From assembly GCA_023313575.1 (NCBI GenBank), contig JAJTTP010000019.1:124001-188000 (forward strand): a DNA stretch of 64,000 nt, given 5' to 3'. Within the stretch, counting starts at the first letter, position 1, and every line of letters starts with the position of its first letter. The stretch is from Eutypella sp. D-1 (Eukaryota > Ascomycota > Sordariomycetes > Xylariales > Diatrypaceae). A program made the position numbers and the translations under genes. Positions 1-64,000 of this stretch are shown here, in pieces. The notes beneath the pieces were generated by a model. That model worked only from the letters and a program-made list of their open reading frames with translations, ran no database searches and was not told the DNA's origin.

Positions 1-664
1 CTTTGGAGAGAGGCAAACCCTCTGTGATATAGAGCCGTCGTATTTCATCCTTCCGTTTCTCCCACTCCTCCCCTTTTATTTGTGAAATCCGTCCTTTGGG
101 TTTAACGCGTAGTTCTTGCTCCCGAGGGAGTTCTTCTGGGTTGCATGGATTGAAGACAGTGCCCAAAGCACTTTGTCGGCGTTGAAGGGCCTCTATGCTC
201 TCTTCGCTATTGGCGTTTTTTCTGGCTTCGCGTCGAGTGTCGGATCGCCTTCCATCGATGAACCTTTCCAGTGTATGCTGCTTCTTGCACCTGTAGCACT
301 GGTAGGCACCCCCTTCGATGAATACACGGCATTCGAGCAAGTGTCGAATCATGGATATGGGGTGCGAGTATGTCTGCTCACACTGTATGAAGATGCATTT
401 GTAGGATTTGGCTTCGACTGGGATGAACAGCATCGCCTGGAGCAACAAACAAACCCCGACGTGTATTGACCCTTCTTCAATTGAATTGACCATATAGGAC
501 AAGATAGAATCACACCGTTTCTCATCGGCCTCTCGGGCCATATCTGTGGGCGATAAACATGAATTTAGTACATTCATCATGCTGTTCTTGGTCGTATCGC
601 GACACGGACGATCGCCAGAACATTTGAGGTTTCGAGAAGCGAGAATAAAATGATAGTAGCGCAT
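1..664 (-). CDS. Partial Clr5-domain, zinc-finger transcription-factor-like protein (runs off left edge)
   Basis: One minus-strand frame is open from about 664 to the window start, so the C-terminus is missing. It holds a Cys-rich stretch (KCSGDRPCRD), then a C-x4-C-x11-H-x3-C finger-like segment (YKCIFIQC...IRHLLEC) followed by a YQCYRCKK knuckle. At the edge is a segment resembling the start of a fungal Clr5 domain (EEWEKRKDEIRRLY...EGLPLSKV). Clr5 domains occur in fungal regulators and in ankyrin proteins and are presumed to bind DNA or chromatin. The first in-frame ATG is at 662-664, but the frame is open further upstream, so an upstream exon is likely. Family assignment is by motif recognition only. 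The zinc-finger and Clr5 parts could belong to two fused or decayed genes. Confidence 0.45.
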   Translation of the reverse strand, partial: MRYYHFILASRNLKCSGDRPCRDTTKNSMMNVLNSCLSPTDMAREADEKRCDSILSYMVNSIEEGSIHVGVCLLLQAMLFIPVEAKSYKCIFIQCEQTYSHPISMIRHLLECRVFIEGGAYQCYRCKKQHTLERFIDGRRSDTRREARKNANSEESIEALQRRQSALGTVFNPCNPEELPREQELRVKPKGRISQIKGEEWEKRKDEIRRLYITEGLPLSK

Positions 665-819
665 AGAAAGCCCTGATTGTCTTTGTAGTAGGGTACGGAT
701 ATGTAAATTTATCCGAGGTGAAGAGTAGCGAACGTAGAACAGCAGCAGAAAGTTCCTGAAAGGTCTTTAGGGCACTCCGCCTAACGTGGGGCAAAATATT
801 CGAAATCCGGTCAGAACAT

Positions 820-1314
820 CAAGGCTTGCTCGGGAACTCCCTCCCATCAGTCAAAGCAGCGAGCCTCTACAATACCTATAGCGACCGAATCTATTCGAAC
901 CCCTTCACTGCTTCTCGTCCGGATCCTTTAATTGAATATCTCAACCCTCGACGGAAGCCACCTCCAAGCTCGAGTGGAACTATCTCACGGAGACGACAAA
1001 GCAATTTGGGGCCTCTGCTACCTAGCACCGTTAGCAAGGAGGTCTAGACCGCTAGTACCCCTAATCGAGGTACTGGTTACGAGATGCCTCCTTACTGGGA
1101 ATGCGTATGTTGTCTCCGATCATGGTGATTTATGATTATGTATTAATATATTGCTTGCTAGTGTCGATGCCAGCAACGCAACCGGAATTTAAATCGCTCG
1201 GTGTGTGAAAAATGTTCCGCTACGATCTGCGAGAAATGCCAACGTCACCCACGTTACCATACAGTGGCGGCCAGACCTGCAATCGAGTTACCAAGCCCGT
1301 CGATATCTAGTTAG
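820..1314 (+). pseudogene. Small Cys-rich zinc-binding protein remnant, probably broken
   Basis: The frame from about 757 reads into an in-frame TAG at 1045-1047 and then stays open through TPNRGTGYEMPPYWEC to 1104. A GTATGT donor at 1105 and a TTGCTAG acceptor ending at 1161 define a 57-bp intron. Splicing gives ...YWECCRCQQRN, then CEKCSATICEKCQRHPRYH, with a stop at 1312-1314. Three CxxC/CxC clusters in about 30 residues suggest a small treble-clef or ring-like zinc site. No in-frame ATG was found, so an upstream exon is missing or decayed. The TAG could derive from CAG by C-to-T change, as in RIP. I do not recognise the family. Confidence 0.4.
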
Positions 1315-2451
1315 ATCTGCTCTGACTTTCCCATCATCAGTTGGTTCCTGAGGAATATGATGTGAATTCCACAGCCTGGGGGTGCTTCAAAAACGATTGG
1401 GCTGAATCTAGATAGTTCGCGTCGGTGATCTTTACGGAGACGAAAAAAGAAAGGGCAAGATTAGGTTTACCGGGTTTCTAGACTACGTAAAAATCAAGAG
1501 AATTAAACACAACAAGTGATCCACGCGAGATAAACAGAGGTTGCCATTGTTTCACCATTTCTTTGTATTACTAATCGCGTCGTATTGTGTCGTATTGTGT
1601 CGTCGATCCTACCCCAAGAATGCAACCAAATGACCGAATGTAGGAGATAAGCCTGGTTGAATAAAGCTGAGGCAGTCAGCGTAGACGTATCCCGTGTAGC
1701 ATTGATGCTTGGGTATTCCCAATGCTTGCCAGGGCCTACGTATGACAACTGTATTAACAACGTATCATCTAGGAGGGTCCTTGTCATCTGCGTAGGAATC
1801 CTCCCAACAAAAATAGCTTACACTTTACAGCAGATCTTCATCACTCCCCTGAAATGTGTATGGTGTCTTGGACCCCCTTCAAATCCGATGGCATATCTAC
1901 TGAAAACTGCCCCGAATCACACAATTCAGACTCCAATCCACTTTTCCGCCTGCTATGGCATGACGACAAGCTCTCAGTACACGCCCGCCATTCCGGATAA
2001 ACGATTTCAGTGCAATTGCCGTTTTTCTATGGTAAGGGGAAGGAGAATCAGTCATTCATATAATAAGATTGTGTGATAGAAGAGGCGGAAGTGATGCGAT
2101 AAGCTGAAGGGCCATCACTGGACGATATAGATGAGATGGATACGACGCCTAAAGAATGGTTTATTCCCTTACCGCACAATTTTACCACGAAGCAATCACC
2201 ACATCCTTGCCCTTAGATGGATTTTTCTTTTGCTGCTCCCCAAGCACAAACAAGTAAAAAATACCCTCTCGTATATCGATTCCGATAACATCTAAGGAGA
2301 CACTTAATATATATCAGTTTCGATTAAGCTCTGTATCGTCTCCAAGTTATGCTAACCATCGAAATTTTCTACCTAGAGCCCCGAAACACACTGGAATCAC
2401 AATGACGCCGAAAAGAGAACTCGACTGTCCATCCCATCCAATACCCTTGGG
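1315..2451. other. Intergenic, no supported gene
   Basis: Short overlapping reading frames on both strands have no recognisable motif and no splice structure joining them. I see nothing here that supports a gene. Confidence 0.5.
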
Positions 2452-4576
2452 TTATTGAACCCACGCCCCGGGCACCTTCATCGTCTCGCTCTCGTCAACC
2501 AACCTTCTTCGCCGTTTAAGCTTAGAGCGCTTGGGCTCGAGAGACCTGCGTCGTTCGCAGTTCGGAATAGAATTCCACGAATAAGGCCAAAAGTCCGACC
2601 AGTCTCTCTCGCGGATGACAAAAAAAATCAAAGAGGAGGAGAAGCAACGATCATCACCGAAAGAGACAAACTCTTCAAGTACCTGCTGACATGGGCCAGG
2701 AAAGTGTCCATCCCATGTCACAGAGACCGCATCGTCACGTTGGCCAAGAAGCTTGATCCTTCTCCTCCGAATATTACCTTGCTCCCGGCTTTCTCCTCGG
2801 TTCGCCATATACAGTTCCACTTCACAACGAAGATATTGTCCGGTATCCACCCCGTGAGATTTTAGGATCATGAGCCAGTGCCGTATGATGCCCTGAGTTG
2901 TCAAAGGATGATACATTTGTATCAAGTTTCCAAGCAAGGTGCTCTTGTCGTGGGCACAGTAGTGGCAGTTGGCCCCATTGCGGAGGGCCATGATCATTAT
3001 GTCCTCCCAGTACTTGCATTGGGGTCGTTTTTCCACTGCTCCCTCTTCACATGGGTAGCAATCGATGATTCCTGACATTACCTCGCCCCATGCAGATGCT
3101 GCAGCGTACAGAACAGATCCATGCCATTCCGACAATACCAGACAGGTTTGGTTCCAACCATGTGCAATGTACCATTCGAATTTCTTCGGGGAGTTCAGCA
3201 GATGCTCTCCATCTGTGAAGATCTCGTCGGCTGGACACTCAGATAGGTCAGCCTTGGAGCATAGTAGCTCAAAGACGGCTTGTGTAGAACCGGCAATTGA
3301 TGCGCTACAGCTGATTAGCGAAGTCCATGTCTTCGAGTGAGCCTGAATCTACCATAGTTCGACGTCATTACTAGTTACGGGGCAACCTCGTAAAGCGAGT
3401 AGCGTCGTCGCATCTTCGTCTAGGTATAGTTGTGCCAGCTGATTTATCAGTCAGTTCTGTGAGGATAATCACCTGCTAGACGGGATTATAGACAGAATAT
3501 GTGAAACATACAACAAGAAGAGAGTACCTATCTGCAGTACAGCTATTCAATGCCACGACACCACTATCAAGAAGCCCCCGGAAACGATCGAGGTCCCTGT
3601 CAAAGAAGATCTGCTTCAGATCGCGCTCGTTCGAGCCGCTGACAATCCGAATAGGCTTGGCTTTAAACGCCATTTGTTGATGAGCCGAACGAACAACCTG
3701 AAATTCGAAACACCATGAAAGGAATGAAGGCTGAATATGATAGCTGCGGACTTCCTCGACTTGCTGGTCGTCTTCTAGATAGCTAACGGTTGGCTTGCGA
3801 CGCCTCACCCTTATTTCCTGGGTTGATGTGGTGAGAATCCCGAGAAGCCTCTTGGAATTCTGCCTTTTTGATGATTTTGTTATGAGAACCCTCTCTTGGT
3901 CCTGTAACGATGCTACTCTGACATGGTAGTCTGAATCCTGGACTTCTATCGTCGGTTGGGGTACCGTCCATCCAGGTCCGCGTGGAGCTCCTTGGTATGT
4001 TGCCTTTGAGTTGGTAGGTATCGATTGTACATCAACAAAGTTGGTAGAAATCCTCGGAGGCATCCTATCGGAATAATATGTATGCGATTAGATCGGAAGC
4101 CATCGTCCGAATTTTGATTGCATCGCTTACGCTAGATGTAGGCTCAATGTCAGGTTCAGCACAGTAACTGCGCCATAGAACCGATTCTCGAGAGTCTCGA
4201 TATGACTCTTTTTATAAGCCAGTCAAAATTGTGCTCGTCCTCGCGATAGCGGGGTTGACCCTTCCTGCATATTCCGAGATTTGACGACAATGGCCTCGAT
4301 GTGAGTGGCGATGTGTAAGCATTCGGCGAGGGAATTATATACATATTCTGGACCATGTTGATTCTCCTGTTGGGCCCTGGTGTTATTCTCGAGGACCGTC
4401 TTGACAACATCGGCGATGGCATGGGACTGGTCCAAAAGTCGTCTCAAGCGTGATATTTCAGATGGTAAGTGAGTTATGGTATCGAGAAACCGCTTGGTTT
4501 TTATGACAGAGTCCCCTAGCTGAATGGCAAGCGAAATAATCGCAAAGAGACTAGCCACGCCACCGATTGACTCCAT
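2452..4576 (-). pseudogene. Decayed fungal STAND/ankyrin-type protein with Helo-like N-terminal domain
   Basis: The ATG at 4574-4576 opens a segment (MESIGGVASLFAIISLAIQL...) typical of the N-terminal domain of fungal STAND and ankyrin proteins (PF17111-like). The family sequence then jumps frames twice: near 4270 into DEHNFDWLIKRVISRLSR, and near 4165 into LNLTLSLHLA. A clean intron (GTAAGC donor, CTAAT branch, GATAG acceptor; about 4066-4134) follows. The next exon (to about 3505) carries basic and variable sequence and an ankyrin-like NERDLKQIFFDRDLDRFRGLL. A further intron leads to a C-terminal exon that meets TAG at 3349-3351. The neighbouring frame there encodes DSGSLEDMDFANQL, so another frameshift is likely. 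The C-terminus ends at 2452. Several indels argue for a dead gene rather than odd splicing. Confidence 0.6.
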
Positions 4577-6374
4577 GGAGCTCAAGATCCTGGGCAAAGT
4601 ATTACGTTTGCGATTAATAGGGGGGGCTAGGATGGATAGGGGAGAGGGCCCCACCACTAGGTGGGGCTATATAGATATATATCTAACAGCTGTTTATAAA
4701 CAGAACTTTGCATATCGAACGGGATCACGTTCACATATATCGCCCGGCCTTTTAGCAAAGAGAAGTCTTTTGATGCACGTCATCACTTCAGAATTGACAT
4801 GTCATATGCTGGATATTCAGCATAGGATCAGATATCACCCTCGCCCAGAGAGCCTGAAGATCTGGGCGAGCCTGAAGATGTGCGTTTGGGTTTCATCTGA
4901 CCCGGTGAGTCTGGGTACAGTTTCCGAAGTTAACCACACAACTGTCATCAACGAATCACGAGCATAAGTAATGCTGAGGAATTCTTGACACAGCCCAATT
5001 TCTGTCCAATAAAGGTCTTGTCAGCATGCAGAGGACGAGAACGCCGAGAAGGACATATATCAGTGCCCATCAAAGGAGAAATGGTGGCTTGGGTGTGATG
5101 GAGAGAACATTGGCTCATCACCCTGCGTCAACATGAGTACTGACGTCTCTTCACCGTATAATACCTACTCGTGTCTTATCGATTCATTTCACGGAAGAAA
5201 AGTACTAGGACATCAAGAACTAGTTATGACTTCAGCTGGATCGCTGGGAATGGGTTCCTACAAGACTTAGCCGCGGACTTTAAATGCTCTTTACGTATCT
5301 ATGATGCCTATTATTGCTGTGACAAAAGAATCAATTCCCAATGCCGGCAGCTAACTATGTGCAGTTGGCAGCATCTGCTTTAGCCATAGGCTCTTACCTC
5401 TCATAGTTCCATCCACTAGCAATTGTTCCGGGAATAAAGACAGCTGCCATTTACAATGCATGATACGCTGATTACTGGCGAGATGCTCAAAGAGGGGGCA
5501 CATTCGCTTACAAAGTAAAGGTTGCTAGGCCTATACACCTAGGCAGCGGAGGATGCCCTAAGGTTAAGGAATAAACCCTTCGCGTCTTAGGCGTTTTCTA
5601 TGCATTTTGGTCAGTTTATCGATGTGACCATGGCCCCATCGCTAGAAATACCTATCTTAAAATTATTTATTTTATATTCATGAAACCTTTGCGGTTAAGT
5701 GAGACTATAATTGAAATGTTTGCATATCATCACGCAAATAACTTTAAATCAGGTAATTGCCAAGGTATACCATGTCTTGGTAAGAAATTTGTATGAATGC
5801 AAATGCGAATGTTTATTTCTAATTTCTCATGGACATTTGAAACCACTGCAGCTTTAACGAAATGTCTTGGTTTCGATAATCCAATGCCTATTGCTTCTAG
5901 ATAAATGCTGAGTTAGCAGGTAAACTTTGTTCGAAGACAGTATTGAAGGATACGGGTAGGAATATCAAGTGTTACTATGATACGCTCAAGGAATACTGCA
6001 TATCTCTACATTTCCCACGGACGAAGAAGATGTGCTTTGAGAATATGGTTGGATTTCGAGATTATTCTTTCGACCTGGAAGTCATACGGAATGTATTCAT
6101 AGAAGTAGTATCGGCACTAACTTGAAAATGTTTTGCAGAAGAAAATATACACATCATAATACATTCCCTCAGCCTTTGGACAAACCCTCTTGGTAGAATG
6201 TAGAGGGCGGCTGAAGATCGGTCCCCGGGCGATGAAAGCCTCAATCATACATTCAAGGTAGTTTATGTTACGTCGAAGTCATGTCTAGGGCTACCTGAAT
6301 TTCAATCGCATACAAGAGTTTCCTCTCTTTTCCCCACTCATGGTACATAATTCAATCTCTACTATACCGACAGC
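4577..6374. other. AT-rich intergenic region
   Basis: No reading frame with recognisable protein sequence. Parts, especially about 5600-5900, are strongly AT-rich, which fits old non-coding or mutated sequence. Confidence 0.45.
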
Positions 6375-8314
6375 TTACGCCTTCTTGATGACTTCACTCC
6401 CAGCCATCTCCTGGGGCGGTACTTGTGGTTGATTGAGCTGGTGCAGTACAGAACCTTCAAGTTCGGAGTATTGCTGCTTGTTGACTGAGCTGTCGGGAAC
6501 TTCCATGGTGAGCCTTTGCCTTTTCCTTAACCAAACCAGCACACCACTGGCCATAATGGTCATGAACACAATTGCACCAATTGTGATCCCCGCAATGCCG
6601 CCACCGCTAAGGCTCCTAGTAATGGAATCATTTGCATTAAAGCTTGGTGGAGAATTGTTTCTAGAGTTCTGATTATCCCTAGGTATCGTTTGGCCAAATA
6701 TGATTTCCAAATCTCCCGATGCCCAGCCGGACGAAGGGGCCTTTGCAGATGCTCCACCATGAGAGCTGGAATACATTAGCTTCTTAACGGAGATATGGAG
6801 GTTGCAATGAAACTCACTTCCCCCCTATGATTGCCGTAACGGAGTCAGGTACCGTGTAATCCAGGCTAGGGTCGAAAGTTTTCCGCCACGTATATGTTGA
6901 AGTATCCAGAATCTTGAATGGAGGGTAGCTCTTGTTACATTGGTAGTTTAGGTGCACATCCTCCCTTTCATCGTCTGTTATCGCACCCCCAGTTACTATA
7001 AGTTGCGCTTCCTTCCATACGTCACACTTGTGTCGGTTGCGACCCGGCTTGCCACCCCCCATCAGATCGGGATTATCAGAGTCCTTAATTTTAATCCATT
7101 GAAATGCGGGAACGCTCAGAACATATACGTCGTTAAATGGGGTCTTGGAAGGAGCGTCCCATCCACCGTGGATCGTTATTTGGAAGCTGGAGTCATCCGG
7201 TGCAGCTGAGACGCCGGCACAGAACTCTTCCCGGGGATCGGGAAGATGGCCGGTAGCATTTTGTAGGTACCAGGTATTCGAGTAAATATCGTAAATAAAT
7301 ATGTCGCTGAACGGGCGACTGTCCCAGCTCCACCACGACTTTTCTGGCTTACGGTTGCTGGGGTAGGCTGTTTGGTATCCACCAAAAGCGAGAAGGATGC
7401 CAGATTTTCCTTTCCTTAAGTAAACCACTATGATATAATTAAAATCTCTTCACTCTGTATTTGGATCTTAGGGGGCTGGGAAAATCACACGTACTCGCAC
7501 CTCTCATTATGTTAGGCCCTTGAATGCCATCCAAAGCTGTCATGAAGTACCACTGCGGTGAAGCCGAGTTGAAGGACTGGAACTTGACGGTGCCATTATG
7601 TGTGCCATTAAACGCGATAGTCCAGCCACCAGTATAAAATGCCGTCCCAGTATCTGGGTCGCTAGCATGGACGCCGTCAGTAGCACCGGTAAATGGGATC
7701 TTCCCACCTTGGACTTGGATTTCATTCCAAGCATTACTTGTTGTGTTGAATGACCACAACAAATCGCTTTTGTCATCACTTTCGGGTGGCAACACTCCGC
7801 CATATGCATATAATGATGTCTTATCGTAGAGGAAGTCACCTGAAAAGCCACCAGGAGATGGTCCACGAATGAGACTTGTTGGCAGGCTAAACGAATGCAG
7901 TAACGACATGTCGATAGGACCCGTTACGTCAATTGTGTCGTTAAGATGCATCCAATATATTGACTCCTTACTAAGTGGATCTGCATCGCCGTCAAAGCCA
8001 TATGCGCCGCTCGAGAAGAATAGACGGTCACCGACGATGGCAGCTGTTTGTGAGTTGAGCCTTAAAGTTAGATATTGCATATGATCTGTACAAACATGTC
8101 TGTGCCGAAATAGAAAATGTGATTTCACTGGCTTGAAGGGTTCCGCTAGAGGGAGGAAGACGTCTTCGTGCAAATGATAGTTGTGATGACGATATTGGTT
8201 TTCCACCACAAAATTCCTGAGCCCTTCAATTTTAGCAGTCTGGATGTGATAAAGCGGTTGACTTACATCGCTGATCAGTAATAGTGCAAAGAGAACGGCC
8301 GTGGCCGGAATCAA
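6375..8314 (-). CDS. Kelch-repeat (galactose-oxidase-like propeller) single-pass membrane protein
   Basis: Multi-exon minus-strand gene. The main exons are about 7495-8060, 6818-7427 and 6375-6765. Well-formed introns lie at 7428-7494 (GTACGT donor) and 6766-6817 (GTGAGT, GCTAATG branch, CCAG). Propeller blades are visible as LFFSSGAYGFDGD, LYAYGGVLPPES, AFYTGGWTIAFNG, LLAFGGYQ, ITIHGGW and LIVTGGA. A Gly-rich linker, one membrane helix (GGIAGITIGAIVFMTIMASG), a WLRKRQR stop-transfer and a short cytoplasmic tail follow. The family is extracellular or wall-facing and of unknown substrate. The 5' end is unresolved. A hydrophobic signal-like stretch (IPATAVLFALLLISD) reads from a TTG, and the nearest ATG (about 8356) is in another frame. 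A GTAAGT donor lies at about 8269, but phases require a further small exon, or the start is damaged. Confidence 0.75.
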
Positions 8315-8329
8315 GCAGATGGAGGATTG

Positions 8330-10334
8330 TAATATATGCGAATAAACGCATCGTTAGAAATATGTCAAACTGACTCATTGTGATCACAGCCTTGTGGCTC
8401 AGGAATGTAAAGTAATCTCGCCTAATCAGGGTTAGGTCGAGGAGTGTGTATTAAAGTTATTACACATCTGTTCTCGGTAGTCGAGAAGGCAGAGGGTGAA
8501 CGCCGTAACATGTACAATTTATATGTAATACATTTCTCAAGGACTATTGTGCCACATGCCTTATGGTCCAGACTTGGTTTAGACGATGGGGGTGGGAGGG
8601 GGCCAGGGCCAGGATGGGTCGTTTATTGGCTATTGAGGCAAATTAAACGGTGTAACTTGACGTGAAACCTCTTCATACGAGCCCCCTAATTAGAGGGTCA
8701 GCATGTTTTTAGGACACTAATCGGTGGCTTCACATATTGTCTTATACGAGCCACCTAGTCAGTTACTTCATACGAGTAGGCAGAAGAAAGGCAAAAGAAG
8801 GGTGATTACAGGAGCATGAATTGATGAAGTCGTCATACGGCGTCAATCTGGCTAAATCACAAGAACGCTGCTACGTATAATTACCTTCCACGTCCCTAGA
8901 TATACTCTCCCTATAGGAGCAGCCTAGCACCAGCCAGGAAGGGACATCTTAAGAAGTACGACGTAATAATTCGTCCGCAGATTACAGAGTTACTATATTA
9001 TATACAAGTATCAAACGACTGCGTCCCACGGCAACACAAATCTAGAAGGTGATATTCCATTGGAGTAAGCCTCTAGGTCATCCATATATCTATATATACA
9101 CAGGTACGCATGAACCGAGCCACATTGGTATGAAGGGTCAAACCACTTAGTTAAGTCGCTATCGGTAAGACTATATACTATTGCAAGATAGGATCAAAGG
9201 TGCGGCCCAAAATATTGCTGCTGTTATTAAGATCTATCTGCAAAGGTCTGAAAACTTTAGAAAAAATGGCTATCTACATTCTAAGCTGACAGTGGGGGCT
9301 TGAGCACCTAGCAATATATATTTAGTATTTTGATGTTATCTATTCATCCCCATCCGTGTTACCTTCCTGCGTTGCTACACGTCTTGGTGACATTGGCCAT
9401 ACGTAAAACCCGTGCCAAGTATCGTCTTACGCGTCGTGCCAGCCTTTCCATGGTCGGCTCTACTTCTATGCATTCACACAAAATCATGAAGATACTAGGC
9501 TTCAATCATACACAGGCTTGGGAATAGCCTTTCTTTTCGGTGAATACCATGCATTCAGTGAGCATCGATGACCAATAACAGCGCCATGTCTCAGCCACAA
9601 ACCCCTATTACTCGTGATGTAGTCCAGGTACACTATTAAGAGGATTCGAAAATCCAGGTACCATCGCTGTGTGATATGGAGAAAATCGATATACATGTAA
9701 TTAGGCGTCTTATACCAGTTCATCTTAATCAGCGGGGTGTCAAACATTCCATTATAAGTTCGAAATGATGAAGGTATGATATCAATTACTTTATAGAGAT
9801 ACTAAATCACCGATTGTAATTAATTTGGCATTGTTGGCAGTGAGGCCCAGCCTCCGAAAGGCTTACTCTGTAAAGTGACAGCAGAATTCTGTGTCGGAGT
9901 TGGGCCAAAATGTTTCAAGGAGATACCATCGAAATATCTTTATGTAATCATATGCCCCACTATAGGGGTAACGATAGTGGGGGTGGCGCCCTTACCAGGA
10001 CGGTTCCAGCCAGTGTAAGAACTTAGGCAATATAACGTACCTACCTTATTCTCCCTAGCGAGTATAACACTATGCTTATTGATCCTACCCAGTAATACCG
10101 AATGGCTACGTTACTATAGTAGACACTGATATATTCTGGGTTCTGGACATTGAGTTTGTTATTGTAAAGGGCACAAAATCTATCTATTGGGTCTATTCCA
10201 TACAATATGTGTGGTACGCGTTATCGATGATGGTACCGATAACGCTTAAATGACCATTAATTTGCGAAACCAAAACTCTGGCGACATTTAAGTGAATGAG
10301 GTGCATTTTTCATTAACTCCATGAATATCCATTA
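8330..10334. other. Intergenic, no supported gene
   Basis: Two kilobases of AT-leaning sequence with only short, motif-free frames on either strand. Confidence 0.5.
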
Positions 10335-10339
10335 CAAGG

Positions 10340-10513
10340 TGTCACGGTACGAGGGCGAATAGGTGGCGTACCGCCACCCATCCTGCCCGTGCGGCAGCAC
10401 GGGTATATATCTAGGGTCACGATCCTGCTAGGCGGTCCTCCTCCTTTCCTGCCTCTCCTCGCGCAACAACAGAATCCTTTTAGCCGTCCTAACGTTGAGT
10501 CGGTGCCGTGACA
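10340..10513. mobile_element. Solo LTR with 5-bp target site duplication
   Basis: A 174-bp element begins TGTCACGGTAC and ends GTGCCGTGACA, an imperfect terminal inverted repeat with the TG...CA ends of LTR retrotransposon LTRs. It is flanked on both sides by the 5-bp direct repeat CAAGG (10335-10339 and 10514-10518), as expected from integrase-mediated insertion. No internal retroelement coding sequence is present, so it looks like a solo LTR left by recombination. It interrupts the end of the dispersed repeat at 10514-11110. Orientation is not determinable here. Confidence 0.75.
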
Positions 10514-11110
10514 CAAGGTGCGCTCCGCTTCGTCCTGACGCACGAAAGTGATTTTTTTTTTTGGCTTTGTAAAGGCAAGGGCTAAGGCGTCATAGCGGCT
10601 GCGGTGGCCGTGGTAGCTGCCTATCGTGACCTATTACGGCGTATCACAGCCTATCCCATAGATCCCATCTATCCCTCGCAGCCTACCGCAGCCTATCACA
10701 GCCTATCCTGTCTATTCTATCCCGTCTATTCTATCCTACTGGCCCTTGAAGCCACGACAGCCACGAAAGCCACCGAATAGGTTTATTCGGGCGTAATCTG
10801 GTCCGAAAGTACGTTAAAAGGTGCCGCTAAACTTATTAAAGCTTACCGATTTATAAAAGTGCATGGTACTCCCGTTATACTCGCGATTAATTATTGCAAA
10901 CTTTTGGCTGAATTAAGTTTTTAATAATTAGTATCAGAAGATAGTAGATTTTTGGCATCATTATTCGGCGTTTCCTGCACGCGAACGCGACGGATAGGTG
11001 TTAAGTAACCAGGCAAAACGTCGAGATACGATCGGCGCGAGTAGACGATTTGATTGGTTTGAGAATTGTCCCTGCGGCGAATAAAATGTAGAAGTGTAGA
11101 TGTGTAGATT
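10514..11110 (-). repeat. Dispersed repeat copy A (inverted relative to copy B)
   Basis: The reverse complement aligns along most of its length with 20205-20720. Shared landmarks in order are ACCAATyAAATCGTCT, ACACyTATCsGTCG, an AATTATTAAAAA block, CACTTTTATAAA, CGCCCGAATA, a GGTGGCTTyGTGG block, runs of GATAGAATAGA and GATAGGC units, ATCACTTTCGTG, and a terminal 19-bp identity GAAGCGGAGCGCACCTTGT. Many differences are transitions. Copy A is longer because of extra GATAGGCTG-type units. The class (SINE, MITE or LINE tail) cannot be decided and no coding capacity is visible. Confidence 0.7.
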
Positions 11111-11149
11111 CCACATAAGTTCAATCTCCACCTTATGTACCTTGCTCAT

Positions 11150-11430
11150 CTAGCACCTCTTTTCCGGCCACGTCCACCCGGTCTGGCCGGTTAAGGACTC
11201 AGGGTCGTTCCCATTCACGTGCGTTCATGTAACACCGCCCTGTTCTGGCCCTTGATCTTCTCCCATGCGCTTGAACCCCGGTTATGCATGTGGGGGTATG
11301 CAATCGGTAGCATCCATGACTAAGCTGAAGCGATCAGCCTGGTTTCTGATCGCGAGTCGGAGCGGCGTGTCGATGTTACCCTTTTCTCTGCAGCCTGTGA
11401 TGACCGTTAGTATAACCTCACTGAGACCTA
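11150..11430 (-). pseudogene. Remnant of phosphoketolase C-terminal exon
   Basis: Downstream of an acceptor-like ACTAACGGTCATCACAG, one minus-strand frame reads GCREKGNIDTPLRLAI then RNQADRFSLVMDATDCIP. This matches the conserved C-terminal region of xylulose-5-phosphate/fructose-6-phosphate phosphoketolases (GYKEKGNI-TPLELA--NQ-DRFSL). A TWPEKRC end follows, as in the family's terminal W-W-P motif. In-frame stops lie between these blocks, and no catalytic ThDP-binding portion exists upstream in the window. It is therefore a small truncated fragment. It ends about 40 bp from repeat copy A, which suggests the repeat or a rearrangement cut it off. Confidence 0.55.
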
Positions 11431-11701
11431 GTCTAATTTTTCGAGTAGAGGTGAGGCCTACCTTTCATGTGCCTGTTCTAGCTTCCAGGCCTCTTATACC
11501 CCAGGCCGCGGACCAGCCAGGAGTCCTTGAGAAAATTGAAGATGTGGGCCTGTCAGCCGTAAACGAGACCCCGCCGCTATCTTCTAGTTCGTGAGGATGG
11601 TCAGTGTGATCGATTAGCTTTAAGAGGCCCACGGTGTTACTACTTGGAGTCCTCCAGCATTTATCATGATCTATTTCAAATAATAAAAAGCCACTACTTG
11701 G

Positions 11702-13718
11702 CTAAGAATTCTCTATCTTAGCGGGAAGCGCCGCAACCAACTGGCCTCTATCATACTCCAACGAACCTGACGACCCTGAGCCCCCAGATGAATCCCATCT
11801 CCCAATATAGCCCGCACCATGCACGTCAGCCTCGTAGAGTTCCTCGGGTTCCTGCTCGGCGAGCTCCACCCAACAGGGGCTATAGCGGGCAGAGTTGGGG
11901 TCTGAGGACCATGATTGCGAGCCAGACTGCGACTTCAGCTGCTCTTGCTCCTTCTTGTTCTCTGGCCCCATACTCCGCCCCAGGTCGCTCGGTTTCGAGG
12001 GTAGTTTACCCATGACCCTATACGCGTAATTTCGCACAGGTTGGTGATTCGTGTAAAGCAAGAATGCGCGATACCCAGTCCAATCTGCCACGAAGTGCTC
12101 CATCTCGGCGCCCCGGAAGATCACAGAATCTCCCCTTTGGTACGGCATCTGCAGGCCGAGTTGTGGAAAACAAAGGTTTCCACCTGGTGTCCTCATTAGC
12201 AAGGCTAAACTTAATAGGGCGGATACTGTTCCCCTTTAGTCAAACTCACCCGTGTAATTTCCAAGGGCCACCAAGCCCGCGAATCCGAAATTGACGTCCG
12301 TCCTGTCGACGTGTCTCTGCGTATACGAGTTGATTCCCAGAACCGCCAAGGTTGCGAAAGTGGGCTCCGTCATGTGCATCTTCTGCTCCTCAGGCAGCGC
12401 GCCAAATACATCACAACAGGTGCGGTACTCTTCTGGTGCTAGGGCGCTTAGTAAAAACCGTATGACCTCCGAGCCAAGGCCTAGAACGGATCCCGTAAAA
12501 GTCGATATAAGAAGCTCGACATAGTTCTCCACGATCTTGCTTGGATGGCCCCTTACTAGCTTCGTGTCCGGAGTCCTCCAAACCATATCTGGGTTGTGTC
12601 TTCCCTTCATAGCCCACGTGCCGTAGTGCACGACGCATTGCTGACGCTTCTCAATCTCATTCAGTGTCGTCGCGTTCTCAAGATCCATCTCTGGGTGTCT
12701 CGTGTCGCGGATGAAGTCGTCGACCATGTGACGACTGGTATCTGGGAGAGGTAAAGGCGGAAGCGACGCCCATTTTCGCACTGCTTCCTCTATCTTCTCT
12801 ACCTCGTACTCGCCGTATAGGAAATGAAACAAGTTCTTGAATCTGCACAGGAGAGGCTGAAACTCCTTATCCAAAATAAGAAGAATATCCCTGTCAACCA
12901 ACTCATAGATGCTCGTGTCTGCCGCCGCCGCTTCGTCGCGCTGGTGCTCCCAGAACGGATCCTTCGTGTGGCTCTTATCCTCTTCCTGGATCTGACGGAG
13001 CAGCGCAAGTATCTCATGTGGAGGATCCAGTGCCTCAGCTCGTATCGCGTCACGATGTTCGCGCGTCGTCTTCACCCAAAAGGTACGACAGGCATCGTGT
13101 CTCATTACCCTGTACCAGCTCTTACGGTTCTCGGACGCCTCGGGCTTCGATGGCGTCTGGCGGTGCATTGGTATTTTCGGGGCTTCGCCGCGGTGTATGC
13201 GCTGTGCCATCAATAGGTTCTCGGCCGCGCGGCCCATTGGGGGTTCGATAGCAGACATCTTAGCTTGCGACAGATTATGCACCCTCTTAGCTCTAAATGA
13301 CTTCTTGTAGGAATCCTTGTCCCTGTAAGATACGTCGCGCATCATCATGATCCTCATAGAAAAGCCCTCAATGACAGCATCAGTGATCAGCTCGTCTGGC
13401 GTATCGCAAATCACGTTTCCTATCTCGCGCATCTCACCCTCATTGCTCGGAGTATGGGAAAGGAATGTTTGAATAGCGGCGATCCTAGAGTCGTCTCTCA
13501 TCTCGAAATCGGTCTCTCCAAACTTGGGGAAATCCTGGCTCGATTAGCTACGCGCCAGTGGCTTTTCATGAGAGGCAGACAATGCTTACCAAGTAGCGTT
13601 GACGATCGTCCCAGTGTGCGATATTACCACATTCTTTCATCTTCCACCCTTTGGGGTCACCAGGGATATTCTTATTTTCGACCCCATATCGAATGATGGG
13701 CTGATGAGTGGTCGCCAT
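11702..13718 (-). CDS. 2-oxoglutarate/Fe(II) oxygenase-like protein
   Basis: Three exons: 13590-13718, 12250-13534 and 11702-12183. The introns are 13535-13589 (GTAAGC, GCTAATC, CCAG) and 12184-12249 (GTGAGT, GCTAATG, CCAG). The coding sum is 1896 nt, 631 residues, starting at the ATG at 13716-13718. The C-terminal third has a double-stranded beta-helix pattern: HVD at residues 451-453, G-G-N-L-x-F-P-x-L-G, a turn GD at 489-490, H501 and R510. These are the expected two-His-one-carboxylate iron ligands plus the 2OG-binding Arg. The N-terminal 400 residues are helical, charged and unrecognised, and the tail is acidic and Ser/Gly-rich. The substrate is unknown. The HxD spacing and long N-terminus recall fungal TET/JBP-like oxygenases, but that link is inference. 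The frame appears intact beside clearly decayed neighbours. Confidence 0.72.
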
Positions 13719-14890
13719 TTCGTTGCCTTGAGGATTGCGATGCGTAGGATACGTTGGAAGGCAGGCTTCCTAATTGATCGTGTCTACAATGTTACACATC
13801 ATGCAATAATACAAGCAGCCAGCCGCAAGTAGGTGAAGACACCAAGCCGCCGTTTGATTGCCCCGATAAGCAAACGCATTCAGGTAACTACGCACCCGGC
13901 GCGTTTTTTAAGCTAATTAGGAAATAAAAGAAAATCAGTAGTGGTGATGGCAATGCATAATAGGTACGACATGAAGATAATAGGTCATATTTGCCGATAG
14001 AGGGCCCCGCACTGTAGCAACCACCACCAAGGAAGGTGTACAACCCAATGGTAAATCCATAGGCAGTTTCCGGGAGCTTGCATCATGGTTACAAGTGGCT
14101 TATCTCGTGTATATCCAAGCTCGAAGGTTTAATTCCAATTGAGGAATAACCTTTCGAGAAAAAACATACCATCTTAGAACATTAATAGATGCGCCAGGTG
14201 ACTACCTACCGGACCCTCCCAAATAAGTCGCCGGGCCTCACCACTTGGCCCGTTCATGACGTAGGAAACAACAGAAACTGGTATTATACCAGCCAAGTTA
14301 CCGAGATTGCTTGTGTTTCGTATGAATTCATTCAGTCATATTATTTAATTGAACCGGTTTTTCCTGGTCACCGAAATTTACGTTGCCACTAAGCCCACAC
14401 CAACCCAGGCAGTGCAGCTCGGCTGCGCGGGACCCAGAAAGGCTAGGAATGGTATTTATTGATTATTTCATAAGCACAGAGGAACTCAGAAGATAATAAG
14501 AGCTAACAGAGACCTCACGACGTCTTTACCGTAGGGTGCCTTTAATAATCACCGCATCTTCGCTATTTGATCCGATCGTTACATCATGAAGATCATAGAT
14601 TTACGATTTCACAGCCCAGACGTTGCAACTATTTTAATTCTTCCTTCACTGTCGATCAGCAGTAGATCGGAGATCCTAGAAAATCTCGAATCCAGCACGA
14701 TGCTATGAAGGGACGCGAGCACGTGGCTAGTGTGGCTGATACTTGCCATATCCGGTAGTCCATACGGGACATGTCCGGCCGGTCGGCCGGCGGCATTGCC
14801 TCAGACTCCAGACGGTCCATTGACCGCAACCCGGACGAGCAATGTAACAAGTAAAATAATATAAATTAGGCATTGCCGCTTTTCCGGTCC
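13719..14890. other. Intergenic, no supported gene
   Basis: No recognisable protein frame on either strand. It presumably contains the promoter of the oxygenase-like gene to the left and upstream sequence of the secreted-protein gene to the right. Confidence 0.5.
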
Positions 14891-14894
14891 AGAC

Positions 14895-16226
14895 ATGCTG
14901 CTTCAACAAGGTTCTTATTATCCGCACTTTGCTAGCAGTTCCTTCAGCTCTCCGTGAAGCCCCAAAATGCATTGTAGGCTATTCTCTCCTGCACCAGTCT
15001 TCTTCTACTCAAGATATCAGAGAACTAACGCATTCAAAACTAGATTGGAGCTTGAGCGTCTGCGCTGTCACCGCGATAGTGGGCATAGCTCCCTTAGCCA
15101 ATGCCGACCCCATTCCAATCCGTATTCCTAATTCAAGCCCAGTCCCCAATCGCATCAACAACCCTGGGGGCAACATCAACGTCAACCCGAGCGAGGATAT
15201 AATTAACAGCAACGCCAATTCCAATAGCGACATCGATTCTCTTCCCGATGACGGTACCTACAACAGCTACAGCAGCAACGGCAGAGTTAACCAGAACAGC
15301 AATGTTAACAAGCAGAAGACGCCACCACTGTCTAAATTTTATCTCAATTCTATTTTAGAGCAGGCAAGCAATTCCGCAGAGACACTTGAATGGAAGCCAG
15401 CTCAGCAATGGGGGGGAAGCTACGCCTCGTTCCAACCTTCGCAGCCCCCAGCGGCCGGGGGTATAGGCCAGCTTGGGCAGCTTTCAAACGGCGTCAGTGC
15501 AAGTGGTCTCTTCGGCGATGCCATCGAAGAGGTCGGAGGGTGGTTTGGAGGGGGGGATAAGAAAGAGTCCGAAAAGAAAGAGTCTGATGACACTTCTGAC
15601 GATGATTCTGACAGCGACTCGGATAAGGGTAAGGACTCTGGCGGGAAAGACTCGAAGAAAAAGTCTGGAAGTGGATCTGATGAGGGCAATTCCGGCGAAG
15701 GCGATGATGATGTCCAGATGATTTGCTTGGAGAAGGGAAAATCCGACAAAACAGGAGGACTTGGCATGGATGACTGGGTAAATTTCTGTGCGGTACTACT
15801 CGACATGGCCACGAGCTCGATTCCCGGTGCTAAACCAGAGACGTTTTGGAAATTGTTCACGCAGTCGAGAAAGATGTTGGGAAAGGTATTTGATAAAGGC
15901 AACGACGACGACAATGACAAGGAGAAGAGGGGCTTTGGGGACATCATCAAAGACGGTATAGGCATGATCGTGTAAGTCTGGGCCTGCTCCCGACACTTCA
16001 CTCCACCGACTGGCTGCTACCTACGAACCGACACCTTTTCATAACATATGCTAACCGTGTATACTTTAGTGGGAGCGACGATTCCAATGGCGATCTTAAC
16101 CCAATGTCTCAGAGGCTTTGTGCAAAGATGATCGAGGCTATAAGCGGTGCTAAGCTTGAGTGCAAAAAAAGGGGATCCGACGGAGCGGTAGCAGCATACT
16201 CAAAGGGTTGGACATTCATCTCATAG
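14895..16226 (+). CDS. Putative secreted acidic low-complexity protein (effector-like hypothetical)
   Basis: The frame is open from about 14929 to a GTAAGT donor at 15972. An intron (15972-16069, TGCTAACC branch, TTTAG) joins it to 16070-16226. A hydrophobic leader ending ...IAPLANADPIP resembles a signal peptide. It is followed by an Asn/Ser-rich segment, a Gly-rich segment, an extreme Asp/Ser/Lys block, and a C-terminal region with four Cys (ICLEK, NFCAVL, RLCAKM, LECKK) and an amphipathic DDWVNFCAVLLDM helix. There is no in-frame ATG. The best guess is a short first exon from ATG 14895 (MLLQQ) spliced to the AG at about 15041, giving MLLQQDWSLSVCAVTAIVG, but its GTTCTT donor is weak. The family is unknown. 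Confidence 0.5.
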
Positions 16227-17375
16227 TAGCCCGCACTCCAAGAGCTACGATGAGAGGTGTGGCAGGAAACTCGGGGGGGCGTATAATATGCCGTCTGGAA
16301 CTATATGACACTGGAGATTTGCATTGGACTTCTTGGATATACTTATGAACCCAAGGCGTGGACATTGGACACTATCAAGCATCGTCTAATACGGGCAAGG
16401 AATAATGTATCCATCTTCACGGTTGGAATTGTTGTTGAGTTGTATAAAATTCAATGTCAAGAAATCAACAGAAGTATCATAATGTATACTGGGAAAGAAT
16501 TAAGGAGAGATGTATTGGTAGATAATTGGACAAGCTGTAGCTGGAAGTAGTTAAGCATATGCGATCAGCAGCTGTGCGGCTTCGCCACAGGCTTGGAGGG
16601 TAGGGATGATAATGGGGCGGTGTGATCAGCTATCTATCTCACCGTAACCCATGATTGATTTAAGTTCTATATAACCACCAGTCTACAGGCCCGCTGCATT
16701 GGGAAAGGGCAGACATATTCACACAGGCGTACGCCCTTACTGTCAAGCCCTCGCCTAAAACATTCATGTTCACATACGCCAAGCCAGGTCAACTTCAGAC
16801 AACCTTTTATAGGTAGGAGTAAATCGAAGGACTCGTATCATTGGATAATATAATAATGAAGATTCGGTTGCCGAGTCCCCCGGGCGCGGCGTCCTCATTC
16901 ACCGCATTCTCGATATCACACAGACGATTCAAGCATCAAACCGTGCGCTGTAGTGTTAGGGGCTCCTTAAGGGGGCCAGGACAGATTACGTAAACGTTGA
17001 GACGTTGATCTGAGAAACCTGCAGCTGCAGTTGGTGTACTACTTATTGAAGTACGTTACATCTCAAATTCTCAAGCGTCATGTACTGGTACCAGTCATAT
17101 TCATTACATTCTGGCATTAGCACCGTATCTGAATCTTGCCAGGCTTTCAGAATAAGACTTCGGGGTAATAGGCGCTAAGGTACATCATGAATCATCAAGG
17201 TGCATGTTACGCCAGCTCAACTTCATTGTACCCAGCCAATGCGGTCTATAAAAAGGAGGCACTTGGAACGGCTAAAACTACGTGCATATTCACATTTACA
17301 ATGTCCTCGATGAACATCCGAGTATTCAAGTTCTCATTCAAATATATTTCAGATACACTCACCGAAGTAATTGTG
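16227..17375. other. Intergenic, no supported gene
   Basis: No supportable coding frame. The last part should contain the promoter and leader of the TUDOR-domain gene. Confidence 0.5.
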
Positions 17376-17757
17376 ATGTCGGGTCAGACACCAGAAAAGG
17401 GAGACAAGGGTATGTATGCGAGTCATGTAACATTCATGGTCAGACTCTGCACATCACGGAAGCATCAATGTTCTATTACGCCTTATACTTCGCGTTGGGA
17501 GAAGCTGAGGCTGAGGCTAACACGACGATCCTTCGATAGTGTCGTGGAAATGGGGCAGCGGTTCGCCAGAAGGCACGGTGGCCGAGACAAAGACCGAAGG
17601 CGAGATCGCGATCAAGACAAAGCGCGGAAACACTGTCAAGAAGAACGCCGAGCCGGATAACCCCGCCGTCCACATCGAGCGGTCAGGAAACGACGTCGTG
17701 AAGAGGGCTTCGGAATTGACGGTCGAACAGAAAGCCTCCGGAAAGAATTCAAAGTGA
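17376..17757 (+). CDS. Hva1_TUDOR (hypervirulence-associated-like TUDOR domain) small protein
   Basis: Two exons, 17376-17409 and 17540-17757, are joined by a 130-bp intron (GTATGT donor, GGCTAACAC branch, GATAG acceptor). The coding sum is 252 nt, 83 residues. The protein starts MSGQTPEKGDK and continues VSWKWGSGSPEGTVAET, a basic beta-strand-rich core, then PDNPAVHIERSGNDVVKRAS. This matches the PF11160 TUDOR-like family (G-V-W-W-GxGxxxGxV...G-dvVkkaSEL), small proteins common in fungi and bacteria. The biochemical role is not established; the family name comes from a bacterial context and says nothing about virulence here. The second exon is noticeably more GC-rich than its surroundings. 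Confidence 0.85.
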
Positions 17758-18694
17758 TATAGCGAACTTTAAAAGGGCGATAGGGCGAGGAGGGCGACAG
17801 AAGACCAATATGTATGAAGGACAGAACGCATGTTGGGAAGGGTAGCTGCTGTGGGGAATACAAGCTCGGATTGTTCCGTAGGACGCTTGGCATATATAGG
17901 AGGGACTGTCTAAATTCTTTGACGCGAACTAGCTAATTTGACAGATGGGATGCTGATCCGTAGGTGATCAATCGGCCGCCAGCAGTTTAAGGGTCCTATT
18001 TATATACACTCTAGCATGAGCCAATGATATCACGCCCTTAGGAGACACGGATACCTCTGAAGTCGTACAGATTAGGCGCGTTTGCTTTAAGTAATGTCTT
18101 ACAAGTTATCGGAATGCAACGTCTTCACGTTGGGAACACAGCACAGACATCGTCGGTCGTGTTAAGAATTGGTATAATCAGCCAACTTTCAAGTAGGTAG
18201 GCGACACGCATGATTGCTAGGCAACTAGGGATTTGGTTATTGAGGGTCAGCCCCGGAACTTTGGTCTCGACACCATCTGATGGATGTGTGTTTGCGAACG
18301 ACGATGTAACGCTGTTTCAGAAAGTCACCTCGGTTGCTAGGTAGCATCGCTGAACACCCCACCCCTGGTCCCTAACCCTTTTCTTTTCAATCAATCAATC
18401 AAACGCTACTAATCTTTGGTTGTATCTTTGTTCGCGTGCCGTACTCTATTACCACACCACATCAAAGGTTACCAACACACACTCATGAAATGCGAAAGGC
18501 TTTCACCTGATAAGTTGGCGGAAGCTCGTAACGTATGATGGGGATCCGGGGTGCGGGGGGCTTAGCTAGGGGAACGGTACCAACTGCTGGTCTGGGCATG
18601 TGTTGGTGGCTTTTTCTCTCCCTGGCCTGAAAAGGAAGTTGGTGATTTCCCGACGCACATGGCATGAAGAGCTACCTGGGTCTGCCCACAAACA
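17758..18694. other. Intergenic between the TUDOR and CBM9-like genes
   Basis: No coding frame recognised. A short element GCTAGGCAACTAGGG near 18217 has a partial inverted counterpart (CCCTAGTTGCTAGGTAG) near 19980, on the other side of the CBM9-like gene. This is too short to call an element. Confidence 0.4.
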
Positions 18695-18695
18695 C

Positions 18696-18703
18696 TATAT
18701 AAA
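18696..18703 (+). promoter_or_regulatory. Likely TATA box of the CBM9-like gene
   Basis: A TATATAAA match lies about 140 bp upstream of the ATG at 18840, with pyrimidine-rich leader sequence between. It is placed by motif only. Confidence 0.4.
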
Positions 18704-18839
18704 TGCGACCTTGAGAACCCTAAATGTAGGTGAGCCTTTTCCCGTCCGCCTCTTCCACTTATATAATCGGTTTATTCTTTTCCACGCTAGGTCTTCGCTA
18801 GGAAAGCATCATCTTCATCGTGTCGTCACAGCTTTCACG

Positions 18840-19520
18840 ATGCGCCAGAGCTATATTCTCGCCGCTGCCACGGCTTCCGCCGCCGTCTCATGCGCCACCG
18901 ATGTGCCATCCCTCGAGGTTCCGGCCTGTCCTAGTGTGGGAAGCGTGCATTACAGCAAGTCGATGCCGGAACAGGAGGACTTCCCTCTCACCCAGGTAGA
19001 CCTCTGCTACGACGACGACGCGATTCGCCTCACTTTCACGGCCTACAATGAGACCAACTTCTACTACAATGAGAGCTATGGGACCAACGATCCCATCTGG
19101 GAGTACGAGGTGATGGAGGCATTCATATACAAGGGCACTGAGGATCCGCAGACCTACCTCGAGTTCGAGATCAGCCCCAACAACGTCACTTTCCAGGCTT
19201 TCATCTACAACCCATCGAAAGTGCGCGCAAAGGGCGCGCCAATGGACACGATGTTTATCACAGAACCCATCACCGACGGCTTGACCGCCACCACGGAAAC
19301 GGACAAGCCGGGCGAGACCTGGACCTCGTCGGTCCGTGTCCCTCTGGGCCTTTTCAACGTCGACAGCGGCGCCGCCAAGGGCACTAAGTGGAGGATGAAC
19401 TTCTTCCGCACTGTTGTGGCACCCGACACATTCCCCGACCAGCTTCTGGGTGCCTGGAGCCCGACCGACGAGGCCAACTTCCACAAGACGCCTTTCTTCG
19501 GGAACCTCGAGTTCATCTAG
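18840..19520 (+). CDS. Secreted CBM9-like (DOMON/type-9 carbohydrate-binding) domain protein
   Basis: Single exon, 226 residues. The ATG at 18840 starts a signal peptide (MRQSYILAAATASAAVSC). An in-frame open stretch upstream (from 18600) is leader sequence. The mature protein is one beta-sandwich-like domain: VDLCYDDDAIRLTFTAYNET, a DPIWEYEVMEAFI motif, then YLEFEISPNNVTF and WRMNFFRTV. This is the pattern of the CBM9-like/DOMON fold, where D-x-x-W-E-x-D-x-x-E-x-F-I is the hallmark. Several N-x-[ST] sites fit secretion. No catalytic domain is attached, so a sugar- or polymer-binding role is inferred. Its GC-rich coding sequence contrasts with AT-rich flanks, and the ORF is intact. Confidence 0.78.
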   Translation: MRQSYILAAATASAAVSCATDVPSLEVPACPSVGSVHYSKSMPEQEDFPLTQVDLCYDDDAIRLTFTAYNETNFYYNESYGTNDPIWEYEVMEAFIYKGTEDPQTYLEFEISPNNVTFQAFIYNPSKVRAKGAPMDTMFITEPITDGLTATTETDKPGETWTSSVRVPLGLFNVDSGAAKGTKWRMNFFRTVVAPDTFPDQLLGAWSPTDEANFHKTPFFGNLEFI

Positions 19521-20204
19521 GGTTTGAGGCGCATTATTTTGGAAGGGTGAGAGGGAAATTGCGAAAGCTTGATAAGCAGATCAGACATTCCTAATCAGTG
19601 CATGGATGATTACTTCGTACAACCATGCATGTAGGAAGCCAGGGCTTACATTCTGTTCCTTGCATTAACTAGTACCCAATTACGTCTCTGTCATGGCGCT
19701 CCCAATCACCTCTGCATGTGATCTGTATGACCTCGAAACCGTCGAAATCGGTGTGATTGCTATGTTCAGAAACATAGTGTTGAGTACAGGGGATTTCACC
19801 GGACAACAACGCGTCTCAAAAGTGTTACTGTGATAAGTACTGTGATAAGACATGATGGAGCGTTAGGGTATAAGAGCGCAAGTAACCGATGATCTTACTC
19901 AGTGACGCTAATGCGCATCAATCTGTGGGATAAGTTCCCAGGGCGGTCTAAAATAGACAGGGGGGATTTAGGGACCTGGCAACCCTAGTTGCTAGGTAGT
20001 ATTTAGCCAGCCCTACCTACTCTAGCTGCTGCATTTGCTTAGTGCTCGGGCCCGGCGCTCAGTGCCCTTCCGTATCAGTGAACAATGGAACGTTACGGGG
20101 GCCAGCTACGCGGCTGCACCCGCTAAAACCACGCTTCATTGACATTTCATTCACTAATTACACTAGTGCCTTGGCCCTTATAGTCAGTCCTCTACAATAC
20201 GTAG
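19521..20204. other. Intergenic, no supported gene
   Basis: 3' flank of the CBM9-like gene and unassigned sequence leading into repeat copy B. Confidence 0.45.
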
Positions 20205-20720
20205 GCGCAAGAAAATCTACTCTTCTTTATTTCATTAGGGGCACGGACTTTCCTTTAACCAATTAAATCGTCTGCTTTTACCCCAGACTTTTGGATATTT
20301 TACTTCGTCGCTCGACACTTATCGGTCGCATTCGCATGCAAAAAACGCCGGTTAAAAGAGTAAAAAGTCTTCTATCTTTTAATACCAATTATTAAAAAAT
20401 TTATATATTTTAAAGTGTGCAAACAATTGTTCCCGAGTGGTTTAGGAGTCCCGTGCCCTTTTATAAACCGGGAGGCTGTAATGGGTTTAACGGCACCGTT
20501 TAGCGTACTTTTGGACAGACCACGCCCGAATAGGTTTAATCGTGGCTTCGGTGGCCTCGGTGGCTTCGATAGAATAGATGGGATAGAATAGATAGAATCG
20601 ATAGATCCTATCTATCCCGGTGGCTATCCTAGGCAGCGATAGGCAGCCACCGCAGCCTTTGCCTTTATAAAATCATAAAATCACTTTCGTGCCCTAGCAC
20701 GAAGCGGAGCGCACCTTGTC
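20205..20720 (+). repeat. Dispersed repeat copy B
   Basis: Homologous to the reverse complement of 10514-11110, in opposite orientation about 9.1 kb away (edge to edge). It ends with GAAGCGGAGCGCACCTTGT at 20701-20719, identical to copy A. It carries TTAATACCAATTATTAAAAAATT, CGCCCGAATAGGTTTAAT, GGTGGCTTCGATAGAATAGATGGG and a GATAGGCAGCCACCGCAGCC tract. It has no coding frame. No LTR interrupts its terminal end, unlike copy A. Confidence 0.7.
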
Positions 20721-21654
20721 AATATGTACGCGTCGATTATCATAGTATGTGAATTAGACGATGCTCATTCCTCCTCACGATTCCATGCTGGCGCAATGAT
20801 AATACCTGAGCCATAGGCAACTCCAAATATGTACCTTACAGGTAGGTCCGCTCCTGGTACTGAGTGTGGTCACGGTAGACTGGCATAGGTAAATATCTCG
20901 AAGGGCCAGTGCGAAAGGCATTCTCGGGACAGCCTAACCCCTAAATACGAAATACTTCTAGCTAGGAACGGGTAACTAAACTTGGCAGGCTTTTGAGGTA
21001 GACTGCAACGGAGAGGCGGCCCTCCTGATATTACGCGAGCTCAGTACGCACTTCAATCTAGAACATTTAGTAACAGGCGTTAATGTCTCCCCAGCCCGAT
21101 GCTGTGACGAGCATCTGACAACCGATTGACCTAGACATAATAAGTCTGTTCTTCGAATGACCTGACTTCACCCCTTACGGAAAACTATTAGGGCCCCATG
21201 TCGCCGCCTATATCATCTACCACTGTCAAAGGAAGCGCATTTCGCAAGAGTCAGGCTGTTATAATCTGGAGGGCCTATCGCAGTGATAGGGTAACCCGCA
21301 AGGCCCTTCGATAAAGGCTAATGGGCTAAGGCCCTGGTGAGTTCCAGTTTGATGTCCAGATGCGCATGACGAAGATCTATACTTCTCTTTGCTCTAACTC
21401 ATAAAAGCTGGTGGTTAATTTTACAACTATATGCTCAGCGCACTTTGCTCCTGCAAAACACTTTCTACTGAACATCATTTCATCTCAATCTGTCGCATCT
21501 AGTCAGACGCCGACCTGCTCTTAGACCCATCAGAAACTAGTGGCCGGAAATTTCCCATTCGCATGAAATGATAGGTGCCATTATAAACGAGAAAATATCA
21601 TAAATACAACTATGTAGAGGCCAGATGGTAGCCGCCTGTAACAGCGTCAGAAGG
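20721..21654. other. Intergenic, no supported gene
   Basis: No recognisable coding sequence. The right part is the 3' flank of the GH43 gene. Confidence 0.45.
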
Positions 21655-22812
21655 TCAGACCAGCTCAGGCCATCCCGATTGAAAATCCAGCTTGTTCCAA
21701 CCGAGATTGTACCGTTCGCGCTGAGGCTTCTTCGTAGCAGGATCGATAGGAACTGTGCAATAACAAAATTAGCACATCGTCATAGGTAAAGTGAAACCAA
21801 AAGTAGTTATAGGATACAAGAAATGCTAGCACTTACCATAGTGATAGTAAAGAAGCGTATACCCCGAATCGGGGTCAAAGTCAATAACACCTTGGCCACC
21901 TGGTGCCCAAACGTTGCCGTGGCTTCCCAAGACCATTGTCCCACCGCCATCGTTGCACTTCCTACCCTTCTTGTCAACCCATCCGTGGCGCGGATTCTTG
22001 GAGCGGCAGACCATGATCTTGTACACATCGCCCGGGCCTGCCCACGTGCCGTCCTCGTCCCTTGTCGCGCGTCCGGATGAGAAGAACAAATAAAAGAAGT
22101 CGTCCAACTGGTATATAAAGCCGGCCTCCGTTGGGTTGGGATGCTTAAGTCCCTCAGTCATATTGCTTGCGAGGAGATTCAACTTATCGAGGCCTCCCGG
22201 TGTGACTCTCACCGGCGGGTCCCCCAGCTGAATCTGGAACAGACCGTGTTGGTACGAACCAAAAAGCAGCAGGTTGCCGCGCACATCGAGGTGCGACTGG
22301 CCGACCGTGAGAAGCGAAGCGTCGAGCACGTTGTATGCCTTGCTCCAGGGGATGTTAAGGTGTCCGTGCTGCTTCCAGCTTCCAGGTTCCATCGTTTTCG
22401 AGCTGCGTACGAAGATGCTTGAACCGTGCCAGTATTGCTTTGCTTCGGGGTCGTCTACACCAGCTAGCGAGTAGTCGAAACGGTTGTTGCTGTAGTACAT
22501 ATAGTACTGGCCGTCAAGAAAATGGACGTAGGGTGCGTTCCACGGCTCCCCGTCGGGGAAGACTAACTCCTTGGTCTTCACCCAGGGTCCACGCATGGAC
22601 GGGCTCGTCCACATATACCCCTCGCCCTTGTGTTTTCCCGTTGTGAACAGAAAGAATTTGCCATCCGATTCACGCTGAATAATTGCCGGATCCATCGTGA
22701 TCTCTCGGTCGTTGTGGGGGATTACTCCCTCGATCGGCTCGGGATCAGGCCATGCGAGGGAACCGCAGGCCAGTATGCCCGCTGTAATAAATATGGACTT
22801 GGCGAAATGCAT
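21655..22812 (-). CDS. Secreted glycoside hydrolase family 43 (arabinanase/xylosidase-like)
   Basis: Exons 21837-22812 and 21655-21752 are joined across an 84-bp intron (GTAAGT, GTGCTAATTT, GCACAG). The protein has 357 residues. A signal peptide (MHFAKSIFITAGILACGSLA) precedes a five-bladed GH43 propeller. The three catalytic acids are in place: D41 (MDPAII, base), D164 (NVLDASLL, pKa modulator) and E229 (NPTEAGFIYQ, acid). The YYMYYS and FYLFFSSG strands and GSHGNVWAPGGQGV are family-typical. GH43 enzymes remove or cleave alpha-L-arabinose or beta-xylose from arabinan and arabinoxylan outside the cell; which linkage is cut cannot be decided here. There is no CBM. The short C-terminal exon ends LGWNKLDFQSGWPELV. 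Confidence 0.9.
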
Positions 22813-23965
22813 CGTTGCTGTATCCTGTATGCCCGTATGCGCGATAAATTGTAAGTCGTTAGAAGTCCAAGATCCCCCGAACTAAACGCTTGGGTCTCTC
22901 GTAGATGAGCTTCATATGAAGACAAAGGCCCTTATTTGTACTAAAGTATCTCGAAAGTATTTACAATGGAGCGAAGGCGGCAAACTCTGTAGGTAGATCA
23001 CGCGGCCTTCCCTCTGTGTGCCCAGTCATTGTTCTCGTCGAACCCTTTGAAAGTTAATGCGCCGCTTCGGACAAGCCAAGGTGATTCTCGTTGGGCAACA
23101 TTGCCGGATAACCAATCTGATATGTGAGGCAAAGCGGTGCCGGCTTTTACCCTCTTTCCTCCGCCTATTACATTATTGAAAGACAATTCTCTTTAATATT
23201 CATTAAATGTAACTGGCTGTGGATCATCAGGTGTCTTCCTATAAGGCTACTAAACAGTAGACTTTCTCTTGTACTCACTGAGTTGGTTGGTTTCAGCTTG
23301 GTCTCAATGCATTAGGGAGTTTGGACAACAACGTAATGCGCTTAAATATATTTACTACATTCTCTCCCTCAATAAGCACATGCTTATTTGTTAGGTGAAA
23401 TTATGCTTCCTTGAACTCATTGATTATATTGATTTATACCGTACCGGCCCTCTAATTACTCCAAGTATGATCGGACGTGAGGCAACTACTCGCACGGCTG
23501 AGCCTATTTTTCGCCCCACTCAGGGACATCAGTGTCAGTTGCCGATCGCTTTTCTATAGTAGATAGTATACCATTTATTGATCAGCAGCCGCGACGCCCG
23601 GCCTGAAGCAATTGTGAGGTAACATTTGGGCGAATGATATGCTAGATAAGCCACTGCTTAGATAGGCCTATCTATGTGGGGCCAGCTACCCCTATTTACC
23701 CCTATCTGAGACCTAATACCCTTATGAAAACTTAACGCTTCAGACCCCTAGAGGGATGTAACACCTACTGATCCTAATAATTCCCGGGTCCTTGGAAGCA
23801 AGGATACTTATACGTGGCTGAGTGTTCCAGTCTGTCGGCGCCACAGCATCCCTTGCTCCTTTCACCATGATAGCAGGAAAACGAGACCACTAATTCTCAA
23901 GATTAATCTCTGACCTCATTTATCTCATTTATGGTATGAGGAGCATTAACCATTTCAACTATAAC
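22813..23965. other. Intergenic, no supported gene
   Basis: Upstream region of the GH43 gene. No other frame with protein-like features. Confidence 0.45.
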
Positions 23966-24559
23966 CTACCAAAAGCTCCTTTGTATTCCTGTTCGCTCCC
24001 ATGTATCCTCTCGTCTAGGGCGTAGAACGTCGATTACTTTGACTTGGCCTCGTCGTACCGGTGTTATCTTCACCTCCCGAGCAGTACATACTTCCGGCTC
24101 CGTATCGCCATCATAACCATCGGAACCCTGAACAAAAGTCATTTTGCTTGGCTCAGAGCCTCTCTCTTCCTGGATGACTCCTCCTCCAGAGTTAAATGGC
24201 CTTTTTCTTCGTGCGGGCCGATGTATGCCACGAGATATCACGGGCCGAGGGCCATGTGATATTATTCTCTCGCTACACGCATTACCTGCTCTACGTAGTC
24301 CTTCTTCATGCATTCCTTCGTTCCTCTGGATTGTTCCAGAAGGGTTTTGCCCACGACCTAAGTGCATAGCTGGTCGACTGTCCTGGCGAGTAGCGTGAAG
24401 GTTGTAGTTGTGTCTCGGTAGCTCCGTATGTACGCGTTGCTGCTTTCTTCGCGTTTTGACTTTCTTGTGGTAAAGTATATATATTATAGCAATCAGTATT
24501 ATGAATATGATTATCGCACCAGCGATAGCAGTGGGGATCCACTGGTGGGGAAGATGCAT
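23966..24559 (-). CDS. Hypothetical single-pass membrane protein with basic tail
   Basis: A 197-residue frame starts at ATG 24557-24559. A strongly hydrophobic helix at about residues 8-31 (TAIAGAIIIFIILIAIIYIL) is followed by YHKKVKTRRKQQR, a classic stop-transfer. The rest is polar and Arg-rich with predicted disorder, ending TWERTGIQRSFW. The topology suggests a very short outside segment and a cytoplasmic tail. It resembles the membrane-plus-tail exon of a larger WSC- or mucin-like receptor, so an upstream extracellular exon may be missing or unrecognised. There is no family assignment. Confidence 0.45.
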   Translation of the reverse strand: MHLPHQWIPTAIAGAIIIFIILIAIIYILYHKKVKTRRKQQRVHTELPRHNYNLHATRQDSRPAMHLGRGQNPSGTIQRNEGMHEEGLRRAGNACSERIISHGPRPVISRGIHRPARRKRPFNSGGGVIQEERGSEPSKMTFVQGSDGYDGDTEPEVCTAREVKITPVRRGQVKVIDVLRPRREDTWERTGIQRSFW

Positions 24560-25277
24560 CGTTGTGCATTGGCGATGGCCAATATTGTAGCTGTGGTTTA
24601 TACTTCAGCTTAATTTATAAGCGAAAGGATTTGGCTTACGTCTGTAGGTGGTAGACTAGCCATACAAGTTTAGGGCAGGAAAGATGCAGAACTCGATTTT
24701 CGCTTGAAAATTCTGTTTCCGGCATTGCTTGGATATCCTATCAGTTGAAATTCAAACCTTACAATAAATGTAGTATGATAATGGTAGTCGCCCGCGCCTA
24801 TAAAGGATCCCACCTTAGAGTCATCATGACATGCATTGTGTGACGAATACTACTGTCAACTCATCGGATAAATGTCATCCAGCTTCCTATGCTGATTCAT
24901 AGCTTTCTATGACTTGGTCGTGTTTTCAAGCAAACTTTGATATTTAATCTTCTTCCAGCATTATTGCATGGCCTAAGCTGGTTGATGACAGTACTGACAC
25001 GCGAATATACATGTCGATTCATTACTGGAATCAACGTACTATTGAATCCGCAACATAGAATGCTCTGCAATTGCCTATTTAAGTAACACATGAGTGTATG
25101 AGGCCTACTATTCCCAATCTATCATGATCACCTTGCCATCTCGACCCATCGAGGAACTTCAGCCGGCATCACGGCAACTCACAATGATCGCCTCAGCGTG
25201 GCCTATGCACCTTGTGTACTTTTAGTCACCTTTTCATAGGGAGAACCCGATCTCCTATAATTGTTTCTATATACTAC
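24560..25277. other. Intergenic between the membrane-protein gene and the NLR gene
   Basis: No coding sequence recognised. The right part is the NLR 3' flank. Confidence 0.45.
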
Positions 25278-28200
25278 TTATCCCAGATATACAATAGCGC
25301 TTCTATATCGAGCAAAATCACTCCTCTCTACAAGATCCGATACTTCTCCACCCAAGCTCTTCAATGCCATCTTTTTAAGCTCAACCAGAAGCGTGTGGTT
25401 CCTCGTTTCGGAACATAACGCAATGTCTAGAAAGCGGAGAATTACTCTAGACACCCCGATCATTCCTTGTTTTTGCTCATGTGGATCGATGGCTGGGTCG
25501 GCTTCCCCAATGCGCTGGTAGACGGCCTTTTTGACGATTCCAAGGTCGTCATGTGATGCAATATTGCCCAATTCAAGTACCTTTTTGGCCAAAGAGTTCA
25601 GAGCTCCAGGCTGTATTTCCTCAGCCGTTCCAAATAAGTCGACAGTCGCGTCAAAGATGGCTACTGAGTCCTGAGCCCGGGTATGTACACCTCGTACTGC
25701 TTCGTCTCCAGCAGTTGATTCGCGATAGGGATAAACCTCCTGTGCAGATTGCAAGCCCGTTTCGAGAAGTTTCCGTAGTGTAGATGTTGTAGAACTACTC
25801 CCGAGCTCGATAGCTGCACGAAGTAATCCTATACCTACAAGAGCGAAGCCGAGAGCTTCGTCATGCCTTTTGTCCTTGACGCATTCTTGATATTCCCTCC
25901 ATTTCCGATCGACCAGTTGTCTAGCCATGGACTGCATTTTACCATTGAGAACCTCGTCCCACCGTATGACCCACTCTCTGCTGAACTTTTTGAGCAGTTC
26001 TTTCCGGGAGCTCAATGCAGCTGCTCTAAGGAGCTCAAGACCAGCCTGTGCATAAACCTCAGCATTGACTTGGTCCTGGACCATGACCGCTTTTGAGAAT
26101 CGCTCTGCGAATACGCGTATGAGTTGCCGCACCGGTACCTCGCCTGCTTCGCCGAGGTCCTCCACGTCGCTGACAGCTTTTATCCAAAGCTTAGAAATGA
26201 CAAAGCAAAGGTATCTATACTTGTGCCCACGTTGGACAGCTGTAAGAAGTAGCTCGATGCCGACCAGAGCCAAGGCTTCGGCTCTCGCGAACCTTTCTTG
26301 AGGATCCAAGTGGTTGTTGGTCAAGTGCTCCTTGAGTTCATTGGCACGTTGGAGGACGACCATCTGCAACATCGGCTCACCGAAGGCTGGATACGAGATA
26401 AGGTTGTTCAGTGCCTCGACCCATGTGCTGGATATTAGCCTAATTACAGCTCTGTCATTAGTCACAATGGCTTCTTCCAGGATCTTCACCGCAGCTTGAG
26501 TCATCCGATCCAGAACTTGCGGGAAGTGCTCTCCAAGACCGTCTTGCACAAGTGCAGATCCAGCACGGCGCAAATTGGGTGATGTTGCGCCGATGGGTCT
26601 GGCTTGCAGGACTGTATCATCCTCTTCCTCCACCGAGCGTATGCCACACAGCTTTAGCAGATCTCGGAGTCTCAGCCTACGGCGAGTTCTGTAGCTCGTT
26701 GGTGCTTCAGAGCTTTCGCGTGACTGCGTGGCAAGCGCTACCACGTCGTGAAAGCAATCCTTACCAAGAGATGATAATACTTTAAGGAAGGTAGTGTCGC
26801 CAGTTCTGATTTCCTTTCCAATCAGTTTCTCGAACTGGTCGATGAGGGAGCTAATAGTGTCCATGTTATTAGCTTTGAGGGTGGCCCTGAATATCTTTCG
26901 CTGGATCTGTCGATGGTCGTGCGATCTAGAAGCGCTGGCTTTGCCATAATGTGGAGCCTTTGGATCGCTCTCTATTAACATAGCCTTTATGACTTTATGG
27001 CCACGATCATCTGCAGCTTCATAAGCCGTACCCATCGGACCCTTAGCTTTGCGAACCTTAGCACCTTTTGCCAAGAGGAGACGAACAATCCCCGGGCTCC
27101 CCTGGTAAGCCGCTGCACGAAGAGCTGGCCCGACGAGACCACTCCTATCATTGGCATTCACCCCACGGTCAAGAAGCTCTCGCACAATTTCTTCGTAATC
27201 AGTGGGCTCCACTCCCAGATTCCCTATAGCTGCAGCAGTCACGGCGCTCCCGTATGTTTTGTGCGTCGCGCGAAGATCAATTTGTTTTGAGCAGAGAAGC
27301 CTGACGAGTTCTGGATGTCCATGGAATGCAGCCGCATGTAGTGAAGTGCCAAATGGTCCCTCTTCCTCTACAATCTTGGATTTTCCAAAACGGTTGAGTA
27401 TGGCTTCGGCGCAACGACAGCATCCGATCAGGCACAGCGCTTGCAAAGCAGAACCGAAAGCACTTTGTACCTTGACGTCCGCCTGCGAATTGATAAGACA
27501 CATGATTACGTCTTCGTGATGCTTTCTGCAGGCAATGATCAAAGCCGTCTCGTTGTTTTTGTCAGTAAGATTTAGCCTAACATTTTGATCATTGATGAGC
27601 ACCTGTGCTGCCTGTGCATTCCCGTAATAAGCCGCATAGTGCAAGGGGGAACGGCCATCCTTGTCGACGCTGGAGACAAGTTTATCTGGGTAATGCTGAA
27701 TCAACTTTCGGGCTGTAAGTGCAGCGGCGTCATGATCCAATTCGTTCCGTATAGCCCAGTGGAGCGAACTCAAGCCATCATCATCACGCTTCGTCGGGTC
27801 AAGCCAACCACGTTCCATGAAAACATGAATAAATTTGTCGAGTGCAAAGTAGCTTATGATATGTTCATGAGAAACTCCACCCGGCATCGCTTTTCCTTGA
27901 CGAAGTAGGTGTACCTGAAAGGCCAGTTGAATATTTCCCTTCCTTCTTTGAGTCTCGTCCTTGTTGAACAGGATTTTCAACAGGCCGATGATCTGAGAGT
28001 GGCTTTGTTGGATCTGCGTACTGGATTCGGACTCGGAACTTATCTTGATGCTAGTGGCCCATCTAGAAGACGCGAATGAGAGAAAAGGATGTTTCTGTAA
28101 AATTGGTTCGAGTTGACTAGTATTGTACCATGTAACACCATTCCAAGGGCCTCGAGAGAAATCTGACGAACACAAGTGGGATAGGCAGAGCTCAGCAAGT

Positions 28201-29712
28201 CGACGGTTGTAGGTAGGCAGCTCATATACCCTGAAGAATTCGAGGACAGTAGTATGCGAGAATTGGAATATTCCGAGCCCGTCGTCGATGACAACCAAGT
28301 TGTTGCAGAATTGGACCACGTTGGTAGGATTAGCAGTCAGATCTTTGTGGATCATCTGGTCTATTTCTCCTCTGAGGTTCAATGATAAGGCGATAAAAAT
28401 GGCCTCTTTCGCCATAGAGCCCGAGTTATGTGCCAATAAGGCCAAGGTTCTCTGAGCGATCTGCTTCCGGAAAGAGTCCTTCAGACGCTCGAATCCTTTA
28501 GCGTGATCTTCGTAGAAGTCTTGCAATTTCTGTATGCGAGCAACATCCTTAAGTGCATGTTCAACTTGTGATTGCATTACCATTGCACAAATTCTCAGCA
28601 CTTGCAGATGTACCAATAGGAACCTAGAGGCTTTTCGTTAGCCCGAACTCGACAGATAAATTCGTGTTACTGACATTCCATTTGCCTGTTTCAACAACTC
28701 ATCATGTGTCCTCTCTCTGAGATCTGGCCGTGCGTCAAAAATTGCTGACCTGAGGTTCATACGCAGGTACAACTGAATGGCATGTTGGGTACGCTCAGGA
28801 GTAACCTCAATCGTAGACCACTCGTACCCCCGCAGCTTGTCGATACCATTGCAATCCCGGGAGCTTATAGCTAGACGAAGACGACGGTCGCTCTTCTTCG
28901 CATAGAGCCTTTTAATCATGGTATTTAGTCCAGAGAATAGTCTGTAGTGAGATTGGTGGGGAAGCTGATCCAACGCATCAACGACGATAAATATATCCTC
29001 ATTCTGTGACATGGCCAGTAACTCATGAAGCTCTTTTTCAACATGTTCGATGGAAGAACGGCGCCCGAAGTGATCGACCGCCCGTTTCTCAGGGCCCCTG
29101 ATTGCTTGTTCCCAGAAGGTCTTTAGCATGTCATGGTAAACACGATCGCTCTTTTCCTCAGCTCCAAAGGGGACATAAAAATACAGCAGCCGAGGGTCAC
29201 TGTTAGTATTTGCTGGAGGCCGAACCGGCTGGATACTGTCGATCACCCGAGACCTAGAATATACGAGACTTAAACTCCACTCGTGCCTATGATAAATTAG
29301 ATGTCGTGATTCTTAGCACTGACATTAGAGTTGATTTGCCACATCCAGCTGCGTTCTGATTAGTCTAGGCTCCCACTTGTCTGTACCTAAGAGAACCTAC
29401 GACGACCGTAAAGCCAGAAAAGTGAGCACCCTCTCTCCATGTTCTTCCAGGTCTTGAACTCAGCCTCCCGCAACAGCCATTCGCACGTCTCAGACCCAGC
29501 CCATGCTTCCTTGAAGTCTTCATGCTTCCTTAGCATAGCATGCTTCGGTGTCAATTCCCCGTTCTCGTTGACGTCTGCGAGTGTCAGTCTGGTGGAGTAG
29601 AAAAGACGGAAAACGTGTAAAACTCACAGGTTACATTGTCGCCGGTGTGGTATGCCACCGTGTCACCAATATTGCCAGTCTGATTGATCGTGACAGGTTC
29701 ATTTTCACTCAT
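25278..29712 (-). CDS. NACHT-ankyrin NOD-like receptor with N-terminal amyloid-like motif
   Basis: Five exons: 29628-29712, 29401-29574, 29324-29348, 28675-29253 and 25278-28623. All four introns (51-70 bp) have GTGAGT, GTAGGT or GTCAGT donors and YAG acceptors. The sum is 4209 nt, 1402 residues. Residues 1-28 form a short motif (INQTGNIGDTVAYHTGDN at 9-26). The NACHT domain follows, with Walker A GRPGCGKST (85-93, assembled across a splice) and Walker B FIVVDALDQLP (about 183-193). About six ankyrin repeats lie at 565-840. A long helical C-terminus has about four ~70-residue repeats (990-1250). Fungal NLRs sense non-self and activate effectors by oligomerising. The short pre-NACHT motif matches the tail of the HeLo protein encoded 745 bp upstream on the same strand, marking a receptor-effector pair. 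No frameshift was seen. Confidence 0.88.
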
Positions 29713-30457
29713 TGCGATCACGGACGCTGGTCAATTCTCAACCAGCCGATGTAGTAGAAGTGAGCAAATTGATATTGGAAATTCGTGTGCTACATAAAAC
29801 AAGGTTATCGCGCTGGAGACCATGGAAGCGCTCAATTATATTCGCCATATGATCTAGTGCGTGCAGGGCAGGCTATAATATACGTTTTAAGCCGCCAAGA
29901 GCGTAGTATAGCAGTCGATCCTGAACAGAATCTCTGGCAGCGAGTAAGAGCCTGCTCAGTCGCATATATTACTGGATGATATTAATGGCTGCCTACATGG
30001 GATACCGGTGTGATCGTAGTAACTGAACGGCAAAACTACAGTGATGGCATGTCCACCCAACGTGAGCTGTGGAGAGTTCCGCCGCGACGGTGTCAAGAGG
30101 ACCTAGCTACAATCCAGAGGCATGGCCATTACGTTTACGTACAACAATATTGACTTGGCAGCAGCAGCACAATAATCACGGATAGCGTATCATATCTTGG
30201 TGCCCAATGTGTACAGTAGTGACTCAAAGGTTCTCCACCAAACAGGGCATTGGTACTACTAAACCGTGACTATGATGATATGCCTTAATACGAAACATAT
30301 AGCCTAATGAAGGCAGTCTACACCCTATCATTCCCAAGAGTGGACCTCACTTCTGCACATCACAAAGCTGAACTATGCAAATCGGATAGTTTGAACATGA
30401 TGATCACTCATAACTGGCTATATGACCTACTCCTATTTCCCGCAGGTTCCACCACCA
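29713..30457. other. Spacer between HeLo and NLR genes
   Basis: 745 bp separate two genes on the same strand. It holds the HeLo 3' flank and the NLR promoter. No coding sequence or obvious element is visible. Confidence 0.5.
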
Positions 30458-31243
30458 TCAGTTGAACGTGTTCGTCTGTGAACTGTTGGCACCATAGCTG
30501 ATGCCTTTGTTGTGGCCCTTGTGGATTCCCACCGTGCTGCCAGTGTTGTAGGACTGGTTGATAACGGTCCCCGCTTGACTAGCATTCAGCTTCTTGTCCA
30601 CGGAGGTCTCCAGCCAAGGATCGCATCCCCCGATGACCTCTTTCAGATCCTCCAAGTTGGCCTTGCTGATCCCACCGCACTCCTCCTCACTAAGCTCTGC
30701 CAGCTTCTCGCGGTCATCCTCCGGCATGAGCCTCTCCAGGCCGTCTACGAGCTCGGAGATGTCGGCTATGAACTTGTCGAAGTGCTCCTTCTTGTAGAAG
30801 ACCCACTTCAGGCATTCGATGGCCTTGGTAGTTTGGGCTTTTCGCTTGCGGAGGAACTGCGTGAACCGGGTTCGGACTTTCTTCAAATTCATCGGCAAGC
30901 ACGATTCGGGGTCGAGTGCCTGCGCGCCAGCCGCGTCTATCTTCTTTCGCACCGCGCTCGCCTGACGTTCGGTCCTGACCAGGCGATCACTGATTCCTTC
31001 GAGGATCTCCAGCATAGACGCTACGTCGTAGGCGACTTGGGGGGTACCGCTCCCGTTGTTAAGAATGCTGTCGATTGTAGTGATGTTGGCAATCTCGCCC
31101 CAACGGGAAAGCCGAAGCTGAATGATGTCAAGCTTCAGCTGGCACGAGTCGAAATCATCTTGGAAATCCCGCGCCAGCTGGATGCGACCCAGGGTCTCGA
31201 TACCAAATTGGTAAAGACTAAGGGCCGTTCCCACGCTCTCCAT
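30458..31243 (-). CDS. HeLo-domain cell-death effector with C-terminal amyloid-like motif
   Basis: Single exon, 261 residues, ATG at 31241-31243. The N-terminal about 215 residues match the HeLo domain (PF14479): a hydrophobic first helix (VGTALSLYQFGIETLGRIQL) followed by DSCQLKLDIIQLRLSRWGE and further amphipathic helices. HeLo domains of HET-S-type proteins form membrane-permeabilising pores when a C-terminal prion-forming region folds as amyloid. Here the tail (about 220-261) is Asn/Gly/Ser/Thr-rich and holds INQSYNTGSTVGIHKGHN at 228-245. This is collinear with the NLR N-terminal motif, with ten identities in 18 positions. The tail is a low-charge, likely disordered segment until templated. 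The role as executioner of the adjacent NLR is inference from architecture and adjacency. Confidence 0.88.
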   Translation of the reverse strand: MESVGTALSLYQFGIETLGRIQLARDFQDDFDSCQLKLDIIQLRLSRWGEIANITTIDSILNNGSGTPQVAYDVASMLEILEGISDRLVRTERQASAVRKKIDAAGAQALDPESCLPMNLKKVRTRFTQFLRKRKAQTTKAIECLKWVFYKKEHFDKFIADISELVDGLERLMPEDDREKLAELSEEECGGISKANLEDLKEVIGGCDPWLETSVDKKLNASQAGTVINQSYNTGSTVGIHKGHNKGISYGANSSQTNTFN

Positions 31244-34200
31244 GGTAGCTCAAAGAAACACAAAATCAGGATTTAGGGATGCTGTGTACTGTTGGAGTTT
31301 GAGGGAATGCCAGATTAGAGAAAGGGGCTGTCCATTTAAACTCCGATATAACTATCACGAGGGCACACGAGGGTGGCTGGTGGATCTTGTGATTGTAGGC
31401 ATACGGCTCTGTGCAGTTGGGCTCGAACACGAAACAGCCTAACAGTGAGTCATCCGAGGTCCTACACGCTCCAGCATCCAATATCTAGAAGACCAATAGG
31501 AATATAATTCAGTCTGTCGAAAGGAAAGCCTACACTGGGCATGACGTGTGTAGGTTGGATACTGATGGTCGAGATCGACACTATGGGAGAAAGTCTGCTC
31601 CCTGGCATACTATCGATGGCCACGGGGCCTCCAACTATCCCACTGAGTGAACATATGGTATATCCGTCCCAAGGACGGGTACAAACTCCGCGTTGCCTTT
31701 ATCCTACCTTACGCATATGGCTGTGATAGCTAAGCCCTGTCGATGGGCAGGAACAATTTCAGCCAGTGACAGCCTTACCCCAAGCATGTCTAGCCCATTA
31801 GCATAGTACGCTATGACGAATACCGTGCCCATATCACATACATACTACGCCTATGCATTCTTCGCAGGTGGTGGGGGCATAGTGTTCAGGTTAGGGCATC
31901 AAGCACCAGTCGTTATCGCATAAGTTGATTTACTTACAGGCTCTCCTGCATATGAGGTTATGACATTTGTTGCCAAGGCTTTCTAATTAATGAATCACAT
32001 GAAGTCCCACAGGAAATCAAGCTCTGGAGTCGCGCAGCTTGTTGTTAGACCCGAGGCCATCTCCACCTTCGGCCCCGATCGACCAGCCATAATTGCCTGC
32101 GTGCTTAGATAGTAAGCATAATTACGGGAGAAACGTCGCTACCCGCATCGGCCCCGTGCTCAGGAGATAGGAGGGCAAGCAAAATTTTTCTCTATGTCGA
32201 AATTTGGTATGTAGCCCCTTGATTGACTTGTCGCCACTGGCGCGAGGTATGCCATACAGTCGTAGCTCCACTAGATGTGAAAGAGAGATTGCGCGATGAG
32301 GCTGAGCACCCTCAGTTCATAACCGCACCTCGTCCCTGCGCATTACCGCTGAAAGATTGAAGAGCTACGATAGTGGATACGCCCTCCCGCTCGCCGGAAG
32401 ATTAGGTGTGTAATTTATCTTGGCATATGCCACATCTATCCTCTGCTTCTAGCAGTTGTAGCACCGCCACAATACCGAGAACAATGTCTCAAGAGAAACG
32501 CTGTAAATCTTAAAAAACGAGGGCTGGTTATGGCAAGGCTTACGAGCCCGCCGGAAGATGACGACGGCCTCTGTCGGAGCAGATGGAAAAGGAAGAAGCT
32601 AAGTAGGTAAGCCTAAGGGCTTCGAAGAGTAACGCGCCTGCGCCTCCCTTTCTCTCCCTATGGTAAGCAACAGTAGTTAGACGGCCCGCCAGAGGGCTCG
32701 GTGAAGACGTGTATCACCCTATTTACAACCCGCACCAGAAGACTACGGATGTAAGCTAGCTATCTCAGCGTGCTACCACTCACCCACTGCAAACACAACA
32801 CAGCACAACACCCCACGACAAAATCGGGGTCAAGTCAAGGACTCCCGAGGATCGATGTAGATGTATGCATATATGCAATATTATGTAATGTATAATGTAT
32901 GTTCTGGATGGATGGATGTACACAACTCAACTAAACTAAACCTAGACTAGAAAAAAAAAAGGGAACCCAAAACCCCAAACAAAACAGAAGTAAAAAAAAA
33001 AGGGCTCTCTCTTTCTCTTTTTTTTGTTCATTAAATTCATGCCTATTATGCAATAGTGGTATCATGTCTTGACAAAAAAGGTTCTAAAGTAAGGGGGGTG
33101 TGTGTGGTGTGTGTAGTTTATGTGGTTGGTGGTGGGGGATGGTTTGGTGGTGAGGTTGGGTTGGGTTGGGTTGGGTTGGCTGCCACATAGTTGAGAATGA
33201 AGGAGGGTCGAGGCCGGGAGATTAACTACATGGCCGTGAGTGGGTGAGTTTGGAGGTTGAGGTTCTGTTTCCCCTGTGCTGTCCTATTTCGGTCGGTGTG
33301 CTTCCCCTTTTTCTCTTCTTGTCACGGAGGCTCGCCCTCTTATCTTCCCCCTCCCCTCCTCCCCCCCTCTCACGGCAGATAGTCTATCAGCTTGGACCCC
33401 TCCGCCTCCTCCCCAGACGGGGTAAGCTATGTCCTGTCCCCTCCTCTCTCCTTCCCCCTTCCCCCCCGGCAGTGTTCTGTACCAGGATCTGTACCAACAT
33501 GCGAGCGAGCGAGGTGTGGGTGGAAGAAGAGACCAACCAGTCAGGCAAGGAGAGGGAAGGGGGGGAATGCAGACCAACCCAGAAACCATACCTCCGAAAC
33601 ACATCCGCCCCCCCGCAACGTAAGGAGACCGGGGAACGACATAGAACAGAGATCTGATAAGATAATGAAGAAAAAAAAGATAAGGAAAAGTAGGGTTCTT
33701 GTGACATTGTGGCAGGCCAGCCCACCTGGACATTTGGACAGACAGGTAGGTAGGCAGCGGGGTGCTACAACAAAGGAAAAGGAGAAATGAACAGCTGAGT
33801 TTAGTTGAGAGTTCGGGTTTATAAATGACAGAACAGATGTCGTCGTGCAGGACCGGCCAAGTTGACTGGCCGACCAAAACATGGGGGGACGGAGACGCGC
33901 GTCTAAGGTAAATTCTTTTCGAGAAAAAAAAAAGGGGGGGCGGGGGGGGAGAGAGGAGAAAAACACACAACACAAAGGATCCTGCGCCGCTATGCCCATC
34001 ACAAATGCCGAAAAGGAAGGAGAAAAAAAAAGCAAAGCCAGAACACTGCACGCTCCCCCTCCCCTCTACCATTCTAAATTTTCTCGCGATCCAGTTCGCC
34101 ATGGCCAGCGTAGCGAAATACTCGGCGGATGGGATGGCCCCTATTCCAAGTCGCCGGAGGAGAAAACCGTAGGTAACCAACCAATGGTGCCAAAGAAGAA

Positions 34201-34787
34201 CAAACGCCGGCTGATCCCAGGTTGGTTACGGCCGTTGTCTCGGTTCGCGACGGGGGGGGGGGGGGGGGGTATATGCTCTCCCTCTCCTCTTTCCCAATAA
34301 GTTCGCCTTTTCACCACAAACTGGATTTTGGTTTCTTTCTACCTCCACCTCCGCCACAAACAAACTTCGTGTCGCGTTATTTGCTGTTCGGATCTGACGA
34401 TGATATCGAAAGCGGTTTTCGTGGCAGACGCTTTGTGTGTATAAACCTGCAAAACTCCATAAAAATAAAAATAAAAAACTAAACTCGTGTGATGTAAAAA
34501 AAACGAAACGCCCTTTTTAGATCCGAATTCTATGAAGAGTTGGCTTTGCTTTGTAATAAGGACAAGAGAGAGAGACAGAGAGAGAGCGCGGAGGGGATGG
34601 CCGTGGCGTGGTTGAAACAACTGGCGGGCCTCCCTTCCCACTTCGCCCTTTTAGAATGCAAGAAAACTGATTCCCATACAAAAATACTCGCGCCTCAACC
34701 GCTTGAAACTCGGGTACGTACACCCTCAGCGAGAGACGTGCTGCAGCACCCCCCAAAAGATTATATACGACCTCGTGTGTGTACCTC
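31244..34787. other. 3.5-kb intergenic region, pyrimidine-rich in its right half
   Basis: No supported gene. About 33000-34300 is low-complexity: GT/TTGGG runs near 33100-33180, C/T-rich tracts at about 33240-33480, and A and G homopolymers. Long motif-free frames here are compositional. This stretch is where the sequence changes from accessory to conserved gene content. Confidence 0.45.
34250..34269. repeat. Poly-G homopolymer tract
   Basis: An uninterrupted run of about 19-20 G in the 3' flank of the PI4P 5-kinase gene, a likely sequencing and polymorphism hotspot. Confidence 0.8.
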
Positions 34788-37711
34788 CTATTGCGGTAGT
34801 GGCGGAAGCGCCTTGTCGAAACTGTCGCGACTGGTTTCTCTGTCACCGTGGTCCCTCTTCATGCCCATATCGATATAGCTAGTTTTGGGGGGCGTCGGCG
34901 GTCCTCTGCCCCCTATGCCGTGGGGTCCTAGATCTGTATAGCCATCGTGGCGTTCAGAAGGCGTGTAGGGCCGAGGTCCCCCGCTGCTCTGTCCACGCAT
35001 CGACCCTGCCTCCGCCGTCTCCTCAACGACCGGGAGCACTGCATTAGAGCTGGATCTCGCAACGGTCGTGCTGATTATACGTTCTGGAACTCGGTCCTCC
35101 TTAGCAACGTCCTGTTCATATTTCGTAGCCTGTTTCAAGGCCTTCTCGACGGTAGGGTTCGACTCGGGCGCGAGCGGGCTTCTCATACCTGGGGGAGCGG
35201 GAGGGAGGTAAGTAGGGGCGGGCGGCACGTGATCCTCGCTCTGTGACATAAGGCCATCGGTCTCCATCGCCGCCGCTGCGGCCTCGCGTTCGAGCGCATC
35301 TCGTTCGGCTTGTTCCGCTGACATGGTGATGCCGGCCATAAAGTTGATGAACCGCTCGCCGTATTCTTGTGGTGGAAGGGCCGATATCTGAGTGCGTTCG
35401 CTTGATAAGCCTTTCCAGAAGTGCTCGATCTTCTTGATAATGCCATACTAGAAGGTACGTTAGCTCCTCGATCAATTTTCAGGAAAATCCATAGATCTCT
35501 AGGGTCTCACGTGTGTTAGGCAGTCGATGACGCCAAGGTAATAGACTTCTTCGCCAGGTGAGCTATCCTCGTGAGTAGCCCGCAACCCGCCATCATCGCT
35601 GTAGAAAAGGCCTCCCCGACTTTGCCCTTCCTCCAGCTCGCTTGGCATTCGATCCGCAGTTTGGCCCAGAGGAATCGGCCTCTCAGCCTTCACCATCTGT
35701 CTCAGTTCCCTGGCCTTGCGCGCGCTCTCCAACTTCGACGGCGTCCGCATGAGCGCGGGGTTTGGATCATCAGCCGAGTTGTCGCCACCAGGGTTGAAGA
35801 CCTGAAGGGTCTTATCCCGTAGGTTCTCTTCGTTTCCTTTGCGCAGGTCGTGGATACCGATCAGAAGCGAGTAATCCATTATGCCCAACTTCTGCAAGAG
35901 CCGTACGTCTTGCTGAAGCTGACGCATGAAGAGCTGCTTTTTCTGGATGCCCAACTCGAGATGCCGTTTTCGCCTAAGCCAGTTGAGGTCCTTCAAGGTG
36001 GCCCGGGGGTTCTTTTCCAGATCATCCTCCTTATAGTCTCGTCCTACTGTAGAGCCCTTCAGGTCGAAGGTTGTGTGGATGTCGCGATGCGGGGGGAATA
36101 GGTTGTTCATGACGACAAAGTGAATCTTCTTGCCGTAGGGCATCTTGACGCGGTGCAGTCCATAGAACTGGGACAGCAGCGTATTGGGATTATCAATCAC
36201 GTGGTTGTAGTAGTCCCTGAGTATTTTTCGTAGGAATTTGTGCTCGGCATGATGAATCGTCTTGATGATGTACTTGTAATCTCGGGAATAGTAGAAGAAG
36301 CTACCACTCTTACCCGGAGACCCGAGCTCGGAAAGGATATACTTCCCGGTGAGCGACATCAGATAGTCGGCGGGGTCCAACTTGAATAGGGCGCGTAAAT
36401 GTCGGAAGACCCAGGGCGCGTAGTCCTTGAATTTGAAGTCATACTTCGCCGATGGTACTAACTCGTTCCCAGCACTGTATTGAGGCATTAAATTTTTGGG
36501 TACATGGGGATGAGAATCACTGGACTGCTTCAGACTTACATGTCGAACGTCGATTTTTGCTTAGCGTCGAAGTCTGCATCAGTCAAGGGTCGATCGAGCT
36601 TGGCATTAGTACGCGAGACAGACACGCGGATGCCCGTCAACATGTTGTAGGCGGTTTCCCAGTTCGCGTGGGACTCGTCGACTTTAGTCCCGACGAGGAC
36701 CCTATCGTCATCTTCCTCTTCCCGTCTTTTCCGTCTCGCACGCTTCTGTCGATATGCTTCGGTCCAACGAGCCGCATCGTCGTCGGGGAGAACCTCATCA
36801 CGATGTATCTCTGAATGAATCGACCGCGTATTACGCCGGCCTAAACTCAAGGACGCTCTTCGGCCACTTGGACCGGCGGTGGGGGAGAAACGGCCGCTCG
36901 CAAAGGCAGTATCGGCCGGGGCATCTTTGCTTGTTGAGCCTCGGTTATTAGGTTGTGGTTTGGGAACTTCCAGGGTGTGACGTTGTCTTAGGGGGTTTGG
37001 AGGGGCGGCCTGGAGTGAGGGTGTAGAAGAGGAACCACCGTAATGCGCGGGCGAAGAATATCTCTGGGGAGGGGCAGCTCCTTGGTGTGGTTGGAGGGCA
37101 TCAGCGGTGTGCACGGTGTGCGTATCACCGTTGAGCTGTGCATGGGGATCGACAGAGTTTTGTTGTAAAGAGTTGCGGGCCGAGGACGGAAGCGTGCCCC
37201 TTTCAATCTGAGGATTTGACATACTAGCGGGAGGCGCATAAGTCCTCTTGGATGACGAAGAGGATAATCTTCCGTTGAAACCGGGGCCGTCGATATCAGA
37301 AGAGTTCTTCAGGTTCTCGTTGGTGTTATTGTTATTTACTCCGTTGGGCATGGGGGATTTCGATCTGCTGCCGAATATGGGGGCCATGGTAACGGGAGTT
37401 TTAGTGGTAGTGGTCGTAGCGGCGGTCTGGGATGAGGATGGGTGGGGGGGATTTGGTGATCTCGAGCGGGAGGAGGAGTTCGTAGAACGGGAACGGGAAG
37501 ATAAAGTGTCGTCGGAGCTGCTCTCGTTGGTCACGTAGCGATCAATATTAGTGGACAGGGCCTTTCCAATAGTAAGATGGTCGTCCTTGAGGTCGTCCTT
37601 GGGAAATTTCGATCCGTCGGCGGCGTGGTAGTATCGAGAATCGTTTAGGTGAATAACGCCGGCATTAGGGACATCGACAGGCGCGTTCTTGCCGCTGAAA
37701 AACGAGGGCAT
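34788..37711 (-). CDS. mss4: Phosphatidylinositol-4-phosphate 5-kinase (Mss4/Its3 type)
   Basis: Three exons: 36540-37711, 35511-36474 and 34788-35447. The introns are 36475-36539 and 35448-35510. The sum is 2796 nt, 931 residues. The kinase makes PI(4,5)P2 at the plasma membrane and controls actin, endocytosis and wall signalling. Residues 1-350 are a Ser/Pro/Asn-rich disordered N-terminus. The PIPK domain begins near [20 protein letters not shown] and shows [39 protein letters not shown] (catalytic and ATP-binding), [13 protein letters not shown] and the activation-loop region [21 protein letters not shown] Pro-rich C-terminal tail follows. The ATG at 37709-37711 is the first in frame. Length and domain order are usual for filamentous fungi. 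Confidence 0.95.
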
Positions 37712-40700
37712 ATTTTGTCAGTCTCCGGCGTCAATCCTCCAAGTACGATTGATGGTGATGATGATGATGATGAATGCGTGATTCCTCTACCGCGTCACTC
37801 GTACAAATATCCGACCAACTTTATTGATACAGTCGTTGTTGTTGTTTTTTTTTCTTCCCCCTTCCCCAGGTAGGATATATAAGTTGGCCGTGGGTAAATA
37901 AGTAATTAACAGTCGGTCATTCACAGCCACAACCGCAACCCAAGCCGAAAGAATCCACGGAGGCGTGATCGGATGTTGGTTTAAGTTTAGTTGGAAAATT
38001 CAAAAAGGACGATGAATCGAACCGTGGGTATCGTTAAAAAAAAAAATGAAAAGGTTGGTTTGTACATTAAAGTTGACGGATTGAAGTCATCGGCGTCGGG
38101 AGTCGGGGAATCGGTATTATCGGTAGGGTCGGGTTATTTGACGATGATTCCTAATGGATTGAATGAAACGAAAACACTGGGAATCAAATATTCTAAGAAG
38201 AAGGAAATGTGCAGGTAAGATAAGAAGAGGGAATAGAGAGGAAAAAGAAGAAAAAGAAAAGAAAAAAAAAAGAAAGAAAGCCCGAAGAAAACAAATTCAA
38301 GTTGAAGTCGATAAGAGTCGATAAAGTCGAAGGATGAGAAAACCGAGGGAGTCGATGAAGTAAAGTGAAGTGCAAGATTTAATTAATTGCGAGCCTTCTC
38401 TTCTTTCTCTATCCTATTTCGGGGTACGGTGTAACGGTAACGGTAAAATGTAACTATCGTCAGGTCGATCGATCGGTTGGTCGGTCGGTTAATCCCTTTT
38501 TTCTTCCCCTTTCCCTATTATTTTTCTTCTTCTTCTCGATATCTTTTTTTTTCTCCCTTTCTGCTTGTATACTACTCGATATAAGGGAAAACGAATGTAT
38601 CAATTAGATAGGGGAGATGTCGAAAAAATGAATGGGGGCCGCGAATGTTGGTAGTCGACGGTAATGGTGGTGATGGTGACAGCCAACGACCCAAGAAGGG
38701 AGGACTTTTTTTTTACAGGTGTTGTTGGATTGACAACATTGAAGATTGAACGAACGAAACGAACGAACGAACAAACAATCAATCACCAGGCCAGACGAGA
38801 CGAGACGAGACAAAACCGGCGATTGGTGTGTTAAGTTCGGGTAGTCCGCGGGTAAGTTGGCAAAGGTCAGTTAGTTAGTTAGTCAGTTCCAGTTAGTTAG
38901 GTTAGCAGTCAAGTTAGGTTAACTTCTTAGGTACCTGGACTACCCAGTTAGAGTAAGTAAGTACCTAGGTACCTAGGTATTTGACTAACGCGGGCCCAGA
39001 CTCTCTGCTCTGTCTCTGCAAACTGCCAGCCAGCCAGCCCTGGAGATTTGCTTGCTATATTACACCTGGGGGCTTACTGCTGCTGCCAGACGGGATGTCC
39101 CCATCTCCCCATCAAATTGATTGATTTGGACCTCTCCTCTCTCTCTGACTGAACGTGGGTCCGACACTAGCGAGCTGGCGGAGGAAGAGCCAATCAATTC
39201 AGCTATTCGAAGGGGGCTTAGGCACGCATGAGTTCAGGGGAGACACTAACGCCAGATAGCGCGAAAAAAAAACAACGTAGGTAGAGGCAGGTGTAAGGTA
39301 TGAGTTGGTTTAGGTGTATGTACGTATGTATGTAAGTAGGTAAGGTAGATAAGTTTATCCGATAATCATGTCAATTGCAATTAAGCAATACAAGTAACAG
39401 GTAGGATACAGCTAATCCCCGAAATCCCGACCATATTTAATTCCCGTATACGGGAGAGTTACTCTTGGCATGAACATGCTCACTTTCCCCGGACAATATC
39501 TAATGCTTCAATTTGTGAAAAAGCTATCATTACTTTGAAGTCGCATAATCTGAAATTCGAATGACTGAAATCGAGTTTTCTATCATAACACACACACATA
39601 CCTGTCAAGTAATCGTGGACATAAAAATTCGGACGCCTCTCAAGTACCTGTCTATCTACATATAGGTAAAGCACCGCCAAGCTACTAATCTCGATGAACG
39701 AATATCAAGCTGTGGCAGCATATTACTTAACTGGATGTATGTATGTATATTATTCAGGTACCCATTGAATCTTAGGTACCCAGCCAGCCGCTATCATGCT
39801 GCTTTTTTTTTTTTTAATATTACAACTCGCGTTAGGTCCGTTCCGGGTCAGGCCGCCCAGGCCGTCATAGCCGTCCGTCCACCACACACGGTCCACATGC
39901 TTTCTCCGGTGGGTAATGTTATGTATGTATGTATGTATGTAGCCCGCGCGGGTTTTTTCTCAGCAGTACAGGGTTCCTCGTCTTCTCTTGTTGATGTAAA
40001 GGTTGTCAAGCGGCAGCTGTTCAAATGGATCTGTTCTGTTTCTGTTCTGCTCGATTGTGATGTGATGGGTGTCGACAATATCCCGTCCCACCCACAGGTT
40101 TTTGCGGGTTTACACATCATTCCTCTCAACTTCCCTCCCCCCACCAGTCTGAGCCACGATTTAATCAATCGATGAAGATATGTATGGAGGGGGAAAAAGA
40201 CAATCCCACAGACAAACAGAGGACGTGATAGAGTCCGGGTCCCCAAATCTCTATCAAATCTCTTGCTCTCTCTCTCTCTCTCATCCACATATCACATGTC
40301 AATAACTCACTCACACGTGCACACCTTGCGCCAAAAAAAAATCACACCTAAGGAAGGAAGGGAACAAAAGAGACCCGGCCTCCGACAACCGTATCGTATG
40401 TACTGCGAAACCAAACTCATTGGTTAAAATCCGTTGATCCTTGGACCCCTAGACCCGATCAGTTAACCGGCCGGGTTTACGATAATAGAAACAAACTTCT
40501 TGTTACCCAGCAGCACCTGACAGATTTCGTATGTAGTACATAGTTACATATTGCCTTAATGGGATATATAATAACTAGTACATTTCTCATCTCACCTTCT
40601 CTTTTCAGCTTCCGCCGCCCGGTCCGCCGCCAGTCAGCTTAGCTCCCTTGTGTGCATTATTGTTATTATTTATTACTACCGCCTACCTAAGTACCTACCG

Positions 40701-42378
40701 TAGGGAGGTATCTGGTCTGCTACCCAGTAATTATCAGCTTAGATGCGAGTTTCCTCGTACATAGTTCGCGCCAGACAAGTAAGTGTCTGGTGTTGTGTTC
40801 TTCAGGCCATCTTTCTTCCCCGGCCGGCTGGCGGCTAACGCATACATATGCAGTAATATAAAATAGGTTTGGTTTTGGGGGAAGGGGGTTCCACGGGGTC
40901 CGTGCTCCCCCTTTGCCGTATCTTCCGCCCGCTGCTGCCCCAAGGGGGTGGTAGGAGAGGAGAGAAAGAGGGACGAACCGACAATCCACCTGGCGTTGCT
41001 TGCCCAGCCCCAGCACATGCCCCAAATAATCAATTATTACGGGGAAACGCCATTGTATGTATACATATTGTATGTAGCCCAGCTGCCCAGGTTAGGCAGG
41101 CAGGCAAGCAGCGAGTGAGCGGTCCCCTGTAGTTATGTAAAAGCCGGGGTGCGTACGAGGTTTAACGCGCAGGTGGCTTGGCAGGACGGGACGGGGAGAT
41201 AAGAAAAAGAACTTTCCCATAATCTCGGTACTAAATCTGAACCCCCTTGAATGAATGAATGAATATAAGTATCAATGTTAAAAAAAGGCGAGAATTTTAA
41301 AAGTCGGAAACCAACAAAAAAAGAGAGAGCGGCAGTGACAAACCACCAGAAGATCGTCTCTCGGGGATCATCGGGGCTTGTTGCGATGTAGCATAGAACC
41401 TTATGAAGTCATTAATCAAAAAAATGACGAGTGAGTTTGCGTAACGTAGGGTAGCCCAGTCCATATTTTATCTCTAAATTTTTATTTTTATTTTTTATTT
41501 TGAAGCAGACGACAGACAACGTGAACTTCATTCCGATTCAGTTTAGCGGTGCATAACCTTTCCCCCTGCAGCCTGATAATGCAATGCATACCTAGGTATA
41601 CATACATAGGCCATTTTCATAAAACGATGTCATGTCATCAATTGTCCTCTTAATCAATGAGGATCATCGCGGGTTTGACATCACACTTCTATATATATCT
41701 TTTATCATTAATTTCTATCTTCATGTGTAGTCATAGAGCATAACCACTACCGGCCGGAGTCGAAAATATACTGGCCCAACTTCAAGGTGGTCCAATATCT
41801 ACATACACCATGGCTAGCCGGGCTGGCTACATATCGTGTAGATAACTGCCCCCTAATCTGCACTGCATACGAAGGAGCTTCATCGAAGCATCAGCAGCGC
41901 ATATGTGCAAGATCACAGGTTGACAGGATTCCTACACATCATCATCAATCGTCTCAGCCACATAGATGTAAAATACTGACGTATCATACAAGAAAGGAGA
42001 TGGTCAAATCGCGGCCCTCCTTTTTTTCTTTTTCTTTTCCGCGCCGTTCCCAAACTCCATCTGTATATACATGCATAGATAGGCAACAATTCGTCATGAA
42101 CGTAATTTGGTTATATACAATACAACACTGGTGATCGTACACACGTAAAAGGGCGATGCATGCTCTCGAGTGATCGCATCCCATCCCACGTATACAAAGG
42201 GGCATGGCGTCGTAGCCCATCGTAGCCCGATCGCACACCCCCGGGATGATTCCTCGTACATAGGTTAGGCTAGGCCCGCGTCGCATATCGGTAGATAGGT
42301 CGTCCAACTTTCCAACCCATTCATTCACCATCATCACCATCATCACCATCATCGTCGTCCTCGTCGTCCTCGTCGTCA
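37712..42378. other. 4.7-kb intergenic region with many simple repeats
   Basis: Upstream region of the PI4P 5-kinase gene and 3' flank of COA6. It contains GAGAC and ACGA runs near 38750-38810, TAGGTACC-type palindromic units near 38930-38990, (TATG)n near 39921-39943, (CT)n near 40262-40281 and (GAAT)n near 41251-41265. No coding frame is recognisable. Its length suggests a complex promoter or unannotated non-coding transcripts. Confidence 0.5.
39920..39943. repeat. (TATG)n microsatellite
   Basis: Consecutive TATG units are readable in the sequence. Confidence 0.75.
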
Positions 42379-42828
42379 TCATCTCCCCACCGCGGAGCCC
42401 AACACACCACCGGCGTCCATCTTATTAGCGCCCTCCTTCTCTAGCTTCTCGATGGTTTGCTTCTTCTTATGCTCCGCGACCCTATATTTCTTGAAGTAGG
42501 TAACCTGCGTGTGGTGGCAAAAAAGTGTAAGTGAGAGTCAAAGTAAAGAGAAGGAAGAAGAAAAAGAAAGAAAGAAAAAACCCACCCAAGCACTCGCACA
42601 GTCCCGCTCAAAGACGGCGTGCTCAGCGGCGCACTCGCGGTCGGCGATGCGGCGGCCCTCGGGGGCGAGGGAGTCGATGACGTTGTGGCGGTCGAGGCAG
42701 GCCCAGAAACCGTCGCGCGCGTCCCAGCACCGCCGCCGCTCCGTCCGGTCCGGCGCCACTGTTCCCTTCCGTACCTCCTCCTTCCGCCGCTCCTCGGGAG
42801 ACGAGCCGAATAGGCCGAATAGACCCAT
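42379..42828 (-). CDS. coa6: Cytochrome c oxidase assembly factor COA6-like
   Basis: Exons 42586-42828 and 42379-42504 with an 81-bp intron; 122 residues. The protein has a twin Cys motif: C34-x9-C44 (CWDARDGFWAC) and C66-x10-C77 (CAAEHAVFERDC). This is the CX9C-CX10C arrangement of the COX6B/COA6 family, followed by the typical SAWVTYFKKYRV helix and a Lys-rich C-terminus. COA6 acts in the mitochondrial intermembrane space, where it is oxidised by Mia40 and helps deliver copper to Cox2. The CX9C-CX10C pair also fits COX6B itself, but the N-terminal GLFG...SPEERRKEEV and the basic tail favour COA6. Confidence 0.88.
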
Positions 42829-44012
42829 CTCGTGTTTCTGTGTGTGGTGTGTGGTGTGTGGTGTCTGGGATTATCGCCGTGCGCGCCACCCCCCTTGGTC
42901 TCTAAGAGTTTGAGTCTAGTTTGCTCTTCTCGGGTCGGGTCTGCTTTGATCTGGGCGTGCGACTTTGAAGAACGATCGATGAGGGGGTTCGGATGACGTC
43001 CGGCCTCGTAAGGTCTAGGATGGATAAGAGAGCTGCTACGTAGAATTCGTTTATAGTTATGTATGCGCGTCTGTCTCTATGGTATCCGGTTTGAAATCGC
43101 AGCTTCAGCTCCGTAGTGTTATGGAATTATTGCCAAGTGAAAGTGAGCATCAAATGTTCTTGAGGTCAAGTTAGCTCCGTCATCGAGGTCTCGACCTCCA
43201 GGAATGTTCGATGTTGCGATTGGGTGGAGAGCAAGCTCTTATCGATAGGGGGATAGCCAGACCCGGCAGGACCTCGCAGCAGGGGTAAGTTACCTACTAT
43301 AAAGTTAGTTACCTAAGCACCCAAGTGCGCCTGGGCAATAACGGGCAGTCGGGACTGTCGTGTCATAATCCATGCAACCAGCCTACTTAATGCACATGCA
43401 CTTACATAGTAGTGTATTTACTTAACTATATGTAATGCTTCTTCAAGTACGAGTAAAGTAATCCCATCATCGCATTACTTCTATCGAAAGAATAAGACGA
43501 GACGAGCTTCTTCAACGATTCCTCTGAATAACAATTCTCGAACTTTCCCCGAACCGAACTAAACATACAGAACACGCAACAAGACAAGTTCCCAGGGAGT
43601 TCGGTCGTCTACAACTGAGCCACGTGAACAAGTCCATCATCTGCCATCTGCCTCTCAACTCCTACATAACTCCTACATACGAAGACGAGACGCATAACCA
43701 CGAGACAAAGCGTATAATAATATCAAATCCCAGCCAGCCAGCCAGCCAGCCAGCCACACAGACTACGATGCGATCATAACTTCCAAACCCCCCATCTATT
43801 TTCATATCATAATTCTTCCCTTCGATGCCTTCCTTCGCGATACACATTTCCACCCCTGGTCCGTCATAAAAACGTCCTCCATCCTTGACCACGAGACGAG
43901 CATAAACCGCCCCAACTCTCGTCTACTAGTTAGCACTCGGCATCGGCATTCCCCTGCACACACGCACACAAAAAGAGAGGCAGACACACACACACACAGA
44001 AAGAGAAAAAAG
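42829..44012. promoter_or_regulatory. Shared divergent promoter region of COA6 and SYS1
   Basis: The two genes are transcribed away from each other across about 1.2 kb. It contains a (CCAG)n tract near 43730-43756 and CA-rich runs immediately before the SYS1 ATG. No specific binding sites can be supported. Confidence 0.45.
43730..43756. repeat. (CCAG)n microsatellite
   Basis: Six consecutive CCAG units are readable. Confidence 0.75.
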
Positions 44013-44780
44013 ATGGCGCGCCGGAGGAGACCCCCGCGGTCCGGCGCCATAGCCGAGCTACCGCCCCTGCGGATCCTGGGCCAGATTGCCGCCCTGCAGT
44101 GCATCTACTACGCCGCGGCGCTGGTGCTGATGCTGTTCGCGACCCTCGTCGCCGGCTCGCGCTTCAGCCTCGACCTCGTCTTCGGCTGGGCCAGCCTGCG
44201 CGGCGACACCACCCACGGCTGGCTCATGGCCTTCGTCTGGCTCTGCTGCGCCGGCGTCATGTACGTTCCTCTCCCCCCTCCTCCCTCTCTGTGTCTCTTT
44301 CTTTTTTGGTTTTAGCTAATGCGCAGGACCTATTTTCCGAAAAATCCACACAGCATCGTCGCCCTCGTAGCCCTGGTCGCCCGCTCGAAACTCGTCCTCG
44401 ACTTCGCGCTGACGCTGCACTTCATCCACCTGCTGGTCGTGACGCTGTACACGGGCTTCCTGCCCCGCAACGCCATGTGGTGGGCCACGGCCGCCGCGTC
44501 CAGCGCCCTCACCGTCGCCGGCGGTACCTACGGATGTCGGTGGCGCGAGCTACGGCCTATAAACTTCGGCGGCGGCGGTGGCGGCGGTGGTGGATCCCAC
44601 CGCGCCGATGCCGGCCCGTCTTCTGACCCCTCCGCCCTCGAAAACGGCCTCGCCGCCGCCAACGATGATGAGGAGCTGGGCTTCTCGCGCGGTAGGGGCA
44701 GGGGACGGGGCAGAGACGGCGCCGGCGAGTACGAGATGGTCGGGTTGAAGGGGGATGGGAGCAGGTTACGGAATGACTGA
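44013..44780 (+). CDS. sys1: Golgi integral membrane protein SYS1
   Basis: Exons 44013-44260 and 44354-44780 with a 93-bp intron (GTACGT, AGCTAATG, CACAG); 224 residues. The sequence has four membrane segments (LQCIYYAAALVLMLFATLV, WLMAFVWLCCAGVIIVALV, LTLHFIHLLVVTLYTGFLP, WWATAAASSALTVAGG). It carries the family signature RSKLVLDFALTLHFIHLLVV. SYS1 sits in the trans-Golgi and recruits the Arl3/ARFRP1 GTPase, and through it Arl1 and golgins. The C-terminal tail is long for the family, with a nine-Gly run and an RGRGRGRGR stretch. An alternative acceptor at GCGCAG (44327) would give a worse frame. Confidence 0.9.
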
Positions 44781-46407
44781 TTTTCCGTCGCTATTTTTTG
44801 GGGGTCTCTCTTCTCTCTCGCAATAGATTTCTGATGGAAACTTCGTCCGGGATCCCGACACCCCCCCCCCCCTAGCCACATCCCATTGGGGTTCTCTTCT
44901 TCTATTTTTGTTAATTCCAATATCATTGTCTCTAATACACATCTCAACATACAAAAAAGCATCGTATGGCGTTTTGGGGCGTTCTTCCTGCCTGTAGGAT
45001 TTCTTTTTATTTGTTAACGGGCAGGGAAGTAAGCAGGCAGGCAAGCAGGCGGGCATAGTGTTTTTGTTTTTCTACCACGATACTCCTCCCACTACCCACC
45101 TATTCAAAATATTACTGAACACTACACCACGCCCATACTTGTTTGTTCTACGTAATTTCGTACTGTCTTATAATGAAATAGGACTCGGGAACAGCTCCCT
45201 TCTTATTCAGTCTCATGCATGCGTATGTGATTCCCGTCACGCAGCCTATAAAAAACGGTAACCGATATAATGGACGACTTGTTCGACGAAGGAGTGGGGG
45301 GCGGGTTGGGTTCCGGGGTAGAATATTGGCAATTCGAGTATCAATGTCTACTTGGGTTGGTATCTAAGAGGGGACGAGAAGCAGTGATGCCAGAGTCAAC
45401 AAAGTATACAGCTACCTGCCTACTAGATCCAGTATATACATATATAAACCTTAGTATAGAAGCTCGTCAGCCCGGCATTCACCTGCGCCATCAGACAACC
45501 CAGCTACGAACCAGGTTCGATGTCTTTGCCGTCAGTTTTGACTGCATAGTACCTACCGATTGCCAGGGAAGGCACAAACACACATACATAGCGCTGGTAG
45601 TTCCCGAGAGAATTGATTACGAAGTCATGAATCCGTATGTGTGTGTGTGTGCGGCTGCCAAGTAAGGAGGCTGAATTCAGGTCCCCTACCTGGTAGTACC
45701 TAACAATGCCTAGCTGCGGGATGTATCTAAGTTTCCGGATTTACTGCAGCCCTAATTAGAGCTAGAACCAGAGCTTTCTACTACATATGTACCTACTGTA
45801 CGCTATACGTAGCCTTTTAAAGTCCGCTGCGGCACGGTTTAGTCAGTCAGTCAGTCAGTCAGTCTATGTACATGTGGACCGGGCTGCAGCTACATAGCTG
45901 CAGGGATAAAAGGGGGTTATCACCCTCAGGCGGGAATGATGCCCCACATCTCCTACGTCATATCCTTTTTTTACGTGCTTGCCCCGGGTTGTATTCTCAC
46001 CACTACCCGACCTCCTACATCAATACATTAATTAGCCTCAACCTGCTTCCATTGAAGTATCAAGAGTAAGATATATCCCGCCGTAAGTCTCAGGCTTTTG
46101 TGAAAGTTGCAAAATCAAAGATCTATCTTCTTATTCGTAACCAGACTTACCTACCTACCTACTTAGAACAGACTTCAAAATCCCATCTGATTAATCAATC
46201 ATCTCGCCCTCCCCGCGGTCTAGAAGCGGCAGAATTAAACATCTCGCAGCAGACACATACTGGCACTGGACCCAGGGTATATTTTTGTGTCTTGTTTGTT
46301 CATAGGTATCCGCGTTTGAACGCATTATTGCACGAGGAAGACGGATTGGAGAAAGAGAGACGTAAAGAAGAGGAAAGTCAACATATCAGAGTAGACACGA
46401 CGCAGCA
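44781..46407. other. Intergenic, no supported gene
   Basis: No coding sequence recognised. Simple repeats include (GT)n near 45638-45652 and (AGTC)n near 45840-45863. Confidence 0.5.
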
Positions 46408-46835
46408 ATGGCAGCCTCCAGCCAGGACTCGAGTCAGGTCGAGCAGACGCCGCTCGAGAACGGGCAGAACAGGTAATCTCCCTCTCCATCCATCCATCCA
46501 TCCATCCATCTATACCCCAGACCCCCCGCTCAAAAAGAAAAGGCCAGGCCAAGCCAACCCAAAGATACTCACAATTCGGCAGAAACATCATCGCCGAGCT
46601 AGCAGAGAGCACAACCGCCGCCGCCGCCGCCGCCGCTGGCACCACCACCACCGACGCCTCCGCGACGGCCGCGAGCTCGGAAGCCCAGGCCGAGGCGGAG
46701 AAGGTGAAGGACCAGATCGACGACGCCGTCGCCAAGGGCCCCAAGAAGGCCGACGAGAACTCCGGCGGCCGCGTCCAGGTCGCTGAGACCGGCGACCTGC
46801 ACGATCTCGCTGCTAGGAGGAGGTCCTCGGCTTGA
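46408..46835 (+). CDS. Small Ala-rich hypothetical protein
   Basis: Exon 46408-46472 (MAASSQDSSQVEQTPLENGQ...) joins exon 46583-46835 through a 110-bp intron containing a (CATC)n tract. The protein has 105 residues. It has a short helical start (NIIAELAEST), a run of seven Ala from GCC repeats, an Ala/Glu-rich probable coiled segment (SEAQAEAEKVKDQIDDAV) and a C-terminus ending DLHDLAARRRSSA. The reading frame is supported by third-position GC preference and clean splicing. The longer frame on the same strand is out of phase with this one. No family recognised. Confidence 0.55.
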
Positions 46836-47836
46836 TTGATTTGCCTCTTTATCACCGTCAGCAGCAGCTTAAGGTGTGTGTGTGTAATAGGGAGGGTGTA
46901 GGTGTAGGTGTAGGTGTAATGATTTATGGGCTTTGTACGATTTTACGGATTGCTTTCTTTTAGTCTCGGTTCCTAGGAAAGAGCCATGCGCGCCGGGCGT
47001 GCGGGCTTCGGGAGGGTTAGTTATGGGGAAATAAGATAAAAGGCAATAGGGAGGATAGGACGGTCGTTTCTTCAACGGGATGGGATATCTCGGCGGCGTA
47101 ATTTTGCTAGGCGTTTTTTGAAAATATTACATAACCTTGAAGGGTCTAACTAGAGCCCGTGACGGGCGCGTTAGGACTCGAGCCGAGATGTATTGCCGAG
47201 TATACGCTTCATCCTCTGAGCTTATCTGCTCCATCCAGATCTCTCCTCGTAAACCGCAAGTCTCGATGTTCCTGTCTACAAGGGGGTTTGTACGTAGTAT
47301 CTAGCTAGTCATTATCCATCACAAATCCCTTATATTCCTTCTCTTTGAAAGGTCTGTCTCGAGTAAAAGAAAGCCCTTCTGTGAGAAGCTCTTTGTAACG
47401 GTCCCCCTCTTCTCCGACACGGGACCAACACACCGATACTGCATTCCTCTCAATGGATTATCCTTGCCTTGCCAGGCAGCCATGTAGCTCAGCAGCAAAC
47501 ACAACAGAATCTTAAAGAAGAGAGGGTAGGTAGGCAGCACCCATGGATGCCCTCCCGCCATATGTACTTTTCCGCAAGCTGGGTAAGTAATCACATAGAA
47601 TAATCTGCCTACCTACTTCCTGGCCTACCAAGCTTCCCAGTAATTTCGGCAATCATCTCTACTATACGCATCATTCAACATCCCGGGCGACTACAACCTC
47701 CATCATATCCCTCGACACACACACACCCTACAAGCTGGATCAGAAAAAAAAAACCTCCAAGCTCTGGAAACCCAAGTATATATATTCGCCAGCACTTTCC
47801 TCCCTCCCTCCCTAACTCGCCCCGCAGTACCGAACC
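46836..47836. other. Intergenic, no supported gene
   Basis: About 1 kb without a recognisable gene. Confidence 0.45.
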
Positions 47837-48559
47837 ATGGCCCGACCTCAACCTCGACCTCAGCCACGCAAACGACGAAAGTGCGTACACAAGAGGCAAG
47901 GGGGGTCCACACTTACGAAGCGAAACCGCCTCCTCCCGAATCGCTCTGCTCTCGTATTACCCCGGAACCCGCACCGGGGATCCGCGCGGTCGCCCTTGCG
48001 CGCGCCGAGTCGGGAGCTCGCGCGGATGTTCGGCGCCGCCGCAACAGACCCAGCGGGCCTCTGGAACGCCTTTGCGCCCTGGATCCCGGAAAACCTCTTC
48101 GACGGCCAGATACTCGCCTCTTCGCGAGTCCTAGACGCGGCGGAGACAGCTACGCACCATGTCGGTGCTGGATATGGCAAGATGATCGAGAAACTACTGG
48201 CGGATGCGAGACTACGGCGCGAGGCTGATAGGCACGCGTCGTCTGGACCCTTGGCCTATTTTATTGACGTCCACGAGGAGGGGTACGCCGCTGCGGGGAC
48301 TATGCGAGCTGTCCGCAACAAGGCAAACGACGAGGGCGACGACGAGGGCACAGTCGCGTTCAGGGATCTCGTTGCTCAGCTGCACGGCATGGGCATTGGA
48401 GACTGTTCGGGTGCCGAGGTGCCTGGCGAGCTAGGTACGGGTGCTCGCCGAGGCGTCGTTGGTAGGATTATGGATGTGGAGGCTAAGGGTTGGGTTGAGG
48501 ACAGCGGGGATAAAGGGGACTGGGGGGAAGCGGATGAAAATATGGCCGTCGATGTATAA
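47837..48559 (+). CDS. Hypothetical protein with Arg/Pro-rich N-terminus
   Basis: A single 240-residue frame with a good start context (ACCATGG). The first 60 residues are basic, low-complexity and Pro/Arg-rich. From residue 63 the sequence looks like a folded helical protein: ELARMFGAAATDPAGLWNAF, then ENLFDGQILASSRVLDAAE, GYGKMIEKLLADARLRREA and AFRDLVAQLHGMGIGDC. It ends in an acidic tail (DKGDWGEADENMAVDV). The N-terminal part could be intron or leader and the true start could lie further in (MFGAAATD). No family recognised. Confidence 0.5.
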   Translation: MARPQPRPQPRKRRKCVHKRQGGSTLTKRNRLLPNRSALVLPRNPHRGSARSPLRAPSRELARMFGAAATDPAGLWNAFAPWIPENLFDGQILASSRVLDAAETATHHVGAGYGKMIEKLLADARLRREADRHASSGPLAYFIDVHEEGYAAAGTMRAVRNKANDEGDDEGTVAFRDLVAQLHGMGIGDCSGAEVPGELGTGARRGVVGRIMDVEAKGWVEDSGDKGDWGEADENMAVDV

Positions 48560-50653
48560 TACCACCCGGTTTCCATACAACATCATCATTCATCTCGGAC
48601 ACCGGGATACATGCGGGGGATAACCCCAGCTTCGCGGGCTCACTCGGCTTGTTGCCTGAAGGCTACCTAGTTACGTATATCAGTCCGATCCGATGCGAAG
48701 ATTATGGGCTTGTCAATTCACTATCTCGGCTACCCCTCGGGATTGTTGATTTCTGGCTAAGCCTATCTATCGTCCAAGTTCAAGATGGTACTTAGACTAT
48801 ACGCATTTTTCCAGACCGAGTGTGCTTCCGTTTTACCTAGTCAATACCCAAACTCTGCCAGGTGTTTCCAGTAACCATACACGCACGTCACGGTCTCACA
48901 GCTTAAAAAATACTCTCTATATAACGGTATCCAATGCGGCTATCGCAACGTTTGCAATAACACTGGAAGCTGTGACGGTATACTGCGTTGACCAAAGCGG
49001 CGGTATCCAGAACCAGCGTTTCGTTTCCAAGCTCGGGGTTGTCGTTCCGTAGCCGTGTGAGGGCAGCCGGTTACTGTAATAGTCCGCGCGCTTGTCGTGG
49101 CGGTAACCGCATCCCTGAGGGACGCGTTCGTCCTTTATACCACGTGTTAACATTGATTGAAGAAAGCACGGGCACCTGTACGACTCACTTTCATATCATA
49201 GCTAGTTGAATATCCAGACCCGAATCATACAGGGCAAATAGAACCACGGGCTAAATGTTGCCTCGTACATCGCGATGAGGTCCGAGAAGTTTTCCAGACC
49301 AAGGGTGCACACGTGTCTAGTGATAACAGGGCTTATTGGTCGCGGAGAAGAGATTATAGAATGAAAGACTGGACTGTGACCAGACCTCGTGATAAGGATT
49401 GGCCTTGAGGTGACGAGTATGTCGGGGCTCTTCACTCTGATGGTAGGTCTTCCATAGGAAACATCAGGGGCTCCCTCGACCGTACGACAGGGTGGGTATC
49501 AGGGTCTGGTTCAGAAGCTGTACTTTCCCATTCTGAAGCGTCGGCGTCCGGCTTCGCGGTCCTGGCGGCCTCCGTCCTGGGCTCTGCTGGGACCGACTGG
49601 GGTTCAGCGGGGGTCCCGGTGTCCGGCGGCTCAGTCTTAGTAGATTTACATGATGGCGAGGCCTTCCGACTTGGTCGCTGCGGTTCCGGATGCCAGCGCC
49701 GGGTCTGCCTTGCCGTCGGCCAGTGCTGTTGCGCGAGCTGAGAAACGCAGCCTAAGGGAAACATCACGTAAAGGCAGTCACCCGGACCGCGCGCGTTGCC
49801 TAGGATTAACTAAATAGAATAGAATAATCTTCCCTTGTAGAAATGAAGGCAGCACGAGCAATGCAAAAGAAAACAAGATCTATATTGATATGGTCGTGTG
49901 AATATGAGTGATATGGTGGTTGTTAGGATCCAGGAGTCGAGGATTGCGGGGAGGTCGATGAGGATGAATATAGTAAATAATGAAGTCCCGACCAGCGTAG
50001 GCTCATGCCGTATTTCAGATTACACTCCATCGTTATACGTGGGAAGGACCTTACCTCCCGAGTAGGAGTGTGAAGCGAATAACAGATCTCCGCTTTGCGC
50101 TGCGCTTGCCGCTGGCCGGTAGAAGACGGGTTCGGCAATCGCTGATGGAAGGGGCACTTGAGGAAAATCGGAAGGTGTGCCGGTATCGCCTACTAACTGC
50201 GAGACCCCTAAAAAGGTAGCTGCGTCCGACGCGACAGCTAAGTAGCAACACCATGTAATAAAATTTGATTCGAGTATCTACGGTAAACCCATTAACTTGC
50301 CCTTTTATATAAGTGCTGTGCCAGATGCAGACAGTACCGTAGCTTGTGGCAGGCACATGGTGGTGTAGTTACGATCGATCTGTAATAGATGTATCATGAC
50401 ACAAAGCTTCACAGCAGTTCGTTCGGTTCACGGGATGTTGTAGGATATGTCTACTCCTCCGTCACTTTCCTCTATGGACAATAACGAGACCTCCATACCT
50501 TTCGCCTCGTAGTCAATTATGTGACAGAAAGGAAAGGCATCATCCTTCCGGAACTCCATCAATGAGATCGGACATCGTTTCAAACACCCATATCAGCGCA
50601 TGCTTAATATACTGGGGGGAATCTGGGGTTAGCTGTACGGTGTCTTATGTGTA
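48560..50653. other. Degraded-looking region, no firm gene
   Basis: Several short frames occur, including a Pro/Glu/Thr-rich minus-strand frame at 49432-49767. None shows a family motif or supportable splicing. The region resembles the decayed parts of the left half. Confidence 0.4.
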
Positions 50654-51182
50654 TCAGTCTTCACCTGGATTGACATATCCCCAATAGAAGCTGACTTCAT
50701 ACGGCAGCATGCTTTCGGAACAGGTGATGGCCCTTCCGGGTCCCCAGCCGCAGTTTTCCTGGCTGTTCTGCATGACGCTCTCCCCGTCGTCAGTGAAGCT
50801 AAAATTCGCGCAGTCGTCCGTGGTGAGTAAGTCCGGCGCTATTCGGGCAGCCGATCCTGTCGTCCAGCGTCAGGATGTCGTTGGTGTATTTGGCAACCTA
50901 GATCCTGTCCTCGCAGCCGTAATTCTGCGCGGCCTGTGCCGCTCTTATCATGAGCAACCGCCCAGATAGCCGTGTCGCGGTGGTTAGATTTACGGCGATT
51001 GTAAAGTAGCCAGTCTGTTGAGATTGGGGTGCTGGTGGAAGTTTCCGCTCAAGCCGGCTGTATTCGCGACGACGAATGGGCATTGGTCGCGTTCGACACC
51101 TAGTTCCTTCCCAAATCATGCCGAGGACCTGCGCTAAAACTCGTCCCTTAAACGAAGGCCCCGTGGGAGGACATACAGGCAT
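50654..51182 (-). pseudogene. Decayed Cys-containing, probably secreted protein gene
   Basis: Protein-like sequence on the minus strand is broken by an in-frame TAG at 50898-50900 (NYGCEDRI*VAKYTNDILTL) and by a one-base shift near 50840. There GCPNSAGL in one frame continues as LTTDDCANFSFTDDGE in the next. It then reads NSQENCGWGPGRAITCSESM and ends YWGYVNPGED at a TGA (50654-50656). The spaced Cys residues (GC, GCPN, DDC, NCGW, TCS) suggest a secreted disulfide-rich domain. The upstream start is not recoverable. The family is not identified. Confidence 0.5.
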
Positions 51183-51453
51183 TATACGCGATGTCCATTT
51201 CTACCACGTAGGTAATAACCATTTTAAGAGAAACAACCAGCTGGGCTCTTCCCCGAGGACCCGCGGGCAGTTCAAGATGCGGGACGCGTGGGACCTTCCG
51301 GATAGAGCCGCGTTTGGACAGCAAGGTGTACAACCGATCTAGAGTCCGTTGCACCACCCAGAATCTTAACTTGCCTACCTAAGTACGTTCTCATAACCGC
51401 AAGGCACGCCCCCAACATCGCGGGCTCGGAGTATCCCACCGCCACCCCACCCT

Positions 51454-51708
51454 TTACGAGACCCTACTCGTCCCTTTCAGCTGGTACGTTTTTCCACTGG
51501 TAGCGTCGGCGATTGAGGGGCTAGGGAACCGCCTTGACTGCTGCGATATGCTCCTATAAATAGATGGCAACTCCGGGCCAGCAAACAAGACGATACCTGA
51601 TTCCGTCGTTAAGACGAACCCTTGGTGCTCAGAGTATTCCCAGCACTTGAAATCTAGATAGTGTCGTGCGTCTACGTCGAATGGTACGGCGAGACTTTGG
51701 ATCAGCAT
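51454..51708 (-). CDS. Possible short hypothetical ORF or gene fragment
   Basis: An 84-residue frame with an ATG start: MLIQSLAVPFDVDARHYLDF, then KCWEYSEHQGFVLTTESGIV. It reads like folded protein for about 45 residues and then becomes Ser/Arg-rich. It may be an exon of the decayed gene downstream or an unrelated remnant. Confidence 0.25.
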   Translation of the reverse strand: MLIQSLAVPFDVDARHYLDFKCWEYSEHQGFVLTTESGIVLFAGPELPSIYRSISQQSRRFPSPSIADATSGKTYQLKGTSRVS

Positions 51709-52261
51709 TCTTGGTGGCGATTACTGGTGACAGATAGGGGTATGATTATAGCATCAAGAGTCGTAAAATAGCATTGCTGTTGCGTGTCCCGGCGACCTGT
51801 CACGGACAACGGAGGTTATCCGATGGGATTCTTAGGGGGGTGATAAGTACAAAATGAAGTGGATCTGACCAGCGGTCGTGATACAAATGTTGTTCTCTGA
51901 TTGGTGGGCTTCTGGCTTCGACGTACCTGAAGCGCTCGATTGAACGACCCTATCGGATACTCGCCGATGATGTCGGTGCTTTAAAATGCCGATTGCGGGT
52001 GACCGGTCTCGCCCGTGACGATCCACGGTGGACCTCGGCATAGGAAACATTGTCCTCCACCAATCCCATAAAAATAGAAGTCTAGTAGAGCTCTACTATA
52101 AGTAATTCCAGTAAGGTTATGTTGAATCTAAATACTTAGGGGACTGAACGAAGAACGGCCCTCCCTCCACCCAAAGGGAAAGAAATGGTGAACGAACCTC
52201 GACCACCCCCCCGCTCCTCTCACACGACACGAACCGGCCAGGGAGACTGAGAGAATAGACA

Positions 52262-53827
52262 ATGCTTCGACCAGCGATCCGGCGGTGCGCCCGGCCTCTG
52301 GCCTCTTCGCTGCGGTCGCCTAGAACTGTTGCACTATCCCGCCATGCCTCGTCGTCGTCGTCGTCGTCGAATACCCCTGCGCCGTCCTTCGATTGGGAAG
52401 ACCCTCTTGCAAGCAACACGCTCTTCACTGAGGAGGAACGGGCCATAGCCGAGACTGCGGAGCGGTACTGTCAGGAGCGATTGCTACCGCGGGTGCTTCG
52501 TGAGTTTTATTTATCCATTCGTTCTTTTTGTTCTTCTTTGCTTTATTTACTTTCTCCCCTGTTTCTAATCCTAGTCGGCTAATCAAATTCCCGACTCCAC
52601 TCCCCTCCCGATCAACAGAGGCCTACCGCGACGAACACTACGACCCGACGATCCTACGTGAGATGGGCGAGCTGGGCCTGCTGGGCGCTAACCTCGAGGG
52701 CTACGGGTGCGCGGGGGCGTCGACGGTGGCGTCGGGGCTGATCACGCGGGCGGTGGAGCGCGTCGACAGCGGGTACCGGTCGGGGATGTCGGTGCAGTCG
52801 TCCTTGGTGATGGGGGGTATCCACGAGTTCGGGACGGCGGAGCAGAAGGAGCGGTACCTGCCGGCGATGGCGCGGGGCGAGCTGCTGGGCGCGTTCGGCC
52901 TCACGGAGCCCAACCACGGCAGCGACCCGGGCGCGCTCGAGACCACCGCCCGCCCCCACCCCTCCCGCTCCGGCTACCTCCTGCTCAGCGGCGCCAAGAC
53001 CTGGATCACCAACTCCCCGATCGCCGACGTGCTGCTGGTGTGGGCGAAGCTGCGGGACACGGGCAAGATCCGCGGCTTCCTCGTCGACCGTCGCGACGAC
53101 CGCCCCGCGGGGACGCTGGAGACGCCGGCGATTAAGAACAAGACGGGCCTGCGGGCCAGCGTGACGGGGATGATCCAGCTCGACGACTGCCCCGTGCCCG
53201 AGGCCAACATGTTCCCCGGGGTGGAGGGCCTGCGAGGCCCGTTCGCATGCCTCAACTCGGCGCGCCTGGGCATCGCGTTCGGGACCATGGGCGCGCTGGA
53301 GGACTGCCTGGCGCGGGCGCGGACCTACGCGCTCGAGCGCCGCCAGTTCCGCGGGAACCCGCTCGCCCGCTACCAGCTCGTGCAGCGCAAGCTCGCGGAC
53401 GCCGCCACCGACGCCGCCTACGGCGTGCTGGCCGCCGCGCAGGTCTGCCGCCTCAAGGACGCCGGCCACGCCACCCCTGAGATGATCAGCATGGTCAAGC
53501 GCCAGAACTGCGACCGCGCGCTCGCGGGCGCCCGCGCCCTCCAGGAGATCTTCGGCGGCAACGCCGTTGCGGACGACTATGCCATCGGCAGGCACGTGGC
53601 TAACCTGTTCGTCACCCAGACCTACGAGGGCCAGAGCGATATCCATAGTAAGTCCCCGCTTCCTTGTCAACCCCCCCCCCCCCCTTTCCATATACCTCCT
53701 ATTTTTCTTATCTACCTCGTGTGGATGGCCCGAGTGCCCATGCTGTGCGATGGGTCGCTGATCAACAACGCCCTGCGCAGGTCTTATCCTTGGAAGGGCG
53801 ATCACGGGAATACAGGCGTTCGTATAA
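52262..53827 (+). CDS. Glutaryl-CoA dehydrogenase (mitochondrial acyl-CoA dehydrogenase)
   Basis: Exons 52262-52499, 52619-53647 and 53781-53827 are joined across introns of 119 and 133 bp. The sum is 1314 nt, 437 residues. An Arg/Ser-rich mitochondrial presequence covers about the first 30 residues. The body matches glutaryl-CoA dehydrogenase: MGELGLLGANLEGYGCAGAS, FGLTEPNHGSDPGALET (FAD and substrate loop), TWITNSPIADVLLVWAK, NSARLGIAFGTMGALEDC, RRQFRGNPLARYQLVQ and EIFGGNAVADDYAIGRHVAN. The catalytic base is E416 in YEGQSDIHSLILGRAITG, which spans the second intron. The enzyme oxidises and decarboxylates glutaryl-CoA to crotonyl-CoA in lysine and tryptophan catabolism. The large exon is extremely GC-rich at third positions, which creates long antisense frames. 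Confidence 0.94.
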
Positions 53828-56800
53828 GGCGGCAAAGCACCGCCGTACCTACATAGTCTACATCAAGTAAGAAAGGACAGTAGCTATCCATGACGCCGTC
53901 GTTGGATTCCTCCCAGAACAATCAATCTATGTAAGATAGACAGACACGGGCCGTGTGCGCTCGCTACCTTTGCCGTGTGACGCTTAAGTTATGCCGTTTT
54001 ATTCGCCCAGTGTATAGAGACGGAGACCCAAGAGTCATTGCCTAAATAAGGGGGGAGTGGGGATTCCCTTCAAGCCCGAGCGGAACCCCCTTCGGATCTA
54101 CATACGACGATATCTTCGCTTATGTTGACTATTATATGACGGGAACCAATGAATCTGCACTCTTAACAGAGTTGTGTTTGTATTGACTCAATCGAGCATA
54201 GTTATATATATATATATAGTACGGAGAATGGTGGGGGATACGGCCCGTACGAATATAACATAACTCCATAGCCGTCTGCATACATTATATACATGCATAC
54301 GTCGTCGTGGGGTTTGGAGGCCATCCGTCACAGCCGTATCCTAATAACTAATGCTCGCTATGATGCATCGTCAACAAGGATGGAGACAGGCGGCTATGTA
54401 GGGGGGGAGAGGGGGGTTAGGAGGGTAGGTCTGCGTCGCCTATGCCATATCATATTCGACGATGGGATGGGTACGGGCACGCACGCGGGCACAGACAGGG
54501 GGCGATAACTCAATAGTTACATACTTAGGTACATAAGGGTCCGGCCGCAAAGGTTGCCAGTTTGCTTTCCCGGCGAGTGGGTCGGGTGTGAATGCCTACC
54601 TTGCCTACTACATACATACATGGGGAGCGGACCCTCACTTGGGCCGGAGCTGCTGAATTATATGCCCGATGTTTTGTCTCTGTTTGTAGTTGAGACGAAA
54701 TAGTAGATAATCAGATAGGGGTTGTCTTCACATTCAGACGATGATGTTCTATTTAGGTACATATGACTAAGACTTGCTTCGCCTAGGTGGTGGCAAGCAG
54801 GTCTATATCTCTCTGGCTCTATTGGGCTTTAAGGTTGGTAAGTTCCAGCGTTGGTTGTTGCGGTGTGGTGGCTGAGTTTGGTTTGCAGTGCACATGTCGA
54901 ACAACCTGGGCAAGCCTGGGCAAGTAAACAGGATGAACAAGGGAACCTACGGCAGCTGCCAGGCCAGCAAGCTACGGGTCCTTCCTGATAGGTCCGTAAG
55001 AATGAATATCCAAGGTCGGTAAGCGCTGCCGTCTATCTATGGATCAGGGCGCCACCACCACCAAGTATATGTTGTAGTGAGTAGTATGGATGGAACTCAG
55101 GTCGCCATCGGGCTGAAAGGTGCAGTCGCACTTGGACATATGATAGGCTGGCCAGACGTAGGCCCTACCTGGGATTTACATGTAGTGCATATGTGAACGA
55201 CCTGGGTATTTACTCCCCTATGCCGTTGGAAGGAGACAGATGCCAGGATGCCCTTCCAAGGTTGAGGTCCTTCTCTTTGTCCAAGACACACAAACACAAA
55301 GAAGTGCTCAGCTGGATGGGAGTTACGGGTAACTATCATGGAAGGCGGAAAGGAAGGCAAGAGCCCTATAGATAGAAGGCGCCGGGTACCTTCAGTTTAC
55401 CACAGGCTGCCGGAGCACCCCGGCCTATGTATTGTACCTTATCCCCTTATCCTGCCCAGGCGGTACCTAACTGTCGGGTCCCATTAGAAGTAGTAACAGC
55501 TCAGCCATTCAGATTCAACCATTCCAAGCCCCAGCACACCACTCCATACTAAATGAGGTACTCTTCAGGTGACTAACCTCCATAACAGCCTGACAGGCTG
55601 TCAGTAGGTACAAAGAAAACGGGAAGTGAGCAAGTACCCATATATACATATTCGATACATATCTAGATACCCAACTTCCATCATTTTGGCCTTAATCATA
55701 AGTACCTCCTGAAGTAACTATATGACCAAAAAAGCACAAACGCAAAAAACCTGACGCAAAAACGGCGGAGGCGGAAGCGGTCTTCGACTTCCATTTTCTT
55801 CAAGGTTCCCTTCTTTCTACCTTCTCTCTCTCCCACTCTCTCTCCCACTCTCTCAGTCTCCCCCCTCACCCCCACTACAATAAACCACTTTGACTGCACC
55901 AGCACCAAAACTCCTCCTAGTTAGGCCCAAAACCAGGACAATCTGTCTACCATCATCATCAATTAAGGCTCGTTTTTTGTTTTCCTTTCCCTTTTCTTCC
56001 TCTTTTTCCCCAAGTTTCATATCCGTCTCCTATCGACAACAACCAACAACCACCACCACAACTCCATCGATTTGTCCCAACCACGATAACACCTGCGGAT
56101 AGCAACACCGCAAAAAAAAAAGAAAAAAGATTAAAATCAATAGAAAAAAAACTAAAACGACGAAAAAAGACTTTGCATCGGTTTAACTTCCATCCCGCTA
56201 CTCTCATTCTCTTGGACTTTGAGTAAGCCTTGGACCTTGAGACGATAATCCTTTGATTAGTCATTATCTCATTCTCCCTTTCACTTCCCTCATTCAACTG
56301 ACTGTTCTGGTATGTACACCCCGCTTCCGCTTTCTCTACCTCTCTAAGTACATCCATCCGATCGACAATGATAATCCCCCTATTGAGAGGAGTATCTGCT
56401 GGTCTACCTACCTGGTAGTGAAGTAGTCACCAACGTCTAAACATCCATCTACCTAATCTACCACCACTCCCCCCCCCCCCCCCTCCAACCGCCTTACCAC
56501 CTATCATTCACTACCTATCACCTGCCCGAGTGCCTAATAGGCTGCTTTCCTACCTACTATTGTCTATCCTCCCTATTCTTCCTTCGCCCTACTTCACTGA
56601 ACTTGGAAAGAAAAGAAAAAAAAGAAATACATATCATCTACACGAACGGCTCGATCGACACTGATTGATAACTGTATTTTCTATTGTCTTCCATCTTTTA
56701 CTGACCGCTTTCATATAAATAAATAGCTTGCCTGGTCTCTGTCCACATTCGACTACCGACGGCATCAGAAATCATCCCCAAAAGTCAAGACAGGACCAAG

Positions 56801-56846
56801 ATCATCCTTCTGACTTCTACCTCCATACACCACATATACCTACGCA
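53828..56846. other. 3-kb intergenic region and E2 gene leader
   Basis: No gene supported. It contains a (TA)n tract near 54206-54218 and, close to the E2 gene, long pyrimidine-rich stretches (about 55780-56640), including a poly-C run near 56467-56482. This composition is typical of promoters and 5' leaders of highly expressed fungal genes. Confidence 0.5.
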
Positions 56847-58070
<1,224 letters not shown>

Positions 58071-61000
58071 GATTTCCGTTCCGTAGCACACAGACCAGGA
58101 CAGGCAATTACCAGCCAGTTGCATTTCGAGATGCGCGTGTTTCCTCTCGGACTACTATCTGATAACGGGGTCTTGGCGTCTTGATGATCGATTGATTTAC
58201 CCATCATTACGGTTTTGAGGTTTCCTTAGCGGAGAGTCGGACATGCGAACACCACAATATGCTATGCTACGTATGTCGCGCGGAGGAAGGGGCTACTCGC
58301 AGGAGACGACGAGAATGAAGTTCATGAGGATATGGCAACATGGCTCTGGTTTCACGTTATACGGTTACACGGTTCTCGGCAGCACTTGGTACATCCGGCG
58401 GTACATCCGGATCTACTATAATGGGACCTTTCATTTCACCATAGCCTCGAAACGTTTTTTCCGCGTTGCTCTCGTGACACGTGTCGTCGATACTTGTTTG
58501 CCCCCGTTGCTGCCTCACTTGCCCAGTTCGTAGACAATAATTATTGGCATTTGCGGACTGACCCGATATGGCTCAGCCGACAAACTTAGTTCTGTAGTTA
58601 TCCTACGATAAGGACTTGATATCAGGGGCGCCTCCCAGCTAGCTTGCTTAATAGGAGCGCTCCTTCCTATGTTCTGTCAGCCAGGCTGAGCAGGATATAA
58701 GATAGACGTAGATCCCTACATAAGAACAAGGTAAATGAAAGGGAAAATATTGGCGGCGACCGTGCTACTACTCGCGCTATGCCATTTATTGAAGACGGTG
58801 TAACCATGTCGTAGCTGCAAAGAGGGAGATGGAGGATATATCCGTAGTCAAGTTGAGGCCTTGACCTTGCCACCTTTCTAGACCTCGGTAGGTTGGATCT
58901 TGCAGGGCCGCACAGCAATGGGTAGAAGTCACTACCGCTATATATGTATACATACTTGCGTGTATGCCACTGCCGTATCCAACTTTACCTATGCTTCTTT
59001 ATTTCTGCTTTGGGGAGATCCCGACGGATTGGTTGACTCGGTTGGGAGACATTGGAAGTTCGAATCGAGAGGTACGTGCTCCGGTGCAATTCGATTCGCG
59101 CTGTTTACTTTATATGCCTACTCTGATCTATACCTAAGTATGTATACCCACGACGGCTCCTGGCCCGGGGTAGACCTACCTGCTTCTCTACCTACGGCAC
59201 TAGGTAATGTAGTTGGGGTCCTACAATATATATATATATATATATATATATACACCTAGGTATACTCGTGGCCTTTGGTTGGCATGTGTGATATGCCAGG
59301 CCTGGTGTTTTTCTTAAGAACTAATCCTCCCTTCCGCCTTCCCCCTTTGATTAGGGTTTTATTCTTCACCGGCTCCTACCTGACGAACTTCCGAACTCAA
59401 CTGCTCCTGATCAACGGGATTTCTACAAGGTTTAGGAGAGCGAGAGATATCCAGAGGTAAAAACAACGAGGCCTTTCCTTTATAACCCGTCCCAAGTTCT
59501 GTGACTATCCATGTCTGTAAATCAGACTTGTTCTGCCTGTATGTCTTTCATAGACTGTATACTATACTACACTACACTACGCAAGGGATATATAAGAGAG
59601 AAAGTCGAGATAAGGCTTCTGGTAAGCTGTTTCAAGTGTAGACATCCTCTCTGAGTGGCTTACCTTGCCTGGTCTTCAAATCGTAGGTGTATAATCTACA
59701 TATCCGCATTTCATACACACACCCACACACACACAAGAAGGAACTGCAGGTATATTTATATATAGAACAGAGGAAGCTGAGCCTGTACCCAATGAGATCT
59801 CATGAAGCCTCGCTACATAGTCCAAGTGAATCTCACCTTGCAAAGAAAATATCATCGTTGTATGACCGGTGATGATTTCGGGCTTGGCGTACCTGAGTCC
59901 TTATGGGATTTCTTATCGGATCTATTTCCCCTATGATTCAGGTTGCTGGGTAACTTTTTGTTTGACCTGTCCGGTCTCAGGTCGACGAGGGGAGAGACAA
60001 GTTGCATGGAGGGCTCGGGCTTCCATGTGATGTGATCTGATACTTATGCCCAGATGATATGATATGATTGCTTACAGATACAGGTAGATAGATTACCACG
60101 TCCCGGGAATGACAACCATGGGGGGGGCTTTCCGTCAGAGTCGTCGGGACGGAGAGGAACTCTGTCCGGTCTGTCGGTCGTCGGCGATCGGGGCTCTGTC
60201 AGTCCGCGTGTAGATAGGTCGGGCCCGCCGGGTCTGGAAAGGGGAAGGGAGGCCCTGTTTGTCTTTCTTATGATTTGTTTTATCCCAGGTTGCTAGTATT
60301 ACATATTCACCTGGGCAGCTGGGCAGACAGGGGAAAGAAACCTTGAAGGTGTACATACATAGAGGCAAGGTAGAGGACAGGATACATCCATAGAAACGGC
60401 CGCGACAGCCATAGTGGAAAGTTTGGTCAGCAGGTCGGCAGTTCGGCAGATAAGATAGAAGCTCAAATATCCGTATCTACGTAGTAATTACATTTCGATG
60501 GTATGTCAGCATGTGTAAGTTAATGGGAATGGGAATTATTCTCAAGTAACCACATGTCTTGCATCTGTTACAAGCCCCTGGGCTGAAACGGGCCTGCGAC
60601 GGGGCGGCGCCTCCCTTGGCTGCTTGAGTAGGAAACGCTCGCGCGCGCTCGCTACTTCGCTACTTCGTATGGAGCGTAGCGTACAGTAAAGGAGGGAACT
60701 GGCCCGCTGACAGTCTACCCACATTATAGGCTGTGGACATGGGCTGTTAGCCAATGATATACTTTTAGGCGTATAGGAAGACCCACTCTACCGTCTTAGC
60801 GCATCCTATCATCGGATCAAGCTTCTTTTGCCCCTTAACACTTTACAAACCCTCCTTTACCCAACGCGACAACGCTGCCGCCGCCAGGCGATTGCCCAAA
60901 CCTCTCAAAATGGTTCGTTGTCGTCGCTAGCTAGTCGGGGCCTGTGAAGTGAGGGTGATGGTGAAGGGGCAAGGGGGGGCTGGCTCGAAATCACACGCAC

Positions 61001-63051
61001 GTACGACGGTTCTCCGTCGTACGGCCGGATTGTCAACGAATACGGAGGCGGCGGCATCGAGCGAGCCATCGGGGGGGCATGGCACGATGGAATTAAAATT
61101 AGCTGCCTTAAGTGGGCGGTTGCGAAGTCATCGTGCCGGGTGCTAACTAATTAAGATACCAAGATACCATCTGTGTAATTACTGCTCCCCATCCCCCCCC
61201 TATGGAGAGGTATATGCTCTGAGTAATAGGGCCGTCTTACTGGTCCGGCGGCCCACGTCAGTGAAGACATGGCACACTTGAGACGCCCACAATCCTCCCT
61301 ATGATGGGGCTAGGGGCGGCAAACTACCCGTTGCGTCTACTCCGACCGAATCCTCTCCGGCCCCAAACTTGACAACAGTGGGTTAGCATAATTATTGTAC
61401 TTGGGAGCGATGTTCTAGAAGAAGAAGATACACCTATTAAAGTTGTCTTGCTGTCGTTAGAAAAGAATTATCAAGATCGGATCTAAAGACAGCTTGGATG
61501 ATCGAAGTTCATAAGAAATAGTTAGTTATAGAAAACCTGACAAAAGATTAACTTATCAGTCCCACTCTGCGAAGGAGAATGAAGCCAAGGGGGGTCCTTG
61601 CGCCTTTGCCAAGTCCCTCTTTGAGCCTCCTTTTCCTCTTTTTGCCCGCCATTGCAACCCCTGTAACCCTTCCTAGGCCAGATATAGACAGGCTTGTTTC
61701 GAGATCGTCATGCCCCGACCCAGAGTCTGGCAGTCGAGCAGTCTGGCGTTGCAAACTGCCCAAGCCCTCTCCCCTGCAGTAGCAGCACTGCGCGCGCGCG
61801 CTGCATACTTCATTACTATGGTCTTTTTTTCAAAATTGCGTACTAATAGCCTAGTTAGTAGTAGCCTCTGACAGTTTTACGGTGGTGCCTTGGACACCAC
61901 TTTTGTAATCGCGACCCTCATACCCTGCTTCGCTCGTCAAACGCCCACGGTACCGAGTCGCTGACCTGTTATTGGTGCTTCTCTTTTTCCTCGTTTCGCC
62001 TTTTTCCTCGTGCTAGGCCGCTGCCACGATGTCTAAACGGCAATCTCGGCGGGCTCTTCGACTCTTCGACTCAGGGATCCATCGGCCACCCCTGCTTGTC
62101 TCCCCCTTGTACTCTCGCGCCCAATATCCGTAGGCTCTACTGGGCTCGCTTCTTCAGGAGATACCAGGTGGTTACCCGCAAGCCAGACATTTTACCACTA
62201 TACAATCTGCCGCTGAACGTGCTGCAGAAGCCGCCGGGTAAGGGCAGGGGCCAGGTTCCATATATCTTGGTATGATCTACGGGGGAATCGCCTGATATTT
62301 TTTTCTCTTCGCTTTCGAGACTTGGCGGATCTCGTTCCTGTACAGGCATACAGGGCTTGTGCACCCCTTCTTTCTCTGTGGTGTCTCTTGTGGTGGTGGG
62401 TTCCCACATCCCGATTTCATGCATGAGAAGGCCGTGATCCCCTCTTGCTTCCTTCCCGCTCGCATCGTTCCCCTTCTCGAAACTAATTCCCCCAACGAGG
62501 CAAAATTACCGTGTTGTTGTTGTTTTTTTTCTCTTCCTCTTCACTTCTACCCTCGTCGTCGCTGGTTCGCCATCCACGCCGATTGTCTGTTGACCGACCT
62601 AGGCCAAACAGTATTTTGTTTTCTCTCATTTTTTTCGAATAATAATTAGACCGACCCTTTCGTTTCTCACTCCCTCACGCGTGCCCTTCAACCCGCTATG
62701 CATCATTAACAGAGTTGAACAGCCGCTTTCCCTCCCTTCCCTCCCCGATTCTCCCGACGCTCATTTCGATACGCATTTCGCGCATTCAGCAGGCTCTGAA
62801 TTAACTCACTCTGACGAACGAAGGGGAAAACGAACGCACTGACGGTACGAAGGATATATATATACCAAGCAGTGGAGGATATTCTTAATTGAAGAGGCGG
62901 AGTAGTTTGGTCGACTGAATCGGGTGGTGATAGCGCGTGGAAAAGAGAGTGTGTTTGGGAAAAACTTCCGACTCGAGCGACGATTATAACGCGATCGAAT
63001 TTCTAATACGGACGAAGCAACACTCACCACTTCCTTTTCCATTCCTTCAAA
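58071..63051. other. 5-kb intergenic region upstream of noxB
   Basis: No gene supported on either strand. A (TA)n tract lies at about 59227-59250. Near 60840-60912 a leader-like pyrimidine-rich stretch ends in AAAATGG followed directly by GTTCG, but no matching downstream exon was found. The last kilobase is a C/T-rich leader for noxB. Confidence 0.45.
59227..59250. repeat. (TA)n microsatellite
   Basis: About twelve uninterrupted TA units. Confidence 0.8.
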
Positions 63052-64000
63052 ATGTCAAGTTTCGACTACTCGGAGAAGCCTACGGAGCGGTCAAGATGGA
63101 CGCCGTTAACGAGGATGTTGCTTTCGGGAGAGATGACGCAGGAGAAACAGAAGGAGTTGACAGCTCGGGAAAAGTTCGACCGGTGGATGATTAACGAGGG
63201 TTACCGGAGATTGTGCGTACCGCATCCAATATGAAAATGCGTGAGTTGCTACGGCGGGAGCGAGATGTACTAACCAGATTCCTTTTGCCAGCTTCGTGTT
63301 CGTGTTCGTGGCCCTCCATGCCCTCGTTTTCTCCTTCGGCTTCGTCCATTATTCCCTCAAGGACAATTTACAGAAAGCGCGAGATATCTTCGGGCCGACA
63401 CTCATGATCGCGCGTTCGGCAGCGCTGGTGCTCCACGTCGACGTGGCGCTGGTTCTCTTCCCCGTGTGCCGGACCTTCATATCATATGCCCGGCGGACGC
63501 CGCTCAACGGTATCATCCAGTTCGACAAGAACATCACGTTCCACATCACGACGGCGTGGTCGATCTTCTTTTTCTCCTGGGTGCACACCATCGCGCATTG
63601 GGTCAACTTCGCGCTGGTGGCCGCCAAGAACGGACTGGGCTTCTACGGGTGGCTCGTGGCCAACCTCGCGTCCGGCCCGGGCTGGACGGGGTACTTCATG
63701 TTGATCGCGCTGACGGGCATGGTGCTGACGTCGTACGAGAAGCCGCGCCGGGCCAACTACGAGCGCTTCTGGTACACGCACCACATGTTCATCGTGTTCT
63801 TCATGTTCTGGTCGATCCACGGCGCCTTCTGCATGATCCAGCCCGACTTCGCGCCCTTCTGCGTCTCCATCGGCTCGAGCTCAATCGGCGTCTTCTGGCA
63901 ATTCTGGACCTGGGGCGGCTACGTGTACCTGGCGGAGCGCATCGCGCGCGAGCTGCGCGGCCGCGACAAGACTTACATCTCCAAGGTCATCCAGCACCCC
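63052..64000 (+). CDS. noxB: NADPH oxidase NoxB, N-terminal part (cut by right edge)
   Basis: Exon 1 is 63052-63212. A 79-bp intron (GTGCGT, GTACTAACC, TTGCCAG) follows, and exon 2 runs from 63292 off the window. The N-terminal extension (MSSFDYSEKPTERSRWTPLT, then GEMTQEKQKELTAREKFDRW) is the feature that separates fungal NoxB from NoxA. Membrane helices of the ferric-reductase/gp91phox domain follow, with haem-ligand histidines in SAALVLHVDVAL, WVHTIAHW, WYTHHMFIVFF and WSIHGAFC. The sequence stops at ISKVIQHP, just before the FAD-binding domain. NoxB makes superoxide at membranes and is needed in many ascomycetes for ascospore germination and invasive growth. It lacks EF hands and is regulated through NoxR, Rac and a tetraspanin. 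Confidence 0.95.

Follow-up and report, generated by a model that had tools for sequence, protein, structure and literature searches.

Fungal amyloid signalling motifs whose effectors are known are reported to be few, namely HRAM, PP, sigma, PUASM and one rare type (PMC9815663). The paired-motif search of that survey listed a motif only when three or more non-redundant pairs carried it (PMC9815663), so that rare classes could be missed. The closest described arrangement is that of HET-S/NWD2 of Podospora anserina, and here, as in that system, the two genes are adjacent and one motif is common to the effector C-terminus and the NLR N-terminus. The pair lies in a 64,000-nucleotide stretch of the Eutypella sp. 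D-1 genome, called the window below.

We consider the two genes to be, with fair probability, an NLR–HeLo pair of the HET-S/NWD2 kind using its own homotypic, probably amyloid, motif, as judged from one pair at one locus of one genome. The ankyrin and C-terminal part of the NLR would sense a ligand, leading to oligomerisation through the NACHT domain and bringing the N-terminal motifs together. Once clustered, these motifs would fold as a beta-arch or amyloid stack and impose that fold, by templating, on the one motif copy in the HeLo tail, whereby the HeLo domain would be clustered and switched, with a presumed outcome at the membrane.

The gene pair and the effector N-terminus

Rebuilding both genes reproduced the coordinates, gene models, strand and spacing of the initial annotation. 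The HeLo gene (31,243–30,458, minus strand) is a single exon encoding 261 aa and stands in tandem with the NLR gene on the same strand, 745 bp away (intergenic region 29,713–30,457). The NLR gene (29,712–25,278, minus strand) has five exons, which after removal of introns of 53, 52, 70 and 51 nt, all four with GT..AG ends, encode 1402 aa. Exon 1 (29,628–29,712; 85 nt), which carries the N-terminal motif, is modelled on splice consensus and frame only, from an ATG, an open frame and a GT..AG intron whose removal keeps the frame into exon 2. The linker and the start of the nucleotide-binding domain are found in exon 2 (29,401–29,574), most of the P-loop in exon 3 (29,324–29,348; 25 nt), the NACHT domain in exon 4 (28,675–29,253), and the ankyrin repeats and C-terminal region in exon 5 (25,278–28,623). 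Rfam returned nothing at gathering scores.

In the spliced NLR, Pfam recognized NPHP3_N from residue 57 (E 2.9e-27), NACHT (E 7.4e-7) and ankyrin repeats over seven stretches (Ank_2, E 6.7e-42), and nothing ahead of the nucleotide-binding domain; the P-loop GRPGCGKST occupies residues 85–93. With its P-loop, C-terminal repeats and an N-terminus without an effector domain annotated by Pfam, the protein is an NLR of the NACHT type with a short N-terminus. Pfam recognized nothing in its C-terminal 532 aa (25,281–26,876, minus strand) at E ≤ 0.1, and the genome yielded no second copy of this part at E ≤ 0.01.

The effector was assigned to the HeLo family by PF14479 (94.3 bits against a cut-off of 23.2; E 1.2e-26), by the match of residues 10–221 to the small S protein in the PDB (2wvn, E 1.5e-16) and by a whole-genome HeLo search. 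In the AF2 model, whose mean pLDDT is only 53.7, the tail from residue 225 is without secondary structure, and Foldseek run with this low-confidence model found nothing at E ≤ 0.001.

The domain had initially been described as a HeLo domain of pore-forming type. The first half of that description stands, while the second is uncertain because the hydrophobic N-terminal segment (aa 1–27; 31,163–31,243, minus strand) is shortened and ranks last in hydrophobicity among the eight HeLo domains compared. In the alignment, the part that turns transmembrane in HET-S has six residues fewer than in the HeLo relative at locus C34, and its Kyte–Doolittle hydropathy (19-residue maximum, a single scale) is 0.64, against 1.45–2.02 in the other seven. 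Killing activity is therefore doubtful. The pair may be real and yet have an effector that does not kill, a HET-s-like or degenerate HeLo protein passing on or titrating the signal without making pores, which agrees with our main reading except in the last step. This is possible but on balance unlikely: transmembrane prediction correlates near-perfectly with toxicity and a single residue change, H33P, abolishes it (PMC3531502), but the open reading frame is intact, the HeLo domain scores well and the hydropathy comes from one scale only. Moreover, the positions that distinguish Podospora HET-S from HET-s (23 and 33), read off the alignment by eye, differ a great deal from one to another of the genome's remaining HeLo domains and therefore do not decide between the two types. 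If the membrane segment has indeed been lost, the protein would also illustrate in nature how a toxin turns into a non-toxic prion-like protein.

The shared motif and the published classes

The effector motif INQSYNTGSTVGIHKGHN (HeLo aa 228–245; 30,509–30,562, minus strand) aligns without gaps over 18 residues with the receptor motif INQTGNIGDTVAYHTGDN (NLR aa 9–26; 29,635–29,688, minus strand), and the ten identities initially reported were all recovered. Both copies follow the form N-x-G-x-T-V-[AG]-x-H-x-G-x-N after INQ, a longer pseudo-palindrome whose composition is biased to G, N and T, and neither piece matches any Pfam family. The same codon is used for 6 of the 10 identical residues and 37 of 54 nucleotides are identical, so the copies are not a fresh DNA duplication.

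The motif does not carry the published signatures of HRAM, PP, sigma or PUASM and is best read as belonging to a class undescribed in the literature compared, a comparison that covered these four among the published classes, which also include NLR17, 19, 20, 34, PF01048_015 and the bacterial BASS1-10. The initial annotation had likewise failed to place it in HRAM, sigma or PP, and had suggested either a new variant, which would fit the evidence, or an unlisted HRAM subfamily, for which we found no support. HRAM membership was assessed by requiring, in both proteins, G at position 19, N, Q or H at 3 and hydrophobic residues at 5, 8, 10, 16 and 18, and no register fits both copies. The best HeLo register has four of the five hydrophobics but L at position 3, and its NLR counterpart has two of five, whereas the same test recovered the HRAM pair at C34, with 4, 5 and 5 of 5 hydrophobics in r1, r2 and r0 and N at position 3. 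A genome search with PF11558 (HET-s) at E ≤ 1 returned the C34 locus only, which is weak by itself since most published HRAM proteins miss this model (matched by 38 of 155). The window effector also has one motif copy, against the two repeats usual in HeLo HRAM effectors.

The Q-centred PP core NxGxQxGxN is absent from both copies, although the strict patterns also missed the PP-like pair found at locus C6, and the Ses_B model matched nothing in the window at E ≤ 1. The stretch NKGISYGAN at aa 245–253 of the HeLo tail (30,485–30,511, minus strand) has the spacing of that core with S for Q; it is not common to the NLR, and a PP assignment from it alone was rejected. It is nevertheless conceivable that the motif represents no new class but a PP/RHIM-like one that has diverged strongly, with the outer N-x-G and G-x-N kept and the GxQxG centre replaced. 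The NxG...GxN frame is present in both copies, PP motifs are known on HeLo proteins (PMC3321046), and the PP-like tail at C6 scores 30 against the HeLo motif, tied third after the NLR copy (50) and another stretch (35). We regard this as rather unlikely, however, with the central Q missing from both copies, the spacing of NKGISYGAN arising in 1.6% of 20,000 shuffled tails, and the cross-scores between the window pair (C11) and C6 not significant (p 0.199 and 0.794).

Sigma membership was rejected, as PF17106 recognized nothing in the window at E ≤ 1 and the sigma patterns, which scored a single hit in one of two sigma sequences, were absent from both copies. PUASM membership was rejected as well, FxGxGxQxxGxGxF being absent from both copies and the effector domain being HeLo, not PNP_UDP.

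Matched motifs are all that the data show, and they could in principle serve homotypic docking of receptor and effector without an amyloid. This is unlikely, given that the experimentally characterised fungal NLR-associated motifs in the literature compared, those of HET-S/NWD2, PP and PUASM, form amyloids (PMC4344463, PMC5485727, PMC9815663), although for most other pairs in these studies the amyloid is itself a prediction.

Match statistics and possible parallel channels

The two copies score 50 with BLOSUM62. Shuffling the 40- and 35-residue pieces 5000 times never produced this score, and one of 2000 shuffles did in a wider test (61 x 80); in a gapped test with 20,000 shuffles of each kind, it was reached 6 times when single residues were shuffled and 9 times when two-residue blocks were. 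BLASTP between the copies gave E 1e-4. When each copy was compared with 215,515 stop-free six-frame 18-mers, drawn from the window and further loci of the genome (five window-overlapping loci dropped, other overlaps kept), nothing besides its partner scored above 35, and the best score upstream of 30 other NACHT loci, from 41 NACHT matches in the genome, was 38. The shuffles, BLASTP and the upstream comparison thus support the proposed sharing of the motif between HeLo C-terminus and NLR N-terminus. Chance similarity of two unstructured ends rich in G, N and T, which the short, biased sequence, the single locus and the few shuffles reaching the score would allow, is the least probable explanation and very unlikely, since the match sits exactly at both ends foreseen by the HET-S/NWD2 model and the real sequence compared falls below it.

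No third motif-bearing gene was found in the window above chance level (best other scores 25.5, and 35 in the 18-mer set). Motif-only searches of the genome found their own locus alone, but as the NLR query missed the HeLo copy itself, they are no proof that the motif is unique. In another search the matches beyond the window begin at query residue 40 or later, on the NACHT side. A scan of prokaryote contigs with the two-row motif alignment gave 43 pattern stretches, none of them confirmed.

The genome also holds a canonical HRAM pair, with a HeLo protein beside a TPR NLR (C34), a PP-like pair (C6), and sigma-motif proteins, which comprise effectors (C1) and a sigma-like NLR (C72). The NLR motifs of these loci sit in ORFs apart from that of the nucleotide-binding domain, as in the window. 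When tails were compared with N-termini in a matrix, all five cognate combinations were at the floor of p = 0.003 (300 shuffles), while 14 of the 15 non-cognate ones had p ≥ 0.07 and one was marginal (p = 0.013). By these scores the pair in the window acts as an additional channel would, tails matching their own receptor class with that single exception. Relative to residue shuffles its score is weaker than those of the other two adjacent pairs, being reached by 6 of 20,000, against 1 at C6 and 0 at C34.

The domains, motif positions, adjacency and these internal controls together support the two-component architecture first proposed. The same short tag on a neighbouring receptor and HeLo protein may give the two a private line of signalling, one more beside those known. 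As the pair lies outside published signatures and in the same genome as HRAM, PP-like and sigma motifs, the idea of parallel channels that do not cross-seed becomes directly testable. That the locus founds a further class of fungal amyloid signalling, in which a HeLo effector and a NACHT-ANK receptor each bear one extended pseudo-palindrome and which runs insulated beside HRAM, PP-like and sigma, is a tentative proposal, somewhat short of an even chance.

Comparison with known systems

PUASM, on PNP_UDP effectors, resembles the window motif as a recently added motif on NACHT NLRs, and differs in its pattern and effector domain. Sigma (SesA/SesB/HET-eN; C1 and C72) likewise occupies G/N-rich ends of NACHT-ANK NLRs and effectors, with the NLR motif in a 5' exon as published for het-eN, but it has repeated A/B submotifs and a PF17106 match, and its effector is SesA rather than HeLo. 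PP (HELLP/SBP/PNT1, the Arthroderma HeLo pairs and C6) is also a single short N/G-rich pseudo-palindrome, some of whose effectors have HeLo domains. The window motif differs in its centre, the distance from the outer N-x-G to G-x-N being four residues longer than in NxGxQxGxN, and the pair is in tandem whereas that at C6 is divergently transcribed.

Compared with HET-S/NWD2 (HRAM1) and the HRAM pair at C34, the window motif does not follow the HRAM pattern and is present once, not twice, on the effector; the receptor is NACHT-ANK, where theirs have WD or TPR repeats; and the HeLo N-terminus is shortened. The C34 genes are, in addition, divergently transcribed, unlike the tandem genes described here. 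All three systems have in common a C-terminal motif on a HeLo effector and an adjoining NLR with one N-terminal copy.

The matched HeLo and NLR genes

The 48.5-Mb genome that holds the window (G000:C11:124001-188000) is recognisably fungal from its NLR genes with introns and its HeLo, SesA, and sigma families. The HeLo gene (31243-30458, minus strand) encodes a protein of 261 aa that matches the Pfam HeLo family with 94 bits and, among PDB entries, HET-s/HET-S structures over residues 10-221 (2wvn, E 1.5e-16). The NLR gene (29712-25278, minus strand) lies 745 bp downstream, which confirms the tandem arrangement on one strand described in the initial annotation. Four short GT..AG introns (53, 52, 70, and 51 nt) are required in its gene model, and the spliced product is a 1402-aa protein with an intact P-loop at 85-93. 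In searches against Pfam, spliced residues 1-441 matched NPHP3_N (2.9e-27) and NACHT (7.4e-7), whereas the unspliced ORF reached only 2.1e-7 and 0.22, respectively, which supports the exon model. The NACHT domain is followed by ankyrin repeats and then by a C-terminal region of 532 residues (25281-26876, minus strand), for which neither a Pfam match nor a second copy in this genome was found. Three neighbouring genes in the window are ordinary: a glycosyl hydrolase family 43 gene (21829-22881, minus strand), a PIP5K gene (35502-36560, minus strand), and an acyl-CoA dehydrogenase gene (52504-53853, plus strand).

The 18-residue match claimed between HeLo residues 228-245 and NLR residues 9-26 was also recovered, ungapped and with ten identities (score 50). 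When the 40- and 35-residue ends were shuffled 5000 times, this score was never reached, and in a broader comparison (61 x 80) it was reached once in 2000 shuffles; BLASTP of the two copies gave E 1e-4 (single comparison). In a gapped test with 20,000 shuffles of each kind, the score was reached 6 times when residues were shuffled and 9 times when blocks were, against 0 and 0 for an effector-receptor pair on contig C34 and 1 and 3 for another on C6, so that the window pair is significant yet the weakest of the three. Because the codons differ at 4 of the 10 identical residues, the two copies did not arise by recent duplication of DNA.

Real sequences were also used as background, namely 1650 nt at and upstream of 30 of the 41 NACHT matches (11 had no locus), each translated in the three forward frames. 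Here the best score of the window HeLo tail was 38; the C34 tail, which served as positive control, recovered its own NLR at 56, the next score being 34. The C6 and sigma tails reached at most 35 and 37, their receptors lying outside the set. The score of 38, the best non-cognate one, came from the stretch AYQPGLTASTHKAHTR, upstream of a NACHT match on another contig (L057, G000:C7, 772289-772762), whose likeness to the HeLo tail is probably due to chance. The two genes are a real, matched NLR-HeLo pair.

Other motif pairs in the same genome

Established versions of this arrangement occur elsewhere in the genome and served as internal controls. The C34 locus (L039, G000:C34:2151684-2154800) is a canonical HRAM pair, in which a HeLo protein carries two HET-s-type repeats (PF11558, 75 bits) and a divergently oriented NB-ARC/NACHT-TPR NLR carries one (22.8 bits, below cut-off). 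On C6 (L044, G000:C6:435937-439641), the effector is a PF17111 protein (PigL_N in the Pfam copy used), a family described as HeLo-like (PMC9815663), and the receptor is a divergent NB-ARC-TPR NLR. They have in common a PP-like stretch, FG..N.GLQ.A.N.G, which on the receptor side sits in a short separate ORF; against Ses_B they score 21.0 and 16.9 bits, both under the cut-off of 23.2. Two SesA proteins with sigma motifs above cut-off lie close together on C1 (L040, G000:C1:489338-491167), and the short first ORF of an NLR-like gene on C72 matches sigma with 21.4 bits, under the cut-off (L045, G000:C72:367845-368042); these are paired by motif alone, effectors and receptor being on separate contigs. 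Since, at so loose a threshold, 1 of 14 control prokaryotes also gives a sub-cut-off match to sigma and 1 of 14 to Ses_B, the naming of C6 and C72 depends chiefly on the within-pair matches.

When five effector tails were compared with four NLR N-termini, all five cognate combinations gave p 0.003, the floor of 300 shuffles, while the lowest values among the 15 non-cognate combinations were 0.013 (C6 tail with C72) and then 0.070. The window pair thus behaves as a fourth, separate match.

Class of the window motif

The consensus, N-x-G-x-T-V-[AG]-x-H-x-G-x-N, is pseudo-palindromic in its own way. The HRAM definition (PMC4518210) asks for G19, a hydrophobic residue at each of positions 5, 8, 10, 16, and 18, and typically N/Q/H at 3, usually with two motifs in the effector. 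This pattern fits no register common to both window copies, while the same test recovered r1, r2, and r0 of the C34 pair; the suggestion of an unlisted HRAM subfamily is therefore not supported. A pattern search found in the copies neither PP (NxGxQxGxN, PMC9815663; longer form FxGx(x)NxGLQLxGxNxGxL, PMC3321046), nor sigma, nor PUASM (FxGxGxQxxGxGxF, PMC9815663). Because the PP and sigma patterns, taken literally, fail on the C6 pair and C72 too, the exclusion also leans on the cross-scores and on Pfam searches. The HeLo tail continues as NKGISYGAN, spaced like PP but with S replacing Q; this spacing arises in 1.6% of shuffled tails, and the NLR does not have the stretch.

The initial annotation could not place the motif in HRAM, sigma, or PP; judged by text signatures, it falls outside the published HRAM, PP, sigma, and PUASM patterns. 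In its search for paired motifs, the 2022 survey (PMC9815663) listed those with three or more non-redundant pairs, so a rare class would be missing from it. Standing as a new class depends on other genomes, and no claim is made that the motif is new to the literature.

Comparison with HET-S/NWD2

AlphaFold2, run on eight HeLo sequences, predicted a helical protein to residue 224 and then a tail without secondary structure, with a mean confidence of just 53.7 and values below 50 from residue 193; a fold search with this low-confidence model was uninformative. By alignment, the window HeLo protein has six residues fewer than the C34 HeLo protein in the N-terminal segment that corresponds to the membrane-targeting one of HET-S. 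Its best 19-residue hydropathy is 0.64, compared with 1.45-2.02 in seven other HeLo domains, a comparison that left out a ninth HeLo match broken by in-frame stops (G000:C1:3708204-3708744; introns or a damaged gene). With the segment shortened and hydropathy low, killing by the window effector may be weak, of another kind, or absent. Residues 23 and 33, which separate HET-S from HET-s in Podospora (PMC3531502), differ by eye among the compared HeLo domains and gave no decision.

In HET-S/NWD2, an effector N-terminal segment of about 34 residues becomes exposed and targets the membrane (PMC3531502), and a single NLR motif suffices to template the effector (PMC4344463). The initial annotation had extended this logic to the whole window pair. 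Its membrane-side, pore-forming half is doubtful given the shortened, least hydrophobic N-terminus, while the half in which the NLR templates the effector is supported by anatomy. Transferred to the window, the HET-S/NWD2 model would have the NLR oligomerise and template the HeLo tail, and amyloid templating between the two is likely by this analogy.
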